Of a stretch of 64,000 bases of DNA, positions 1-64,000 are shown piece by piece; position 1 is the stretch's first letter, and each line of letters opens with the position of its first letter. Both the position numbers and the translations under genes were made by a program. The notes under the pieces were generated by a model. It was not told where the DNA came from. It worked only from the letters and a program-made list of their open reading frames with translations, and did not search any database. The DNA lies in NCBI RefSeq assembly GCF_002159335.1, contig NZ_NFHP01000003.1, positions 1 through 64,000 on the forward strand, read 5' to 3'. This stretch comes from Collinsella sp. An7 (GTDB taxonomy: Bacteria; Actinomycetota; Coriobacteriia; Coriobacteriales; Coriobacteriaceae).

Positions 1-1
1 C

Positions 2-28
2 AAACGAAAACGGACCCCGAAGGGTCCG
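2..28 (-). terminator. Rho-independent terminator of tRNA-Glu
   Basis: Read on the minus strand, this is a 7-bp stem (CGGACCC/GGGTCCG) closed by a stable TTCG tetraloop and followed by a T-rich run (TTTTCGTTT). It lies 10 bases past the encoded CCA end of the tRNA, which is where the tRNA transcript should end. Confidence 0.9.
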
Positions 29-38
29 TAAAACTCGA

Positions 39-115
39 TGGTAGCCCGTACCAGATTCGAACTGGTGATCTCCGCCTTGAGAGGGCGGCGTCCTAAACCG
101 CTAGACGAACGGGCC
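39..115 (-). tRNA. tRNA-Glu (anticodon CUC)
   Basis: On the minus strand the acceptor arm GGCCCGT pairs with ACGGGCT, with a G-U pair at 1-72. The anticodon stem CCGCC/GGCGG encloses the loop CTCTCAA, giving anticodon CUC, which reads GAG (Glu). The T-arm contains GTTCGAATC and the 3' CCA is encoded. GAG is a heavily used glutamate codon in this G+C-rich genome. The gene has its own promoter and terminator, so it is probably a single-gene unit. The matching synthetase, gltX, lies at 19468-20949. Confidence 0.95.
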
Positions 116-151
116 ATGTCACACGTGGGCTTAGCCCTTGTGCGAGTAGGT

Positions 152-180
152 ATATTACGGGAAGCCGCTCAACCGCGCAA
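152..180 (-). promoter_or_regulatory. Sigma70-type promoter of tRNA-Glu
   Basis: On the minus strand there is a -35 hexamer TTGCGC (175-180), a 17-base spacer and a -10 hexamer TAATAT (152-157), placed about 30 bases before the tRNA 5' end. The AT-rich -10 stands out from its surroundings. Spacing and position fit a housekeeping promoter. Confidence 0.6.
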
Positions 181-371
181 GACCCTATTGCCAAGTTTTT
201 AGAACTTATGGGTATCCCGTGAAGGCGCTCTGGCACGGGGTCGCGCGCAGCGCTCTGGAGTTTTCTGCCGCTGGCCAAATGGTTCAGGGTGCGCGCGGGC
301 CATACGGTACACTACAAAGATACGGATTGTACGGATGGCCGGGGACGCCCGGTTGCTGCTAGGGGAGCGCC

Positions 372-1805
372 ATGTCGGATCCAATCAAGCACACTACGCC
401 CAAGGGAACGGTCGATGCGGCCCCCGCGGGCGGAGATGACCACAAGGGCGCGCGCCGTGGTGCGATCTTTATCGGCTTCGTCCTCATCTGCTACATCATC
501 TTTTTGGTGGTTACCGGGCAGGTCGCCCAGTTTTGGTCGGCCATGCAGAACGTACAGATTCCCTGGCTCGTGGTGGCCTGCGTCTGCATGGGGCTCTACA
601 TGCTGTTTGGTGTGGCGGCCTACGCCATCGCTGTGTGGCTCGATCCCAATTCGCCGGTGGGCGTGCGTGACCTCATCTCGGTCGAGATGAGCGGTATCTT
701 CTTTGGCAACCTCACGCCCATGATGGTCGGTTCGTCGCCTGCGCAGATCTACCGCCTCACTAAGTGCGGCATGAATGCGGGCGAGGCGGCGGCAACGCAG
801 TTTACGCGTTTTATCGTCTACCAGTTTGGCCTCGTGGCTTGGGGCGCCATCCTGCTGCTTGCGCGCATGCCGTTCTTTGCCGAGAAGTACGGCGACATCA
901 CCTTGCTGTGCGTCTTTAGCTTTGGCGGGCACTTCTTGCTGCTGCTCGCAATCTTTGCCGTGTGCCTCATGCCCGGGACGGTCATCAAGGTCGGGCGGCT
1001 GGTGCTCTCGGTTCTTGCGCGCATGGGCGTTGCCACGCACAAGATCGAGGAGTGGCGGACCTTCCTCGATACCGAGGTCTACTCGTTCTCCGAGAAGTTC
1101 AAGGTGTCAGCCGCGCATCGCTCGTCGATGGCACTCACGGTCGTCATCACGATGATCCAGCTCGCTTTCTTCTACCTCGTGCCGTACTTCCTCATGCTGT
1201 CGTTTGGCCACCACGATGTCGACTTCTTCTCGGTGATGGCAGCCTCCGCGTTTGTGCAGCTGCTCTCCTCGGCCGTGCCGCTCCCCGGTGGCACGGGCGG
1301 CGCCGAGGGCGGCTTTGCGCTCTTCCTGGGGCACTTCTATGGCTCTGCGGCAACGGCGGGTTATCTGCTCTGGCGCCTCATCACCTTTATCGCCCCGACC
1401 ATCATCGCCGCCCCCATGCTCGGCCTCAAGAGCGCTCACCGCGCGACGATCCACGAGCGCTGGGTGCGGTTCTCCGGGCGGTTTATGCCGATTACGGCCC
1501 AGCGACGCTCCGGAAGCTCGCGGCATGCGGCCGAGCGTCGTGAGCTCCATGCCGGAGTCGTTGAGGCACCTGCGGCTGCGCTGACTCAAGAGGCCGAGGC
1601 CCCGACCGAGCACGCCGTCTCTGCGTCGCAGGCGGGCACTGCTGCAGCGCCGGAGCCGCGTGCTGCAAAGACTGTCTCGGCGGCTCAGCCCTCGCCCGCG
1701 GGCAAGCCCAAGGCCAAGCGCAAGAAGGCGCCGCGCGCCGTGGTGCGCCGGACCTCGGAGGGCATCACCGTGATCCCGCGGGCGCCGCGCAAGCCCAAGC
1801 AGTAA
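372..1805 (+). CDS. Flippase-like/LPG-synthase transmembrane-domain protein (YbhN/UPF0104 family)
   Basis: This 477-residue polytopic membrane protein has several hydrophobic helices between residues about 35 and 350. Near residue 303 it has the glycine-rich PLPGGTGGAEGG segment, the conserved P-x-PGG-x-G-x-x-E hallmark of the lysylphosphatidylglycerol-synthase transmembrane domain family. Relatives without the synthase domain are annotated as flippase-like proteins; substrate and direction are unknown, and no catalytic synthase domain follows here. Instead, residues about 375-477 form a disordered Ala/Pro/Glu tail ending in a very basic stretch (KPKAKRKKAPRAVVRR), probably cytoplasmic. The start is supported by GGGGAG seven bases upstream. 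The stop codon abuts the first position of the 82-bp repeat array. Confidence 0.85.
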   Translation: MSDPIKHTTPKGTVDAAPAGGDDHKGARRGAIFIGFVLICYIIFLVVTGQVAQFWSAMQNVQIPWLVVACVCMGLYMLFGVAAYAIAVWLDPNSPVGVRDLISVEMSGIFFGNLTPMMVGSSPAQIYRLTKCGMNAGEAAATQFTRFIVYQFGLVAWGAILLLARMPFFAEKYGDITLLCVFSFGGHFLLLLAIFAVCLMPGTVIKVGRLVLSVLARMGVATHKIEEWRTFLDTEVYSFSEKFKVSAAHRSSMALTVVITMIQLAFFYLVPYFLMLSFGHHDVDFFSVMAASAFVQLLSSAVPLPGGTGGAEGGFALFLGHFYGSAATAGYLLWRLITFIAPTIIAAPMLGLKSAHRATIHERWVRFSGRFMPITAQRRSGSSRHAAERRELHAGVVEAPAAALTQEAEAPTEHAVSASQAGTAAAPEPRAAKTVSAAQPSPAGKPKAKRKKAPRAVVRRTSEGITVIPRAPRKPKQ

Positions 1806-2379
1806 GGGGGACGTGGCGCCGCGGCGCACCTACATCCCGGTTGCCCCGCAGATGGTCAAACGAAGGGGCCTCTCCTCCATCTGGTTTGACGTTCTGCGTA
1901 ACAACGTTCGGTTCGGCCTGCGTTCCCTTGCGGCTTGTCAAAGGAAGTCGCTGCTAGGGCATCTCGTTTGACATTCTGCAGGATAACGCTGTCGCCGTTC
2001 TGCGTTCCGCTACAGCTTGTCAAAATATGATGACGCCCAGGTTCCCCGTTTGACGTATTGCAGTACAACATTCGGCCCAGCCTGCATTCCGTTGCGGATC
2101 GTCAAAAGAAGCCGTCGGGTGGATTCCCCGTTTGACGTTCTGCGGCATAACGTTCTGGTCGGTCTTTGTTCCGCCGCAGCCCGTTACATGAATCCGCTGA
2201 TTGGGCGCCTGGTTTGACGTTCTGCGGTATTACGCTCAAGCAGGTCTGAATTCCGCTGCATCCTGGCAAAAGAATGTGTCGCGCGGGCGTCCCGCTTGAC
2301 GCCCTGCGATGCAATCCGGGTACGCGCACGGCCATCACTTTGCAGGGCGGCTGGGCCCGGTCTGAATCTTCAGGTCGGG
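1803..2379. repeat. 82-bp-period palindromic repeat array 1 (fills the 705-bp gap before the MarR gene)
   Basis: Modules of exactly 58 bp begin with TTTGAC at 1885, 1967, 2049, 2131 and 2213, and a degenerate one (CTTGAC) begins at 2295. Intervening segments are exactly 24 bp, giving a strict 82-bp period. The tail of an earlier copy (GTCAAA) ends at 1860, which places its virtual start at 1803. Each module is an imperfect palindrome with 22-bp arms of the pattern TTTGAC-N3-CTGC-N5-AACG (arm spacing varies by a base) around a 14-bp centre, usually ending in GTCAAA. The 24-bp segments are only loosely similar, with purine-rich starts and CG-rich ends. The array ends in an inverted repeat at 2356-2379 resembling the end of array 2. 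No convincing gene is present. Confidence 0.9.
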
Positions 2380-2434
2380 ATCGGTTGCTGTTCTTTAGGT
2401 AATCCAGTCCCGCACTAACTATTCGGCCGAAGGC

Positions 2435-2463
2435 TTGACACTCTCGGCAAACGGTCGTACAAC
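2435..2463 (+). promoter_or_regulatory. Promoter of the MarR/YczE operon
   Basis: A perfect -35 hexamer TTGACA (2435-2440), a 17-base spacer and a -10 hexamer TACAAC (2458-2463) lie 48 bases before the MarR start codon. Transcription would start close to the palindrome at 2467-2487. Confidence 0.7.
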
Positions 2464-2466
2464 TTT

Positions 2467-2487
2467 GAATACCAACTGTTTGTATTC
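2467..2487. promoter_or_regulatory. Candidate MarR operator
   Basis: A 21-bp palindrome has perfect outer arms GAATAC and GTATTC around a nine-base centre, and begins four bases after the -10 hexamer. Length, symmetry and position over the transcription start fit a MarR-dimer site through which the regulator at 2511 would repress its own operon. Assignment to that regulator is inferred from position. Confidence 0.6.
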
Positions 2488-2510
2488 CAACGGTTAACAC
2501 ATCAGGGGAG

Positions 2511-2957
2511 ATGACCATGGGGGATCCCCAGCCCATCCATCATCAGCTCTTGGTCGCCTTTTCGCACTCCAACCGCGCGATGCTCTCGCGCAGCCGAGCC
2601 GCCGGTCTCAAGCCGGGGCAGCCTAAAGTGCTCGAGTACGTTGTCTTTCATGAAGGGTGCTCACAGCGCGACATTGCACGCGCTTGCGTCATGGACAAGT
2701 CCACGGTCACGAGTGTAGTAACCCGCATGGAGGAGGAAGGGCTTCTCGAGCGACGGGCTCGCCCGGGAGACCGTCGCGAGGTGGAGATTCGCCTCACACA
2801 GTCAGGGCGCGACGCGGCCGAGAAGGTGCTCAGGTACCGCGACGAGGTGGATGACATCGCTTGGGGCAACCTCACGCACGAGGAGCGAGCGGAGCTCTCA
2901 TCGCTCCTTGCCCGCGTGATTCGCCATTTTGAGGGCGCCGAGGAGAAGGGGAGATAG
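2511..2957 (+). CDS. MarR-family winged-helix transcriptional regulator
   Basis: This 148-residue protein is typical in length for MarR. Residues about 30-105 form the winged helix-turn-helix: a helix with GQPKVLEYV, the HTH segment SQRDIARACVMDKSTVTSVV, and a wing rich in basic residues (LLERRARPGDRREVEIRLT). The flanking helices form the dimer interface. The start at 2511 follows AGGGGAG; a second ATG at 2517 is possible. Promoter and palindromic operator lie directly upstream, implying autorepression. The downstream membrane-protein gene starts on the base after the stop codon, so the two are co-transcribed and the membrane protein is the likely regulated product. The ligand cannot be deduced. 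Confidence 0.9.
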   Translation: MTMGDPQPIHHQLLVAFSHSNRAMLSRSRAAGLKPGQPKVLEYVVFHEGCSQRDIARACVMDKSTVTSVVTRMEEEGLLERRARPGDRREVEIRLTQSGRDAAEKVLRYRDEVDDIAWGNLTHEERAELSSLLARVIRHFEGAEEKGR

Positions 2958-3770
2958 ATGCAGGTGGACCTTACCGTAGAAGAAGACATGTCGCTGGCGG
3001 AGCATCTTGGGGACATTGCGCCGGGTACCTTGCGTTCGCGGGAGGCGGCTGACCTCATCAGTCGCATCGGTCGCGAGCGCGCCGTGCAAGACGCTCATGC
3101 CAACCTGCTGCAGCGCTATCTCTGGTTTATCCTGGGTGTGGCCATCAACTCGTTTGGCGTGGCCTTTATCACCAAGGCGGCGCTCGGAACCTCTCCGGTC
3201 TCAAGCGTTCCCTACGTGCTCGACCTCGCCTTTTCGCCCACGCTCGGTGAGTTCACCTTTGTTCTCAACACCCTCTACGTGCTCATGCAGGTGGCGATGC
3301 TGCGGCGTGACTTTAAGCCCATCCAGCTACTGCAGCTTGCGGTGAACGTGGTCTTCAGCGCGCTCATCGACGTGAGCATGGGCTTCCTCGGTTGGCTCAA
3401 CCCCACCACACTGCCTTTGCAGCTCGTCTCGCTCGTTGCGGGTTGCGCGATTCTTGCGCTTGGCATTGCTATCGAGGTCGCCCCGAACGTTCTCGTCGTG
3501 CCCGGTGAAGGGCTGGTGCGCACGATTTCGGGCGTGACGGAGAAGCCCTTTGGCACCTGCAAGGTCGCCTTTGACGTGACGCTCGTTGCCATTGCTGTGG
3601 TGCTTTCGTTTCTCTTTTTTGGGCGGCTCAACGGCCTGGGGCTTGGCACCATCGTCTCGGCGCTCGCCGTGGGGCGTCTCTGCAACCTCTACAACCTGCA
3701 CCTGCCGCTGATCGCTGCCATCGCGCGCCTCACGCGCGGTCGGTACGGAGCGCCGCGCGAGGCCCTTTAA
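2958..3770 (+). CDS. YczE/YyaS/YitT-family integral membrane protein
   Basis: This 270-residue membrane protein has about five or six helices. After a hydrophilic N-terminus of about 50 residues comes WFILGVAINSFGVAFITKA followed by LGTSPVSSVPY, the conserved first-helix and loop signature of the YczE/YitT-like family (COG2364). Members are uncharacterised membrane proteins, some linked to peptide or antibiotic production, and are often paired with a MarR or GntR regulator. The gene is translationally coupled to the MarR gene, since ATG follows its TAG directly. It has its own ribosome-binding site, GAAGGGGAG. A role in export or stress is plausible but unproven. Confidence 0.85.
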   Translation: MQVDLTVEEDMSLAEHLGDIAPGTLRSREAADLISRIGRERAVQDAHANLLQRYLWFILGVAINSFGVAFITKAALGTSPVSSVPYVLDLAFSPTLGEFTFVLNTLYVLMQVAMLRRDFKPIQLLQLAVNVVFSALIDVSMGFLGWLNPTTLPLQLVSLVAGCAILALGIAIEVAPNVLVVPGEGLVRTISGVTEKPFGTCKVAFDVTLVAIAVVLSFLFFGRLNGLGLGTIVSALAVGRLCNLYNLHLPLIAAIARLTRGRYGAPREAL

Positions 3771-3813
3771 GTGGCAGCGGCGAGCGGCGTATCTTGGGGT
3801 TTAGCTGGACTGT

Positions 3814-4117
3814 CCGGCTACTCTGTAGCGTAACGCTCGCGCTGGCCCGCATTCCGCTGCAGTCTGTCTAAGGGGAGCGCAGCTTACGTTTCTCGTTTGA
3901 TGTTTTGCGGTGCAGCGCCTGAGTTGGTCTGCGTTTCGCTGCATCTTGTCAAAAGGAGCTGTCGTCCGAACGCCTTGTTTGACATTCTGCTACATAACGC
4001 TTGGGTCGACCTGTATTCCACGGCGTCTTGTCAAACGAGGCTGCTGCATGGGCGCCTCGTTTGACATTCCGCAGTGCAACTTGGGCGTGCTGTGCGATTA
4101 CCGCACTACAGAACAGC
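3814..4117. repeat. 82-bp-period palindromic repeat array 2
   Basis: This belongs to the same family as the array at 1803-2379. The 58-bp modules begin at 3814 (degenerate left end), 3896, 3978 and 4060 (truncated or degenerate right half), again with exact 82-bp spacing and 24-bp intermodule segments (3872-3895, 3954-3977, 4036-4059). The GTCAAA ends at 3953 and 4035 are intact. The array leads into a strong hairpin at 4117-4154. It fills the gap between the YczE-like gene and the convergent ABC permease; no gene is seen in it. Confidence 0.9.
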
Positions 4118-4154
4118 CGGGCCCGGTCTGATTGTTCAGGCCGGGCCCGGTTTT
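4117..4154 (+). terminator. Strong terminator hairpin closing repeat array 2
   Basis: The self-complementary 10-mer CCGGGCCCGG occurs at 4117-4126 and 4141-4150. Between the two copies, CTGA and TCAG pair around a TTGT loop, giving a 14-15-bp stem followed by TTTT. The T run marks it as a plus-strand terminator, able to stop read-through from 2511-3770 into the convergent ABC permease gene. A related, weaker inverted repeat ends array 1 at 2356-2379. Confidence 0.75.
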
Positions 4155-4189
4155 GCGGTGCGCCTGCTGATTGCGACGTTGCTGCGCCC

Positions 4190-7096
4190 CTACAGCGCGT
4201 CGGTGCGCAGCGACTCCACGATGCTCGCGCTCTTGCTCTTGGTGAGCGCATAGATGCAGCTCACGATGATGATCGCCACCACCACGATGCCGGCGATCAG
4301 GATCTCCCGCCACGGCACGGTGAGCGCGTAGGTCGCAAAGGACTGGCTCATGGTGTTGGCGAGGAGCGCTGTGACCCCAAGCCCCAGCGCAAGGCCGATG
4401 GCAAAACCGCGCAGCGCATAGCTCGTACACTCGTAGGCGATCATCCGCCTAAAGGCGCGGTTGCCCATGCCGATGGACTTGAGCACCGCAAACTCGCGGC
4501 GGCGCAGGATGAGCGAGTTGGTGAGGGTGTTAAAGACGTTCGTCACGGCGATGAGCCCGCAGATGACGGTAAAGCAGTAGATAAAAGTCTGCACCGTGTC
4601 GGCCATCATCCGCGTCTGCATCTTGGCGGCGGCGTAGTTGGTATAGGCGCAGTCGAGCTCGGGGTAGCCCTCGGCAATGGTGGAGATGGCGTCCTCGGCG
4701 CGTGACGCCGCGTCGCCGGAGCCGGCGCAGTCAAAGTTCATCCATGCGTTGCCAAAGCCCATGGTGCGGGTGAGGTCGATGGCCGAGAGGGGCAGGATGA
4801 GCGTGAGCGCGCGTCCGTGCGCGACGAGGCCTGTGGGCGCGGCGTCGGCAAGGGCGCCCACCTCGATGGAGTCGGAGGTGGCGATCGCTTGACCGAGCGG
4901 GACAAACTGCTCCGATCCGTCGGGTGCGTTGTACCACACGGCGCGCTCGCCGTTCTCGTCGGAGACCACGCCGCCCGCATAGAAGCCGTCCAGGTTTGCG
5001 AACGACAGGCTCTCGATCTGGCCGGTGGCCGAGATGGGCGAGTAGCTCGAGTAGATGCCCGCGTCGTTGACGTCGTAGCGGTTGAGGGCGATGGCGCGCG
5101 GTGCGGCCAGGTCACAGAACTCCTTGGCCGAGAGACCCTGCTCCTCCACGTAGGAGCGCCACAGGGCATCGTCGAGGTACTCCACGTAGACGGGACCCGA
5201 CCAGCCGCCGTCTTGGAGCATGGTGCCAAAGAATTGCGCCGAGCCGCTCGCGCTGACCATGTTGGCGGGGATAAGGGCGTCGGCGATGTAGGTCATGCCG
5301 TAGCCAACCTGGCGCGCGCCCTCGATATCGGCTGTGTCGCCGGCCAAGCGCTCGAGTGCTCGGGCGATGCCCGCGTTGTCGTAGGTGCCGTCCTCGCGCA
5401 GGAGCGCCCCGTCTGTACCGGCCGATGCCGTAGCGTCGATCCGCACCGAGAGGTCGACGCTCTCCACCGTGTTAAGCGCGGTGGAGCTTGCGTAGCCAAG
5501 GACGTTGGCGATGCTCCCCGAGATGATGAGGAGCGCGACCGAGATGGCAAGGGCGGAGACCGTCACGCGGCCCTTGGAGGTGCTCCGCGAGAGGTTGCGG
5601 TGGGCGACAAAGCCGGGCACGCCAAAGAGCCGGGCGGAAAGACCGCGCGGGCGGGCGGCGAGCTCGTCGGGTGTCTCGACTTTGGCGCGGCGGGCGGTAC
5701 GGGTGAGCTTGCGGCGAGCACGCCCGGTGAGGCGCACGTCCTGCGTTTGGCGGATGGCGTCCACGGCCGAGACGCGGCTCGCGCGGCGGGCAGGGAGCCA
5801 GGCGCTTACGAGGAGCGTCGCCAGGGCGAGGGCCGCCGAGAGGGCGATGGCCACAGGGTCCACCACCACGCGCACCTCCACGCCATAGGTGTTGACGTCA
5901 AACATCGCGGCAAGGCCCTCACCGGTGCAGGTAAAGACAACGAGGCAGCCGAGGAGTCCGAGCGCGATGCCGAGGGGGATGCCGATGGCGCCGAGTACGA
6001 GCGACTCGGTGAGGACAGTGCGGCGGAGCTGCCGGCGGCTCGCGCCGAGGGACGAGAGGAGCCCGAACTGCCGCGTGCGCTCGGCCACCGAGATGGCAAA
6101 AGCGTTGTAGACGAGCGAGATGCCCGCGACGAGGATGACCGCGGCAAGGATGGCGGCGATGCCGTAGAGGGTGTCCCAGATGTCGGCCGAGCCGGTGACG
6201 CCCTGCCAGCGCAGGAGCGTGTTGTGTGTCACCACGCCGCCTTGGGCAAGGTCGTCAGTCTCGGTGAGCTCGGCGGTAACGGCGTCGACGTCGGCGGCGC
6301 GCTTGAGCGAGAAGAGCGAGGAGACGGTCGTTGCCGGCGCGTCGTCCACAAGGGCGGCTGCCGCAGCCGTGCCGTCGTCGTAGGTGTAGAGGCAGTTGCC
6401 GCCGAGCGCGCGCGTGGCGGAGAAGCCGTAGGAGCGGTAGAAGCCAACGACGGTATAGGCGCGCGTGCCGAGGTCGGGCGTAAAGGAGTTCTCGGTGGTC
6501 TCGTCATCATAATAGGAGCCGATGTCGGAGGTGCCGGTGACGGTTTGCTCTTCACCCGTGTCGGAATCGACAAAGCGCACCGTGCGCGTGCCGAGCTCCG
6601 CGGTGAGGGTGCTGCCCACGCTGATGGGGCCCGTGCTGGTAAGACCGCAGGGCGCGAGCTCGACGCCGTCGAGGTAGTGGGGGAGGATGACCTCGCCGGG
6701 CGCCTCGGGCGCGCGGCCGGACTCGATCTTGGGCAGGGCGACGAGGTGGTCCGGGTCGTCGGCGGGCCACGTCTTGGCAAAGAGCCAGTTGCCGTAGTCG
6801 GCAGCGTTCTCGCTCCCGAGGTCGATGGTGCCCAGCTCGGCGACCTCAAGATGGTCGGCGATGCGGTCGTCGTCCTCGATAAACGAGAGCCCCTGCTCGC
6901 TGAGCCCGGCGGCTTCCACCTGCCAGGTGCCCTCGTCTGCGGCGGTGCGTTCGGCAAGGAGGGTCTGGATGCTCACCACGCTCGTGAGCACTGCGGTGAT
7001 GAGCGCGCAGGAGAGCGCGATGCCGATGACCGATACGATGGTGCGCGTGCGGTTTTTGGCGAGCGACCGCAGGGCAAAACGCGAGAAGACGCTCAT
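4190..7096 (-). CDS. MacB/FtsX-type ABC transporter permease
   Basis: This 968-residue permease has an N-terminal helix (about 18-40) followed by a large extracytoplasmic domain. Its first FtsX-like module lies near residues 305-430 (three helices, including [19 protein letters not shown] before the linker). After a basic cytoplasmic linker comes a second helix and extracytoplasmic domain, and a second FtsX module near residues 845-965. Two FtsX modules in one chain match the large permeases in actinobacterial and firmicute ATPase-permease pairs. Such MacB-like systems act mechanically on envelope or periplasmic substrates. The ATG follows GGAGG and comes immediately after the ATPase stop codon. 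The substrate is unknown. Confidence 0.9.
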
Positions 7097-7867
7097 TTAC
7101 CGCACCTCCTGCCCAAGGGGGTTGGCTGGGGACGTGTTCCGTTCATCCCCTCTGGGGGCGGCGGCACTTCGGGCAAGAGGGGGCGCGGTGCGGCGGCGCT
7201 CGTCGCGCACCAAGCGTCCGTCCTCGATGGCAAGGACGCGGTCGGCCTGCAGGGCGATATCCTCGTCGTGGGTGATCACGATGAGCGTCTGCTTGAGCTG
7301 GCGGTTAGAGTCGCGCAGAAGCTGCATGATCTCGGTCGAGTTCTTGGAGTCGAGGTTGCCCGTGGGCTCGTCGGCAAGCACCACGGCGGGCGCGTTCATG
7401 AGGGCGCGGCCGATGGCGACCCGCTGCTGCTGCCCGCCCGAGAGCTGGTTGGGGAGGGCGTGCTCGCGGCCCGTGAGTTTGAGCGCGCGGAGGAGCATCT
7501 CAAGGCGCCGTGCGTTGACCTCTCGGCCGTCCATGCGCACGGGGAGCGTCATGTTCTCTACCACGTCGAGCACGGGGATGAGGTTGTAGAACTGGTAGAC
7601 GAGGCCGACCTCTCGGCGGCGAAAGACGGCAAGCTCCTCGTCCGTGCGGGCGAAGATGTCCTGTCCCTGGAGCCGTACGGTGCCCGAGGTGGGTCGGTCG
7701 ACGCCGCCCATGAGGTGCAGGAGGGTGGACTTGCCGGAGCCGGAGCTCCCGATGATGGCGATAAACTCACCCGCCTCGACGCTGAACGAGACGTCATCGA
7801 GCGCTCGGACGGCAGTGGGGCCGGAGCCGTAGACGCGGGTGAGGTGCTCCACGGTAAGGATGTTCAT
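7097..7867 (-). CDS. ABC transporter ATP-binding protein (LolD/MacB type)
   Basis: This 256-residue ATPase is complete. Walker [10 protein letters not shown] lies at about 40-48, a Q-loop follows in [19 protein letters not shown], the signature is [15 protein letters not shown], Walker B is [14 protein letters not shown], and the H-loop is in LIVITHDED. The segment [11 protein letters not shown] and the [10 protein letters not shown] box are typical of LolD/MacB-type ATPases that partner FtsX permeases. I chose ATG at 7867 because GAAGGGAA precedes it; an in-frame ATG at 7915 would add 16 residues ahead of the family's conserved N-terminus. The stop TAA directly touches the permease ATG. Confidence 0.92.
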
Positions 7868-7893
7868 GGCGTTCCCTTCGCTTGCGGGGGACA

Positions 7894-7937
7894 GGTCACC
7901 TACCATAGTGGACAAGGCGCCTTGCCGCTAGGTGACC
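7894..7937. promoter_or_regulatory. Inverted repeat in the leader of the ABC transporter operon
   Basis: GGTCACCTA (7894-7902) and TAGGTGACC (7929-7937) are perfect 9-bp inverted copies separated by 26 bases that contain a second palindrome, AAGGCGCCTT (7914-7923). They lie between the candidate promoter (7964-7991) and the ATPase start. They could be a pair of regulator half-sites or a leader-RNA stem-loop. Confidence 0.5.
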
Positions 7938-7963
7938 GCCGCATGACACATCCGTCACATCCA

Positions 7964-7991
7964 AAGATACCCTCGCTGTATGACAGACAAA
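7964..7991 (-). promoter_or_regulatory. Candidate promoter of the ABC transporter operon
   Basis: On the minus strand TTTGTC (7986-7991), a 16-base spacer and TATCTT (7964-7969) lie about 95 bases before the ATPase start. The hexamers are only moderate matches. The 8063 gene on the other strand must have its own promoter in the same short gap. Confidence 0.35.
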
Positions 7992-8062
7992 TACTGCAGC
8001 TTAGTGCACTGTAGGGTTCGTATTGTCCTCGTAATGGATGAGGACGCAACGAGAATGGTGAG

Positions 8063-8500
8063 ATGATGAGGACCTCAAGAAGAGCTAAGCTGATTGCAGT
8101 TGCTGCTGGCGTGGCGCTGTTGCTGGGAGGTGGCACCGCTTATGCCGACAGCATCGAACCCTTTGCCATTACTCCCCAGTGGACAACCCGCTCCATCAAC
8201 ATCGGGCGTGTTGGGACATCGTGGGCGGGGGATGGAACGAAGTCTCTCACTTCGAGCAGCTATGGCCAGGCCACAGTTACTCGTGCATCTGGTGTTTCTG
8301 CCAGCAATGCTCTTCAGGTATCGGCGCGCAACAGCTCGGGAGACCTCCAGTACCCTTCACGCATCACTGCTTCCGGTCAAACGGTAACTTATATTCGAAA
8401 CACTTTTGGAGGAACCATTACCTTTACGCCGAGCATGCGGGCATCCTCTGGGACCATTTCGAATATCGGTGGTACGTGGCGGTATTACGAGATGCCGTAA
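8063..8500 (+). CDS. Small secreted protein of unknown family
   Basis: This 145-residue protein has a textbook signal peptide: basic start (MMRTSRRAK), hydrophobic core (LIAVAAGVALLLGGG) and a probable cleavage site after AYA at about residue 28. The mature part of about 117 residues is rich in Ser, Thr, Gly and Asn, has no cysteine, and alternates polar and beta-branched residues, suggesting an all-beta fold. It ends abruptly in a Trp-Arg-Tyr-Tyr segment. I do not recognise the family. It is the first gene of a plus-strand set with a membrane protein, an ABC exporter-like fusion and a membrane regulator, so it may be exported cargo, a bacteriocin-like factor or a sensor ligand. Codon use is less G+C-biased than in flanking genes. 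An inverted repeat, GTCCTC/GAGGAC (8025-8045), lies just upstream. Confidence 0.75.
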   Translation: MMRTSRRAKLIAVAAGVALLLGGGTAYADSIEPFAITPQWTTRSINIGRVGTSWAGDGTKSLTSSSYGQATVTRASGVSASNALQVSARNSSGDLQYPSRITASGQTVTYIRNTFGGTITFTPSMRASSGTISNIGGTWRYYEMP

Positions 8501-8515
8501 GGCGCGGGGTGCGGT

Positions 8516-9376
8516 ATGAGGCGATCACTCGGTTGCTCGGTTCTTGGTAATCCATCGCTTCGCGATATGGTGCGTCCCGTCCCCGTAGTGCTGGTTGTGG
8601 CAGTCATCGTGCTCGTCGTGCGGGATGCCCTCGATATCGTTACGTCGTTCTACACTTGGACACCGGATACGGGCGATATCTTTGGATGGAATTTACCGCC
8701 GCTCCTGGTTGCCTCGCAGATACTGTCTAACTCATTCGTTTGCTGGTTGGGAGCTCCTCTGTCGTTGCTTATTCGCGTTCGGCGGGAGCTCCCTCCCCGC
8801 ATGCAACAGCAGCTCATCTCCCAAGGGGCGCCCGAGCATGGTCTCATGTGCGCTTTGGTGCGCGTGACACTCTTGCATGCACTGCTCTTCTGGCTTATCT
8901 GCGCGGTCCTCTCAGCCGCGCTTGCCTTCTTAACGTGTCGAGGCAGTTTTGACCCCACTTATATCGACCTTCTCTCCGAAGCGGGCATTCCATTGCCACC
9001 TGGACCGTTGCCGGTCTCGTGTACCGTCCTCAGTGCGGTCACGGCTATTCCGCCCATGTTGTCGTCTCTTGCGGCGCTTGCGGTCATCCAGGCATTCGGA
9101 AGCTTCGCCGTCGCTTGTGCTATTTCGCCGATGCTGTATCTGGCGAAAATGGTTTTGCCGATCATCACGCAGGTAACCCCGTCTCGATTCGGAGTCATCG
9201 TCATGCACCTCGCTACATGGCTTGCCTCGTTCAACACTTTTCAAATCTCATATGGGGGTGCGTCCGAGTTCTCTGCTGCCCTTGTTGCTGGTGTTGCGCG
9301 AGCGATTTTGCTGGCCGTCCTGCTTATCGGCACATCCGTCCATCTCAACCGTGCCATTGTTCGGAGGAGACTTTGA
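8516..9376 (+). CDS. Polytopic membrane protein, probable ABC-2-like permease subunit
   Basis: This 286-residue protein is predicted to have about six helices (roughly 18-40, 60-82, 118-140, 178-220, 230-250 and 255-277), with no recognisable soluble domain. It begins 15 bases after the secreted-protein gene. Its stop overlaps the next gene's start (ATGA at 9374-9378), so it is almost certainly translated with the permease-ATPase fusion that follows. Size and layout resemble ABC-2-type permease subunits encoded beside lantibiotic-immunity or small-peptide exporter ATPases. I cannot assign a named family from sequence alone. A later start at codon 19 (8570) is possible. Confidence 0.7.
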   Translation: MRRSLGCSVLGNPSLRDMVRPVPVVLVVAVIVLVVRDALDIVTSFYTWTPDTGDIFGWNLPPLLVASQILSNSFVCWLGAPLSLLIRVRRELPPRMQQQLISQGAPEHGLMCALVRVTLLHALLFWLICAVLSAALAFLTCRGSFDPTYIDLLSEAGIPLPPGPLPVSCTVLSAVTAIPPMLSSLAALAVIQAFGSFAVACAISPMLYLAKMVLPIITQVTPSRFGVIVMHLATWLASFNTFQISYGGASEFSAALVAGVARAILLAVLLIGTSVHLNRAIVRRRL

Positions 9377-11253
9377 TGTGGGCTACTGGTCGACGATGTG
9401 CGTGCTTTGAGCTACGGCGCATGCTCACTCCGGTGCGCCTTATGTTTGCTGCGGCGATAATCGTCTGGATCGGAATTCTTGCCTATCAAGATCTGGTAAC
9501 CCTGCAGCTTGCTCGTGGGGGAGTTTTGGAGGGGTCTACCGTTTGGGATGTGTTCTATCTCGCGCTCAACAATGAATGGTGCTGTACCCTTCTGTTCCCG
9601 CTTGGTGTCCTTGTTGTTGCGGGGGATACGGTGTCACGCGATCAAGGTGGAGCTGTTTCTGCGTTTGCTGTCTCGCGCGGCGAGCACGTTGGGCGTATTG
9701 CAGCGGGCAAAATCGCTGCCGTCGTAATCTGCGGCATCGCGTTTAGCGCGGTGACCTGTGTCTCACTTGCGGTATTTGATGCTCTTGCATTTCACACACC
9801 ACTCTCGTGTCGTGCGGTTCCTGATTGGCTCTCCTATTCAGGGGACACCGACACGTATCTTCGAGCTGGTCCGCTCGTCTATGCGCTAATTCCCTCTACG
9901 TGGAGTTATGGGGCGCTTTTGGTGATGCTGGTGATATGCGAAGGCGCTCTATCCGGCATCATCGCGCTCTTCTTTATGGCGATTGCCCCGAGTAACCGTC
10001 TGCGCTACCTTCCGCTGCTCATTGACCTTGGGGTTGTTCTGGGCTTTACGGCGCTACCTAGTATCTGGGTCAAGTTGAGCTTCCTTATACGCGGCGGACC
10101 GGGTGCGTTGCCGGGTGGCGTCTCTGATGTCGGCATGGTGCTCGACCGATTTTGCTTGGCGAGTTACGTTTTGGGTGCAGGGTTTTGGCAAACCTCCGTA
10201 GGGGGACCCGCTTTGCTGGCTCAAGAGCTCTCGGTAAATCCCGGTCCATATCCAGAGGGATATCTTGAGTCGATTGCGCAAGGATACGCTGTTAACAGCT
10301 TCGGGTCTCTTGTCATCTTATGTGCAGTTATGTTTGTATTTTCAATACTCCGTATCGATGGGGCGGTACGTTCGTCGTGTCAAAAAATGGACAGCGGGCG
10401 GAGGAGGTTCAGCATGAGCCGTGGAGAGCAACGTGGGTCATTTGCATCGTTGCTGCGATCTGTTGAGGGTGGTCCGCGTCGGGCCCTAGGTCCCGGGCAT
10501 CCCAAAACACCGCGTGGGGCACACTTTAGCTCCTTAGCTAAAAAACAGGTCTTGACATCACGTGAGCCCGTCGTTGACTTGACTGGCGTGACCGTTCGTT
10601 TTGGGCATCGTGCGATCTTTGAGGATGCGACATTTCAAGCCTCGCGGGGCGAGGTGGTTGGGCTTGTCGGAGAAAACGGCAGGGGAAAGACGACCCTCCT
10701 CATGGTGCTCGCCGGCCTTCTCGAACCCGATGAGGGGACAGGACACGTGCTTGAGAGGCCGCTTCGGAATCGACCGACGGGCGGCTGTGGTGTGCTCTTT
10801 GATAATCCCGCATTTATTGAGGAGCGTTCTGGGCTAGAGAACCTTACCATGTTTGCACAGTATTGCAGGCTGCGTTTAGAAACTGCGTCACCGCTGCTAC
10901 GTAAGGTGGGGCTTAACCCAGCAGATCGTAAGCCGGTGCACGCCTATTCCCTCGGTATGCGCAAGCGGCTCGCCTTCGCGCTTGCCACAATGGGCGATCC
11001 GCCGCTTTTGTTGCTCGATGAGCCCCTTAACGGCGTAGACCCCGTCGGCGTCGTTACCCTAAGAGAGCTCATCGCCGCTTATGCGAGGCGAGGCGGCACC
11101 GTAGTGATATCGAGTCATATGCTGGATGAACTGCAGCGGATCTGCGACAGGGTATATCTCGTAAAAGACCGGCAGCTTACCGAGATGGACTATCGTCGAG
11201 ATGCTCCGGGAGACCTTGAACGTGCATATCTGAGGCTTACGCGGCAAGGTTAG
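9376..11253 (+). CDS. ABC-2-like permease fused to an ABC ATPase
   Basis: One open frame of 625 residues holds two parts. Residues about 1-335 are a six-helix ABC-2-like membrane domain. Residues about 395-625 are a complete ATPase: Walker A GENGRGKT, signature YSLGMRKRLAFA, Walker B PPLLLLDEPLNG and H-loop VVISSHMLDE. The SLGM signature variant is typical of the ATPases of lantibiotic-immunity and ABC-2 exporters. Permease and ATPase in one chain, permease first, is unusual for ABC-2 systems. Inside the frame, GGAGGAGG followed by ATG at 10414 could let a free ATPase be made as well. The frame is open upstream of 9376, but that part overlaps the 8516 gene; ATG at 9376 has GGAGGAGA upstream and a 1-base stop/start overlap. 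Confidence 0.8.
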   Translation: MWATGRRCACFELRRMLTPVRLMFAAAIIVWIGILAYQDLVTLQLARGGVLEGSTVWDVFYLALNNEWCCTLLFPLGVLVVAGDTVSRDQGGAVSAFAVSRGEHVGRIAAGKIAAVVICGIAFSAVTCVSLAVFDALAFHTPLSCRAVPDWLSYSGDTDTYLRAGPLVYALIPSTWSYGALLVMLVICEGALSGIIALFFMAIAPSNRLRYLPLLIDLGVVLGFTALPSIWVKLSFLIRGGPGALPGGVSDVGMVLDRFCLASYVLGAGFWQTSVGGPALLAQELSVNPGPYPEGYLESIAQGYAVNSFGSLVILCAVMFVFSILRIDGAVRSSCQKMDSGRRRFSMSRGEQRGSFASLLRSVEGGPRRALGPGHPKTPRGAHFSSLAKKQVLTSREPVVDLTGVTVRFGHRAIFEDATFQASRGEVVGLVGENGRGKTTLLMVLAGLLEPDEGTGHVLERPLRNRPTGGCGVLFDNPAFIEERSGLENLTMFAQYCRLRLETASPLLRKVGLNPADRKPVHAYSLGMRKRLAFALATMGDPPLLLLDEPLNGVDPVGVVTLRELIAAYARRGGTVVISSHMLDELQRICDRVYLVKDRQLTEMDYRRDAPGDLERAYLRLTRQG

Positions 11254-11261
11254 TTGGGGAA

Positions 11262-13886
11262 ATGGGGGTTCTCGTGCGTATCGTTCTGCGCCGCATCGCC
11301 CTACTGATTTCGTTTGTCGCGCATTGCGCAACGCTCGCTATCCTTACCCTTCACGTGTTCTCCCTGTTCTCGGTGGTGCACGATGAGGGGGCAAGCATTG
11401 CGGGTTTTAGTCTTCTGTACGTTGGGGGGATTGCGGTATCCTCTGCGCCCTTGCTCCTCTTACCGTTTGGACTTGGGGTCGTGATGCGCGGCATTGGACG
11501 GCGTGCGCCTGATACTTTGAGTACAGATTCGAAGCTTCGCATGGCAGAAGTTGCGTATCTCGCCTGCGCCGTTGCGGCTTTAACCCCTGTGCCTAATCCT
11601 TTGCATAATCTTGGGGTCATTGGCCTCTCCTGTACCGCGGGCGCAGCGTTGACCCGGTGCGCGCGGTATCTTCTTTCGCTTTCCAGTCGGGGTAGCACTG
11701 TCGCTGTCCTTCTGGCGGCGGTAACAGTTGTGCTTTGCCTCGCGGCGCCCGTGCTCGTAGCGCTGATCGGCATAGTTGCGGGAACCTTACACGCGGCATT
11801 GCCCCCCGATCGTACGGGGGATGCCTTTGAAAAGCGTGCCGACATCCTCGCACCCGGTTTGCTTAAGGGGTTCGCAATTACTTTGTTGCTTGTTGTTATG
11901 CTCGCTATGTGCGCGTACCGGGACGATGTGGTTAGCGCTTCGTATCTTCAAACGTTGCAAGGCGCCATTGGAGTCCTTACCAGGGCTTGGGCATTGAGTG
12001 CCGCCGGGGTGCTCGACGCGGTAATCTTGATGCTCGTGAGGCAGGTTAAGGTGCTGCGTCCGAGTTTCGGGCTTGTCTGTGCGGTTCTGACGACAGCGTG
12101 CAGCTTGCTCCTTACGAGCCTTCGCTTCATCGACTATCTCATCCTTCTCGATATTCTCGCCGCCCTTCTGATTTCTTGCGAAGTGAACGGTGCTGGGCAG
12201 AAGACTGATGATCGCGACGGGCGGTCAGATAGCGTCTCATGGGTTCCCGCGTTGGCGGGGTTGGTATCGATGGGAAGGCCGCTGCTATATCCGCAGCTTC
12301 TTCTAGGCCAGTCGCCCTATGTGCTCTTGAGTTATCTTGTGCTTGCAGGTGGATGCCTTGCTCTACTGGCCTTCCTTTCCGTTTTGGCGTTACGGAGTGG
12401 TGGGGTGTTTGCGCAGCATGAGCTTGCGACGCTTGCAGACCTTTCGGAGCGCTCGGGGCTCACGCGGCGGGAGTACGAGGTGATGCGGGGCGTGGTTGCA
12501 GGCGTCTCGCTTCAGGGAATTGCTGCCCAATTGGGGATTGCTCGCGCCACTGCAGGCACATATGCGACGCGCGCCTATCGTAAGCTTGGCGTGAGCGACC
12601 GTGCTGGGATGTTGGAGATGGTGGCGGTGTACCCGGCGTCAGGGGAAACCGTGAAAGACGAGCGAAAAGAAACTCTGCGTGCGACGCGTACCTGTTTGCT
12701 GGCACTGTGGCGCGCGCGGGCAGTCATCATGGGGGTCGTTGAAGGGGGCATGGCCCTGTTCGGTACATGGGGCGTTCTTTCGGAGACGCCCCTTGGCAAG
12801 GGCGATCCATCGGGGACCTGCGTGTATGCGGTTGTTGCCGTTGGAGTTGGCTTGGCACTCGCAGCGGCGGGCGACGACTTGCCTTGGATGGACGACAACA
12901 ATCGCGTGGCACACAACATTACCTTGGGCGCGCTCGGTCTATGCACGGCGCTTGTGGTCCTTTTGAGCACCGGAAAACTTTGGGGTTCCGCACCTTTGGC
13001 CTCGATAGCCCTCATATCGCTTGTGATTTTAGGGATCTTGAGTGGTGCAGAGAGGTCGAAGCGATCGATTTGCTGGCGCGCTGCGGGTGTTGGAGCTGCG
13101 GTTTTCGCCATCATTGTACAACCCGATGCCGCTCCATTCCTGTTGACAATCGGCTGCGTAATCGCCGCGGTGCTTACATTAATCACGTTGCCCCAAGCAA
13201 ATGGACGAGGTGTTGACGGCGCGGATTGCGCTGCGTCGTCGCGGCAGCATGGAAATCGTCGGTTGCCGTTGCATCTTCAGACAGGGCTTACTCTTGGTGC
13301 GTTTGGTATGGTCGAGCTGCTCAGCTATCCGTTGGAGTCTAGTCGACCCTATTTTATTTTCCTGTGCGGAGAGCTCGTTTCCTGCAAGAGTTTTGCGGCT
13401 TGCATCCTTTCGGTGTTTGTCGTCGGTTTTGCAATCGTTCTGCTGGGCTTGATGCGTCGCCTGAATCTGCGGAGCGGTGCTCTAGCTCAAGAATTCGTCT
13501 TGCCTTGTGTGGTCGGTTGCATCTTTGGCGGAAGCTTGGGAACAGATGGATTGTTGAGGATTACGCAGGGGCAGCATGCCCTGCTTTGTCTTGGATTCAT
13601 GCTCGTTGGCGTGTTTGCAACGCTTGCTGCCATTTTTCGCATGGCTGGGCGGGAGGCCCAATCGGGTGCTACGGATGAGGAGCTCGTCGACCGCATTATT
13701 GATACTACCCCGCTTACCCGCGCTGAGGCACAGGTGGCGCTTCTGCTTGCGCGAGGTTGGAGCGCAAAGCGTATTGCAGAGTATCTTGTCATTTCACCGC
13801 AGACCGTGGCAACGCACCGCAAGCGCATCTACCGGAAATTAGGCGTTCATCGTCAGAGCGCGGTTGCTGATGCTCTCGACATGTGA
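11262..13886 (+). CDS. Membrane-embedded LuxR-type regulator with two HTH domains (tandem duplication)
   Basis: This 874-residue protein is built as [about ten transmembrane helices]-[LuxR HTH]-[helices]-[LuxR HTH]. The first HTH, near residues 399-452, has LTRREYEVMRGVVAG and ends YRKLGV. The second, near 816-874, has LTRAEAQVALLLARGWS and ends YRKLGVHRQSAV. Both keep the LTxxE start, the GxS/xxIAxxL turn and the KLGV end of GerE/LuxR domains. Single-HTH proteins with polytopic N-termini are a known abundant class in Coriobacteriia; the double-headed form looks like a head-to-tail duplication and could bind DNA as a built-in pseudodimer. The gene lies nine bases after the ABC fusion gene and probably controls it. 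Its TGA stop is the first three bases of the hairpin at 13884. Confidence 0.85.
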   Translation: MGVLVRIVLRRIALLISFVAHCATLAILTLHVFSLFSVVHDEGASIAGFSLLYVGGIAVSSAPLLLLPFGLGVVMRGIGRRAPDTLSTDSKLRMAEVAYLACAVAALTPVPNPLHNLGVIGLSCTAGAALTRCARYLLSLSSRGSTVAVLLAAVTVVLCLAAPVLVALIGIVAGTLHAALPPDRTGDAFEKRADILAPGLLKGFAITLLLVVMLAMCAYRDDVVSASYLQTLQGAIGVLTRAWALSAAGVLDAVILMLVRQVKVLRPSFGLVCAVLTTACSLLLTSLRFIDYLILLDILAALLISCEVNGAGQKTDDRDGRSDSVSWVPALAGLVSMGRPLLYPQLLLGQSPYVLLSYLVLAGGCLALLAFLSVLALRSGGVFAQHELATLADLSERSGLTRREYEVMRGVVAGVSLQGIAAQLGIARATAGTYATRAYRKLGVSDRAGMLEMVAVYPASGETVKDERKETLRATRTCLLALWRARAVIMGVVEGGMALFGTWGVLSETPLGKGDPSGTCVYAVVAVGVGLALAAAGDDLPWMDDNNRVAHNITLGALGLCTALVVLLSTGKLWGSAPLASIALISLVILGILSGAERSKRSICWRAAGVGAAVFAIIVQPDAAPFLLTIGCVIAAVLTLITLPQANGRGVDGADCAASSRQHGNRRLPLHLQTGLTLGAFGMVELLSYPLESSRPYFIFLCGELVSCKSFAACILSVFVVGFAIVLLGLMRRLNLRSGALAQEFVLPCVVGCIFGGSLGTDGLLRITQGQHALLCLGFMLVGVFATLAAIFRMAGREAQSGATDEELVDRIIDTTPLTRAEAQVALLLARGWSAKRIAEYLVISPQTVATHRKRIYRKLGVHRQSAVADALDM

Positions 13887-13939
13887 CAATGGAGACAGGT
13901 TATGTTGTCGCGTGACAACATAACCTGTCCTCATTGTCA
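13884..13939. repeat. Paired-palindrome element R4, between convergent genes
   Basis: Two 26-base arms with two mismatches flank the centre GCGT. Each arm begins TGACAATG, carries a GACAGGT core and ends TTGTC. The left TGA (13884-13886) is the stop codon of the double-HTH regulator. The right end, read on the minus strand, is the TGA stop of the histidine kinase (13937-13939). The layout matches elements at 26793, 30861 and 51451 with different arm sequences. It resembles REPIN-type paired REP elements and may act as a two-way terminator. Confidence 0.85.
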
Positions 13940-15001
13940 TACGGCGAGGTCTTTGAAGAAGGTGAAGGTAAAGCGCGCCCCGGTGACGCGACCGGCATTG
14001 TCGCAGGCGTTTTCGGCGGTGAGGGTGCCGCCCTGGGCCGATACGAGCGCGCGGGCGAGCGAAAGCCCGATGCCCACGCCTGCGGGATTGACCTCGCTGC
14101 TGGCTCCGTTCTCACCCGCGCCGCGTTCGCCCCGGTAGAACCGCTCAAAGATATGGGGCAGGTCCTCCTCGGCAATGCCGGGCCCCGTGTCCTCCACGCT
14201 AATGCGGCAGGCGAGGATATCCTCCACCGCGCGTACGGTAACGCGCCCGCCCGCCGGCGTGTGCTCGAGGCAGTTCTTGAGGACGTTGCCGAGCGCCTCG
14301 GCTGTCCATGCAAGGTCGCCGGTAAAGGAGGCGCCTGGCTCGAGCTCGGTACCAAGCGTCACATCGGCAAGGTCGTAGGCAATGGCGAGGGGCGAGGCGG
14401 CCCGCTCCACAAGCTCATCTACGCTCACGGTCGCTTGGGCAAAGTCGAGCGCACCTGCATCGAGCCGCGCGAGGCGCAGCAGCACCGAGACGAGCTCCTC
14501 CACGCGCATCTCAAGTGCCTCGATGCGCCGCAGGCGCTCCACGAGCTCGGGCGCGTCACCGCGACGGGTGAGCTCCTTGCGCACAAGCTCGGTGGTGAGC
14601 GCAAGCGAGGTGAGGGGCGTCTTGAGTTGGTGGGAGATGTCGGCGAGGGCATCGGCGAGGGACTGCCGTTCGCGGGCGAGGTCCTCCGCCGTGCGTGTGA
14701 GGCGCGCGACCATCTTGTCGAGCTCGCTGGCAAGCACGGCAAGCTCGCCTTCCTCCATCTGCGAGAACGCGAGCTCGCGCTCTCCGGCGAGCACGGCGTC
14801 GAGTCGGCTTGCAAGACGGCGCAGCTCCCGGTAGCGCCAGACGGTGAGACAGAGGAAGGGGAGAGCGGTAATTGCAGACCCCACGGCAATGCCGAGGGCG
14901 ATATCGACCCGCCCGCACCAGAGGGCGCAGGTAGCGGCGAGGCCCGTCAGGATGAGCCAGACAAGGACGGCGCGGGCGAATTCACGGTTGCGGGCGAGCA
15001 T
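13937..15001 (-). CDS. Sensor histidine kinase
   Basis: This 354-residue kinase has two N-terminal helices (about 8-30 and 34-55) with almost no extracytoplasmic loop, so it probably senses within the membrane or through a partner. A HAMP-like linker follows. The HisKA H-box is ISHQLKTP near residue 122, the N-box NVLKNCLEHT, the G1 box DTGPGI, the F-box HIFERFYRG and the G2 box GVGIGLSLAR. All catalytic motifs are intact. It starts six bases after the response-regulator stop and forms its cognate pair. Its stop codon is supplied by the hairpin element at 13884-13939. Confidence 0.93.
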   Translation of the reverse strand: MLARNREFARAVLVWLILTGLAATCALWCGRVDIALGIAVGSAITALPFLCLTVWRYRELRRLASRLDAVLAGERELAFSQMEEGELAVLASELDKMVARLTRTAEDLARERQSLADALADISHQLKTPLTSLALTTELVRKELTRRGDAPELVERLRRIEALEMRVEELVSVLLRLARLDAGALDFAQATVSVDELVERAASPLAIAYDLADVTLGTELEPGASFTGDLAWTAEALGNVLKNCLEHTPAGGRVTVRAVEDILACRISVEDTGPGIAEEDLPHIFERFYRGERGAGENGASSEVNPAGVGIGLSLARALVSAQGGTLTAENACDNAGRVTGARFTFTFFKDLAV

Positions 15002-15007
15002 GACGGC

Positions 15008-15724
15008 CTACCCGATGGCCTTGTAGCCAAGCCCACGCACCGTGGTGATGAGCGCGGGGTGCGCGGGGTCGTCCTCGATCTTGTCGCGCAGGCGCTTGAT
15101 ATAGACGGTGAGGGTGTTCTCCTCGATGTAGGTGCCGGCGTCGTCCCATAGCGCATCGCGGATCTGATCGCGCGTGACGAGCTTGCCGGCGTTGGCGGCA
15201 AAGAGGAGGAGCAGCCGGTACTCAAGGGCCGAGAGCGCGATCTCGCGCCCAGCGCGCTCCACGTGAGCCCGGTCGGTGTCGATGGTAAGCGGTCCCAGCG
15301 TGAGCACGTGGCGCGTAGGCTGGGCACGGCGGATGGCGAGGGCGATGCGCGCCAAGAGCTCGCGAGGGCGGAAGGGCTTGGCGATGTAGTCGTCCGCTCC
15401 CAGTTCAAGGCCCGTTACCGTGGAGAACACGTCGCTCGACGCGGTGAGAAAGATCACAGGGAGCTCGGGCACGGCCTGCTTGAGGGCACCGCAGACGGCG
15501 AGGCCGTTACCCTCGGCAAGGGTGACATCGAGGAGCACCAGCTGGTAGGGCGTGGTCGCCGCCAACGCTCCGGTACTCGCGTGTACACCGCCTGCGAGGG
15601 CGCGATTGAGAGCGTCTGCCTGCGTGGCGGCGGTATCGACCGCGTAGCCCTCGCTCGCCAAGAGCTCGGAGAGCGCCTCGACGATCGTCGGGTCGTCCTC
15701 TACGAGCAGGATCCTCGTCTTCAC
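15008..15724 (-). CDS. OmpR/PhoB-family response regulator
   Basis: This 238-residue regulator has a receiver domain (about 1-125) with acidic pocket EDD near residues 9-11, phospho-acceptor Asp in VLLDVTL, the Ser switch in FLTASSD and Lys in YIAKPF. A winged-helix DNA-binding domain follows (about 140-238), ending in the typical LITTVRGLGYKAIG. The start is GTG at 15724, preceded by GGGAGG. An internal Ala/Gly-rich insert near residues 45-60 lengthens the receiver slightly. It lies 51 bases downstream of the LD-transpeptidase gene on the same strand and may share its transcript. Confidence 0.93.
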   Translation of the reverse strand: MKTRILLVEDDPTIVEALSELLASEGYAVDTAATQADALNRALAGGVHASTGALAATTPYQLVLLDVTLAEGNGLAVCGALKQAVPELPVIFLTASSDVFSTVTGLELGADDYIAKPFRPRELLARIALAIRRAQPTRHVLTLGPLTIDTDRAHVERAGREIALSALEYRLLLLFAANAGKLVTRDQIRDALWDDAGTYIEENTLTVYIKRLRDKIEDDPAHPALITTVRGLGYKAIG

Positions 15725-15775
15725 GGTGCCTCCCTCAACTGTCGGCGCAAGCGGCCGGCCCAGACCCGGACGGGC

Positions 15776-17587
15776 CTAGTAGTGCACGATGACGGCGTCG
15801 CCCACCTGGATGAGGTCGTAGAGCTGGGCAACCTTATCATAGGGGGTGTTTACGCAGCCATGGCTGCCGCGCGTGTGGTAGGCGCTCGGATCGTCGTAGA
15901 CCCAATCTGGCTGCCAGCTCGCATCGTGGAAGCCCCACGACGACCCCTTAAACGCGATCCAGTAATCCACAGGGCTCTCGTAATCGGGCTCGCCCGTCAC
16001 GGGGTCCTTGTTCTGACTTACGAGCGTGATGTTGCGGAGCTTGTTGTTGACCTTGTAGACGCCGGTAGGGGTGTCGTCCTGACCGTTGTCCTTGCCCGTC
16101 ACCACGCCGGTCTCCCACACGAGGTTGCCGCTCGCATCGTAAAAGCGCGCACGCTGCTCGGTGATGTCCATGTCGGCGTAGGCGCCCCAGTCGGGCTGGC
16201 CGGGACCTGCGTAGGTCACGCCCTGCGTGGAGGTCGGCACGGCGATATCGCCCGTCTGGTGGTTGGCTACGGCGTCCTGCACGGCCTGCACGAGCGCGGC
16301 CTCATCCACCGTCCAGCCGTAGGTGCCGCCACCGATGGTGATGGTCTTGCCGTCCGGGCGGGTGTAGGTGCGCTCGGTGCCCACGGTGTTCATGTTCTGC
16401 GCGAGCTGGCTTGCCCAAGCGGCCACGGCATCGACATTGAGCGTGGGCTGGGTGGTGGCGTCAAAGGTGATCCACGGCCCGATTACGCTTGCGTCGAGCG
16501 TGCCGGCGTCGGAGTCGCCGAGCTTAAAGGTAACGTTGGTACCGAGAAAGCCGTTGGCGGTGTCGCAGATGGATTGAATCTGCTCATCGGTGAGGTCGTC
16601 GGCGAGCGGCAGGTAGAGCTGGTCGGGGGAGAGCTTCGAGAGATCGGCGTCCTCCTCGAGGTCGGCAAGCGCGTTGAGGGCGACAGCGAGCACGTTGTCG
16701 CGGTTGAGCTGACGCGCGGCGTTGACCTGCTCGGGGGTAAAGGCGCCGGCCTCGGCGTCCCAGGCGCTTGCGGCATCAAAGGTGCCCGAGCGTCCGGCGT
16801 TAAAGGCGTCGACCGCCCCGCCCAGGCTCGTTTCAAAATCGGTACGGTTAAAGGACGCTCCTAGAAGCGAGAGGTCCGGGTCGGCGGAGAGCTCGTCATC
16901 GACCGTGGCGTCTGCGCCCGACGGGTCGGTAAGGGAGTTGAAGAGCCGCACCGGCCATGCCCAGGGCTCGTTCTGCGCTAGGCGTGCACGCACGGCCGCG
17001 CCGGTGTTAAAGATGTCCCGGCCGCCTTCGGGCTCAAAGGTCCAGCTAAAGCCGAGGTCCGCATCGTCCACCGTAAGGGTGTAGCCGTCAACTGCGCCAT
17101 CGAGCTTTTCCTCTGCCGCAGCCGCCGTTAGGAGCGACACGTCAACGCCAGCGATGGACGTGTTGGGATAGAAGAGGAAGGTAAAGGCCGCAATGCCGCC
17201 CACGTAGAGGGCGATGATAAGGACGATGACGGCGATGAGCACGCGCTTGCCTGCGCGGCGCTTGCGGCGCGGTTCCTGCTCGGACGTGCACCCCTGCGTG
17301 CGCATGCCGCGCGCGTTGGACGTCGCACGAGATACGCCCCGGGGCGCGCCGGAGGTAGCGCCGCGGTGCGATGCGGAACTGCCGCGCCTGTTACCTGCGC
17401 CTGCATGGGCGGGCATAGCAGGCCGGACACCCTGGCCGGCACCGGTGGCGCTCCGCGGGCGGGCAACCGTGGCACCGGGGTCGCCCGCGCGACCGCCGGA
17501 CGGCGTGCGCCCAGCGGGACCGATCTCGGGCACCTGGGGAATGCGTCTGGTAGAAGGGGTATCAGAACGGGGCATCGTGCGACCCAT
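15776..17587 (-). CDS. L,D-transpeptidase (YkuD domain) with peptidoglycan-binding modules
   Basis: This is a cell-wall enzyme of 603 residues from the preferred start. Residues about 1-115 are a Pro/Gly/Arg-rich cytoplasmic region. One membrane anchor (VLIAVIVLIIALYVGGIAAF) follows, then an external region with two PG-binding-4-like repeats. The C-terminal YkuD domain holds the catalytic HTRGSHGCVN motif, whose Cys attacks the donor stem peptide to form 3-3 cross-links or attach proteins. I chose ATG at 17587, preceded by AAAGGA; an in-frame ATG at 17713 would add 42 unlikely residues. The response regulator and kinase follow on the same strand, suggesting an envelope-stress link. Confidence 0.9.
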   Translation of the reverse strand: MGRTMPRSDTPSTRRIPQVPEIGPAGRTPSGGRAGDPGATVARPRSATGAGQGVRPAMPAHAGAGNRRGSSASHRGATSGAPRGVSRATSNARGMRTQGCTSEQEPRRKRRAGKRVLIAVIVLIIALYVGGIAAFTFLFYPNTSIAGVDVSLLTAAAAEEKLDGAVDGYTLTVDDADLGFSWTFEPEGGRDIFNTGAAVRARLAQNEPWAWPVRLFNSLTDPSGADATVDDELSADPDLSLLGASFNRTDFETSLGGAVDAFNAGRSGTFDAASAWDAEAGAFTPEQVNAARQLNRDNVLAVALNALADLEEDADLSKLSPDQLYLPLADDLTDEQIQSICDTANGFLGTNVTFKLGDSDAGTLDASVIGPWITFDATTQPTLNVDAVAAWASQLAQNMNTVGTERTYTRPDGKTITIGGGTYGWTVDEAALVQAVQDAVANHQTGDIAVPTSTQGVTYAGPGQPDWGAYADMDITEQRARFYDASGNLVWETGVVTGKDNGQDDTPTGVYKVNNKLRNITLVSQNKDPVTGEPDYESPVDYWIAFKGSSWGFHDASWQPDWVYDDPSAYHTRGSHGCVNTPYDKVAQLYDLIQVGDAVIVHY

Positions 17588-17740
17588 CCTTTCCGTATTG
17601 CGTGAGGGTGGAGGCGCCCCGGGCGCTTCCGGGACACCGTGCACGATTATATCGTTATGTGCAGACGCAGCGCCGACGTGCGAATCCTTCGCAAAACGGT
17701 AATGAGCTGCCAAGCCGGGCGGCCGGGCCGGCGGCTCCAG

Positions 17741-19312
17741 CTAGGCGCAGCCCGGGCAGCGACGGCAGGCGCTCGGCGCCGCTGCGATCCCGCCTCGGGC
17801 GGTTTCGCGCAGGCTTGCGGGGAGGGCGTGCCCCACCTCGAGCATCGTGCGGGCCATCTCGTCAAAGGGGAGCAGGCTCCCCACGCCTGCGAGGGCAAGC
17901 TGCGCAGACGAGAACGCCGCCGCCACGCCGATGGCGTTACGGGTCTGGCAGGGCACCTCCACAAGGCCGCCCACCGGGTCGCAGACGAGCCCGAGGAGAT
18001 TCCCCAAGGCGAGCGACGCGGCGTCGAGCGCCTGAGCGGGCGTGCCCCCGAGCATCTCGGTGAGGGCGGCGGCAGCCATGGCGGCGGCGCTGCCGACCTC
18101 GGCTTGGCAGCCGCCCTCGGCTCCGGCCACGCAGGCGTTGGTGGTGAGGAGGAGGCCCACGGCCGCAGCGGTGTAGAGGGCGTCCATGACCTCGGCGTCG
18201 CCGAGCCCGCGCGCCTGTGCAACAGCGAGGAGGCACCCGGGCACCACGCCGGCCGAGCCCGCAGTGGGCGCCGCCACGATCACGCCCATCGACGCGGAGC
18301 GCTCGAGCACGGCGAGCGCTCGGGCCACGGCCTCGGTCTGCACGCTCCCCATGAGGGAGGCGGCGAGCTGGCCGGTGGTATCAGCCACGCGCTTGGCCTC
18401 GCCGCCGATGAGCCCTCCGAGCGAGGGGCGCGGTGTGGTGAGGGGCTCGGTGGTCTCGGCGTGCATGACCTCGAGCACGCGGTGCATCTGTGCCACCGCG
18501 CAGGCTTCGCCCGAGAGCGAGGCCTCGCGCACGGCCATGATGGCGCCGAGCCCTAAGTTGAGCGTCTGGCACCGCTCGAGCAGCTCGGCGCCGGTGTCAA
18601 AGAACTCCTCGCTCTCGGTCGCCGCACAGGCGGGTGCCGCACCGGGCACGCGCACAAAGGTCGCCGTGTAGATGTTCTCACGAGCCCGGAGCTCGGTGAG
18701 CAGGTCCGCGGGCGGCAGCTCGTCAAGTTCAAAGACCGTGTAGGCGTTGCCGCCGCGCTCGGTGCGATAGGTGCGCATAAAGGCGATGTTGATGCGCCGC
18801 TCCGAGAGGAGCACGGTGAGCGCGGCGAGCACGCCCGGCGTGTCGCGGTGTGCCACAAAGAGCGTGTCGTACTCGCCGGAGATGTCCACGGCGACCCCGT
18901 TGATGCGGCTTACCCGCACGCGCCCGCCGCCCAGGCTCTCGCCACGCACGCTCACCGTCTCGCCGGCGGCGCTCTCCATCTCGATATCGACGGTGTTGGG
19001 GTGGACGCGCGCATCGTCGCCGCCGATGACAAACTCAACGGCAAGCCCGGCATCCTCGGCGAGCGAGAACGCATCGCGGATCCGCTCGTCGTCGGTCTCG
19101 AGCCCAAGGATGCCCGCCACGAGCGCGCGGTCGGTGCCGTGACCGCGGTAAGTGTGGGCAAAGCTGTTAAAGAGCGTAAAGGTCACGCGCCGGATGGGGC
19201 CCTCCACGAGTGAGGCGGCCACGCGGGCGCAGCGAAGCGCTCCCGCCGTGTGCGAGCTGGACGGTCCGACCATAACGGGGCCGAGGATCTCAAAGGCGGA
19301 GAGTGCTTGCAT
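17741..19312 (-). CDS. sdaA: L-serine ammonia-lyase, iron-sulfur dependent, fused beta-ACT-alpha chain
   Basis: This 523-residue enzyme deaminates L-serine to pyruvate and ammonia using a [4Fe-4S] cluster. The N-terminal beta part contains MVGPSSSHTAGA. An ACT-like segment (VAHRDTPGVLAALTVLL, about 180-240) is a likely serine-binding allosteric module. The alpha part contains APTAGSAGVVPG, EGGCQAEVGSA and CDPVGGLVEVPCQ with cluster-ligand cysteines. The C-terminus ends in a cysteine cluster, CRRCPGCA; in characterised enzymes a C-terminal cysteine occupies the active site until serine binds. ATG at 19312 follows AAAGG; the frame extends five codons upstream to TTG. It stands alone downstream of gltX. 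Confidence 0.93.
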   Translation of the reverse strand: MQALSAFEILGPVMVGPSSSHTAGALRCARVAASLVEGPIRRVTFTLFNSFAHTYRGHGTDRALVAGILGLETDDERIRDAFSLAEDAGLAVEFVIGGDDARVHPNTVDIEMESAAGETVSVRGESLGGGRVRVSRINGVAVDISGEYDTLFVAHRDTPGVLAALTVLLSERRINIAFMRTYRTERGGNAYTVFELDELPPADLLTELRARENIYTATFVRVPGAAPACAATESEEFFDTGAELLERCQTLNLGLGAIMAVREASLSGEACAVAQMHRVLEVMHAETTEPLTTPRPSLGGLIGGEAKRVADTTGQLAASLMGSVQTEAVARALAVLERSASMGVIVAAPTAGSAGVVPGCLLAVAQARGLGDAEVMDALYTAAAVGLLLTTNACVAGAEGGCQAEVGSAAAMAAAALTEMLGGTPAQALDAASLALGNLLGLVCDPVGGLVEVPCQTRNAIGVAAAFSSAQLALAGVGSLLPFDEMARTMLEVGHALPASLRETARGGIAAAPSACRRCPGCA

Positions 19313-19467
19313 GGAGGGGCCTTTCAAGCGGTGGATAGCGGTGGGGTGGTGGCACCGTGGGATAGGGTGGGCGCGTCAGGTGCGCAGGGACAAGCCGGGC
19401 GGAAGACGGTGTCCATCAGTCGCGCCGAAGTGCCGTCTCCCGCCAAAGCGTCTCGGTTCTGTTGTCG

Positions 19468-20949
19468 CTAGAGCGCCATCTCGCGGGCGCGGGCGATGCG
19501 TGCGAGGCAGTCGTCCCGGCCGATGAGCTCCATGGTCTCGCCGAGGGGCGGGCTCACGAGGTTGCCGCACACGGCCACGCGCACCGCCTGGAAGACGATG
19601 CGCTTCTTGAGGTCGAGCGCCTCGGGGAGCGGCTCGAGGGCAGCGTCGATGGCCTCGGCGGTCCAGCCGTCCTCGGGCAGCGCCTCGAGAGCGGCGCGGG
19701 CGGCGTCGAGCACAGTCCCCATGCCCTCTTTGGCAAGACCCTTGGCGACCGCTTTCTCGTCGTAGACAAGCGTATCTGCCGTGGCGAAGATGGGCGCGGA
19801 CACGATGGCGGCGTCGGCGGGCATCTTGGTGCGGGGCTTTACGATGGCGGCGAGGGCGTCGACCCAGGCCTCGTCAAACTCCGCACCCTCGTCGATGAGC
19901 TCGGCCTTATGGAGCTCGGGCAGCATGATGGTGTCGGCAAAGGTGGCGTCGTCCATGCGGTTGATGTACTCGGCGTTCATCCAGTCGAGCTTCTTGGGGT
20001 CAAAAGTCGCCGGGTTCTTGGAGATGCGTTCGAGCGAGAACTCGCGGGCGAGCACATCGCGCGGGATGACGGTGGTCTCGCCGTCGAGCGACCAGCCGAG
20101 GAGCGCCAGGTAGTTCACAAAGGCGTCGGAGAGGTAACCGGCGTCGCGGTACTCCTCCACGGAGGTCGCGCCGTGGCGCTTGGAGAGCTTCTTGCCGTCG
20201 GCGCCGAGGATCATCGAGATGTGCGCGAACACGGGCACCGGCGCGCCCAGTGCCTCGTACACGATTACCTGGCGCGGGGTGTTGGAGAGGTGGTCGTCAC
20301 CGCGGATCACGTGGGTGATGCCCATGGCGGCGTCGTCCACCACGGTGGCAAAGTTGTAGGTGGGCGTGCCGTCAGAGCGGAAGATCACAAAGTCGTCGAG
20401 CTCCTTGGCGGCAAAGGTCACCCTGCCGTGCACTGCGTCATCCACCACCACGTCGCCGCGGTCCTCGGGCACCTTGATGCGGATGGTGTAGGGCTCGCCC
20501 GCCTCCATGCGCGCGCGGGCCTCGTCGGCGGGGATGTTGCGGCAGCGGCGCTGATAGCCCTGGAAGGGGTCCTTGCGCGCGCGGGCGGCCTCGCGGTCGG
20601 CCTCGAGCTGCTCGGGCGTGCAGAAGCAGGGGTAGGCCTTGCCCTCGGCAAGCAGGCGCTCGGCCGCCTCACGGTAGAGGTCGAGGCGCTCGGTCTGCGC
20701 GTAGGGGCCAAAGTCGCCGCCGACCTCGGGGCCCTCGTCCCAATCGAGACCGAGCCAGCGCATGGCGCGCAAGATGATCTGGGTGTTCTCGTCGGTGGAG
20801 CGGGTGGGGTCGGTGTCGTCGATGCGCAGGATAAAGGTCCCGCCGTTGGAGCGGGCAAAGGCCCAGTTGTAGATGGCGGTGCGCGCGCCGCCGATGTGGA
20901 GCTTGCCGGTGGGCGAGGGGGCAAAGCGTACGCGGACGGGCTGTGTCAT
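19468..20949 (-). CDS. gltX: Glutamyl-tRNA synthetase
   Basis: This 493-residue class I synthetase charges tRNA-Glu. The HIGH motif appears in PSPTGKLHIGGART near residue 15 and the KMSKS motif as KKLSKRHGAT near residue 250. The catalytic domain is followed by the helical anticodon-binding region. Length is normal for the bacterial enzyme. ATG at 20949 (MTQPVRVRFAPSPTG) begins two strands before HIGH, as in relatives; a 16-residue upstream extension is open but lacks conserved sequence. The ribosome-binding site is weak. In bacteria without GlnRS the enzyme may also charge tRNA-Gln; this window does not decide that. Confidence 0.97.
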   Translation of the reverse strand: MTQPVRVRFAPSPTGKLHIGGARTAIYNWAFARSNGGTFILRIDDTDPTRSTDENTQIILRAMRWLGLDWDEGPEVGGDFGPYAQTERLDLYREAAERLLAEGKAYPCFCTPEQLEADREAARARKDPFQGYQRRCRNIPADEARARMEAGEPYTIRIKVPEDRGDVVVDDAVHGRVTFAAKELDDFVIFRSDGTPTYNFATVVDDAAMGITHVIRGDDHLSNTPRQVIVYEALGAPVPVFAHISMILGADGKKLSKRHGATSVEEYRDAGYLSDAFVNYLALLGWSLDGETTVIPRDVLAREFSLERISKNPATFDPKKLDWMNAEYINRMDDATFADTIMLPELHKAELIDEGAEFDEAWVDALAAIVKPRTKMPADAAIVSAPIFATADTLVYDEKAVAKGLAKEGMGTVLDAARAALEALPEDGWTAEAIDAALEPLPEALDLKKRIVFQAVRVAVCGNLVSPPLGETMELIGRDDCLARIARAREMAL

Positions 20950-21324
20950 GTGAAGGCTCGCTTTCTGGATCAGGTCAGTGCAGTGTGCGTTGCGCACCTA
21001 TTATACGGTCTTGGCTTGGTGCGGGCAGCGGCGATGGCGAGCCAGGTTGCGGACCGCTACGGGATGGGTCGTCGTTTAGTCCATGCGCCGGGCGGGCCGG
21101 TCCTCAAGGTGTGTTCGCTCTGCGTCGCGGGCCGCGATTGCCTGTTCCGAACCGCGATGCATTCTGAGCCGCGATGGGTCCGAATTTGATTTCATTGCGG
21201 CCCGGGGCGCATCAAAGATTTCGGTAACGGGGGCGGCGCTGAGCCCGTCATGTTCGTCCAGATTGGGTACGATTGATGAATCTGTACGCGTCCCCGCCGA
21301 GCCGGGGGTGACGATGGAGGACCA
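20950..21324. other. Intergenic region with a possible operator
   Basis: This 375-bp divergent gap lies between gltX and the ATPase-like gene at 21325. It shows no convincing gene. A near-palindrome at 21267-21287 (GTAC-GATT-GATG-AATCT-GTAC, arms offset by one base) lies about 40 bases before the plus-strand start and could be a repressor site. No good -35/-10 pair was found. Confidence 0.4.
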
Positions 21325-22236
21325 GTGCGTCTGGACGAGGATTTACCGTCTGCCGCCACGGCAGACGATGCAGCGGTTGAGCCCCGGGCGGCAGGGGAGG
21401 ACGAGCCGGGTGCGGTGGTGAGCGCGCGCGATGTGTGCGGGCGCCGCCGCGGGCCGGGCATCCCCACCTATGAATATGCCACGTTCGCGGCTCGGCCGGG
21501 GCGCGTGCTCGCGCTCGCGTGCTCCACTGCGGAGCCTGCCTCCGAGCTCTTGCGGGCGGTGGCGGGACTTGCCGCGCCGGCAGCGGGCTCGCTTTCCGTG
21601 GACGGGGTCGAGCTTGCGGCGCGGGGCGGTGCTCGGCGCCTCCTTCGGGCTCCTCGGCTCCCGCGTGGCACCGTGGGCGTCGGCGTCCTTGCCGGCGTGG
21701 CGGAACCCGACGGTTCGCTCACCGTAGACGAGGCGCTTGCGCACGAATTCGGCCTGTGGCGTCGTGCCGTGGCACCGAGCGACGATGCTCCGGAGTGGGA
21801 CGGAGACGACACGCTCGCCTACCTCGCGCGCTTTGAGCTCGCAACCGATGCCGACCGCCGGGTCTCGGCGCTCACGCCGGCGGCGCGGGCCCGTCTCTCG
21901 GCGGCGCTCGCGCTCGTCTGCCGCCCGCGCGCGGCAACGGTGGACCTTACCGACCCTTTCGTTGCAAACCTTTCCGCCGCTGAGGGTGCTGCGTTTGTGC
22001 GTCTCATGTCGGCCATCGCGCGGGAGGACGGCGTGGCCGTCATGGTGGGGACGACCGACACCTCCGTTGCCTGTGCGGCGGACGATGTCGTGGCGCTCGA
22101 TATGACGGCCGCCGAGGAGCTGGCTGCGGCGGGGGAGTGCTCTGCGGCGAGTAGTGCCTCGGCTCCCTCTGCAGCGCATGCTGCCGAGCCCGCCGACTCG
22201 CTCGACCCTTCCCCTGCAGAAGGTGATGCTCAGTGA
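21325..22236 (+). CDS. Degenerate ABC ATPase-like partner of a YhgE/Pip protein
   Basis: This 303-residue protein aligns by eye with an ABC nucleotide-binding domain but lacks its catalytic motifs. Where Walker A is expected (after the strand GRVLALA) it has CSTAEPASELLRAVAG, with no Gly-Lys-Ser/Thr. The later element AGSLSVDG, normal in such domains, is kept. The signature is replaced by SALTPAARARLSAALA and Walker B by ATVDLTDPF, with no catalytic Glu after the Asp. ATP hydrolysis is therefore unlikely. GTG at 21325 follows GGAGGA. Its end overlaps the YhgE/Pip start by four bases (GTGA), so the two are translated together. A structural or regulatory subunit is inferred. Confidence 0.7.
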   Translation: MRLDEDLPSAATADDAAVEPRAAGEDEPGAVVSARDVCGRRRGPGIPTYEYATFAARPGRVLALACSTAEPASELLRAVAGLAAPAAGSLSVDGVELAARGGARRLLRAPRLPRGTVGVGVLAGVAEPDGSLTVDEALAHEFGLWRRAVAPSDDAPEWDGDDTLAYLARFELATDADRRVSALTPAARARLSAALALVCRPRAATVDLTDPFVANLSAAEGAAFVRLMSAIAREDGVAVMVGTTDTSVACAADDVVALDMTAAEELAAAGECSAASSASAPSAAHAAEPADSLDPSPAEGDAQ

Positions 22237-24923
22237 ACAGCCTCTTTGACACGATTCGCCTGACTGGCGCCTCGCTTAGCCGCAACCGCCGTGCGCGCGC
22301 CCTGGCGATTACGGGCGTGCTCGCGCCCCTCATCCTCTGCGTGGCGCTCATCGCGGCCTTCTCGCCTGCGCTCGATGCCGCCTCGCGCATTCCCGTTGCC
22401 GTCGTCAACCTCGACGAGGGTGCCACCGACGCCGGCGGTCGCACGGTAACGGCGGGGGACGACTTTGTGGATTCGCTCGCCGATTCGCACGAGCTCGCTT
22501 GGAGCGTGGTGGACGAGGACGAGGCCGACGCGGGCCTTGCCGACGGAACGTACGCACTCGCGCTCAAGATCCCCGCGGATTACTCCGAGAAGATCGCGAG
22601 CCTTACCGCCGCGAGCCCCGAGCAGGCAACGATCGAGATGGTCTCGACGGGCAGCGAGAACGTGCTTGCCACCGAGGCCGGCACCGCCGCCCTCAAGCAG
22701 GTGCAGGCGCGCCTCAAAGGCGATTTGGGCGAGAACTACCTGCTCTCCGTGCTTTCCGACGTGCGCGGCCAGGCGTCGCGCCTTACGCTCACCGCTGACG
22801 GCACGGTGATGCTCACGAGCGCCTACGACGCCCTTGAGCAGGGCACCGATGCCATTGCCCAAGGCCTTGCGCAGACGGCCGACGGCACGGGCGCGCTCGC
22901 CGAGGGCGTGGGCACCATCGCCGACAGCGTGACGGCCGTGGGCACCGGCGCTCAGGCGCTCGCTGCCGGGCTCGACCTCACCGCCACGCAGGGCGTGGGT
23001 GCGCTCTCCTCGGGTGCGGAGCTGTTGGGTCAGGGCCTCAACCAGATGGGGGAGCAAACGACCGGCCTTGGCAAGCAGATCACCCAGGTCGGCATGGCCC
23101 TCGGCGGGGTGGCCGATGATCTTTCGAGCGCGACGGGCGACCTCGCCTCGATGGGTACTCAGGTGCCCGTGCTGGCACAGCAGGGCAAGACGCTCGCTGA
23201 GCAGCTCGCTGCGTGGAGCGTTGCGGGAAGCGCGGTGCAGGCAGATGCGCAACGCGTGGTGGACGGCGTTGCGGGCGCGCAGGGGGGCGTCGACGCGGTG
23301 CGCGATGGTGCCGCGGCGCTGCAAGTAGAGCTTGCCGGTGGTAAGGATGCCTCGGGGAATCAGGTGAAGGGCCTTTCCGCTCAGCTTGCTGAGCTCGAGA
23401 AGAGCTATCAGGAGAAAAGCGCCGAGCTCGATGGGCTTTTTGAGGAGCTTTCGAAAGCAATCGAGCCCGATGGCCAGCAAGAGGACACGGCTGCCGGAGA
23501 CGCTGCTCCCGATCAAGATGCAACGGATGGCGCACCTGAGGATGCCGCATCGGACCCACAGGTCGTTCTGACCAAGATTCAGGGGGTTCGCTCGGAGCTC
23601 GCAGACATTGCGACAAAACGCTCGGACATTTCCGCCAAGCTGACCGGCGCCGCCCAAATCGCTGCTGACCTTTCTAGGCGGGCATCCGATGCCTCTGCGG
23701 GGCTCAACGAAGCTACGGCGGCGAACGGCGATCTCGCCGGCGACCTTTCCGCAGCCGGGGAGGCGTCAGGCAAGGTCGCGTCTACGGCCAAGAGTCTCGG
23801 CGAGAGCGCGACGGGCATCGTAACGTCCGCCGCGAACATCTCAAAACAGGTCGTAACCGCGCAGCTCACTCTTGCCGGCGCCGAGACGGAGGCGGGTTCC
23901 GTCCCCGGACTTGCCGACACGGTGAGTCTGCTCGGCCAGGGTGTGTCGGCAATCGGCGGGCAGCTTGGCTCGGACGGGGCGATCGGCTCGGGCGTGAGCG
24001 CGCTTTCCACCGGTGCGTTGTCGCTCGGCGAGGCACTCGGTCTCATGGCCGACCAGACGGATCTTCTGGGCACGGGCAACATCGCCCTCGGGCAGGCGCT
24101 CGATACCGTGGGCCAGGGCGTGGGCGCGCTCGGAACAGGCATCGGCGCGATGGCTGATGCGGAGTCGCAGCTCTCGAGCGGCGTGGAGCAGCTCTCGTCG
24201 GCAAGCGAGGGCATCACCGACACGCTCAAGACCGCGGGTGACACGCTTGCCGACGTCTCGACCAACCATACCGAGCGGGCGAGCGTGGCCTCGAGCCCGG
24301 TGCGGTTCCGCAGTGCCACGGTGGGCGCGCGCATAGAGGGCCCTGCGGCACTCGTCCCACTCGCGGCATCCCTGGCGCTTGCCGCCGGTGCCGTGGCGGC
24401 GGCGCTGCTGCTGCCGGGCCTCGACGGGCGCGCCGTCTTGGCCGGCCGCGGTGCCCTGGCGGCGCTTGCGCAGTTTGCAGCCTATGCGCTCGTGGTGCTC
24501 GTGCAGGCGTTGCTCGTGACGGTGGCGGGCATCGTCTTTGGAGGCCTGTCCGGCGCATCTGCTGCGGCGTTTGCGGGCGTGCTCGTGCTGGGGGCGCTCG
24601 CCCTCGCCGCGTGCGCGCAGCTCATCCGTCTGGTTACGGGGCGCCTGGCCGCGCCGGTGCTCCTTGCGCTTGTGGCCCTGCAGGTTGTCTGCTCAGGGGT
24701 GATTGTGCCGAGCTTCTTTACCTCTGGACCCTTCGCGGTGCTCGGAACGGTGCTCCCGGCTAACGTTCTTGCCGGTGCGCTCCGCACTCTTGTGGGTGGC
24801 GACGCGACGGGTGTTGTGGGTGCGGCGGCCTATCTTGCGGTTCTCGCGCTCGTAGCGCTCGCGTTGAGTGCAGCCGTGGCGCAGGGCGGTCGCATCCTGC
24901 GCCGCACGCCCCGCGCAGCATAG
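22233..24923 (+). CDS. YhgE/Pip-type membrane protein (ABC-2-like)
   Basis: This 896-residue protein is typical of the YhgE/Pip family. It has one N-terminal helix (about 23-46) and a very long external region (about 50-690) dominated by Ala/Gly/Ser-rich, heptad-like repeats (LAEGVGTIADSV, LSSGAELLGQGL). It ends in five or six C-terminal helices of ABC-2 type (about 705-895). Lactococcal Pip is a phage-infection receptor and firmicute relatives act in secretion, but a general function is not established. A Gln/Asp/Glu-rich insert lies near residues 410-450. The GTG start overlaps the upstream stop and has AGAAGG upstream. Confidence 0.85.
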   Translation: MNSLFDTIRLTGASLSRNRRARALAITGVLAPLILCVALIAAFSPALDAASRIPVAVVNLDEGATDAGGRTVTAGDDFVDSLADSHELAWSVVDEDEADAGLADGTYALALKIPADYSEKIASLTAASPEQATIEMVSTGSENVLATEAGTAALKQVQARLKGDLGENYLLSVLSDVRGQASRLTLTADGTVMLTSAYDALEQGTDAIAQGLAQTADGTGALAEGVGTIADSVTAVGTGAQALAAGLDLTATQGVGALSSGAELLGQGLNQMGEQTTGLGKQITQVGMALGGVADDLSSATGDLASMGTQVPVLAQQGKTLAEQLAAWSVAGSAVQADAQRVVDGVAGAQGGVDAVRDGAAALQVELAGGKDASGNQVKGLSAQLAELEKSYQEKSAELDGLFEELSKAIEPDGQQEDTAAGDAAPDQDATDGAPEDAASDPQVVLTKIQGVRSELADIATKRSDISAKLTGAAQIAADLSRRASDASAGLNEATAANGDLAGDLSAAGEASGKVASTAKSLGESATGIVTSAANISKQVVTAQLTLAGAETEAGSVPGLADTVSLLGQGVSAIGGQLGSDGAIGSGVSALSTGALSLGEALGLMADQTDLLGTGNIALGQALDTVGQGVGALGTGIGAMADAESQLSSGVEQLSSASEGITDTLKTAGDTLADVSTNHTERASVASSPVRFRSATVGARIEGPAALVPLAASLALAAGAVAAALLLPGLDGRAVLAGRGALAALAQFAAYALVVLVQALLVTVAGIVFGGLSGASAAAFAGVLVLGALALAACAQLIRLVTGRLAAPVLLALVALQVVCSGVIVPSFFTSGPFAVLGTVLPANVLAGALRTLVGGDATGVVGAAAYLAVLALVALALSAAVAQGGRILRRTPRAA

Positions 24924-25101
24924 CAGCTGTTCCGCGCACCATAGGGGCCGTCTCTCCCCATGCCGCACCGCTCGTGCGGCACGGGGCCTCCCGCCTGGCG
25001 TTATCTCGTTTCGTCATCTGCCTCTCCGCTCGGTGTTTCGGTTGACCGGTTCCCGACCCTCTGCCGCCAGCCTCGGTTGACCGATTTCATCTAACAGGAG
25101 G

Positions 25102-25230
25102 AATCACCCCCGACTAGTAGAAGGAATCAGTCACAATCCGCGCCAAATTCGACTGAATCTTTCTAGTAGAAGGAATTGGTCGCGAACGAGCCGAGATTCG
25201 TCGGATTCCTTCTACTAGAAAAAATCGGTC
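25102..25230. repeat. 49-bp-period palindromic repeat array (locus 1)
   Basis: Three 31-bp palindromes at 25102-25132 (left half degenerate), 25151-25181 and 25200-25230 are separated by exactly 18 bp. The core is GATTCCTTCTA joined to TAGAAGGAATC, flanked by GTC/GAC. A further degenerate copy in the opposite sense lies near 25074-25106. This lies in the 531-bp gap 24924-25454, which otherwise holds a direct repeat CGGTTGACCG (25039, 25074) and a TACAAT -10-like hexamer near 25378 that may serve glmM. No gene was seen. The same family recurs at 48442-48521. Confidence 0.85.
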
Positions 25231-25454
25231 AGCGGGGGAACGGGTCAGCGAGATAAGCGTCTGGAGAGCGCCTGCCCTCGAGGCCCCGCCCCGCGAAACG
25301 CGGCACGCCCGGCTCCCCACGCCTCAAGCGCAGTTTGTGGAGGTCCCTCCCCTCGGCTGGGCACTTCGTGCTCGCGCTACAATAGAGGACGCACTGTCCG
25401 AGTTGTCGCGGCCGCGGGGCCGCTTTTCGCAGCAACCATCTGGAGGGATCATCC

Positions 25455-26795
25455 ATGAAGTACTTCGGCACCGACGGGTTCCGCGGCGAGGCCAACGTCA
25501 GCCTCAACGTGGAGCATGCCTTTAAGATCGGCCGCTATGTGGGCTGGTACTACGGAGCGCGCCGCAACACCAAGGCGCGCGTCGTGGTGGGCAAGGACAC
25601 CCGCCGCTCCAGCTACATGTTTGAGAGCGCGCTCATCGCGGGCCTCGTGGCCTCGGGCGCCGATGCCTACATGCTCCACGTCATTCCCACGCCCGGTGTG
25701 GCCTACGAGACCGTCGACGGGCGCTTTGATTGCGGCATCATGATCAGCGCGAGCCACAACCCCTACACCGATAACGGCATCAAGCTCGTTAACGGCGAGG
25801 GCTATAAGATGGATGAGGACGTGCTCGAGCTCATCGAGGACTACATCGACGGCAAGAGCGATGTGCCGCTCGCCACGGGCGACGCCATCGGCTGCACCGT
25901 CGACTACATGCAGGGCCGCAACCGCTACATCGCCCACCTCATCGCGAGCGCCAACTTCTCGCTCCAGGGCGTCAAGGTCGGGCTCGACTGCGCCAACGGC
26001 TCGGCCTCCTCGGTGGCCAAGCCCGTGTTCGACGCGCTCGGCGCCGACGTCCGCGTGATCAACAACTCGCCGGACGGCTTTAACATCAACGTCGACTGCG
26101 GCTCCACTCACATCGACCGTCTGCGCCGCCACGTGGTGGAGCAGGGCCTCGACGTGGGCTTTGCTTACGACGGCGACGCCGACCGCTGCATCGCGGTGGA
26201 CGAGCGCGGTAACGTGGTCGACGGCGACCTCATCCTCTACGTCTGCGGCGTCTACCTCAACAAGCACGGCCGCCTCACCGCCGGTACCGTGGTGCCTACG
26301 GTCATGAGCAACTTCGGGCTCTTCAAGGCGTTTGACGAGGCGCACCTTACCTACGAGACCACCGCGGTGGGCGACCGCTTTGTTTACGCCTGCATGCGCG
26401 AACACGGCTACAGCCTGGGCGGCGAGCAGTCTGGCCACATCATCTTTGGCGACATGGAGCGCACGGGCGATGGCATCATGACGAGCCTGCGCGTGATGGA
26501 GGTGCTCCGTGCCGAGCGCGAGACCCTCTCGCAGCTCTGCGCGCCGGTGAAGCTCTATCCGCAGGAGCTCGTGAATGTGCGCGTCAAGGATCGCGACGCC
26601 GCCATGAACGACCCCGCCGTTATCGCCGCCGCCGAGGAGGCCGGGAAGTTTTTGGGCGACCGCGGCCGCGTGCTCGTGCGCGCCTCGGGCACCGAGCCGC
26701 TCGTGCGCTCGCTTGCCGAGGCGCCGACCGACGAGCTCTGCCGCGAGGCCAACGCCTTTGTGCTCAAGGCGCTCGAGCCGCATCGCGCGGAGTGA
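25455..26795 (+). CDS. glmM: Phosphoglucosamine mutase
   Basis: This 446-residue enzyme converts glucosamine-6-phosphate to glucosamine-1-phosphate for UDP-GlcNAc and peptidoglycan synthesis. It begins KYFGTDGFRG, the family hallmark. The phosphoserine loop ISASHNPYTDNGIK is near residue 98, the metal-binding loop DGDADRC near 240, the sugar-binding GEQSGH near 322 and the phosphate-binding RASGTEPLVR near 413. All four active-site elements are intact and length is normal. ATG follows GGAGGGATC. Its stop TGA is the first three bases of the hairpin element at 26793. Confidence 0.96.
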   Translation: MKYFGTDGFRGEANVSLNVEHAFKIGRYVGWYYGARRNTKARVVVGKDTRRSSYMFESALIAGLVASGADAYMLHVIPTPGVAYETVDGRFDCGIMISASHNPYTDNGIKLVNGEGYKMDEDVLELIEDYIDGKSDVPLATGDAIGCTVDYMQGRNRYIAHLIASANFSLQGVKVGLDCANGSASSVAKPVFDALGADVRVINNSPDGFNINVDCGSTHIDRLRRHVVEQGLDVGFAYDGDADRCIAVDERGNVVDGDLILYVCGVYLNKHGRLTAGTVVPTVMSNFGLFKAFDEAHLTYETTAVGDRFVYACMREHGYSLGGEQSGHIIFGDMERTGDGIMTSLRVMEVLRAERETLSQLCAPVKLYPQELVNVRVKDRDAAMNDPAVIAAAEEAGKFLGDRGRVLVRASGTEPLVRSLAEAPTDELCREANAFVLKALEPHRAE

Positions 26796-26865
26796 GAAAA
26801 AGGGGACGGGTGCGTTTTTCTCACTTTTTGAGAAAAACGCACCCGTCCTCCTATTCTCTTTTCAC
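26793..26865. repeat. Paired-palindrome element R1, downstream of glmM
   Basis: Arms containing GGACGGGTGCGTTTTTCTCA and its complement face each other across a short T-rich centre. The left arm begins TGAGAA and its TGA is the glmM stop codon. The right outer end has diverged (ATTCTCTTTTCAC). It shares its core with the elements at 30861 and 51451. Confidence 0.85.
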
Positions 26866-26921
26866 GCCATAGGCGCGGAGGAATGGTAACGGCCGCCGCG
26901 CCGCAACAGAAAGGGGCTTCT

Positions 26922-28202
26922 ATGCCGGACAATCGTTCCACCCTGCTCTCCCAGGGCCGCTCGTTTCTCTTTACCTCGGAGTCGGTCACGGAGGGTCACC
27001 CCGACAAGATCGCCGACCAGATCTCGGACGCCGTGCTCGACGCTATCCTCGCCAAGGAGGCCGTGCTCGAGGCTCAGGGCTACGTTGACACCGACGGTGT
27101 GCCCGCCAAGCTCGAGAACGTGCGCTGCGCGGCCGAGACGCTCCTCACCACGGGCATGGTCGTGGTTTCGGGTGAGATTCGCACCCAGGCCTACGTTGAC
27201 GTGCAGGAGATTGCCCGCCGGGTGATCTGCCGTATCGGCTACGACCGCGCCAAGTACGGTTTTGACGGCACCACCTGCGGCGTCATCAACATGATCCACG
27301 GCCAGAGTGCAGACATCGCGCAGGGCGTGGACGAGAGCTACGACGTTCAGGCCGGGCGCACCACCGACCCGCTCGACCTTATCGGCGCGGGCGACCAGGG
27401 CATGATGTTCGGCTATGCCACCAACGAGACCGACGTGCTTATGCCCATGCCGCACTACCTTGCGAGCCGGCTGGCCGAGCGCCTTGCGCAGGTGCGCCAT
27501 GACGGGACGCTCCCGTATCTGCGCCCCGACGGCAAGACGCAGGTGACCGTGCGCTACGAGGACGACCGTCCCGTCGAGGTGACCTGCATCGTCGTCTCTA
27601 CCCAGCATTCGCCCGAGATCGAGGACATGGGCGTCATCCGTGCCGACATGCTCGAGCACGTGATCGCACCCGTTATGGACGGGGCGGGTATCGCGTGGCG
27701 CGACGCGCAGATCTACGTCAATCCCACCGGGCGTTTTGTGGTGGGCGGCCCCATGGGCGACACGGGCCTTACCGGCCGCAAGATTATCGTCGACACCTAT
27801 GGCGGCATGGGCCGCCATGGCGGTGGCGCGTTTTCGGGTAAAGACTGCACCAAGGTTGACCGCTCCGGCGCCTATGCGGCGCGCTGGGTTGCCAAGAACG
27901 TGGTAGCCGCCGGCCTTGCCGATCGCTGCGAGGTCGAGCTCGCCTATGCCATCGGCGTGGCGCACCCGCTCTCGCTCATGGTCGAGACGTTTGGGACGGA
28001 GCATGTGCCGGTCGATACCATCGAGCGCGCCGTGGGGGAGGTCTTTGATCTGCGCCCGGGCGCGATTATCCGCGACCTCGACCTGCGCCGCCCCATCTAC
28101 GAGAAGACGGCGGCCTATGGGCACTTTGGCCGGGAGGATCCGGACTTTACCTGGGAGCGCTGCGACCGGGTGGAGGAGCTCCGCGCCACGTGCGGGCTCT
28201 AG
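26922..28202 (+). CDS. metK: S-adenosylmethionine synthetase
   Basis: This 426-residue enzyme makes SAM from methionine and ATP. Recognisable elements include [21 protein letters not shown] at the N-terminus (substrate and metal contacts), [12 protein letters not shown] in the middle, and [16 protein letters not shown] (the P-loop-like GGGAFSGKD motif) near residue 300. Length is slightly above the usual 385-400, with extra residues near the N-terminus ([20 protein letters not shown]). ATG at 26922 has AAAGGGG upstream; 13 further upstream codons are open but unlike the family. No SAM riboswitch is visible in the short leader. Confidence 0.97.
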
Positions 28203-28222
28203 CTCTCGAGAGGAAGTGCGGG

Positions 28223-28275
28223 GCAGGCCGAATGTATCATCGCGGCGTAGCGTGATGCGTTCGGCCTGCTTTTTT
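28223..28275 (+). terminator. metK terminator
   Basis: GCAGGCCGAA (28223-28232) pairs perfectly with TTCGGCCTGC (28260-28269) across a 27-base loop that can itself pair in part, followed by six T residues. It lies 20 bases after the metK stop. Confidence 0.85.
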
Positions 28276-28295
28276 GGTACCGGGGCGGTGAGATA

Positions 28296-30863
28296 ATGGC
28301 TGAGCAACTGAGTCTGTTTGGAGCTCCCGCGCAGGGGAGCGCGCCGTCGGGTGAAGAGTCGGCTGCGGCGGCTCCGGCGGCGCCCGGGGTTCCGGTGGCC
28401 GTGACGCCGGTGGCGTCCGAGCCGGTCGCCTGCTACGCCTCCGTCATCGTCGACATCCCCGCGCGGGCCCTTTCGGAGCCCTTTGCCTACGCTGTGCCCG
28501 GCTCGCTTGCAGACGAGCTTGAACCCGGCTCGACCGTGCTCGTTACCTTTGGCCGACGCAAGGCCCTCGGCTACGTGGCCGTGCTTGCGCGCGACCTCGC
28601 CGACCTTCCCGGTGCCGACGGGCTCGACCCCGCACGCGTTAAACCTCTGGAGTCGGTGCTTGCCCGTCCGCGGTGCGCTCCGTGGGCGGGAGAGGTCGCC
28701 TTTTGGATGAGCTGCGAATACGTGGCGCCTCTTGCCGAGTGCCTGAGGCTCTTTTTGCCCCCGGGCGGCACACCGCGGCTCGTGCGCGCCTCCGACGGCA
28801 CTTACCGGGTGGAGGAGCCGGCCGTTCCCGAGGTGCATGAGCGCGTGGTGTCGCTCGCCCCGGGTGCCGAAGCCTATGAGCCGCCCCAGCGCGCCGTGCG
28901 CCAGCGGCAGCTTCTCGCGGCGCTCTCGTGCGGGCCGGTGACCACGCGGGAGCTCGCCGCGCTCCACGGCGACCTCTCCGCCACCGTGCGCGCGCTCGCT
29001 AAGCGCGGCGTGGTAAAGGTGGAGGAGCGGCGCGCCTGGCGTGGGACCGGCGATTCCACGACGCTCTCCTCGGCGTGTGCGGCGGCTCCCGCGCACCTTA
29101 CGGCAGGGCAGGAGGCGGCGCTTGCGGCGATCGACGAGGCGCGCCAAGCTGAGCGGGGAGACGTGGTCGTGGTCGACGGCGTCACGGGCTCCGGCAAAAC
29201 CGAGGTCTACCTCTCCGCCATCGAGCGGGTGCTTGCCGAGGGGCGCTCGGCCTGCGTGCTTGTGCCCGAGATTTCGCTCACGGCGCAGACGGTCGGGCGC
29301 TTCCGGTCGCGCTTTGGCGAGACGGTCGCCGTCTTTCACTCGCGCCTCTCGGCCGGTGAACGCCTCGACCAGTGGGATATGGTGCGCACCGGTGCGGCGC
29401 GCGTGGTCGTGGGTGCCCGCTCGGCGCTCTTCTGCCCCTTTCGCGACCTGGGGATCATCATTATCGACGAAGAGCACGAGCAGAGCTACAAGCAGGGCTC
29501 GAGCCCGCGCTACCATGCGCGCGAGGTTGCCGCCGAGATGGCGCGGCGTCTGCACGTGCCGCTGGTGCTCGGGTCTGCCACGCCCTCGGCCGAGGCGCTC
29601 GACCGTTGCTGGCGGGGGAGCGTGGAGGGCCAGCGTTGGCAACGGGTCGAGATGCCGGAGCGCCCCGCCGGCTCACGGCTGCCAAGCATCGTTATCGCCG
29701 ACCTCAGACGCGAATTCTCGCATGGGAGCCGCTCGATCTTCTCGCGCCAGCTCGAGGAGGCGCTCCTCGGGGTCGCCGAGCGCCACGAAAAGGCGGTGCT
29801 CCTGCACAACCGCCGCGGCTTTGCCCCCTTCCTCATGTGCCGCGAATGCGGCTGCGTGCCCACGTGCCGCCACTGCTCAACGGCCCTTACCTATCACGAG
29901 CGTACGCACACGCTCGAGTGTCATACCTGCGGCGCGGTCTACCACGTGCGCCCCTATCCCGCACCGGGAAGCGCCTGCCCTAAGTGCGGGAGCCGCTATC
30001 TTGCCAAGATGGGTCTCGGCACGCAGCAGGTGGAGGATGCGCTCCGCGCTCTGCTGCCCGAGCACGTTGAGGTCATCCGCATGGATGCCGACTCCACCCG
30101 CGGCAAGGACGGCCACCGCAAGCTCCTCGAGGCGTTCGATGCGGCAGAGAGCGCGGTGCTCCTCGGCACGCAGATGATCGCCAAGGGGCTGGACTTTCCC
30201 GAAGTGACGCTCGTGGGCGTGGTCATGGCCGATTATGCGCTCAAGATGCCCGACTTTCGGGCGGGCGAGCGTGCTTTTGACCTCCTTGAGCAGGTCGCTG
30301 GCCGAGCGGGCCGTGGGGAGCGTCCGGGCGAGGTTATCATCCAGACCTATTTGCCCGACGACCCGGTGATCCGTGCCGTTGCCTCGCACGACCGCTCCAT
30401 CTTTACCAGCCACGACCGCAGCCAGCGCGCTGATGCCGGCTACCCGCCCTTTGTGCGGCTCTCGAACATCACGTGCTGGAGCGCTTCGGAGGAGGCGGCC
30501 GAGCGCTATGCCGGTGACCTTGCGCGCGATCTGCGCCGGCTCGTTGCCGCTACGGCGCCGGAACGGCTTACGACGGTCCCTCATGCCCCGGCGCTCCGCG
30601 ATGGCGCCGCTGCTGCGGGCTCTGGCTCGGCGGGCACCGCGCGTTCTCTCTCGCTCGCTGGCGACCCCACCGTGGCGCCCGTGGTGCTTGGCCCCACACC
30701 CTGTGTCATCGCACGGGCTAAGGACCGCTACCGCTTCCATATCGTTATCAAGTCGCCGCTCGGCTACCACATCTCCGAGACGATTGCTGCTGTCCTCGAC
30801 GCCCATCCGGCCCCCTCCGGCATGAGCGTGAGCGTGGATATCGACGCGTACGACCTTATGTGA
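28296..30863 (+). CDS. priA: Primosomal protein N' (replication restart helicase-like PriA)
   Basis: This 855-residue SF2 protein recognises stalled forks and reloads the replisome. An N-terminal DNA-binding domain (about 45-150) follows a disordered Ala/Pro/Gly leader of about 40 residues. Walker A is GVTGSGKTEVYL near residue 293 and the DEAD-box variant is DEEHEQSYKQ. The zinc-binding region is CRECGCVPTCRHCS...CHTCG...CPKCG near 514-570, giving eight cysteines for two zinc ions. The C-terminal helicase motif QVAGRAGRGERPGEV is present. Near residues 755-800 there is a Gly/Ala/Ser insert. Its stop TGA is the start of the hairpin at 30861. Confidence 0.95.
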   Translation: MAEQLSLFGAPAQGSAPSGEESAAAAPAAPGVPVAVTPVASEPVACYASVIVDIPARALSEPFAYAVPGSLADELEPGSTVLVTFGRRKALGYVAVLARDLADLPGADGLDPARVKPLESVLARPRCAPWAGEVAFWMSCEYVAPLAECLRLFLPPGGTPRLVRASDGTYRVEEPAVPEVHERVVSLAPGAEAYEPPQRAVRQRQLLAALSCGPVTTRELAALHGDLSATVRALAKRGVVKVEERRAWRGTGDSTTLSSACAAAPAHLTAGQEAALAAIDEARQAERGDVVVVDGVTGSGKTEVYLSAIERVLAEGRSACVLVPEISLTAQTVGRFRSRFGETVAVFHSRLSAGERLDQWDMVRTGAARVVVGARSALFCPFRDLGIIIIDEEHEQSYKQGSSPRYHAREVAAEMARRLHVPLVLGSATPSAEALDRCWRGSVEGQRWQRVEMPERPAGSRLPSIVIADLRREFSHGSRSIFSRQLEEALLGVAERHEKAVLLHNRRGFAPFLMCRECGCVPTCRHCSTALTYHERTHTLECHTCGAVYHVRPYPAPGSACPKCGSRYLAKMGLGTQQVEDALRALLPEHVEVIRMDADSTRGKDGHRKLLEAFDAAESAVLLGTQMIAKGLDFPEVTLVGVVMADYALKMPDFRAGERAFDLLEQVAGRAGRGERPGEVIIQTYLPDDPVIRAVASHDRSIFTSHDRSQRADAGYPPFVRLSNITCWSASEEAAERYAGDLARDLRRLVAATAPERLTTVPHAPALRDGAAAAGSGSAGTARSLSLAGDPTVAPVVLGPTPCVIARAKDRYRFHIVIKSPLGYHISETIAAVLDAHPAPSGMSVSVDIDAYDLM

Positions 30864-30926
30864 GAATTTGGGGACGGGTGCGTTTTTCTCACTTTTGAGA
30901 AAAACGCACCCGTCCCCAAATTCTCA
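30861..30926. repeat. Paired-palindrome element R2, downstream of priA
   Basis: A perfect 66-bp element with two fully complementary 31-base arms around the centre CTTT. Each arm begins TGAGAA and ends TTCTCA, so each is itself bounded by an inverted hexamer, with core GGGGACGGGTGCG. The left TGA is the priA stop codon. Of the four related elements this is one of the two perfect ones. Confidence 0.95.
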
Positions 30927-30976
30927 TGCGTGGGGTACCATATCCCACGGACAACACGACCTTTGGGAGGAACCCC

Positions 30977-31513
30977 ATGGAGATGAACGACATCGTGATC
31001 TCGCCCGATCCCCGCCTGCGCCAGGAGTGCGCACCTGTGGAGGAGATCACGCCCGAGCTGCGTGAGCTCGTGGAGCGCATGGAGCGCGACATGTTCGAGA
31101 GCGAGGGCTGCGGTCTTGCCGCGCCCCAGGTGGGCGAGCTCATCCAGCTCGTCATCATCGACGTCGACTACACCTCGGCGGACGATTACGACCCCTACGT
31201 GCTCATCAACCCGGTCATCGTCGAGCAGTCCGACCGTCTGGTGCCCTTTAACGAGGGATGCCTATCTATCCCCGGACTTACCTGTGAGATTCGCCGGCCC
31301 GACCACGTGGTCGTGGAGGCCGAGAACCTCGACGGCGATCTTATGCGCTACGAGGCGTCGGGCGACCTCATGTGCGTCTGCCTGCAGCACGAGATCGACC
31401 ATCTGCACGGCATCACGATGTTTGAGCGCCTGAGTCCCAAAGACCGCATGCACGCGATGCGTCGCTATCAGGACGCCCTCTCGCGCGGCGCCAAGCCGGG
31501 CGACACCGAGTAA
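30977..31513 (+). CDS. def: Peptide deformylase
   Basis: This 178-residue metalloenzyme removes formyl groups from nascent N-terminal methionine. All three motifs are present: GCGLAAPQVG near residue 43, EGCLSIP near 95 and QHEIDHLHG near 138, giving Cys and two His as metal ligands and a catalytic Glu. ATG at 30977 has GGGAGGA upstream; an extra 17 open codons upstream overlap the priA hairpin end. It precedes fmt, which adds the formyl group this enzyme removes, and the two are probably one transcript. Confidence 0.96.
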   Translation: MEMNDIVISPDPRLRQECAPVEEITPELRELVERMERDMFESEGCGLAAPQVGELIQLVIIDVDYTSADDYDPYVLINPVIVEQSDRLVPFNEGCLSIPGLTCEIRRPDHVVVEAENLDGDLMRYEASGDLMCVCLQHEIDHLHGITMFERLSPKDRMHAMRRYQDALSRGAKPGDTE

Positions 31514-31620
31514 CAGCGTCTCGCAAGCAATCTCGTCCCTAGCCCAGTTGCTGGTCATGGGGCGTCCGTTGATCTTGTTGCTGCTACACTGCTAGGCAAA
31601 TCCAGCAGAAAGGAGCTCGT

Positions 31621-32544
31621 ATGCGCGTTGTCTTCATGGGTACCCCAGCCTTTTCGGTGCCGTCGCTCCGGGCGCTTACCCGGGAGCATGAGGTCGTGCT
31701 CGTGGTGACCAGGCCCGATGCCGTCCGCTCGCGCGGCAAGCGGCTCGAGCCCTCGCCCGTTAAGGTCGCGGCCGAGGAGCTGGGCCTACCTGTGCTCGAG
31801 ACGTCGCGCATGACCCCCGAGGCGCTGGACGCCCTCCGCGCCGCAGATGCCGATGTCTTTTGCGTGGCCGCCTACGGTTGCATCCTGCCTGAGGCGGTGC
31901 TCACCATGGCGCCGCTCGGTTGTGTGAACGTGCATGCGTCGCTCCTGCCGCGTTGGCGCGGCGCGGCTCCCATTCAGCGCTCGATTCTCGCGGGAGATGC
32001 CGAGACGGGTGTGTCGATCATGCGTATCGGACAGGGGGTCGACACGGGCGACTACTGCGCGCAGGCTGCAACGACCGTCGCCGGCAAGACGGCCGACGAG
32101 CTCACCGCCGAGCTTGCCGAGATGGGCGGTGAGCTTCTGGTAGAGGTGCTCCCCGCTATCGCCGACGGCACGGCGGTGTGGGCCGTACAGGACGAGTCCA
32201 AGGTGACGCACGCCGCCAAGATCGCCAAAGAGGAGCTCCGGCTCGACCCCGCCGTATCTGCCCTCGAGAACGCTCGGCGCGTCCTCGCCTCGAGCGATGC
32301 GGCGCCTGCTCGCTGTGTCCTTGCCGGCAAGCCTGCCCGCGTGCTCGCCGCTGTGGTCTCTGATGCCTCGCCCGTGCCTGCGGAAGGGCAGATTACGTGC
32401 GCTGGCAAGCGCGTGCTTCTGGGCTGTGCCGACGGTGCGCTTGAGCTTGTGAGCGTAAAGCCCGATGGCAAGCGTGCCATGCCCGCCACGGCATGGGTTG
32501 CCGGTCTGCAGGGCAAAGCGGGCTCGTGGGAGCGGCTCTCGTGA
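31621..32544 (+). CDS. fmt: Methionyl-tRNA formyltransferase
   Basis: This 307-residue enzyme formylates initiator Met-tRNA using 10-formyltetrahydrofolate. The N-terminal Rossmann domain starts RVVFMGTPAFSVPSL. The catalytic region contains VNVHASLLPRWRGAAPIQRSI, including the family's HxSLLPxxRG motif. The C-terminal OB-like tRNA-binding domain follows (about 205-307). AAAGGAG precedes the start. Its stop overlaps the rsmB start by four bases (GTGA), so translation is coupled. Confidence 0.97.
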   Translation: MRVVFMGTPAFSVPSLRALTREHEVVLVVTRPDAVRSRGKRLEPSPVKVAAEELGLPVLETSRMTPEALDALRAADADVFCVAAYGCILPEAVLTMAPLGCVNVHASLLPRWRGAAPIQRSILAGDAETGVSIMRIGQGVDTGDYCAQAATTVAGKTADELTAELAEMGGELLVEVLPAIADGTAVWAVQDESKVTHAAKIAKEELRLDPAVSALENARRVLASSDAAPARCVLAGKPARVLAAVVSDASPVPAEGQITCAGKRVLLGCADGALELVSVKPDGKRAMPATAWVAGLQGKAGSWERLS

Positions 32545-33950
32545 GCAGGCTTTCCCCGGCGCGCCGCGCGGCGCTGAATGCGCTTCTTGAGGCGGAGCGC
32601 TCCGGTTCCTTTGTGCGAGATGTGCTCGAGCGGGCCGATGCGCGCCCCTCCGACGCGCGCGATGCCGCCTTCGCCCTGCGGCTTGCGCTGGGGGTGACCG
32701 CGACGCGCGGTTGCGTTGACGAGCTCCTCGACCGCTTTCTTGCAAAACCAAACCGCGTAAAGCTCCCCGTACGGATGGCTCTCCGCGTTGCGGCCTTTGA
32801 GCTTGTCTATCTTGATGCGATGCCCGAGGTGGCTGTAAGCCAGGGGGTCGAGCTCGTGCGCGCCCGTGCGGCGAGCGCCGCCGGTATGGCTAACGCCGTG
32901 CTCCGCCGTGTGGCCGAGGCTCGTGTGGGGTATCTCGCCGCAGAGGATGCGCTTGCCGAGGCGCGCGCTGCGTTCTCCCGTGCGCGTCGTGCCGGGCTCC
33001 CGCTCTGGCTTGTGGAGCAGATCGTCGCCGCTCGGGGGGAGGCGGCGGCAGAGCAGCTTACGGCCGCCGAGCTCGAGCCTGCGCCGGTGTCCTTTCACCT
33101 CAACCCCCGGAACGCCCCTGCGGATACTTCCGCCGGTGCGGGGGAGGAGCTTGTTCCCCTGCCGGGATGCTTCACACCCGGTAACGCATCTGCCTTTATC
33201 GCCACGCGGGCGCTCGCGCGTGGGGAGGCGGTGGCTTCCGATACGACGGCGCAGCTCATCGCCACTACGTGCGTTGCTGCCGGTTCTTGCCTCGAGATCG
33301 GCGCGGGTCGCGGCACCAAGACCTACGTCATGGCCGCACAATCTGAGCGGGCGGGCATGGCTCGTACGCATGTGGCGGCTGAGCTCTCGCCGCGCAAGGT
33401 CGAGCTCAACCGCAAGCGACTCGAGGAGTCTGGACTGGCACGTGGCGTCTCGTTTGCGACCGGCGACTGCCGCCATCTCGACCAGGTGCTCACTGCGTGC
33501 GATGCGGCGGCGGGGGAGCGGGTGCGCTATGACACCGTGCTCCTCGACGCGCCCTGCTCGGGCACCGGTACCATGCGCCGGCACCCCGAGATTCCCTGGC
33601 GGCTTGAACCCGCCGACGTGGCGCCCGGTGGCGCGCTTCCGGCACTCCAGCTTGCGCTCCTCACCGAGGCGTCTCGGCGCGTTGCGGTGGGCGGTCAGCT
33701 CGTCTACGCCACCTGTTCGGTGCTTGCTGAGGAGAATGAACGGGTCGTCGATGCGTTCCTCGCGAGCGAGGAAGGGCGCGACTTTGAGCTTGCGCCGCTC
33801 CCGGAGGCTCCCATCTTTCAGGAGGCTCTGTTCCACGAGACAGGTGCGTATCTGGACGAGGCGGAGAACGAGCGCGGCATGCTCCAGACCATCCCCGCAC
33901 TCGGCAGGCCCGACGGTCACTTTGCCGCTCGGCTCGTTCGTCGCAGCTGA
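32541..33950 (+). CDS. rsmB: 16S rRNA (cytosine-967-C5)-methyltransferase
   Basis: This 469-residue RsmB/Sun protein has an N-terminal NusB-like RNA-binding domain (about 1-135) and a C-terminal Rossmann methyltransferase. The SAM-binding motif is LEIGAGRGTKT near residue 255, followed by a DAPCSGTG box (first catalytic Cys) and the second catalytic Cys in VYATCSVLAEEN. I chose GTG at 32541 because it overlaps the fmt stop in a GTGA junction and GGGAG lies upstream. The def-fmt-rsmB order is a common translation-related cluster. Confidence 0.94.
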   Translation: MSRLSPARRAALNALLEAERSGSFVRDVLERADARPSDARDAAFALRLALGVTATRGCVDELLDRFLAKPNRVKLPVRMALRVAAFELVYLDAMPEVAVSQGVELVRARAASAAGMANAVLRRVAEARVGYLAAEDALAEARAAFSRARRAGLPLWLVEQIVAARGEAAAEQLTAAELEPAPVSFHLNPRNAPADTSAGAGEELVPLPGCFTPGNASAFIATRALARGEAVASDTTAQLIATTCVAAGSCLEIGAGRGTKTYVMAAQSERAGMARTHVAAELSPRKVELNRKRLEESGLARGVSFATGDCRHLDQVLTACDAAAGERVRYDTVLLDAPCSGTGTMRRHPEIPWRLEPADVAPGGALPALQLALLTEASRRVAVGGQLVYATCSVLAEENERVVDAFLASEEGRDFELAPLPEAPIFQEALFHETGAYLDEAENERGMLQTIPALGRPDGHFAARLVRRS

Positions 33951-33957
33951 CACCTAG

Positions 33958-33993
33958 CAAAACGGGGACGCGCTCTTGGGCGGTGTCCCCGTT
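33958..33993 (-). terminator. Terminator of the FmdB-like gene
   Basis: On the minus strand AACGGGGAC (33985-33993) pairs with GTCCCCGTT (33961-33969) across a 15-base loop and is followed by further T residues (GTTTTGC). It lies between the convergent rsmB and FmdB-like genes, with the T run on the minus side. Confidence 0.7.
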
Positions 33994-34050
33994 AGAAGAA
34001 ACGTGTTGTGCGGCAGGTCACGCTGCCGACAGAACCGTCGAACGTCGAGT

Positions 34051-34353
34051 TTACGCGTCTTTGTGCGGGCAGTTCTCGCAACCGCAGTTCGAGGAGCCGC
34101 TCCCCGTGGAGTTGCCCTCGGACGAGGTGCTCGCGCTCTCGCTTGGGCCGCTCGTGGCCTCGGTGGAGGAGCTGCCGCCGCGCTGATCGGTGTTGTAGAA
34201 GCCGCTCCCTTGGAAGGAGATGCCGCTTGCGCTAAAGACCTTGCTCGCCGGCTCACCACACGCGGGACAGGTGACCTCGGGGTGCTCGGTCATGCCGTGC
34301 TCGACCTCAAAGACGTTGCCGCACGCCGTGCAGCGATAATCGTAACGTGCCAT
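34051..34353 (-). CDS. FmdB-family zinc-ribbon protein
   Basis: This 100-residue small protein begins ARYDYRCTACGNVFEVEHGM with a second knuckle CPACGEPASKVFSA, giving four cysteines of a zinc ribbon; this is the FmdB/CxxC-CxxC-SSSS family. The tail is a Ser/Gly/Thr-rich linker ending in three more cysteine or histidine ligands (NCGCENCPHKDA), a feature of many actinobacterial members. Function is not established, although the family was named for a regulator of formamidase genes. ATG at 34353 has GAGGGG upstream; a longer frame upstream lacks conservation. Confidence 0.9.
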   Translation of the reverse strand: MARYDYRCTACGNVFEVEHGMTEHPEVTCPACGEPASKVFSASGISFQGSGFYNTDQRGGSSSTEATSGPSESASTSSEGNSTGSGSSNCGCENCPHKDA

Positions 34354-34482
34354 AGATATCCCCTCATCTACGTGAGAAGCGGCGCCCAGAAGGCGCCGCC
34401 AGCTTTGAACAATCGATACTCTACCCAAAATCGCGGAGACTGTGAAGCGCAGCCCCCGCGGTTCAGGCAATGTGCGCGGCCG

Positions 34483-37400
34483 CTACGCCTCGGCAGTGCC
34501 GGCGGCAGGAGAGTTGGCTGCGGCGGCCGCGGCGATCGCAGCCGCTTCTGCAGCGTCAGCGGCCTCGACGGCCTCATCATCGTCCTCCACAAGGGCCGCC
34601 TCTCCAAAAGAGCGACCGGTCGCGCGCAGCAACCGCGCCGTGGAACGCTCGGCGGCAACGATATCCTCCTCGCGTGCCTGCCAGGCCCAGTTGCCCTCGG
34701 CCACGCCGGGAACATTCATGCGGCAGTCGTCGCCAAGACCCAGCACGTCCTGGAGCGGCATCATCACAAGCTCGGCGTCCGTGTCGAGCGCGTCATGCAC
34801 GAGCTTCTCGGCAAGTTCTGCGCCAGCCGTCTCGTCGCCCCCGCAGAAGGAGGAGGTGCAGAAGCCGGCTAGGGTCGCGGTGTCGTGCGTCGAGGTGTAG
34901 AGGATCTTACCGGGCTTGGCAAAGATACCCTGGCGGATGTCGTAGTCCTCAAAGAGCAGCACGTCCATCCCCGGGAAGCCGCAGTCGCTCACGAGTGCGC
35001 GCACGCCGGGCGTGAGCACGCCGAGGTCCTCCGCGATAAAGGGCAGCGGGCCGATCTCCGCCCGAGCGCGCTCAAAGAGCTCTTTGCCGGGGCCGGGAAC
35101 CCAGCGCCCCTCCGAACCGGGCCGGCCGGCGGGGATGCTGAAGTAGTTGTGGAACCCAAGGAAATGGTCGAGGCGCACCCGGTCGTAGATGCGGGTGGCG
35201 CGGCGCAGGCGCGCGAGCCACCATGTATAGCCCTCGGCGCGGTTGACGGGCCAGCGGTAGGTGGGGTTGCCCCACACCTGGCCGTCGGGGGCAAAGTTGT
35301 CAGGCGGCGCACCGGCGATCTCGGTCGGTCGGCCGTCGCGGTCGAGCGAGAAGAGCTCAGGGTGCGCCCAGGCGTCGGCGGAGTCGTCCGAGACATACAT
35401 GGGGATATCGCCGATCACCTGAATGCCCTGCGCGTTGGCGTAGCCCATGACGTCCTGCCAGGCAAGCTCAAAGCGGTACTGGAGGTAGGACTGAACGTGC
35501 GCCTCCTTGGCAAGTCGGCGGTCGGTGAGGAGCGCGGGCTTCCAAGTTTGGAACTCAGCGGGCCACTCGTGGCGCGACACGCCGCCGGTGAGCTTCTTGA
35601 TGGCCATAAAGGCGCAGTAGGGTTCGAGCCAGGCGCGCTGCTCGGCTACGTAGTCGCGGTAGGCGATATCGGTGCCCGCACCGCCGGCGGCCTCCCAGCG
35701 CACATAGTCGGCGCGGAGCTCGGCCTCGGTCTCGGGCAGAAGGTCGATGTTGCCCGCAAAGGCCGAGGGGCCGGCGTAGGGGGAGTTAAAGAGGTCGGTG
35801 GGATTAACCGGCAGCACCTGCCAGTAGCGGAAGCCCATGGCGGCGAGGTGGTCGATAAAGCGCTTGACGGGCGCACCCAGGGTGCCCGGACGGCCATCCT
35901 GGGTGGGGAGCGACGTGATGTGGCAGACCACGCCCGCACCCGGCTCGAGCGGCTTCTGGAGTCGCTCGTCGGCGTGGAACGAGATCACGGCGGAGCCAAA
36001 GGGCCACAGGTGCACGCCAACGGTGCCGTCCTCGGCAACGGGAAGCTCCGCGCCCGAGACCACGTCGGTTGCGCAGGGACCGAGCGCGGGAATGCGCACA
36101 TCCTGCTCAGAGCACTGGCTGCGGTTGATGAGTACTGTGGCGGCTTCGCCGGCAGCGTTTTTGCGGGTGTAGCCGAGCACGTCGTCGCCCACGGCAAAGG
36201 GCTCGATGCTCCCGTCAATCATCACCGGTAGCTCACGGCGCACGCCGGAGGCGTTCTTGATGATGGTCTCCATATCGTACTCGTGCGGATCGCCGGGGCG
36301 CGGCAAGCCGCGACGGTTGCCCGGGTCGGAGAGACCCTCAAGCCCGTACTCGTCGCCGTAGTAGATGGAGGGAACACCCGGGAAGGTCATCTGCATGAGG
36401 GTGGCGAGCCAGAAGCGCGCCTTGGCGAGCCCCATGGCCTCAGGCGTGAGGCGCCAACGGCCGCGCTCCTCCTCGGGGAGCTTGCTCTCATCCGGGCCGC
36501 CGCCGAGTACGCTCGCGATGCGCGGGCGGTCGTGGCTGCCGAGCAGGTTGAGGCAGCAGGCGAGGGCTTCGGGCGGGTAGTTCTCCGCCAGGCTCCAGAT
36601 GACCTCGGCAGCCTCACCGGCGGTGATGTTGCCCATGAGGAAGTCGATCACCATGCTGCGGAAGGGGTAGTTCATCGCGGAGTCGAGCTCGGCGCCCTGC
36701 AGATAGTGGCGCGGCTGACCGTAGCTGATCTTGTTGGAGGCGTCCTCCCAGACCTCGCCGAGCAGAAGGCCGTCCGGCTTCTCGTCAAGAAGCACGCGCT
36801 TGATGTCGGCGATGAGCTCCTCGGTAAGCTCATCGGCCACGTCGAGACGCCACCCGCGGGCGCCGGCGCGCGTCCAGTGGCGAATGACGCCGTCCTCGCC
36901 GAGGAGCAAGTCGCGCACGAGCGGCGAGTTGAGGTTGAAGTCGGGCATGTTGGCCACGCCCCACCAGCACTTGTAGGTGCCGTCCTCGTTAAACTCGTAG
37001 GCGCCACGCCAGGGGGAGTCCTCGCTTTGCCAAGCGCCCTCGCCGGGGTAGTTGCCGTATCGGTTGAAGTAGAGGGAGTCGTCGCCCGTGTGGTTAAAGA
37101 CGCCGTCCAGGATGATGGAGATGCCGAGCTTCTCGGCGGCCTGGCAGAGCTCGCGGAAGTCGTCCTCGGTGCCGAGGATGGGGTCGATCTTGAGGTAGTC
37201 GGCCGTGTCGTAGCGATGGTTGCTCGTTGCCTCAAAGATGGGGTTGAGGTAGATGGCCGTGATGCCTAGCTCAGCTAAGCGCGGGAGGTCCTCCTCGATG
37301 CCCTTGAGCGAGCCGCCGTAGAAGTCCCAGCAGGCGATGGAGCCGTCTTCGTTGCGCTCGTAGACGGGCGGCTCCCACCAGTCCTCAACGAGGCGCCGGC

Positions 37401-37914
37401 GCGCGCCGTGGCGCGGCTTGTCGAGGGCGGCCTCGGTGCGTTCGTGCCAGTGCTCGTCGCGGCGGTACCGGTCGGGGAAGATCTGATAGACCATGCCACG
37501 CTCGTACCAGCTGGGGCGGATGGCGCGATGCTCGTAGACGCTGATCTGGAACGAGGGGACCTCGGTGTAGTCGTACATAACGCCCTCGCCACCGGTGTGC
37601 CCTTGCGGAGCACCGAGGTGGAGGTGGTGGACGTCGCTCTCCTCGCTCTCATTCTCGTGCCATGCGGTGTGGAACGAGTACCAGATGTTAGCGGGGCGGG
37701 AGCATTTGAGCTGGTAGACGTAGCGGCCCTCTCCGTCGGGGATCATGGGATGCAGGCGCTCCCCCCCGCCGTCGACCCAGGTGCGGAGGATTACAGCGAG
37801 CTGAGTGGCCGGCGGTTCCTCCACGCGGACCGCGATGGTGACCGTGCTGCCGGCGCGGACGGCGCCAAACGGCGTGCGGTACTCCGGTTCGCGGGAATTG
37901 TGGATGAGCTTCAT
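34483..37914 (-). CDS. Bifunctional GH13 debranching amylase / 4-alpha-glucanotransferase (GlgX-MalQ fusion)
   Basis: This 1,143-residue, two-enzyme chain starts with a carbohydrate-binding N-domain (about 1-120). The GH13 neopullulanase/GlgX-like barrel (about 135-560) carries DGVFNHTGDDS, the nucleophile in GWRLDVADE, the acid in LLLGEVWED and LLGSHDRPR. A beta domain precedes the GH77 amylomaltase (about 650-1090) with ITSLPT, YVSDDSADAWAHPELF, RLDHFLGFHNYF (nucleophile Asp), AEDLGVLTPGV and STHDTATLAGF. The last 40 residues or so are an acidic then Ala-rich tail. Debranching and glucan transfer in one chain would channel branch stubs released after GlgP. It has its own promoter region downstream of the glgA terminator. 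Confidence 0.93.
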   Translation of the reverse strand: MKLIHNSREPEYRTPFGAVRAGSTVTIAVRVEEPPATQLAVILRTWVDGGGERLHPMIPDGEGRYVYQLKCSRPANIWYSFHTAWHENESEESDVHHLHLGAPQGHTGGEGVMYDYTEVPSFQISVYEHRAIRPSWYERGMVYQIFPDRYRRDEHWHERTEAALDKPRHGARRRLVEDWWEPPVYERNEDGSIACWDFYGGSLKGIEEDLPRLAELGITAIYLNPIFEATSNHRYDTADYLKIDPILGTEDDFRELCQAAEKLGISIILDGVFNHTGDDSLYFNRYGNYPGEGAWQSEDSPWRGAYEFNEDGTYKCWWGVANMPDFNLNSPLVRDLLLGEDGVIRHWTRAGARGWRLDVADELTEELIADIKRVLLDEKPDGLLLGEVWEDASNKISYGQPRHYLQGAELDSAMNYPFRSMVIDFLMGNITAGEAAEVIWSLAENYPPEALACCLNLLGSHDRPRIASVLGGGPDESKLPEEERGRWRLTPEAMGLAKARFWLATLMQMTFPGVPSIYYGDEYGLEGLSDPGNRRGLPRPGDPHEYDMETIIKNASGVRRELPVMIDGSIEPFAVGDDVLGYTRKNAAGEAATVLINRSQCSEQDVRIPALGPCATDVVSGAELPVAEDGTVGVHLWPFGSAVISFHADERLQKPLEPGAGVVCHITSLPTQDGRPGTLGAPVKRFIDHLAAMGFRYWQVLPVNPTDLFNSPYAGPSAFAGNIDLLPETEAELRADYVRWEAAGGAGTDIAYRDYVAEQRAWLEPYCAFMAIKKLTGGVSRHEWPAEFQTWKPALLTDRRLAKEAHVQSYLQYRFELAWQDVMGYANAQGIQVIGDIPMYVSDDSADAWAHPELFSLDRDGRPTEIAGAPPDNFAPDGQVWGNPTYRWPVNRAEGYTWWLARLRRATRIYDRVRLDHFLGFHNYFSIPAGRPGSEGRWVPGPGKELFERARAEIGPLPFIAEDLGVLTPGVRALVSDCGFPGMDVLLFEDYDIRQGIFAKPGKILYTSTHDTATLAGFCTSSFCGGDETAGAELAEKLVHDALDTDAELVMMPLQDVLGLGDDCRMNVPGVAEGNWAWQAREEDIVAAERSTARLLRATGRSFGEAALVEDDDEAVEAADAAEAAAIAAAAAANSPAAGTAEA

Positions 37915-37930
37915 ATGGTGTCCGTTCTAG

Positions 37931-37990
37931 CTGACGCTCATTATCAGGATATTGACGCTCTGTCAAGATGTTGAGCGCTCATCCATTATA
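37931..37990 (-). promoter_or_regulatory. Promoter/operator region of the GlgX-MalQ gene
   Basis: On the minus strand TTGACA is followed at 15-17 bases by GATAAT/TAATGA, and a separate perfect TATAAT lies at 37985-37990. Three related octamer-like sites, TGACGCTCA (37932), TGACGCTC (37953) and TGAGCGCTC (37972), are spaced about 20 bp apart, roughly two helical turns, across this promoter. This suggests a dedicated regulator. Which -10 is used cannot be decided. Confidence 0.45.
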
Positions 37991-38085
37991 GGTGATGCAG
38001 GCCCGTGCGAGTGGGGGATTCATCGATGCGGGCCATGAGAGATGATGATGCACGTAGAATCACTTCTAAATGTTGGGCCGAACAC

Positions 38086-38119
38086 GAAAATGGCCCCGGA
38101 ACGCGGTGTTCCGGGGCCG
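38086..38119 (-). terminator. Terminator downstream of glgA
   Basis: On the minus strand an 11-bp perfect stem (GGCCCCGGAAC/GTTCCGGGGCC) with a five-base loop is followed by ATTTTCG. It separates the glgB-glgA transcript from the GlgX-MalQ gene. Confidence 0.85.
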
Positions 38120-38150
38120 TGCGGGCCGTCGATGGGCGCCAGGGCGAGGC

Positions 38151-40610
38151 TTAGCGCTTGTTCGTGCGCTTGCGGGCGGCGCTGACCGAGGTCGCCTTGG
38201 GCGCCGGCTTGGCGGCAGCCGTGGACGTGGGCTTTGCCGTAGAAGTCGCGGCCTTGGCAGTCGCGGGGGCCTTCTCGGCCGGCTTGGCCGGAACGGCGGC
38301 CTTGGCTGTAGTTGCCTTGGCGGCAGCGGTCGTCATCGATGCAGCGGGTGCAGTCTTAGTCGTGGCCGCCTTTGCCGGGGCCGTCGCGGCCGCAGCAGTC
38401 TTGGCTGAGGCTGCCTTAGCCGGAGCGGCCTTGGCAGCGGTTGTCGTCGTGGTCGCTGCAGGCTTGACAGCGGTAGTCTTGGCGGCAGTCGCCTTGGTTG
38501 CGGTTGCCTTGGTCGTGGCCTTTGCAGCCGTAGCCTTGGTCGCCACGGTCTTCTTGGTGGTTGTCGTCGCCTTGGTGGCAGTTGTCGCCTTAGCCGCTGG
38601 CTTCTTGGCGGCCGTGGCAGTCTTGCGCGTCGTGGTCTTGGTAGTCGTGGCGGCCTTGGGAGCGGCTGCCTCGGCATCCTTTGCAGCCGTCGTGGCCATG
38701 GTGGCAGTGGTCGCCTTGGTAGCAGCCTTGGTCGTCGTCTTGGCGGTAGCCTTGGCGGTCTCAGCAGCCTCCTCAGCCGGCTTTGCGGTTGCCTTGGCAG
38801 TGGTCTTGCGCGTCGTGGTCTTCTTGGCCGTGGTCTTGGCTGCCGTCGCCTTAGGCGCGGCGGCCTTCTTGGCTACTTTTGGGGAGCTCGCCTTCGCGGT
38901 CGGCCCGGCCGCAGGCTCGGGGGTCTTCTCGGCGGCGGGAGCGGTCTCCTTGACCGGCTCCTGCTCGGGCTCGGCTGCCGGGGCGGCCTCGGCTGTCGGG
39001 GCGGCCTCGGCAGCAGGCGCCTCCTCGGCCTTTGCCTCAGCAGCGGGCTCTTCGGCCTTGGCCTCGGGCTCGGCTGCCACCTCCGGCTCCGGTTCGGGTT
39101 CCGGCTCGGGCTCGGCCTCAACCACGGGCGGCGTAGGGGGGACGGGCTCCACATCGGGGTGCAGGTGGCAGTAGAGGTCCATGTAGGCGGCCGCAGAGCG
39201 CGTCCACGAGAAGTCGGTCTGCATGGCCTGTTCAACCACGTGGTTAAATGCGGCGCGATCGTCCCAGAACAGGCGCGCGGCGCGGAAGACAGCGTCGCCC
39301 ATCTCGTCGCCATTAAAGTTGGCAAACGAGAAGCCCGTGCCTTCGCCCGTGAAGTAGTTGTAGGGCGTCACGGTGTCACGCAGGCCACCGGTCTCGCGCA
39401 CCACGGGCAGCGTGCCGTAGCGCATGGCGATGATCTGCGAGAGGCCGCACGGTTCGAAGAGCGACGGCATGAGGAAGAGGTCGGCGCCCGCGTACATGCG
39501 GCGCGAGAGCGCGGAGTCAAAGGTGATGCGCGCGGCCATGGTCCCGGGGTACTTGCCGGCAAAGTAGTTCATGGCGTCCTCGTAGGCGCGGTCGCCCGTG
39601 CCGAGCACGGCCACCTGCACGCCGCCGGAGAGTATTCGGTCGAGCGAGTAGGTTACGAGGTCCATGCCCTTCTGACGGGTGAGACGGCTCACCATGACCA
39701 TGAGCGGACGGTCGTCGCGCACCTCGAGCCCGAGCTCCTCCTGGAGCGCACGCTTGCAGGCCGCCTTGCCCTCCATGTGGCCCACGCCGTAGTTCTCGGT
39801 GATCTGGAAATCGGTCGAGGGATCCCACGACGGCTCATCGATGCCGTTCAGGATGCCCGAGAGAATATCCGAGCGCTGACGCAGCAGCCAGTCGAGGCCC
39901 TCGCCGTAGTCGGAGGTCTTGATCTCGCGTGCATAGCTCGGGCTCACCGTGGTGATGGCGTCGGTGTAGGAGAGGCCGCCCTGCATGAAGTTGATCGACG
40001 TCGCGTCACAGTGGAGCTGGCGAGCGGCGTTGGGGATGTGCGCCATGCCGAGCACATCGTTGAGCATCTTGTCGGAGAACTGCCCCTGGAAGGCGATGTT
40101 GTGGATGGTAAAGACGCACTTCACGCGCTGGCAGAGAGGAACCCCCTGGTAGAACTCGTGCAGAAACACCGGCACGAGCGCGGTCTGCCAGTCGTTGCAG
40201 TGCAGCACGTCGCACTCAAAGCCCTCAGGCAGGTGCAAGAGGCTCTCACAGATGGCCTTGGAGAAGAAGGCAAAGCGCTCACCGTCGTCATAGAAGCCGT
40301 AGGGGTAGCTGCGATTGAAGTAGTGCTCGTTGTCGATAAAGAGGTAAGTGACTCCGCCCTCCTCGAGCTTCTCGAGGCCGCAGTACTCGTTGCGCCACCC
40401 GAGGTTGACGTAGAAGTCGCAGAAGTGTTCCATGCGCGATTTAAAGACGTCGGGGATGGTGGCGTACTTGGGGCACATGACGATGACCTCGGCACCGTCC
40501 TTTACGAGCTCCTGGGGCAGGGATCCCGCCACATCGCCGAGGCCGCCCGTCTTAACGAAGGGTGCCACCTCCGCAGAGGCGAAGACGACCTGCATCTTGT
40601 TCTTTGCCAT
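38151..40610 (-). CDS. glgA: Glycogen synthase with a long histone-H1-like C-terminal tail
   Basis: This 819-residue enzyme transfers glucose from ADP-glucose to glycogen. Residues about 1-485 form a normal GT5 enzyme: EVAPFVKTGGLGDV at the N-terminus (KTGGL, ADP-glucose site), HCNDWQTALVP, TIHNIAFQGQF, the GILNGID segment and the C-terminal LMPSLFEPCGLSQIIAMRYG. Residues about 485-560 are Pro/Glu/Ala-rich and acidic. Residues about 570-819 are almost entirely Lys, Ala and Thr (AAKTTAKKTT-like repeats), resembling histone H1. Typical GlgA is about 480 residues, so some 335 residues are extra. ATG at 40610 follows AGGAGC. Confidence 0.95.
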   Translation of the reverse strand: MAKNKMQVVFASAEVAPFVKTGGLGDVAGSLPQELVKDGAEVIVMCPKYATIPDVFKSRMEHFCDFYVNLGWRNEYCGLEKLEEGGVTYLFIDNEHYFNRSYPYGFYDDGERFAFFSKAICESLLHLPEGFECDVLHCNDWQTALVPVFLHEFYQGVPLCQRVKCVFTIHNIAFQGQFSDKMLNDVLGMAHIPNAARQLHCDATSINFMQGGLSYTDAITTVSPSYAREIKTSDYGEGLDWLLRQRSDILSGILNGIDEPSWDPSTDFQITENYGVGHMEGKAACKRALQEELGLEVRDDRPLMVMVSRLTRQKGMDLVTYSLDRILSGGVQVAVLGTGDRAYEDAMNYFAGKYPGTMAARITFDSALSRRMYAGADLFLMPSLFEPCGLSQIIAMRYGTLPVVRETGGLRDTVTPYNYFTGEGTGFSFANFNGDEMGDAVFRAARLFWDDRAAFNHVVEQAMQTDFSWTRSAAAYMDLYCHLHPDVEPVPPTPPVVEAEPEPEPEPEPEVAAEPEAKAEEPAAEAKAEEAPAAEAAPTAEAAPAAEPEQEPVKETAPAAEKTPEPAAGPTAKASSPKVAKKAAAPKATAAKTTAKKTTTRKTTAKATAKPAEEAAETAKATAKTTTKAATKATTATMATTAAKDAEAAAPKAATTTKTTTRKTATAAKKPAAKATTATKATTTTKKTVATKATAAKATTKATATKATAAKTTAVKPAATTTTTAAKAAPAKAASAKTAAAATAPAKAATTKTAPAASMTTAAAKATTAKAAVPAKPAEKAPATAKAATSTAKPTSTAAAKPAPKATSVSAARKRTNKR

Positions 40611-40694
40611 CGTATAGCTCCTAAACACACGTTGGTTGCGTCTCGTCGCCGACCGGATAGGGGAGGGCGGCGCTCATACGCTCATAATGATAAC

Positions 40695-40725
40695 GCGCCC
40701 GCGGGGCCAGAGCCGCCGCGGGCGC
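40695..40725 (-). terminator. Stem-loop between glgD and glgA
   Basis: GCGCCCGCGG (40695-40704) pairs perfectly with CCGCGGGCGC (40716-40725) around an 11-base loop. On the minus strand only a weak T-containing run follows (GTTATCATTAT), so it may attenuate rather than stop transcription entering glgA. Confidence 0.45.
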
Positions 40726-40745
40726 AAAGGGTAACATCCGAGACG

Positions 40746-41861
40746 CTAGAGGCGCGTACCCTTGCCGATCACCATGATCGCGTCGGGCGTGCCGCGATAC
40801 TCGGTGTTCTCGGGCACGACGTTGTTCTTGTCGATGATCGCGTTCTCAACGCGCGCGCCGCGCTTGATGACGCAGCCGTACATGATGATCGAGTTGGTCA
40901 CGTTGGCGCCGCTCTCGACGATCACGTTGCGCGAGAGGATGGAGTTACGCACCGTGCCGTGGATCTTGCTGCCTGCCGAGACGAAGGAGTTGGCCACGTT
41001 GCTGCCGGCGTAGTACTTGGCCGGGGCGGCGTCGTGGGCCTTCGTGCGGATGGGGCGATCCTTCTGGAAGAGCTGGTCGTAGACCGTGGGGGCCAGAAGC
41101 TCCATGGAGCGCTCGTAGTAGCTGCGCTCGCCAAAGATTCCGATCGCGAGGCCCTTGTACTCGTAGCTGCACACGTCGACGCGCGCCATGTCGCCGGCGA
41201 TTGCCTCGAAGAAGTCGAGGTAGTCGGCGTTGGCGTAGTGCTTGATGATGTCGAGCAGGAGGTCGCGGTTGATGATGAAGCAGTCGATGAACTTGTTGTC
41301 ACCGTACTCGCAGCCCGGCTCGACCTTCTGCACCCGGCCGGCGTCGCCGATGATGAGGCGGCTCGCGTCGGAGTGCTTGCGCTCGGCCTTGACGTAGAGC
41401 ATGGTGATGCCCACGCCGGAGCGCTCGTGCGCGTCGATGACCTCGTTGAGGTCCATGTTGAAGATGATGTTGGCGCCCATCACCACCACGTACGGTGCGT
41501 CGGAGCGCTCAAAGAGCTCGCGGTTGGAGATGATGTCGCGGAGCAGGAAGCGCATGCCGCGCTTGGTGGTGCCGTAGGGGTTGCCCGGGAAGGTGTAGAG
41601 GCCGCCGATCTTGCGGTCGAGCTGGAAGTCCCCGCCGTGGCCCACGTGGTCGGCGATGGAGCGCCAGTTGCCCGGCATGGCGAGGCCGACGGTGTGGATG
41701 CCGGCGTTGGTCATGTTGGACAGCGGGAAGTCGATGAGGCGATAGCGGCCGAGGAACGGCAGCGCCGCCACCGGGCGGTTCTCGAGGAGCTTGCTGGGCT
41801 CGTTGCCCGCGTAGTTCGCGGTGATGTATCCGATGGCTTTGGTGTTCATCATCGGAATCAT
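40746..41861 (-). CDS. glgD: Glucose-1-phosphate adenylyltransferase, GlgD subunit
   Basis: This 371-residue GlgC paralogue is likely regulatory. It has a nucleotidyltransferase-like N-terminal domain with LPFLGRYRLIDFPLSN, then left-handed beta-helix repeats at the C-terminus (SILSRNVIVESGANVTNSIIM). The GlgC-type G-rich pyrophosphorylase loop (LAGGxGxRL) is absent, replaced by ITANYAGNEPSKLLE. This matches GlgD of GlgC/GlgD hetero-oligomers, where GlgD is weakly active or inactive and stimulates GlgC. The start overlaps the glgC stop in an ATGA junction, implying balanced synthesis. Confidence 0.93.
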   Translation of the reverse strand: MIPMMNTKAIGYITANYAGNEPSKLLENRPVAALPFLGRYRLIDFPLSNMTNAGIHTVGLAMPGNWRSIADHVGHGGDFQLDRKIGGLYTFPGNPYGTTKRGMRFLLRDIISNRELFERSDAPYVVVMGANIIFNMDLNEVIDAHERSGVGITMLYVKAERKHSDASRLIIGDAGRVQKVEPGCEYGDNKFIDCFIINRDLLLDIIKHYANADYLDFFEAIAGDMARVDVCSYEYKGLAIGIFGERSYYERSMELLAPTVYDQLFQKDRPIRTKAHDAAPAKYYAGSNVANSFVSAGSKIHGTVRNSILSRNVIVESGANVTNSIIMYGCVIKRGARVENAIIDKNNVVPENTEYRGTPDAIMVIGKGTRL

Positions 41862-43003
41862 TCCCCCTTCCCGATCACGACGTCGTTTCCGACGACGGCG
41901 GTGTCCTTGGTGGTGTCGACGGAGCCGAGCTTGACGCCCTCCTCCACGACGGCGTTCTCGCCCAGGATGGCGCGGCTCACGTGGGCGCCGTTCTTCACGA
42001 TGGCGCCGGGCAGCAGCACGGAGTCCTCGACGATGGCGCGCTCGCCGACGCAGGCGTCGGTCGAGATGATGGAGTGACGCACGGTGCCCATGATGCGGCA
42101 GCCGTTGGCGACGAGCGAATCGTCCACGCGGCCGTCGGGCCCGATGTAGTGCGGCGGGCGGCTCGAGTCGTTGGACATGATGGGCGTCTTCTCGTCAAAG
42201 AGGTCGAAGAGCGGGTCCTCGCCCAAGAGGTCCATCGAGGTCTCGTGGTAGGAGGCGATGGTGCCGACGTCCTTCCAGAAGCCATGGTGGGCGTGGACAA
42301 AGAGGCGCTTGCCGTCGGCGAGGGCCTTGGGGATGATGTCGTTGCCGAAGTCGTGGCTCGAACGCTGGTTGATCGCGTCCTCCTCGAGGGCGTTGACGAG
42401 AAAGTCGTAGCTAAAGATGTAGATGCCCATGGAGGCGAGGTTGGAGTCGGGGTGGGCCGGCTTCTCGCTGAACTTGGTCACCTGACCGTTCTCGTCGGCG
42501 GTGAGGATGCCAAAGCGGCTCGCGTCCTCCCACGGCACAGGCATGACGCCGATGGTGAGGTCGGCGTTGTGCTCCTTGTGGGTCTTGAGCATCTCGCGGT
42601 AGTCCATGCGATAGAGCGCGTCACCCGAGAGGATGAGCACGTACTCGGGATGGTGAGACTTGATGTAGTCGAGGTTGTGCGTCACAGCGTCAGCCGTGCC
42701 CTCGTACCACGCGCCGCCCTCCTGGGTGGCGTAGGGCGGCAGGATCGACACGCCGCTCCCCGTGATGTTGAGGTCCCACGCACGCCCGGAGCCCACGTAC
42801 TCGTGGAGCTGGTAGGGGCGATACTGCGTCAGGATACCCACGGTCTCGATGCCGGAGTTGGCACAGTTCGAGAGCGTGAAGTCGATGATGCGGTACTTGC
42901 CTCCGAACGACACGGCCGGTTTGGCGATCTTGGACGTCAGGTCCATGAGCCGCGAGCCCTGCCCTCCTGCGAGGAGCATCGCGATGCATTCTTTTCTAGC
43001 CAT
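41858..43003 (-). CDS. glgC: Glucose-1-phosphate adenylyltransferase, catalytic subunit
   Basis: This 381-residue enzyme makes ADP-glucose from ATP and glucose-1-phosphate, the committed step of glycogen synthesis. It has the intact pyrophosphorylase loop LLAGGQGSRL near residue 11, followed by KPAVSFGGKYRIIDF. The sugar-binding SGDALYRMDYREM is near residue 126 and FSEKPAHPDSN follows. C-terminal beta-helix repeats include DACVGERAIVEDSVLLPGA. GGAGAG lies before the ATG. It is co-translated with glgD. Confidence 0.96.
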   Translation of the reverse strand: MARKECIAMLLAGGQGSRLMDLTSKIAKPAVSFGGKYRIIDFTLSNCANSGIETVGILTQYRPYQLHEYVGSGRAWDLNITGSGVSILPPYATQEGGAWYEGTADAVTHNLDYIKSHHPEYVLILSGDALYRMDYREMLKTHKEHNADLTIGVMPVPWEDASRFGILTADENGQVTKFSEKPAHPDSNLASMGIYIFSYDFLVNALEEDAINQRSSHDFGNDIIPKALADGKRLFVHAHHGFWKDVGTIASYHETSMDLLGEDPLFDLFDEKTPIMSNDSSRPPHYIGPDGRVDDSLVANGCRIMGTVRHSIISTDACVGERAIVEDSVLLPGAIVKNGAHVSRAILGENAVVEEGVKLGSVDTTKDTAVVGNDVVIGKGE

Positions 43004-43054
43004 CGAGTCTCTCCTTCAAATCCCTTTACCTACTGACCTGCCTGCTATCTCACC

Positions 43055-43077
43055 GGGGCGGGCAGAGAGCCCGCCCC
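43055..43077. other. Stem-loop between glgP and glgC
   Basis: GGGGCGGGC (43055-43063) and GCCCGCCCC (43069-43077) form a perfect 9-bp stem with a five-base loop. No T run follows on either strand. It probably tunes mRNA stability or read-through between the genes. Confidence 0.4.
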
Positions 43078-43122
43078 GTAGATGCCCTGACGTCGCACAA
43101 AGCCGCAGCACCTCGTTTGCGC

Positions 43123-45549
43123 CTAGGCGTGCCAGATCTCGTCGCGATACTCGCGAATGGTGCGGTCGGACGAGAACCAGCCCGACGACGCCGTGTTGTG
43201 GAGTGCGCGGCGGTTCCAGCTTTCGTGGTCCGCATAGCTCGCGGTGAGCTCCTCCCAGGCGTCGACGTACGAGCGGAAGTCCTTCATGACGAAGTCATGG
43301 TCGTTGCCGCTCATGAGCTCATTATGGATGCTCCCAAAGTCTCCGGAGAGAGCGGCGAACGTGTTATCGGTGAGTTCGTCAATAACGCGCCCTAAACGGT
43401 CGCGGTCGGCGTTGTAGGTGTCCCAGGCAAAGTGCATGCCGCTCACGCGGAGCTCGTCGACCTCGGGTGCGGTAAGGCCGAAGATCTTCTCGTTTTCGGC
43501 GCCGGCAAGGTTGACGATCTCGATGTTGGCGCCGTCCATCGTGCCGAGGGTGATCGCGCCGTTCATCATGAGCTTCATGTTGGAGGTGCCGGAGGCCTCC
43601 ATGCCCGCCGTCGAGATCTGCTCCGAGATCTCGGCCGCCGGGTAGATGAGCTGGGCGTTGGACACGCGGAAGTTGGGGATAAAGCAGACCTTCATGACCT
43701 CGTTGACGCGCGGGTCGTTGTTCACCACGTCGGCCACCGAGTTGATGAGGCGGATCGTCTCCTTGGCAAAGGTGTAGCTCGAGGCGGCCTTCCCCGAGAA
43801 GATAAAGGTGGTGGGCGCCACGCGGAAGTTGGGATCGGCGAGGCGGCGGTTGTAGATGTCCATCACCTTGAAGATGTTGAGCAGCTGGCGCTTGTAGGCG
43901 TGGAAGCGCTTGACCTGCACGTCAAAGATCGTGTCGGGGTCGATCACAAGACCGCACTCGTTCTTGACGTACTTGGCGAGGCGCAGCTTGTTGGCGCGCT
44001 TGGACTCGCCCACGCGCTCGAGGAAGATCGGGTCGTCCTCAAAGGCGGTGAGCTTGGAGAGCTCGGAGGCGTCATCGAGCCAGCCGGTGCCGATGGCCTC
44101 GGTGATGAGCTTGGCGTAGGTGGGGTTGGCCTCGGCGAGGAAGCGGCGGTGCGAGATGCCGTTCGTCTTGTTGTTGAACTTCTCGGGCGTGAGCGCGTAG
44201 AAGTCCTTGAGCGTCTCGCGCTCGAGGATGTCGGTGTGGATCTTGGCCACGCCGTTGACGGAGTGGCTGCAAATCACCGAGAGGTTGGCCATGCGGACCT
44301 CGCCGTCCCAGAGGATGGCGGTGGCGCGCAGGTGGTTCTGCCAGTCCTCGGAGGTGCGGTCGAAGCTCGCGCTGTAGCGGCGGTTGATTTCGTCGATGAT
44401 CTGGTAGACGCGCGGCAGCAGCGACGAGAACGTAGAGATGGGCCACTTCTCGAGTGCCTCGGGCAGGATGGTGTGGTTGGTGTAGGAGATGGTGTTGGTC
44501 ACGATCTCCCACGCGTCGTCCCACTCAAGACCCTTCTCGTCCATGAGGATGCGCATGAGCTCGGGGCCGCACATGGCCGGGTGGGTGTCGTTAGTGTGGA
44601 TGGCCACGTACTTGGGCAGGAGCTTCCAGTTGGGGCCGTGGTCGTTCTCAAAGGTGTCGAGCAGGCTGTAGATGCCGGCCGAGACAAAGAGGTACTCCTG
44701 CTTGAGGCGCAGAAGCCGGCCGTGCTCACCGGCGTCGTTGGGGTAGAGGATGGCCGAGATGGCCTCAGCCTCGGCGCGGTGGGCGTCGGCGCCCGCGTAG
44801 TCGCCGCGGTTGAAGGCATCGAGGTCAAACTGCTCCTCCACGGGCTCGGCGCCCCAAACGCGCAGCTTGTTGACAGTCTTTCCGCCATAGCCCACCACGG
44901 GGATGTCGTAGGGCATGGCGAGCACGTCCTGGGTGTCCACGGTGCGGTACACCATGCGCCCATCGACCTCTTCGCCCACCACGTGGCCGCCAAAGCGGAT
45001 GCGCACGGCCTTGTCGGGGCGTCGGACCTCCCAGGGGTAGCCGTGGGAGAGCCATTCGTCGGTGGTCTCGTGCTGGGCACCGTTGACAATCTCCTGCTTA
45101 AAGAGGCCGTAGCGGTAGCGCATACCGTTGCCGTAACCGGCGATGCCCTCGTGGGCCATGGAGTCGAGGAAGCACGCGGCCAGACGGCCGAGGCCGCCGT
45201 TGCCGAGCGCGGGGTCGGGCTCGTAGGAGCAGAGCTCGTCGAGGTCGCCGCCCAACTCCTTGATGCCCTCGGCCACGAGGTCGCGGATGCCGAGGTTGAG
45301 CAGGTAGTTATCGAGTAGGCGGCCGATCAGAAACTCGATGGAGAAGTAGTAGACGCGCTTCTTGCCCTCGGAGATGACGCGCTTCTCGGTCTCGGTCTGG
45401 ATGGCGCGGGCCTTGCCGGCGATGAGCTTGGCGAGCGCGGTGAAGCGGTCGAGGTTGCTCGTGCGCTCAAAGGGCTTGCCCGAGAGGGACATGACCGAGG
45501 CCTCGTAGTCTCGGATGAACTCCTCTTTGTTCTCGAAGATGGTATTCAT
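43123..45549 (-). CDS. glgP: Glycogen/alpha-glucan phosphorylase
   Basis: This 808-residue, PLP-dependent enzyme releases glucose-1-phosphate from glycogen ends. The family signature EASGTSNMKLMMNGAITLG is near residue 650; the Lys binds PLP. Also visible are YYFSIEFLIGR near the N-terminus, the GNGGLGRLAACFLDS motif, HTNDTHPAM and the NGISHRRFL segment. Length is standard. ATG at 45549 follows AAAGGAC; a 25-residue upstream extension is open but not conserved. It lies between glgB and glgC on the same strand. Confidence 0.96.
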   Translation of the reverse strand: MNTIFENKEEFIRDYEASVMSLSGKPFERTSNLDRFTALAKLIAGKARAIQTETEKRVISEGKKRVYYFSIEFLIGRLLDNYLLNLGIRDLVAEGIKELGGDLDELCSYEPDPALGNGGLGRLAACFLDSMAHEGIAGYGNGMRYRYGLFKQEIVNGAQHETTDEWLSHGYPWEVRRPDKAVRIRFGGHVVGEEVDGRMVYRTVDTQDVLAMPYDIPVVGYGGKTVNKLRVWGAEPVEEQFDLDAFNRGDYAGADAHRAEAEAISAILYPNDAGEHGRLLRLKQEYLFVSAGIYSLLDTFENDHGPNWKLLPKYVAIHTNDTHPAMCGPELMRILMDEKGLEWDDAWEIVTNTISYTNHTILPEALEKWPISTFSSLLPRVYQIIDEINRRYSASFDRTSEDWQNHLRATAILWDGEVRMANLSVICSHSVNGVAKIHTDILERETLKDFYALTPEKFNNKTNGISHRRFLAEANPTYAKLITEAIGTGWLDDASELSKLTAFEDDPIFLERVGESKRANKLRLAKYVKNECGLVIDPDTIFDVQVKRFHAYKRQLLNIFKVMDIYNRRLADPNFRVAPTTFIFSGKAASSYTFAKETIRLINSVADVVNNDPRVNEVMKVCFIPNFRVSNAQLIYPAAEISEQISTAGMEASGTSNMKLMMNGAITLGTMDGANIEIVNLAGAENEKIFGLTAPEVDELRVSGMHFAWDTYNADRDRLGRVIDELTDNTFAALSGDFGSIHNELMSGNDHDFVMKDFRSYVDAWEELTASYADHESWNRRALHNTASSGWFSSDRTIREYRDEIWHA

Positions 45550-45639
45550 ACGGTCCTTTCTTCCGGCGGTGCCGGGGGTTGCGGGCTTACACAACTTTTC
45601 CATTATCGCGCAAAACGGGTTCATGGGCCGAATGTTTCG

Positions 45640-48012
45640 CTAGGCGTTCTTCTTTGGCGCGCGGGTGGCCGTCTTTTTGACAGGCGCGGGGGCGGCGGAT
45701 GCGGCAGCGCCCGCGGCCTTCTTGGCGGTTGTCGTCTTGGTTGCCGTTGCTTTGGACGCGGTTGCGGCAGGCTTAGATGCGGTCGCGGCCTTGGCGGTCG
45801 TCTTGGCCGCGGCCTTGGCGGGCGTCTTGGCTGCCGGCTTGGTCGCCGTCGCGCTGCTCGCTGCTTTGGCGCTCACGCTCTCGGCGGTCGTCTTCTTAGC
45901 GGTCTTGGAGGTTGTCCGCTTGGTCGCAGCCTTCTTCTTGGGCTTGGGCGGCACATAGGAGCTCTTACCGATGCGCTTGAGCACGATGCCGCCAAGGCCC
46001 GGGAGCGGAAGCTGGATGGAGTTGTCGCAGCCGTTCCAGGGGTAGGGCTCGCTCGAGCACACGGTGCCGTCGAGCTCGTCGAGCTTGTAGCCGCTTCCGC
46101 CAAACTCGGGCCGGTCGGAGTCAAAGATGACCTTCCAGTCACCCTCGCGCGGCACGCCCATGCGGAAGGTCTCGTACGAGGCCGGATCGAAGTTGATGAT
46201 GATGGCGAGGTCGTCCTTGGCCTTCTCACCGTGGCGCGCAAACGAGATGATTGACTGCTGGGCGTTGTCAGGATCGATCCAGCTAAAGCCGTCCTCGGTG
46301 TAGGCGCGCTCCCAGAAGGCGGGCTCATTGAGGTAGAGGTGGTTCAGGGCCTTCACAAACTCGCGGTGGTTGCGGTGCGCGTCAAACTCGTCGGCCAGGA
46401 ACCACTCGAGCGACTCGTAGTAGCGCCACTCGATAAAGGGCGCGATCTCGTTGCCCATAAAGTTGAGCTGGGCGCCGGGGTGGGTCATCTGGTACATGAT
46501 GAGGGTGCGGAGCCCTGCGAACTGCCGCCACTGGTCGCCGGGCATGCGGCCCATGAGCGAGCACTTGCCGTTGACGACCTCGTCGTGGCTGAGTGGCAGC
46601 ACAAAGTTCTCGTTAAAGGCGTACATGAGCGAGAACGTGAGCAGCCGGTGCGCACCGGGGCGCCAGGGGAAGTCGGTCTGCATGTAGTGGAGGGTGTCGT
46701 TCATCCAGCCCATGTCCCACTTGTAGTGGAAACCGAGGCCGCCCTCCTCGGGCGGGTAGGTCACGAGCGGCCAGGCGGTCGACTCCTCGGCGATCATCAT
46801 GACGTCGGGGAACTCGCGGCCCACGGCGCAGTTGACCTGGCGGATGAAGGCCGACGCGTCGAGGTCCTCCTCGGTGCCGTACTTGTTGAACTTCTTTTGC
46901 CCCGGGTCGTCCACGCCAAAGTTGAGGTAGAGCATGCTCGAGACGCCGTCCATGCGGATGCCGTCAGCGTGGAACATCTCGATCCAGAAGAGCGCGTTGG
47001 AGACAAGGAAGCTGCGGACCTCGCCGCGGCCGAAGTCGAACTTGTGCGTTCCCCAGTTGGGGTGGATTTCGCGCTCGTAGAGCATCTTGCCGTTAAAGGT
47101 GGCGAGCCCCTCCTCGTTGGCGCAGAAGCCGCCGGGCACCCAGTCGAGGATGACGCCGATGCCCGCCTTGTGGCAGCTCTCCACAAAGTGCATGAGCTGC
47201 TTGGGCGTGCCGTAGCGCGCGGTGGCGGCAAAGTAGCCGGTGGGCTGGTAGCCCCAGGAGCCGTCGAAGGGGTGCTCCATCACGGGCAGGAGCTCGATGT
47301 GGGTGTAGCCCATGTCGCGCACGTAGTCCACAAGCTCCTCGGAGAGGTCGTCGTAGGAGTAGTAGGTGCCGCGCTGCGCGGGGAAGGGATCACCCGGTCC
47401 GGGGTAGTTGCCGTTCTCGTCGGGTTCGCCCTGCGGGTCGTTGCCGTGGCGGCGCCACGAACCCAGGTGCACCTCGTAGATGTTGAGGGGCTGCTTCATG
47501 TGGTCGTGGCGGGTGCGCTTGTTCATCCAGGTGCCGTCGTGCCAGGTGTAGCCGGTGATATCCATAAGGCGCGAGGCCGTGCCGGGGATATCCTCGGCGT
47601 AGAAGCCGTAGGGGTCGGCCTTGTAGAGGAGCTTGCCGTCGGCGGTCTCGATCACATACTTATACAGGTCTCCCTCGGGCAGGCGCGGAACAAAGCCCTG
47701 CCACACACCGCTCTTCTTGAGCTGGGTGAGGGGGTTGGCGGTCGCGTCCCACCCGTTGAAGTCGCCCACGACGTGCACGCTCTTTACATCGGGCGCCCAC
47801 ACGGCAAAGTGCCAGCCGGGCTCACCGTCCTGCACGTCGGGGTGCGCACCGAGCTTTTCCCAGCTGCGCTGCCAGGTGCCGTTGGCAAACATGTAGAGGT
47901 CGTCGTCCGTAATGATGAGGAGCGGCTTTTCGCTGCGCGCTGCGGAGGCGCGGCGGGTGGCCTTGGTCGGCGACTTGGTTGCGGTGGCGGGTGCTTCTGG
48001 TTTCTTTTCCAC
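45640..48012 (-). CDS. glgB: 1,4-alpha-glucan branching enzyme with a basic C-terminal tail
   Basis: This 790-residue GH13 enzyme makes alpha-1,6 branches. The N-terminal CBM48 module contains WHFAVWAPDVKSVHVVGDFNGWD (about 50-72). The catalytic barrel has YTHIELLPVMEHPFDGSWGYQ, the nucleophile Asp in DGIRMDGVSSMLY, the acid Glu in MIAEESTAWP and LPLSHDEVVNGK. Residues about 682-790 form a Lys/Ala/Thr-rich tail like that of GlgA. No ATG fits; GTG at 48012 has AGGGGAAG six bases upstream and begins a short basic linker before the conserved domain. It is the first gene of the glycogen transcript. Confidence 0.95.
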   Translation of the reverse strand: MEKKPEAPATATKSPTKATRRASAARSEKPLLIITDDDLYMFANGTWQRSWEKLGAHPDVQDGEPGWHFAVWAPDVKSVHVVGDFNGWDATANPLTQLKKSGVWQGFVPRLPEGDLYKYVIETADGKLLYKADPYGFYAEDIPGTASRLMDITGYTWHDGTWMNKRTRHDHMKQPLNIYEVHLGSWRRHGNDPQGEPDENGNYPGPGDPFPAQRGTYYSYDDLSEELVDYVRDMGYTHIELLPVMEHPFDGSWGYQPTGYFAATARYGTPKQLMHFVESCHKAGIGVILDWVPGGFCANEEGLATFNGKMLYEREIHPNWGTHKFDFGRGEVRSFLVSNALFWIEMFHADGIRMDGVSSMLYLNFGVDDPGQKKFNKYGTEEDLDASAFIRQVNCAVGREFPDVMMIAEESTAWPLVTYPPEEGGLGFHYKWDMGWMNDTLHYMQTDFPWRPGAHRLLTFSLMYAFNENFVLPLSHDEVVNGKCSLMGRMPGDQWRQFAGLRTLIMYQMTHPGAQLNFMGNEIAPFIEWRYYESLEWFLADEFDAHRNHREFVKALNHLYLNEPAFWERAYTEDGFSWIDPDNAQQSIISFARHGEKAKDDLAIIINFDPASYETFRMGVPREGDWKVIFDSDRPEFGGSGYKLDELDGTVCSSEPYPWNGCDNSIQLPLPGLGGIVLKRIGKSSYVPPKPKKKAATKRTTSKTAKKTTAESVSAKAASSATATKPAAKTPAKAAAKTTAKAATASKPAATASKATATKTTTAKKAAGAAASAAPAPVKKTATRAPKKNA

Positions 48013-48138
48013 GGGGCACTTCCCCTCGTCTGCGCGGCGCACAGGCACCGCAGTCCGATAGATGCGCTGCGTCTCGTCACGCGCGGGTCGACCGCCCTTG
48101 GGGAGGCTGGTGCCCGGTTGGGGCACAGCGTGCGCGAG

Positions 48139-48172
48139 GTCCACAGTTCATCGTGAGCATACCACTGTGGAC
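48139..48172 (-). promoter_or_regulatory. Candidate promoter and operator of the glycogen operon
   Basis: An extended -10 (TGGTATGCT on the minus strand; hexamer at 48156-48161) is bracketed by perfect 9-bp inverted repeats GTCCACAGT (48139-48147) and ACTGTGGAC (48164-48172). No convincing -35 is present, as expected for an extended -10 or an activator-dependent promoter. It lies about 130 bases before the glgB start. Confidence 0.5.
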
Positions 48173-48441
48173 GCGTTGCCTGCTGAGCGGGTCAGGGGAC
48201 GGTCGTAATGAGTTCGCGAGCGTCGCGTAAGGGAATGTTCTGCACGGCGAGCGGTCGGCTGCATCCCGCGGGCGGCGCCGATGTAGCGCTTCTGCGCGCA
48301 GGGGCCATGGTCAGGCTGGTCCGCCCTAGGGAAACGCCGATGGATGCAGTCCGTATCCGGGGAGACGCTGATAAAAGCATTTCAGAGCTCTGTGCCCTGT
48401 CCGATTCCTTCTGACGGGTCCCGCGCCAATCGATCCGTTCC

Positions 48442-48521
48442 GTCTGATTCCTTATAGTAGAACGAATCGGTCGGGATAGAGCCCATTTCTGTCTCATACG
48501 TTCTACTAGAAGGAATCGGAC
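48442..48521. repeat. 49-bp-period palindromic repeat array (locus 2)
   Basis: Two 31-bp palindromes of the 25102-25230 family lie at 48442-48472 and 48491-48521, again exactly 18 bp apart. A degenerate half-copy (CCGATTCCTTCTGACGG) lies at 48401-48417. This is in the 543-bp gap 48173-48715 between glgB and the thiamine diphosphokinase gene. The rest of the gap shows no gene I can support. Confidence 0.85.
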
Positions 48522-48715
48522 ACGGCGGGACGGATGCATGGCGGAGGGGATAGCGCCGAAGAGGGGGCGAATCGCGTTGCCGTAAGGCGCGAAAACCATC
48601 GGTCAGCGTTTCTTTAGATGCCGGGGGGACGGGCCGTATCAAGCTGGCATCCATGCGACCCGGTCGGTATCATGGCCCGTGGAGTAAGGTGGTTTCTGGT
48701 GCGTAGGAGGTTGCG

Positions 48716-49465
48716 ATGAGCGAGGTGGCGGCAGGGGAGAGGCCTGTGGTGCTTCTGGTAGGCGGGTCGCCCGAGCCGGCTTCGGTTGAGACGGTCCGGC
48801 GCGCGGCTGCGGGCTGTGTGGCGGTGGTTGCCATCGACCGCGGTCTTGAGCGCGTGCTCGAGGCGGGGCTCGCCTGCGACCTCTTCTGCGGCGATGGGGA
48901 TTCGGTGGGGATCCGGGGCGCTGCGGCCGTCGAGGCGGCGGAACGCGTGGCAGCTGGGCGCTTGAATGCGCCGGGCGAGGACGGGTGCTTTGAGGTCGTG
49001 CGGTACAACCCCCATAAGGACGACACCGACCTGGGCCTCGCCCTCGGCGAGGTAGCGCGTCGCTGGCCGGGAGCCGTCGTGCGTGCGACCTGTCTTGGCG
49101 GCGGCAACCCCGATCACCTTTTGGGAGTTCTGGGGCGGCTCGCCTCCTATCGACCCAGTGCGGGGCAGGCTCATGAGAATGGCTTCGACGAGGCAACACC
49201 CACCGTCGAGATCATGGAGGATGCCTACGCGGGACGCATCCTCCATGCAGGCGAGTGCTGGCGGATCGAGGGCTTGGTGGGGAGCCGGTTCTCGTTCATT
49301 CCACTTTCACCGAGTTCCGTGGTCTCTGAGGCGGGGATGCGCTGGGAGCTCGACCATCACCGGGTGCCGCTCCTCGACGACCTCGGCATCTCCAACGTGA
49401 TTGAGCGCGCACAGGCGCGTATCGCCTGCCATGAGGGAACGCTCGCCTGCTGGCTCTTCTCCTAA
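48716..49465 (+). CDS. thiN: Thiamine diphosphokinase
   Basis: This 249-residue enzyme transfers pyrophosphate from ATP to thiamine, giving thiamine diphosphate. Visible motifs are VAIDRGLERVLEAGLACDLFCGDGDSV (the catalytic Asp-rich PDxxxGDxDS segment), HKDDTDLGLAL near residue 103 and GGGNPDHLLG (the GGRxDH-type motif) near 125. The C-terminal half is the beta-sandwich thiamine-binding part, ending ISNVIERAQARIACHEG. ATG follows AGGAGG. The gene is isolated; no TPP riboswitch features are seen upstream. A Gly/His insert between the halves is slightly longer than usual. Confidence 0.9.
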   Translation: MSEVAAGERPVVLLVGGSPEPASVETVRRAAAGCVAVVAIDRGLERVLEAGLACDLFCGDGDSVGIRGAAAVEAAERVAAGRLNAPGEDGCFEVVRYNPHKDDTDLGLALGEVARRWPGAVVRATCLGGGNPDHLLGVLGRLASYRPSAGQAHENGFDEATPTVEIMEDAYAGRILHAGECWRIEGLVGSRFSFIPLSPSSVVSEAGMRWELDHHRVPLLDDLGISNVIERAQARIACHEGTLACWLFS

Positions 49466-49519
49466 GTGACTCATTTTGGGACGGGGTTATTTTGAATGGG
49501 GGAGTGGACTGCCTCGACG

Positions 49520-49972
49520 TTAGCGGGCAGCGTCGATGATGCGGCAGCTGAGCACCACGGCGTCCTCGATGCACCCCGGGCACGTGCGGAGCATGCCCTG
49601 CCCGGTGCCGATACCCTTGAGCTCGCGGCAGACGGTAGAGGTGTTGGCCTTGCGGAAACCCTCGACGAGCTCCCGCACGAGACGGTAGGTGGCAGCTTTG
49701 GTGGTGCCAGGAGCCTCGGTGCCCGCGCTCCCCATCTGGCTCAATACCATGATGGCTCCGCTGATAGCGCCGCAGGTCTCGGTCGTGCCACCCATGCCGC
49801 TGCCAAAACCCTCGGAGAGCCGGTACATGGTGTCCGCGTCGATGCCCACCTCGGGCGCGAGGGCGCAAGCAACGGCTTGTGCGCAGTTGTAGCCCTGCTC
49901 GGCGCGGAGGGCGATGGCGAGCTCGGCCAGGTGGGCGGCGCGGTCGGTGAGGTTTGCTGCGGTGTCGGTCAT
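49520..49972 (-). CDS. C-GCAxxG-C-C family protein
   Basis: This 150-residue protein carries the family's spaced cysteines: YNCAQAV near residue 30, ETCGAISGAIM (the C-GCAxxG-like core) near 67, then CRELKG and TCPGCIEDAV toward the C-terminus. Members are redox- or metal-linked proteins of unknown function, common in anaerobes. The GSGMGGTTETCGA stretch is well conserved. The gene is convergent with thiN and divergent from the sulfhydrylase gene. Confidence 0.88.
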   Translation of the reverse strand: MTDTAANLTDRAAHLAELAIALRAEQGYNCAQAVACALAPEVGIDADTMYRLSEGFGSGMGGTTETCGAISGAIMVLSQMGSAGTEAPGTTKAATYRLVRELVEGFRKANTSTVCRELKGIGTGQGMLRTCPGCIEDAVVLSCRIIDAAR

Positions 49973-50147
49973 GGGGTCCCCTCTGAATAGGCGGTCAAAA
50001 CCTCACTAGGATAGCAAGAACCTACCCGGAGGTTGCCGGCTACCGTTACAAAACAGAGCGTGCGCTGACCGGCGGGCGCGCTCGGCTCCGAACGCGCTAT
50101 TCTGTACGGTGGCAAATCTGGCAGTTTCAACGATTCAAGGAGCGTTT

Positions 50148-51431
50148 ATGGCAGAGCATATCGGCACCACCTGCGTGCAGGGCGGCTACCGCCCCGGCGA
50201 CGGCGAGCCCCGTCAGGTGCCCATCTACCAGTCCACCACCTGGAAGTACGACACCTCCGAGCACATGGGGCGGCTCTTCGACCTCGAGGAGTCCGGCTAC
50301 TTCTACACTCGCCTGCAGAACCCCACCAACGACGCCGTGGCGGCCAAGATCGCCGAGCTCGAGGGTGGCACGGCGGCCATGCTCACGAGCTCGGGCCAGG
50401 CTGCGAACTTCTTTGCGGTCTTTAACATCGCCGGCGCGGGCGATCACATCGTGGCGAGCTCGGCCATCTACGGAGGCACCTTTAACCTCTTGGCCCACAC
50501 GCTCGAGCGCATGGGCATGAGCTGCACCTTTGTTTCGCCCGATTGCTCTGATGACGAGCTCGAGGCGGCCTTCCGCCCTAACACCAAGGCCGTCTTTGGC
50601 GAGACCATCGCCAACCCCGCGCTCGACGTGCTCGATATCGAGCGCTTTGCCGCGGCGGCGCACGCGCACGGCGTGCCGCTCATCGTGGACAACACCTTCC
50701 CCACGCCCGTGCTCTGCCGGCCGATCGAGTGGGGTGCCGATATCGTGACCCACTCCACCACCAAGTATATGGATGGCCATGGCGCAGCGGTGGGTGGCGC
50801 CGTCGTGGACTCGGGTAACTTTGACTGGGAGGCGCATGCCGACAAGTTCCCCGGGCTCACCACCCCCGACGAAACCTACCACGGTGTTGTCTACACCGAG
50901 CGCTTTGGCCAGGCAGGCGCCTACATCACCAAGGCGACCTCGCAGCTCATGCGCGACCTCGGCTGCATCCAGAGTCCGCAGAACGCGTTTTTGCTCAACA
51001 TCGGTCTCGAGAGCCTGCACGTCCGTATGCCGCGCCACTGCGCCAACGGTCAGGCCATGGCCGAGTTTTTGCACGACCATCCCAAGGTCCGCTTTGTAAA
51101 GTATCCGGGTCTGCCCGATGACCCCTGGCACGAGCTCGCCCAGAAGTACCTGCCCAACGGTTGCTGTGGCGTTGTGAGCTTTGGCTTTACCGGTGGGCGC
51201 GCGGCGGCCGAGGAGTTTATGAAGAACCTGCACGTGGCCCAGATCGCCACGCATGTTGCCGATGCGCGCACCTGCGTGCTGCATCCGGCTAACGCCACGC
51301 ACCGCCAGATGACCGACGAGGAGCTCGTCGCCGCCGGGATCGCCCCGGACATGGTGCGCCTCTCGTGCGGGCTGGAGGATACGGAGGATCTCATCGCCGA
51401 CGTCGCCCAGGCCCTGGCGGCACTCTCGTAG
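50148..51431 (+). CDS. metY: O-acetylhomoserine sulfhydrylase (aminocarboxypropyltransferase)
   Basis: This 427-residue PLP enzyme of the Cys/Met-metabolism fold converts O-acetylhomoserine and sulfide to homocysteine. Recognisable segments are QVPIYQSTTWKY, YTRLQNPTN, TSSGQAANFFAVFNIA, VDNTFPTPVL and the PLP lysine in HSTTKYMDGHG. The longer length and NPTN/TSSGQA wording favour MetY over cystathionine gamma-synthase. ATG at 50148 has AAGGAGC upstream, and 13 upstream open codons lack conservation. Homocysteine feeds methionine and, through MetK (26922), SAM. Confidence 0.9.
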   Translation: MAEHIGTTCVQGGYRPGDGEPRQVPIYQSTTWKYDTSEHMGRLFDLEESGYFYTRLQNPTNDAVAAKIAELEGGTAAMLTSSGQAANFFAVFNIAGAGDHIVASSAIYGGTFNLLAHTLERMGMSCTFVSPDCSDDELEAAFRPNTKAVFGETIANPALDVLDIERFAAAAHAHGVPLIVDNTFPTPVLCRPIEWGADIVTHSTTKYMDGHGAAVGGAVVDSGNFDWEAHADKFPGLTTPDETYHGVVYTERFGQAGAYITKATSQLMRDLGCIQSPQNAFLLNIGLESLHVRMPRHCANGQAMAEFLHDHPKVRFVKYPGLPDDPWHELAQKYLPNGCCGVVSFGFTGGRAAAEEFMKNLHVAQIATHVADARTCVLHPANATHRQMTDEELVAAGIAPDMVRLSCGLEDTEDLIADVAQALAALS

Positions 51432-51450
51432 CGCGCCGACCTACCCGAGG

Positions 51451-51516
51451 TGAGAATATGGGGACGGGTGCGTTTTTCTCATTTTTGAGAAAAACGCACC
51501 CGTCCCCATATTCTCA
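51451..51516. repeat. Paired-palindrome element R3, between convergent genes
   Basis: A perfect 66-bp element with two complementary 31-base arms around TTTT, nearly identical to the one at 30861 (arms differ by TTT/ATA near the outer end). Its right terminal TGA, read on the minus strand, is the stop codon of the lipid-kinase gene (51514-51516). Its left end lies 19 bases after the metY stop. Confidence 0.95.
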
Positions 51517-52497
51517 GTGGTGGACAAGGACGTTGAGGGCGCCGGGTAGGACGTCCACGACGGCTCGGTGGGCTCGGATGCGCTCGCCGTCCGCCTGGAT
51601 GGGATAGTCGTCCTCGGCAAAGGTGAGCTCCACCTCGCGGGCTTGCAGCAGGTGGGCGTGGCGACTCTTGAGATGCTTGCCGTTCATAGCGGAGAGAAAG
51701 AACGCGAGTGCGGTTGCCCGGCTCACCGGCCCGCAGGCGTAGCAGATGTCGAGGAGCCCGTCGGTGGGGTCGGCATCGGGTGTGATCTGAAAGCCCGATC
51801 CGTAGGTCGGTCCGAGCTGCAGGGCAAAGAAGAGCGCATCGAGCGTTTGCCCGGGTCCGCCGTCAAAGCGCACCTGGGTGGGGAAGGCTCGGTACCCGCG
51901 CCCGAACACCTCAAGTCCGCTCAGCGTATAGAGGGCGCTTCCCGTGAGACTGACTTTCCGGCGCAGGTCCATCGTGCCCAGGCCTATGGCCGCATCGAGT
52001 CCAAATGAGAGCGTCTGGATGTAATGCTCGGTGACCGTGCCGGGCGCGTCGGCGCGCGGGTCGTTGGCGGCGTCGAGCGTCGTGCGGATGCGCCCCACGT
52101 CAAACCGCTCGCGCTTGCAGTCGAGCAGCTGCACGAGGTCCGCGTCGGTTGCGACCTCGCGGAGGCGAAGCGTCCGGGCAAAGTCGTTCCCCGAGCCCAC
52201 GGGTACCACACCGAGTGTCGGACGCCGGGCGGGGGAGAGCTGCATGAGGCCGTTCACAACCTCGTGCACGACACCGTCGCCACCGAGGGCGAGCACGGTG
52301 TCAAAGCCTTCAGCGTTGCGCGCAAGCTCGGTGGCATGTTTCGGCCGCTCGGTCCGGGCGATCTCAAACGAGTTGGTATCGCGCAGGTAGAGGGCGAGGA
52401 ATCTCCGCAGCCGCTCGGCAATTGCCGCTGCCGCCCCCGCATGTGCCGTGGGGTTGACGATCGCAAGGGTTCGTCCCCAGTCCGTTGTGCGTGCCAT
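51514..52497 (-). CDS. Diacylglycerol/lipid kinase family protein (DgkB/YegS-like)
   Basis: This 327-residue kinase has the NTP-binding loop LALGGDGVVHEVVNG near residue 75 and VVPVGSGNDFART near 105, the two hallmarks of the diacylglycerol-kinase catalytic domain. It starts AIVNPTAHAGAA, the usual first strand. The C-terminal beta-sandwich includes ADPTDGLLDICY and IQADGER. Substrates in the family include diacylglycerol, undecaprenol and sphingoid-like lipids; which applies here is unknown. ATG at 52497 has GAGGGAG upstream. The stop codon is supplied by the hairpin at 51451-51516. Confidence 0.9.
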   Translation of the reverse strand: MARTTDWGRTLAIVNPTAHAGAAAAIAERLRRFLALYLRDTNSFEIARTERPKHATELARNAEGFDTVLALGGDGVVHEVVNGLMQLSPARRPTLGVVPVGSGNDFARTLRLREVATDADLVQLLDCKRERFDVGRIRTTLDAANDPRADAPGTVTEHYIQTLSFGLDAAIGLGTMDLRRKVSLTGSALYTLSGLEVFGRGYRAFPTQVRFDGGPGQTLDALFFALQLGPTYGSGFQITPDADPTDGLLDICYACGPVSRATALAFFLSAMNGKHLKSRHAHLLQAREVELTFAEDDYPIQADGERIRAHRAVVDVLPGALNVLVHH

Positions 52498-52598
52498 GCG
52501 GTCTCCCTCGGTTGGGTGCATGCCGTCCGTGCCGTCCCCTCAGCCTACGCCGTACCGGGTCGTACGTCTAGGGTCGCGGGCGCACAGCCTATCGGCAC

Positions 52599-52623
52599 AA
52601 AAAAGCCCCCGCGGGGCGGGGGC
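52599..52623 (-). terminator. rpmB terminator
   Basis: On the minus strand an 8-bp perfect stem (GCCCCCGC/GCGGGGGC) with a three-base loop is followed by six T residues. It lies 31 bases after the L28 stop codon. Confidence 0.92.
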
Positions 52624-52653
52624 GCAACAGACACGCTGTCAGGAGGGGTCCAC

Positions 52654-52842
52654 CTACGAACGCGCGACCTTGCCAGACTTGAGGCAGGTGGTGCAGACGT
52701 TCATCTTGCGACGGTGGCCGTTCACCACAACGTAGACACGCTGGATGTTCGGACGGAACGTACGGTTCGTGACGCGGTGGGAGTGGCTGATAGAGCGACC
52801 AGCAACGGGGTGCTTACCGCAGATCTCGCAAACTTTGGACAT
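52654..52842 (-). CDS. rpmB: 50S ribosomal protein L28
   Basis: This 62-residue protein begins SKVCEICGKHPVAGRSISHSH and continues RTFRPNIQRVYVVVNG, typical of L28. It keeps a CxxC pair (CEIC) and a second one (CTTC), so this is the zinc-binding form. ATG at 52842 has a strong AGGAGGG upstream; the upstream open frame is not protein-like. A TATAGT -10-like hexamer lies at 52895-52900 on the minus strand without a clear -35. Confidence 0.97.
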   Translation of the reverse strand: MSKVCEICGKHPVAGRSISHSHRVTNRTFRPNIQRVYVVVNGHRRKMNVCTTCLKSGKVARS

Positions 52843-53317
52843 GTTAGGACCCTCCTTGGGCGGTTCGAAATACCGCTTGAACAAACAAGCTAGAACTATA
52901 GCACAGCTGACGGCGGCTACGTGCAATCTTCACGAATGGGAGCAGGACGATTCTTGCGCTCGCCCCGCGCTGGGCCGCATGGCATTATTGCAGGTCCGGG
53001 GCTCTAAGGCAAGGGGCGCAAGAGCCTTGGTGCAAAGTTTTGCCGTGGCAGATTGCCGCGTTGGCCCTACGTTGCCGTCGTAAGAGGTCCTGCTGGGAGG
53101 CGCTTCTAGAAGTGCAAAAGATAGACCAGTCAAACATTAGGTACCTCATTTATGGGGACTCTGTGAGAGCCGGCTGAATTGCCCCTCTGGGATGAATCGC
53201 CGTTTGCGCGAGGTGGTACAAAACCGACACAAATGCGTAAGGGCCCGTAGGGGTCGGAGTCTGGGCGGCTGCGCGCTGCGCGGCTGCCCGTGTTTTTGCA
53301 GGGGAAGGGATGGTCGC
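52843..53317. other. Intergenic region between rpmB and the ABC exporter
   Basis: This 475-bp divergent gap carries the rpmB ribosome-binding site and a possible rpmB -10 near its left end. A G+C-rich symmetric stretch (GGCTGCGCGC/GCGCGGCTGCC) lies near 53265-53290, just before the exporter. No gene or listed repeat was seen in the remainder. Confidence 0.5.
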
Positions 53318-55627
53318 TTGAAGATCTTCAAGTTCCTGGCGAACCACAAGATTAACTTCCTGATCGCGTTGGTCTTGCTGTTTGCCCAGGCCAACTGTGA
53401 GCTCACGCTGCCGGGGCTCATGAGCAACATCGTAGACATCGGCATCAGTCAGGGAGGCATCTCCTCTACGGTGCCCGAGCAGATCCCCGCCGACCAGCTC
53501 GATGACGTTGAGCTCTTCCTCACCAAGGACGAGCGGGACCTCGTGGAGAAGACCTTTACCGGCGCCGATGCCGCGGGCGTGCGCACCTTTGCCGGCACCG
53601 ACGCCGAGCGTGACGAGCTCGAGGGGCCGATGGGCGAGGCCGAGATGCTCGTCTACCAGCTCAACCAGGGTATCGAGGCGTCCCAGTTCGCCGAGTCGCT
53701 CGGCATGGGCTCGAGCGCGGGCACGTCGAGCGAGGCTCAGGAGGCGGTCCGCCAGCAGATGAGCGCCCTGCTTGGCGACACCGTCACCATGAAGACCATC
53801 AATAGCCTCGTAGACTCGGGCGTGATCACGCGCGATCAGCTCCTCGAGGGTCGCCATGAGCTGGTGCGCGAGCTCGGCGACACGGGCGACTCCATCATCC
53901 AGAGCCGTGCCATCGAGTTTGTAAAGGATGCGTACCGCGAGGCCGGTGTCGACCTCAACGACGTCCAGACGGGCTACCTCTTCTCTGAGGGGCTCACTAT
54001 GCTCGCCTACGCCCTCTTCTCGGCGCTCTGCGCGATCCTCGCGGCGTACAACGCCTCTAAGACCGCGGCCGTCGTGGCGCGCGATTTGCGCCACGACCTC
54101 TACGCGCGCGTGCTCTCCTTTGCCCCGGCCGAGATGGAGAAGTTCTCGGCCGCCTCGCTCATCACCCGCGCCACCAACGATATCCAGCAGATTCAGATGG
54201 TGCTCGTGATGTGCCTGCGCATCGTGCTCTTTGCCCCGTGCATGGGGCTCGGCGCGGTGGTGCGCGTGCTCTCAACGCCTACGGGCCTTGAGTGGATCCT
54301 CGTGCTCGCCATCGTTGCCATCGCCATCACGATCGGCATCCTCATGGGCCTCACCATGCCCAAGTTCCGCATCATGCAGAAGCTCGTCGACCGCAACAAC
54401 CTCGTGGCGCGCGAGATCGTGACGGGCATCATGCCCATACGCGCCTTTGGGCGCCAGGCCTACGAGCAGGAGCGCTACGACGAGGCTAACCGCGAGCTCA
54501 CCGGCACCTATATCTTTACCAACCGCTGCATGACCATGCTCATGCCCGTCATGATGATCGTCATGAACGCCACCACCGTGGGCATCGTGTGGTTTGGCGG
54601 GCAGGGCGTAGACGCCGGCACGCTCATGGTGGGCGACCTCATGGCCTACATCAACTACGTGATGCAGGTCATCATGAGCTTCATGATCCTCACCATGATC
54701 TCGGTCATGCTGCCGCGCGCCGACGTGGCCGCCGAGCGCGTGCAGGAGGTGCTCGCTACCGAGCCGAGCATCGAGGACCCCGCGCCCGAGCGCCGCGTGT
54801 CTCGCGAACGGGGAGAGGGCTGGCACGGCACGGTTGCGTTTAACGACGTGACCTTTGCCTATCCGGATGCCGACGAGCCCACGCTCGAGCACGTGAGTTT
54901 TACCGCTGAGCCCGGCAAGACCTGCGCCATCATCGGCTCCACAGGCTGCGGCAAGTCGACGCTCGTGCAGCTCATCCCGCGCCTCTACGACGTGTCCGAG
55001 GGGTCGATCACGCTCGACGGGGTCGATATCCGCGACATCGGCCTCGAGGAGCTGCGCCGCACCATCGGCTACGTGCCGCAGAAGCGCATGCTCTTCTCGG
55101 GCACTATCGAGAGCAATATCAAGTACGGCGACCCCGCCATGCCTGACGACGACATGGTCCGTGCGGCCGAGATCGCGCAGGCCACGGAGTTTATCGATGC
55201 CAAGCCCGACGGCTACCAGAGTCCCATCGCACAGGGCGGCTCCAACGTCTCGGGCGGTCAGAATCAGCGTCTCTCCATCGCGCGCGCCCTGGCCATCCGG
55301 CCCAAGGTGCTCGTCTTTGACGACTCGTTCTCGGCGCTCGACTACAAGACCGACTCGGTGCTGCGCGCAGAGCTCGCCGAGCGCGCGTCGGACGCGGCGA
55401 TCATCATCGTGGCCCAGCGCATCGCGACCATCATGCACGCCGAGGAGATTCTGGTGCTCGACGACGGGCGTATCGTGGGCCGCGGCACCCACGAGGAGCT
55501 CCTGCGCAGCTGTCCCGAGTACCTCGAGATCGCCAAGAGCCAGCTGAGCCCCGAGGAGCTCGGCCTTGCCGAGGACGGCGTGGTGGACCCTGTGCCCGCC
55601 GCGACCCAGGAAGGGGGTGAGCGCTAA
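53318..55627 (+). CDS. Heterodimeric ABC exporter subunit A (degenerate-site subunit with external domain)
   Basis: This 769-residue half-transporter fuses a membrane domain to an ATPase. TM1 (about 8-30) is followed by an external insert of about 170 residues (about 48-217) before TM2, then four more helices. The ATPase has Walker A GSTGCGKST near 538, an intact signature SNVSGGQNQRL, but Walker B VLVFDDSFSALD with Asp in place of the catalytic Glu. This is the pattern of the degenerate-site subunit in BmrCD/TmrAB-type asymmetric exporters. No ATG fits; TTG at 53318 follows AAGGGA and starts at the conserved N-terminus (KIFKFLANHK). Its stop overlaps the next start (TAATG). Confidence 0.9.
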   Translation: MKIFKFLANHKINFLIALVLLFAQANCELTLPGLMSNIVDIGISQGGISSTVPEQIPADQLDDVELFLTKDERDLVEKTFTGADAAGVRTFAGTDAERDELEGPMGEAEMLVYQLNQGIEASQFAESLGMGSSAGTSSEAQEAVRQQMSALLGDTVTMKTINSLVDSGVITRDQLLEGRHELVRELGDTGDSIIQSRAIEFVKDAYREAGVDLNDVQTGYLFSEGLTMLAYALFSALCAILAAYNASKTAAVVARDLRHDLYARVLSFAPAEMEKFSAASLITRATNDIQQIQMVLVMCLRIVLFAPCMGLGAVVRVLSTPTGLEWILVLAIVAIAITIGILMGLTMPKFRIMQKLVDRNNLVAREIVTGIMPIRAFGRQAYEQERYDEANRELTGTYIFTNRCMTMLMPVMMIVMNATTVGIVWFGGQGVDAGTLMVGDLMAYINYVMQVIMSFMILTMISVMLPRADVAAERVQEVLATEPSIEDPAPERRVSRERGEGWHGTVAFNDVTFAYPDADEPTLEHVSFTAEPGKTCAIIGSTGCGKSTLVQLIPRLYDVSEGSITLDGVDIRDIGLEELRRTIGYVPQKRMLFSGTIESNIKYGDPAMPDDDMVRAAEIAQATEFIDAKPDGYQSPIAQGGSNVSGGQNQRLSIARALAIRPKVLVFDDSFSALDYKTDSVLRAELAERASDAAIIIVAQRIATIMHAEEILVLDDGRIVGRGTHEELLRSCPEYLEIAKSQLSPEELGLAEDGVVDPVPAATQEGGER

Positions 55628-57441
55628 TGCCGGGCCCCATGGGACGTGGCGCGGCCTCCGAGCGCGCCAAGGATTTTAAGGGAACGATCAAGAAGCTCAT
55701 CGCCTACATCGCGCACGAGCGGGTGGCGCTCGTCGTGTCAATCGCGTGCGCCATCGCCTCGGTCATCTTTAACGTGCTGGGCCCGCGCATCTTGGGTCAG
55801 GCAACCACGGAGCTCTTTAACGGGCTCGCGGCCAAGGTCATGGGCACGGGGTCGATCGACTTCACTAAAATCGGCTACATCCTCTCGATGCTTCTGTGCC
55901 TCTACGTTACCTCGGCGCTCATGAACCTCGTGCAGGGCTGGCTCATGACGGGCCTCACCCAGCGCGTGTGCTACCGCATGCGCCGCGAGATCATCGCCAA
56001 GGTCGACCGCATGCCGCTCAGCTACTTCGAGACCAATTCGGTGGGTGACGTCATGAGCCGCGTCACCAACGACGTCGACACCCTCGGTCAGTCGCTCAAC
56101 CAGAGCGTGACGCAGCTCATCACCTCCATCACGCAGATCATCGGCGTCGCTGCCATGATGCTCTCCGTCTCGCCCATCATGGCGGGGATGACCTTCCTCA
56201 CCGTGCCGGTTTCGCTCGTGCTCGTGGTTGTGGTGGTGCGCTCGTCGCAGCGCTACTTCCGCCGCCAGCAGTCGATCCTCGGCATGGTGGACGGTATCAT
56301 CGAGGAGAGCTTCTCGGGCCAGAGCGTCATCAAGGTGTTCAACCGCGAGGAGCGCGCCGTTGCCGACTTTGACGTGCAGAACCGCAACCTCTACGAATCC
56401 GGTTGGCGCTCGCAGTTCTTCTCGGGCCTGATGCAGCCGATCATGAACTTTGTGGCCAACCTCGCCTACGTGGCGGTGGTCATCGTGGGCGCGTTCCTTG
56501 CGATCGCGGGGACCATCACCCTCGGCGACATCCAGGCATTCATGCAGTACGTTCGCAACTTTACGCAGCCCATCACCCAGCTTTCGCAGGTGTCCAACAT
56601 GCTGCAGATGCTGTCGGCCGCCGCGGAGCGCGTCTTTGAGTTCTTGGGCGAGCCCGAGGAGACACCCGACGCCGCGACGCCGGAGCTGCCGCCGTGCCGC
56701 GGCGAGGTGGACTTTGAGCACGTGCGCTTTGGCTACACGCCCAACAAGACCATCATCCACGACTTCAGCTGCCACGTTGAGCCGGGCCAGACCGTGGCCA
56801 TCGTGGGACCGACGGGCGCGGGCAAGACCACGCTCATGAAGCTCCTCATGCGCTTCTACGATGTCAACGCCGGCTCGATCACCGTGGACGGCGTGGATCT
56901 GCGCGACTACGCCCGCGACGACCTGCGCGCCAACTTTGCGATGGTGCTCCAGGACACCTGGCTCTTTACCGGGACGATCCGCGAGAACATCCGCTACGGG
57001 CGTGCCGGGGCCTCGGACGAGGAGGTGGAGGCGGCTGCCCGCGCGGCGCTCGCCGACCACTTTATCCGCACGCTCCCGGGCGGCTACGACTTTGAGCTCA
57101 ACGAGGACGCGTCTAACGTGAGCCAGGGCCAGCGCCAGCTCCTTACCATCGCGCGCGCCTTCATCGCCGACCGGCCGATCCTCATTCTGGACGAGGCGAC
57201 CTCCAACGTGGACACGCGCACCGAGGAGCGCATCCAGCGCGCCATGGACGCCCTCATGCAGGGACGGACGAGTTTTGTGATTGCGCACCGGCTCTCCACG
57301 ATCCGCAATGCCGACAAGATTCTGGTGCTGCGCGACGGCGACATCGTGGAGTCGGGCACGCACGAGGAGCTGCTCGCGAAAAACGGCTTCTACGCTGAGC
57401 TCTATAACGCGCAGTTTGCTGAGGGCGGGGAGGAGGACTAA
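55627..57441 (+). CDS. Heterodimeric ABC exporter subunit B (catalytic-site subunit)
   Basis: This 604-residue half-transporter has six helices (about 30-330) and an ATPase with Walker A GPTGAGKTT near 393 and Walker B ILILDEATSNVD near 517 with the catalytic Glu. Its signature is the variant SNVSQGQRQLL. Paired with subunit A, the consensus site would use this Walker B and A's SGGQ, and the degenerate site A's Asp and this SQGQ, so only one site hydrolyses well. Such exporters handle drugs, lipids or peptides; the substrate is unknown. It is translationally coupled to subunit A. Confidence 0.93.
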   Translation: MPGPMGRGAASERAKDFKGTIKKLIAYIAHERVALVVSIACAIASVIFNVLGPRILGQATTELFNGLAAKVMGTGSIDFTKIGYILSMLLCLYVTSALMNLVQGWLMTGLTQRVCYRMRREIIAKVDRMPLSYFETNSVGDVMSRVTNDVDTLGQSLNQSVTQLITSITQIIGVAAMMLSVSPIMAGMTFLTVPVSLVLVVVVVRSSQRYFRRQQSILGMVDGIIEESFSGQSVIKVFNREERAVADFDVQNRNLYESGWRSQFFSGLMQPIMNFVANLAYVAVVIVGAFLAIAGTITLGDIQAFMQYVRNFTQPITQLSQVSNMLQMLSAAAERVFEFLGEPEETPDAATPELPPCRGEVDFEHVRFGYTPNKTIIHDFSCHVEPGQTVAIVGPTGAGKTTLMKLLMRFYDVNAGSITVDGVDLRDYARDDLRANFAMVLQDTWLFTGTIRENIRYGRAGASDEEVEAAARAALADHFIRTLPGGYDFELNEDASNVSQGQRQLLTIARAFIADRPILILDEATSNVDTRTEERIQRAMDALMQGRTSFVIAHRLSTIRNADKILVLRDGDIVESGTHEELLAKNGFYAELYNAQFAEGGEED

Positions 57442-57500
57442 GGCTCGCTCTCGTCTGCGGCTGACCGTTCTGGCTGACTGTGCGGATGGCCCCATCGGCT

Positions 57501-57578
57501 CGGAAGGCCGGGGTTCCCGGGCGCTCGGCGCCCTGCGGGCTCGCTTCGCGACTCGCTCCCGGGAACCCCGGCCTTCCG
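57501..57578. repeat. Large inverted repeat downstream of the ABC exporter
   Basis: 21-bp perfect arms (57501-57521 and 57558-57578; core GGAAGGCCGGGG) enclose a 36-base loop. The loop carries GCTCGCTTCGCGACTCGCT (57539-57557), the inverse of a motif in the element at 58693-58781. No T run follows, so a simple terminator is unlikely. It is the main content of the 369-bp gap 57442-57810. Confidence 0.8.
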
Positions 57579-57768
57579 GGCCTTCGGTTACTCAGTCGGA
57601 TCTATCCCGGAGCGGTTCTCGCGGACCCCAAGGGGAAATGGTCAAGATGCTGCACGGTTGTCCTTTGCTAGGGGAGGGGTTGGACCCATCGGCATCTGCC
57701 CGTTGCTGAGAGGGGTTCTCTGGCTTCACTGGAATGGCTGTTTTGGGGGTAAAAATAGGCTGTTCTGG

Positions 57769-57785
57769 TAGAATCTGACTAGATT
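57769..57785 (+). promoter_or_regulatory. Candidate -10 and operator of the toxin-antitoxin pair
   Basis: TAGAAT (57769-57774) overlaps the inverted repeat AATCT-GACT-AGATT (57772-57785), 26 bases before the antitoxin start. An operator overlapping the -10 fits autorepression by the antitoxin. The -35 is weak. Confidence 0.4.
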
Positions 57786-57810
57786 GCGTTTTGATTGGCT
57801 AGGTGGGCGT

Positions 57811-58128
57811 ATGGGTGTTGCGATTGAGCTTGAGAGCGAGCGATATCCGCTTACGGAGGCTAAGAACCGCTTTAGCGAGCTCACGAGGCAGGCTAATGCC
57901 ACGGGGCGGCCGTTTATGGTGCTGAAGGGGGGACGTCCCTGGGTGGAGGTTCGCCCGCTTCGCTCCGATGTGCGCGAAGATGCTGATGGAATCTCCATCA
58001 TGCCCGAGCATCGAAGTGTTGCGGTCGCCGACCTTTCGGAGCTCTTTGAAAGGTATGAGCAGCGTTCGGATGTCTACCGTCCGGTAGAAGACGCGTTTGC
58101 CTCTCCGGTTGGCGAGGAGGTGCTGTAA
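57811..58128 (+). CDS. Phd/YefM-like antitoxin
   Basis: This 105-residue protein begins with an N-terminal segment of Phd/YefM type: YPLTEAKNRFSELTRQANATGRPFMVLKGGRPWVEV, with the family's xxxTEAKxxFSELxxxxxxxxxPxxVxKxGxPxxxV pattern. This part should dimerise and bind DNA. The C-terminal half is acidic, as expected for a toxin-neutralising tail. ATG at 57811 is chosen; the frame is open to a TTG at 57784. It ends one base before the toxin start, giving tight coupling. Confidence 0.82.
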   Translation: MGVAIELESERYPLTEAKNRFSELTRQANATGRPFMVLKGGRPWVEVRPLRSDVREDADGISIMPEHRSVAVADLSELFERYEQRSDVYRPVEDAFASPVGEEVL

Positions 58129-58129
58129 C

Positions 58130-58504
58130 GTGGCCTTTCGATGCGGTGATGTGGTCTGGGCCGATTTGGACCCTGCCGTCGGGCACGAGCAGCGCAAGCG
58201 GAGACCGCTGATCGTGGTGAGCAATGATTCGTTCAACGAGCGGTGCTCGCTCACCATGACGATCCCCATCAGCTCGGCTGATACGGGATACCCGCTTCAT
58301 CTTGATGTAGGTAAGGTGCCCACCGAAAACGGAGAAAGCCCCGTGAGGGGTTTTGCGCAAATTGAGCAGCTTAAATCACTCGACCTCACCAACCGCAACG
58401 GCGTTAAGGTGGGCACCATCAACACTGCGGGCATGGACAAGATTCTCTCGCTCATCCTAGGCTGCCTCATCACCCCCGACATGATGGTGGTAAACGCCCG
58501 CTAA
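58130..58504 (+). CDS. MazF/PemK-like toxin
   Basis: This 124-residue protein starts FRCGDVVWADLDPAVGHEQ, the MazF/PemK beginning with the G-D-V/I-x-W/L-x-D-x-x-P-x-x-G-x-E-Q pattern. RRPLIVVSND follows. SLTMTIPIS supplies the Thr/Pro strand, and GFAQIEQLKSLD gives the conserved catalytic-region Q and the late strand. Such toxins are sequence-specific mRNA interferases. GTG at 58130 follows GGAGG. Pairing with a Phd-like rather than MazE-like antitoxin is a hybrid arrangement. Confidence 0.88.
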   Translation: MAFRCGDVVWADLDPAVGHEQRKRRPLIVVSNDSFNERCSLTMTIPISSADTGYPLHLDVGKVPTENGESPVRGFAQIEQLKSLDLTNRNGVKVGTINTAGMDKILSLILGCLITPDMMVVNAR

Positions 58505-58692
58505 GAGCCTAAAGGACGGCTATTTTTCATTGCGCAACACCGGGCAAGCCGAGATGGCATACGTAGCCCATCCAGCCAACGTCAACAGCCCAACATCTTC
58601 TCCTCTTCAATCTCAGAGTGCGCACGGCGAGCTATGTTTCAAGACCGAAGCAGAGCGCTCATGAGCAGGCCATGCGGCGAGCCGGGGGGGGG

Positions 58693-58781
58693 CGGCCGAG
58701 GGTGACGGAATCTTACGGAGCGAATCGCGAAGCGAGGCCTCTACGCCGCTGAGCCCCGCAAGATGCCGCCGCCCTCGGCCG
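58693..58781. repeat. Imperfect inverted repeat downstream of the toxin gene
   Basis: CGGCCGAGGG (58693-58702) and CCCTCGGCCG (58772-58781) form the outer stem, and pairing continues imperfectly for about 16 more bases each side. The loop region holds AGCGAATCGCGAAGCGAGG, which differs from the reverse complement of the 57539-57557 motif by only two bases. It occupies the 412-bp gap 58505-58916, which has no other feature I can support. Confidence 0.65.
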
Positions 58782-58916
58782 ATTCAGGTAGAATCCCGAG
58801 CCGGCGCAACCAACCGCGATTCCCTTGTGTATCTTTGCCAGCAGCCAAGCCATCGTAGTAAGATACTCTGGATTACTCCCACGTTATCGATGCCTTCGCA
58901 TCAGTTAGGAGATCCC

Positions 58917-59273
58917 GTGTCTGATACCATCACCGGCACACTCAGCGTCTCCAACGACGTCATCGCCGACATCGCGGGCTATGCCGCCCTTTCCTGCTAC
59001 GGTGTCGTGGGTATGGCCGAGCAGCTTCAGGGCGCCGAGAGCGTGCGCCTGCTTCCCGGGCAGCGTCTGCGCAAGGGCGTTCTCGTCACGAGCGATGAAG
59101 CGGGCCTGCGCGTCGATTTGCACGTGGTGCTCGAGAACGGCGTCAACATGAAGTCGGTCTGCGAGAACCTCTCGAGCGCGGTCGCGTTCACCCTGCAAGA
59201 GATCGCTCAGATCGACCCGGCGAAGCTTTCCGTCGGGATCCATATCGAAGCCCTCAAGAATCGCCTCGGCTAA
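58917..59273 (+). CDS. Asp23/Gls24-family envelope-stress protein
   Basis: This 118-residue protein shows the family pattern: G-T-L-S-V-S-N-D-V-I-A-D-I-A-G-Y-A-A near the start, a central GVVGMAEQL, a VTSDEAGLRVDLHVVLENG strand pair, and a C-terminal VGIHIEAL. It corresponds to B. subtilis YloU. GTG at 58917 has TAGGAG upstream; ATG at 58890 is an alternative that adds nine residues. It is followed by a DAK2-domain gene as in B. subtilis yloU-yloV. Confidence 0.9.
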   Translation: MSDTITGTLSVSNDVIADIAGYAALSCYGVVGMAEQLQGAESVRLLPGQRLRKGVLVTSDEAGLRVDLHVVLENGVNMKSVCENLSSAVAFTLQEIAQIDPAKLSVGIHIEALKNRLG

Positions 59274-59306
59274 GGCTCGGATTCGAGACTACGGAGAGAA
59301 ACACTC

Positions 59307-60977
59307 ATGATCGCCAAAACCATTCGCACCTGCTTCCCCATCGCCGCGAAGGCGGTTGCCGACTGCTCCGAGGAGATTAACAAGCTCAACGTCTTCCCCG
59401 TGCCGGACGGCGACACGGGCACCAACATGTCGCTTACGCTGCAGTCGGTGGTGCGGGAGCTCTCCGCGCTTCCGGCCGATGCCGACGTGGAGGCCATCGC
59501 CGGTGCGATCACACACGGCTCGCTCATGGGCGCCCGTGGCAACTCCGGCGTCATCACCTCGCAGATCTTGCGCGGCGTGGCCGAGGGCCTCGTAGGCGTT
59601 TCCGACCCGGTTGGGTCGGTCGACATCGCCGCTGCGCTCCGCAACGCCGTCAAGGTTGCCTTCAAGGCGGTCCGCAAGCCGGTCGAGGGCACAATCCTCA
59701 CCGTGCTGCGCGACATCTCGACGCGCGCCGACGCTTGCGCCAAGGCGCGCGACTCCAAGGAGGACGCGCTCGACGCGATCGTGGTCGAGGCGTACCAGTC
59801 TGTCGCCCGCACGCCCGACCTTCTGCCCGTGCTCAAGGAGAATGGCGTCGTCGACTCCGGCGCCTTTGGTTTTGCGATCTTCCTCGAGGCGTTCGTTAAC
59901 GCGGCACTCGGTCGCGAGACGCACGAGGCCGAGGACTTTGCGACCACCTTTGAGGCGACCGGCGAGGCGGCCCGCGAGGGCGCGCTCGACCGTGTGAAGA
60001 TCGAGGCCAACGACGACTGGGAGGGCTCGGAGTACCGCTACTGCAACGAGTTCCTCTTTAAGGCCGACGCCCCCTTTGACGAGGACGAGTGTCTTGCCTT
60101 CCTCGCCTCGATGGGCGACTGCGAGCTTCTCGTGGGCTCCTACCCCGATTATAAGATTCACGTCCACTCCAATACGCCCAACCTCGTGCTCGAGCACATG
60201 CTCGCGCTCGGCCAGATCTACGAGGTCTTTATCCACAACATGGATATGGAGGCGCACGACCGTACGGCCAAGATCCATGCCGATCAGGACGCCGCGGCCA
60301 GCGAGCCCGCCAAAGCGCTCGGCTTTGTGGCGGTTGCCGCCGGTTCCGGCGAGGCCGAGATTCTCACCTCGCTCGGTGTTGACGTGGTGGTCTCGGGTGG
60401 TCAGACCATGAACCCGAGCACGGCCGACCTGCTCGATGCGGTCTCGCGGGTCAACGCGGAGTCCGTCATCATCCTGCCCGATAACGGCAACATTCGCATG
60501 GCCGCTGAGGCTGCCGCGAGTGCCTGCGACGACAAGCGCGTCGCCGTGGTGCCCACCAAGACGGTGCCCCAGGCGTTCTCTGCGCTCTTTGCCGTACTGC
60601 CCGACTCCTCGCTTGAGGATGCCGTGGCCGCGATGACCGAGGCACTCGAGGATGTGCGCGACGGCGAGGTCACCACCGCGGTGCGCGACAGCCAGGCCTC
60701 GGACGGCTCGCCCATCCACGCGGGTGATGTCATGGGCATCATCAACGATTCCATCGACATCGTCGGCTCGGACGTCAAGCAGGTCACGCTCGACTGCATC
60801 AACCGCATGCAGGACGAGGAGGAGGGCGACGCGCTCACCATCCTCGCGGGCGCCGATATGTCCGACGAGGATTTTGAGGACCTCATCGCCGCCATCGAGG
60901 AGGCCCAGCCCGACCTCGAGATCGACGCGCACCGCGGTGAGCAGCCGCTCTACCCGGTCATCTTCTCTATCGAGTAG
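59307..60977 (+). CDS. DAK2-domain kinase (FakA/YloV-like)
   Basis: This 556-residue protein has an N-terminal DhaL-type kinase domain (about 1-200) with NVFPVPDGDTGTNMSLT (metal-binding Asp residues) and GARGNSGVITSQILRG. Its two C-terminal domains contain VDSGAFGFAIFLEAF, the conserved linker of FakA-type enzymes. FakA phosphorylates fatty acids bound to DegV-like FakB. The FakB gene is not in this window. The gene is co-directional with asp23-like, recG and rsmD. Confidence 0.9.
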   Translation: MIAKTIRTCFPIAAKAVADCSEEINKLNVFPVPDGDTGTNMSLTLQSVVRELSALPADADVEAIAGAITHGSLMGARGNSGVITSQILRGVAEGLVGVSDPVGSVDIAAALRNAVKVAFKAVRKPVEGTILTVLRDISTRADACAKARDSKEDALDAIVVEAYQSVARTPDLLPVLKENGVVDSGAFGFAIFLEAFVNAALGRETHEAEDFATTFEATGEAAREGALDRVKIEANDDWEGSEYRYCNEFLFKADAPFDEDECLAFLASMGDCELLVGSYPDYKIHVHSNTPNLVLEHMLALGQIYEVFIHNMDMEAHDRTAKIHADQDAAASEPAKALGFVAVAAGSGEAEILTSLGVDVVVSGGQTMNPSTADLLDAVSRVNAESVIILPDNGNIRMAAEAAASACDDKRVAVVPTKTVPQAFSALFAVLPDSSLEDAVAAMTEALEDVRDGEVTTAVRDSQASDGSPIHAGDVMGIINDSIDIVGSDVKQVTLDCINRMQDEEEGDALTILAGADMSDEDFEDLIAAIEEAQPDLEIDAHRGEQPLYPVIFSIE

Positions 60978-60987
60978 GACGCTCGGC

Positions 60988-63191
60988 GTGACGGCCTCGC
61001 TTTCCGCTACCTCGGCGCGCCTTGCCGGCACGGCGGCGCTCGCGGAGGACGTGGCCCGACTCAAATATGTCTCTGGTTCTAGGGAGGAGGCGCTTCGCAG
61101 GCTCGGCATCGAGCGTGTGGGCGACCTCCTCTTGCATATTCCGCGTCGGTATCTCGATTTCACCCATGCCTATACCATCGAGGCCGCACCTCTCGGCGAG
61201 GTGGCGACGATCGTCGCCACGGTCGACCGCGTGACGCTCAAGCGGCCGCGTCCGCGCATGACGGTGGTCGAGGTTTCCCTCGTGGACGAGACGGGCGTTC
61301 TCCAGGTGGCGTTCTTTCGCCAGCCGTGGCTTGCGCAGCAGCTGGAGCGGGGGAGCAGGCTCGCCGTGATGGGCAAGGTCGAGTTTGCCTACGGTTTTAA
61401 GCAGATGTCGTCTCCGCATTTTGAGAAGCTAGACGACATGACTGCCGCGGGGACGATCCTGCCGGTCCATGGCACCACCGAGGGACTCTCCACCGCCTGG
61501 ATGCGCCGAATCGTCTCCGGTGCGCTTGAGCGCGTAAGCTGCGTGGCCGACATGTTGCCCGCGCGCCTTCGTGCGCGGCGCGGCCTCATGAGCGAGGGCC
61601 GTGCGCTCAGGGCGATTCACTTCCCCCACGACATGACCGAGCGCGATGGCGCGCGTCAGCGGCTCGCCTATGACGAGCTGTTGCTGCTGCAGCTGGCGCT
61701 GCGCCTGCGCAACGACGCGAACCTCCTCGATGTGGAGCCCGTCGCCCATACGCCGGGCGCTCACCTGGCGGCTCTCCGCGATGCGCTGCCCTTTGCGCTC
61801 TCCGATGAACAGGACGTTGCGGTGGCGCAGATCCTGGCCGACATGGAGGACGGCGAGCGCGTGATGAACCGCCTTCTTTTGGGAGACGTGGGCACCGGTA
61901 AGACGGCCGTTGCCTGCTGCGCGCTCGCGGCAGTTGCCGACACGTCTTCGCAGGCGGCCGTGATGGCCCCCACGAGCGTGCTCGCGCAGCAGTATGCCGT
62001 CAAGTGCGGACCGCTTCTCGAGGCGGCCGGCGTGTCGTGGGCGCTCGTAACAGGTGCTACGCCGGTCGCCGAGCGCGAGGAGACGGTCGCGCGCCTGGCC
62101 GCGGGGGAGCTCAGCGTGATCTTTGGCACGCAGGCCCTGCTCTCGGACGACGTGGTGTTCAAGCGCCTCACGCTCGTGGTCATCGATGAGCAGCACCGTT
62201 TTGGCGTAGGGCAGCGCAACGCCCTGCGCGCCAAGGGGCCGGGGGCCGACCTCCTCGTCATGACGGCCACGCCCATCCCGCGTACGCTCGCGCTCTCGGT
62301 CTACGGCGACCTCTCCACGAGCATCATCCGTCATCGGCCCGTTCCCGGAGCGGGTGTGACCACCAGGGTGCTCACCGAGGCCAACCGCGACCTTGCCTAT
62401 GGTGCCATCCGCGAGGCGCTCGAGCATGGGCAGCGCGCCTATGTGGTCTGCCCGCTCGTTGAGGAGGGGGACGCCGGCGACGGGCTCGACGACGTGCCGG
62501 GTGCCGAGTCTGATGACGCCTCGGAGGAGGCGAACGGCCGTGGCGCGGGCAAGGGCTCGGGCAAACCTGCAGCCCCGCCGCTTCACAATGTAGCGAGCGA
62601 GGTCGAGCGGCTCCGTCAGGTTTTTCCCGAAGCATGGGTGGAGCCCCTTACGGGACGCATGCGCGCGCGTGAGAAGGACGAGGCCATCGCCGCGTTCCGT
62701 GCCGGCGAGGTGCAGATTCTCGTCTCGACCACCGTCGTCGAGGTGGGCGTTGACGTGCCGGAGGCAACCGTGATGGTCATCGAGAACGGCGAGCGCTTCG
62801 GTCTGGCAACCCTGCACCAGCTACGCGGCCGCGTGGGCCGCGGTGAGGTGCCCGGGCGCTGCTTCGTGATGACGCACGCCCGTAGCAACGGGCGGCGCTC
62901 GACGGCGCAGGAGCGGCTCGAGGCGCTCGAGCGCACCTCGGACGGCTTTGCGCTCGCCGAGCTCGATTTGCGCCTGCGCCACGAGGGTGAAATTCTCGGG
63001 TTTCGGCAGAGTGGCGGCGTGACGCTCCGCTTTGTTGACCTCGACGCCGATACCCCTATTATTGAGGCGGCGCACGACGATGCGGAGGAGCTCCTCCGTT
63101 ATTCGCGCGACCTGGGTACCGTGGCCACGATGCCGCTGAGGCAGGAGGTCGTGCTGCGCTATGGAGACGTTTTTCGGGAGGTGAGCGGCGG

Positions 63192-63195
<4 letters not shown>
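60988..63195 (+). CDS. recG: ATP-dependent DNA helicase RecG
   Basis: This 735-residue branched-DNA helicase remodels stalled forks and Holliday junctions. The N-terminal wedge/OB region is about 60-150. Walker A is LLGDVGTGKTAV near 297, the DEAH-type motif is DEQHRFGVGQ, and motif III is MTATPIPRTLALS. An acidic Gly-rich insert lies near 495-530 (EEGDAGDGLDD). The C-terminal part has TVVEVGVDVPEATVMVIE and HQLRGRVGRG. GTG at 60988 follows the DAK2 stop closely; the frame is open well upstream but only as out-of-frame shadow of the previous gene. Its stop overlaps rsmD (ATGA). Confidence 0.95.

Positions 63196-64000
<805 letters not shown>

Follow-up and report, generated by a model that had tools for sequence, protein, structure and literature searches.

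A cassette of four genes, designated M1 to M4 in plus-strand order, occupies positions 8063-13886 of a 64,000-nucleotide stretch of the genome of Collinsella sp. An7 (G000), referred to here as the window. The open reading frames (8063-8500, 8516-9376, 9376-11253 and 11262-13886) are separated by 15 nt, by a 1-nt TGATG overlap and by 8 nt, and their arrangement is therefore operon-like. The cassette lies between two resident gene pairs on the minus strand, and the locus comprises the following features:

4190-7867, minus strand: resident FtsX-type permease and ATPase, left flank; adjoins the kinase gene in congeners with an empty site
7958-7989, plus strand: conserved promoter/operator block CAAAGATACCCTCGCTGTATGACAGACA, with the core GCTGTATGACAGA at 7975-7987
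8063-8500, plus strand: M1, 145 aa, Sec-type signal peptide and all-beta mature domain (from sequence and AF2 model)
8516-9376, plus strand: M2, 286-aa integral membrane protein with an estimated 6 or so TM segments (from sequence), present in the system loci
9376-11253, plus strand: M3, ABC-2-like permease (residues ~1-345), linker and ABC ATPase (residues ~399-620; PF00005, 7.4e-25)
11262-13886, plus strand: M4, 874-aa double membrane LuxR protein with the order TM block, HTH1, TM block, HTH2 (two PF00196 matches)
12456-12620, plus strand: HTH1 (GerE) of M4 (PF00196, E 2.7e-12)
13710-13868, plus strand: HTH2 (GerE) of M4 (PF00196, E 3.1e-14)
13884-13939, no strand assigned: near-perfect inverted repeat with 25-bp arms between the convergent M4 and kinase genes (-38.7 kcal/mol, z -9.8)
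13937-15724, minus strand: resident histidine kinase and response regulator, right flank (from ORF calls, domain matches and congener comparison)

A preliminary description of the window had reported four tightly spaced plus-strand genes with less G or C at third codon positions, and the coordinates, spacing and composition bear out both statements. The GC3 values of M1, M2, M3 and M4 are 0.559, 0.622, 0.555 and 0.601, as against 0.849 ± 0.049 (minimum 0.774) for the 28 other genes of the window, which places the cassette genes at z -4.6 to -5.9; G+C per kb is 0.55-0.60 across the cassette and 0.64-0.69 in most flanking kb. A number of single-gene GC3 values at other loci, calculated on incorrect frames, were left out. 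A second G+C dip in the window, to 0.585, lies at 58001-59000. The absence of long antisense frames, also remarked upon earlier, is real, as the longest such frame over the cassette is ~203 aa compared with 1065 aa over the FtsX-ABC genes. It does not, however, count as an independent sign of insertion, because it is a result of the lower GC3.

The flanking minus-strand ATPase-permease and regulator-kinase pairs were correctly recognized in that description, as ORFs and domain matches confirm, and they provide the frame within which insertion can be judged. The resident kinase gene is present in seven of the eight congeners compared. In six congeners (G001-G005 and G007) the cassette is absent and only about 108-331 bp lie between the kinase gene and the ABC ATPase gene, while 'Candidatus Coprousia avicola' (G006, contig DVMF01000023) carries the cassette at the same site as G000. 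The flanks of G005, without the cassette, and of G006, with it, are 96% identical in nucleotide sequence right up to the junctions, and the short G005 spacer aligns, weakly, to the remaining empty sites; the empty site is thus probably the older state there, and the cassette probably entered the G006 lineage, by gain or by recombination. An unrooted tree of the flanks groups G000 with G005 and G006 with a support of 1.0. No repeats, target duplications, recombinase genes or mobile-element genes were seen at the junctions. Given six empty congeners and an aberrant GC3, the cassette is neither common to all close relatives nor of normal composition; it is an inserted, low-G+C, operon-like unit, as had been proposed.

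The same set of genes recurs elsewhere in the order. A permease profile built from five sequences and searched against 397 Coriobacteriales genomes identified 11 loci in 10 genomes, belonging to five genera and two families, with hosts that include Enorma massiliensis (two copies), an uncultured Olsenella and another Atopobiaceae MAG. M2, the permease, the ATPase and M4 are present in 11 of 11 loci. The ATPase and two LuxR HTHs adjoin the permease in every one, and the two HTHs share a single reading frame in all except G156, where an intervening stop leaves them in different frames, through either decay or sequencing error. M2 was detected by profile in eight loci, and a divergent ORF of 249-264 aa lies at the same position in the other three (G174, G176 and G178). 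The cassettes stand at unrelated places, next to genes for LDH, hydrogenase or carB, which upholds the earlier view of a self-contained unit. A tree of the permease and ATPase mixes the two families: the Atopobiaceae loci fall into two groups, one of them joined to Enorma, and this split, together with two deeply different Enorma copies, is consistent with transfer. Three more distant permease matches (G407, G474 and G479) proved to be unrelated ABC proteins without LuxR and were set aside. A search for M2 on plasmids found none, and a PADLOC search for anti-phage systems returned only generic ABC/AAA and HTH matches and no system-specific family.

The preliminary description had named a secreted protein, an ABC-2-like exporter and a membrane regulator among the products of the cassette; it overlooked the ATPase fused to the M3 permease and the second HTH of M4. 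M3 begins at the ATG at 9376, overlapping the M2 stop, and the longer GTG frame from 9019 is not its start. Its ATPase contains the Walker A motif GENGRGKTT, the signature YSLGM and an acidic residue at the Q-loop position. The Q-loop Gln is replaced in all 11 loci, by Glu in nine and by Asp in the two of the source genus, whereas the resident ATPase keeps Gln. ATPases of the LanFEG type have Glu in place of the Q-loop Gln (the E-loop). The best NCBIfam match of the M3 ATPase is TIGR03740, lantibiotic protection (4.6e-45, 154 bits), and this family is best for M3 and four relatives alike (five of five), the relatives scoring 147.6-154.4 bits and all five about half the cut-off of 309.75; the DrrA, NodI and GldA profiles match the cassette ATPases too. 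Since the nearest curated family is one of lantibiotic protection, a function in immunity or efflux is favoured. Each cassette encodes two membrane proteins, M2 and the permease, with an estimated number of helices and only weak matches to ABC2_membrane_4 or DUF2705; neither has a match to a curated LanE or LanG family. M2 itself matched no Pfam or NCBIfam family and is presumed, from its sequence and position, to be the second permease half. The permease-ATPase fusion is found only in G000 and G006, the two being separate genes in the other genera.

M4 combines, in each half, a block of hydrophobic segments (~10 in the N half and ~9 in the C half; 7-11 in relatives) with an HTH, and as read from its sequence it is two fused TM-LuxR units in one chain. 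The AF2 model is confident at the two HTHs only, the TM part being of low confidence (pLDDT 46). In an hhalign comparison of the two halves only the HTHs align (87 columns); an origin by tandem duplication is not proven, since the TM halves do not align. Frames with two GerE matches were rare beside many with a single match in a scan of 16 genomes, and no description of a double-HTH membrane LuxR form was found in the open-licence literature. Known LuxR regulators of Coriobacteriia with 10-12 TM segments include DadR, HcdR and CadR, and the accessible part of the paper that describes them makes no mention of a double form (PMC9734109). M4 belongs to the same bacterial class as these proteins and, like them, has a LuxR HTH placed after a membrane region, in M4 a predicted one, of several TM segments, but it has two TM+HTH units per chain and is linked to ABC and secreted-protein cassettes rather than to metabolic enzymes. 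It is not classed as an ordinary TM-LuxR, because these have a single C-terminal HTH and M4, like its relatives, has two GerE domains.

The block upstream of M1 is a candidate target of this regulator. A stretch of 33 bp is 97% identical between G000 and G006, as compared with only about 68% nucleotide identity of the cassette genes, and six independent lineages have the core GTAYGACAGAC ahead of the first gene, at a distance of 67-119 bp. The five lineages other than this one match the operator core at 9-12 of its 13 positions, with a summed score of 53/65 against a null of 44.2 ± 0.9 that reached this value in none of 200 shuffles. Two perfect matches to the core occur in the G000 genome; that at 7975-7987 is alone in a promoter position, and the other overlaps a start codon. 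Three near-matches in G000 were rejected, two of them at a gene start (ATGACAGAC.., MTD..) and one, mismatched, just before another gene. In a few loci a second TGTACGACA-like copy is found 32 bp upstream (G174, G176 and G217) or 22 bp upstream (G156 and G164). Such spacings correspond to roughly three and two turns of the helix and would fit either a two-headed regulator or a pair of dimers.

M1, the first gene of the operon, is the most variable part of the cassette. Its signal peptide, with n, h and c regions read from the sequence, has the n-region RTSRRAK and cleavage near TAYA/DS, leaving a mature part of ~116 aa. The AF2 model, from an alignment of 3 sequences, has eight strands with pLDDT ~65-85 across most of residues 40-145. 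Fold searches gave generic jelly-roll/TNF-like matches (Foldseek best E 2e-3; VIA Z at most 9.2, tied among unrelated proteins), and no function is therefore drawn from the fold. M1 is intact in two loci, decayed in a third and without a recognisable copy in eight of the 11, one of which (G178) ends at a contig edge. In G174 its homologue (29% identity, E 2e-12) leads the operon directly upstream of M2, and M1 homologues thus hold the same leading place in two families. The G006 copy retains its start and its last 50 codons, but a deletion has put them out of frame. Comparison of these 50 codons between G000 and G006 shows 36 differing sites, of which 26 are third positions, with 22 synonymous and 7 non-synonymous codons, and this third-position bias indicates that M1 was under purifying selection before its loss in G006. 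Sub-threshold matches to M1 in other families (E ~1e-3) were low-scoring, mostly interrupted or very long frames, and were discarded. The Sec signal of M1 makes it improbable that the ABC transporter exports this protein, and with eight of 11 loci lacking a recognisable M1 the system may be unrelated to it.

Among described systems, the cassette is most readily compared with LanFEG/CprABC, with which it shares one ATPase and two short TM proteins, TIGR03740 as the best curated match, and an operon with a dedicated sensor (PMC5786555). It differs in that its ATPase scores below the TIGR03740 cut-off, for which reason it is not filed as LanFEG, in that M2 is family-less and in that permease and ATPase are fused in the source genus; neither a two-component system nor genes for lanthipeptide biosynthesis were seen within it, its presumed sensor being the double TM-LuxR. 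By analogy, it would work like a LanFEG/Cpr resistance unit in which the two-component system has been replaced by a double TM-LuxR. In lactococcin 972-type clusters, too, a secreted protein with a signal peptide adjoins a permease and an ATPase (PMC7248182). However, M1 of G000 and of G174 gave no match to the lactococcin 972-type family in Pfam at E up to 10, mature M1 has ~116 aa versus 66, and the cassette ATPase scores 72.6 against a TIGR03608 cut-off of 254.85. M1 likewise matched no bacteriocin family, and its size exceeds that of typical bacteriocins. A further comparison is with cassettes of ABC genes and secreted proteins that have DUF2712, DUF5028 and DUF2705: one A1 permease member matches DUF2705 (1.2e-4), and a neighbouring type in G217 has all three weakly, with a LanF-like ATPase, under a double-HTH regulator; M1 does not match DUF2712. 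The earlier statement that no described system has these four parts holds within the families and literature searched.

Regulators with two LuxR HTHs in one frame also occur outside the pump system, at five loci (L094-L097 and L129) and at a sixth in G224 (L128:5958-8816), where the HTHs lie at both ends of one TM block (HTH-TM-HTH). A protein secreted by Sec or Tat adjoins the double-HTH gene in four of these six (L094, L096, L097 and L128). The genes in Enorma massiliensis (L094) and G164 (L097) are without a pump and stand beside small secreted proteins, and a further one without a pump is found in G006 (L095:4000-6855, C47). At L128 the regulator comes after two other products, one a secreted protein of Tat type and one thioredoxin-like; the sole match of the thioredoxin-like protein, to PedC/BrcD bacteriocin maturation, is insignificant (E 0.06). 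A full cassette is present in G217, of genus g3 (L096:7779-15548), with a double LuxR, a secreted protein (DUF2712, weak), two permeases (one DUF2705, weak), a LanF-like ATPase (180.9 bits to TIGR03740), a DUF5028-like protein and a C39-like peptidase; its GC3 is 0.53-0.62, most host genes being above 0.7. These associations point weakly, though all the same way, to bacteriocin-like secretion and immunity.

The analysis establishes the anatomy of the cassette, its insertion, the co-conservation of its genes and the conserved promoter element. Its recurrence in a few scattered relatives suggests an undescribed, self-regulated secretion or self-protection system. We infer the direction and substrate of the pump, the role of M4 as sensor and autoregulator, and that of M1 as toxin or signal. 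Together with both halves of M3, permease and ATPase, M2 would make up an exporter of the LanFEG/Cpr type that clears the membrane of a peptide-type agent, be it M1, processed M1 or a competitor's product. Within the membrane, M4 would sense this agent or the state of the transporter; with its two HTHs in one chain it would bind the GTAYGACAGAC element as a dimer and switch on its own operon. M1 would leave the cell through Sec and serve as a signal or as a bacteriocin-like protein. We give a probability of roughly 0.45 to the resulting picture, drawn from sequence comparison, of a horizontally moving, autoregulated cassette whose LanFEG-like pump protects against a peptide-type agent and whose M1 is a bacteriocin-like, easily lost partner. 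Where M1 has been lost, the pump and the switch are retained, which is what one would expect if they confer resistance by themselves. If the bacteriocin reading is true, gut Actinobacteria would have in this cassette a competition system that escapes searches by sequence family.

That most loci have the core without M1 also agrees with a stand-alone, Cpr-like module for antimicrobial-peptide resistance and sensing, in which pump and M4 would detect and expel foreign peptides and M1 would be a passenger or accessory surface protein; the ATPase is LanF-like, and CprABC-type resistance operons without biosynthesis genes have been described (PMC5786555). We consider this somewhat unlikely: in two families an M1 homologue occupies the leading position of the operon, and the C-terminal part of M1 has been held under strong selection. 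The persistence of the core without M1 weighs, in turn, against a signalling circuit in which M4 would sense M1 as a secreted pheromone or ligand and the pump would import, clear or present it in quorum or contact sensing. Such a circuit would bring together a secreted protein, a membrane sensor-regulator and a predicted autoregulatory promoter, as this unit does, and double-HTH regulators elsewhere likewise adjoin secreted proteins; known single-head relatives, however, respond to small metabolites (PMC9734109), and we regard the circuit as improbable. More improbable still is an ordinary metabolite or drug efflux transporter, unrelated to peptides or to M1, whose TM-LuxR would sense a metabolite as those of Eggerthella do. 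The DrrA, NodI and GldA matches speak for it, as does the mostly metabolite-linked character of the TM-LuxRs of Coriobacteriia (PMC9734109), but the two-permease layout, the acidic Q-loop and the best-hit family point to a LanF/BcrA-like group, and the association with M1 likewise argues against it.

Returning to the protective, autoregulated cassette, we tentatively suggest, as a broader and somewhat less probable proposal, that M4 may represent a new class of membrane transcription factor, in which two TM-LuxR units read a membrane or transporter signal as a covalent dimer and control, via a helically phased tandem GTAYGACA operator, a mobile, Coriobacteriales-specific system of a bacteriocin-like secreted protein and a pump. 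Membrane LuxR proteins are abundant in Coriobacteriia, and the defining paper could assign no function to >98% of their clusters (PMC9734109). The fixed ABC-pump partner, the predicted operator, the near-identical pairs with and without the cassette and the cultured host Enorma massiliensis make a non-metabolic TM-LuxR function directly testable.

The borders of the cassette carry further sequence elements. The inverted repeat at 13884-13939 is a probable bidirectional terminator. The 34-bp palindrome RCAGGTTATGTTGTCACGTGACAACATAACCTGY at 13895-13928 is one of eight dispersed genomic copies (at most 3 mismatches; control 0), the seven others being at other places in the G000 genome (contigs C1, C6, C11, C12 and C13), and these copies represent either a shared bidirectional terminator or a repeated palindromic element. 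On the left, upstream of the resident ABC ATPase, positions 7893-7950 contain GGTCACCTAC.. and GTGACA-N4-TGTCAC-like boxes that the insertion left intact; they are conserved genus-wide, including the empty sites of six congeners (L038-L043), and are likely a response-regulator site, as predicted from sequence. At the empty site of G001 (L042), repeated ACGCGAATAATCGCGTAC-type palindromes in the kinase-ATPase intergenic region lengthen the spacer by ~200 bp.
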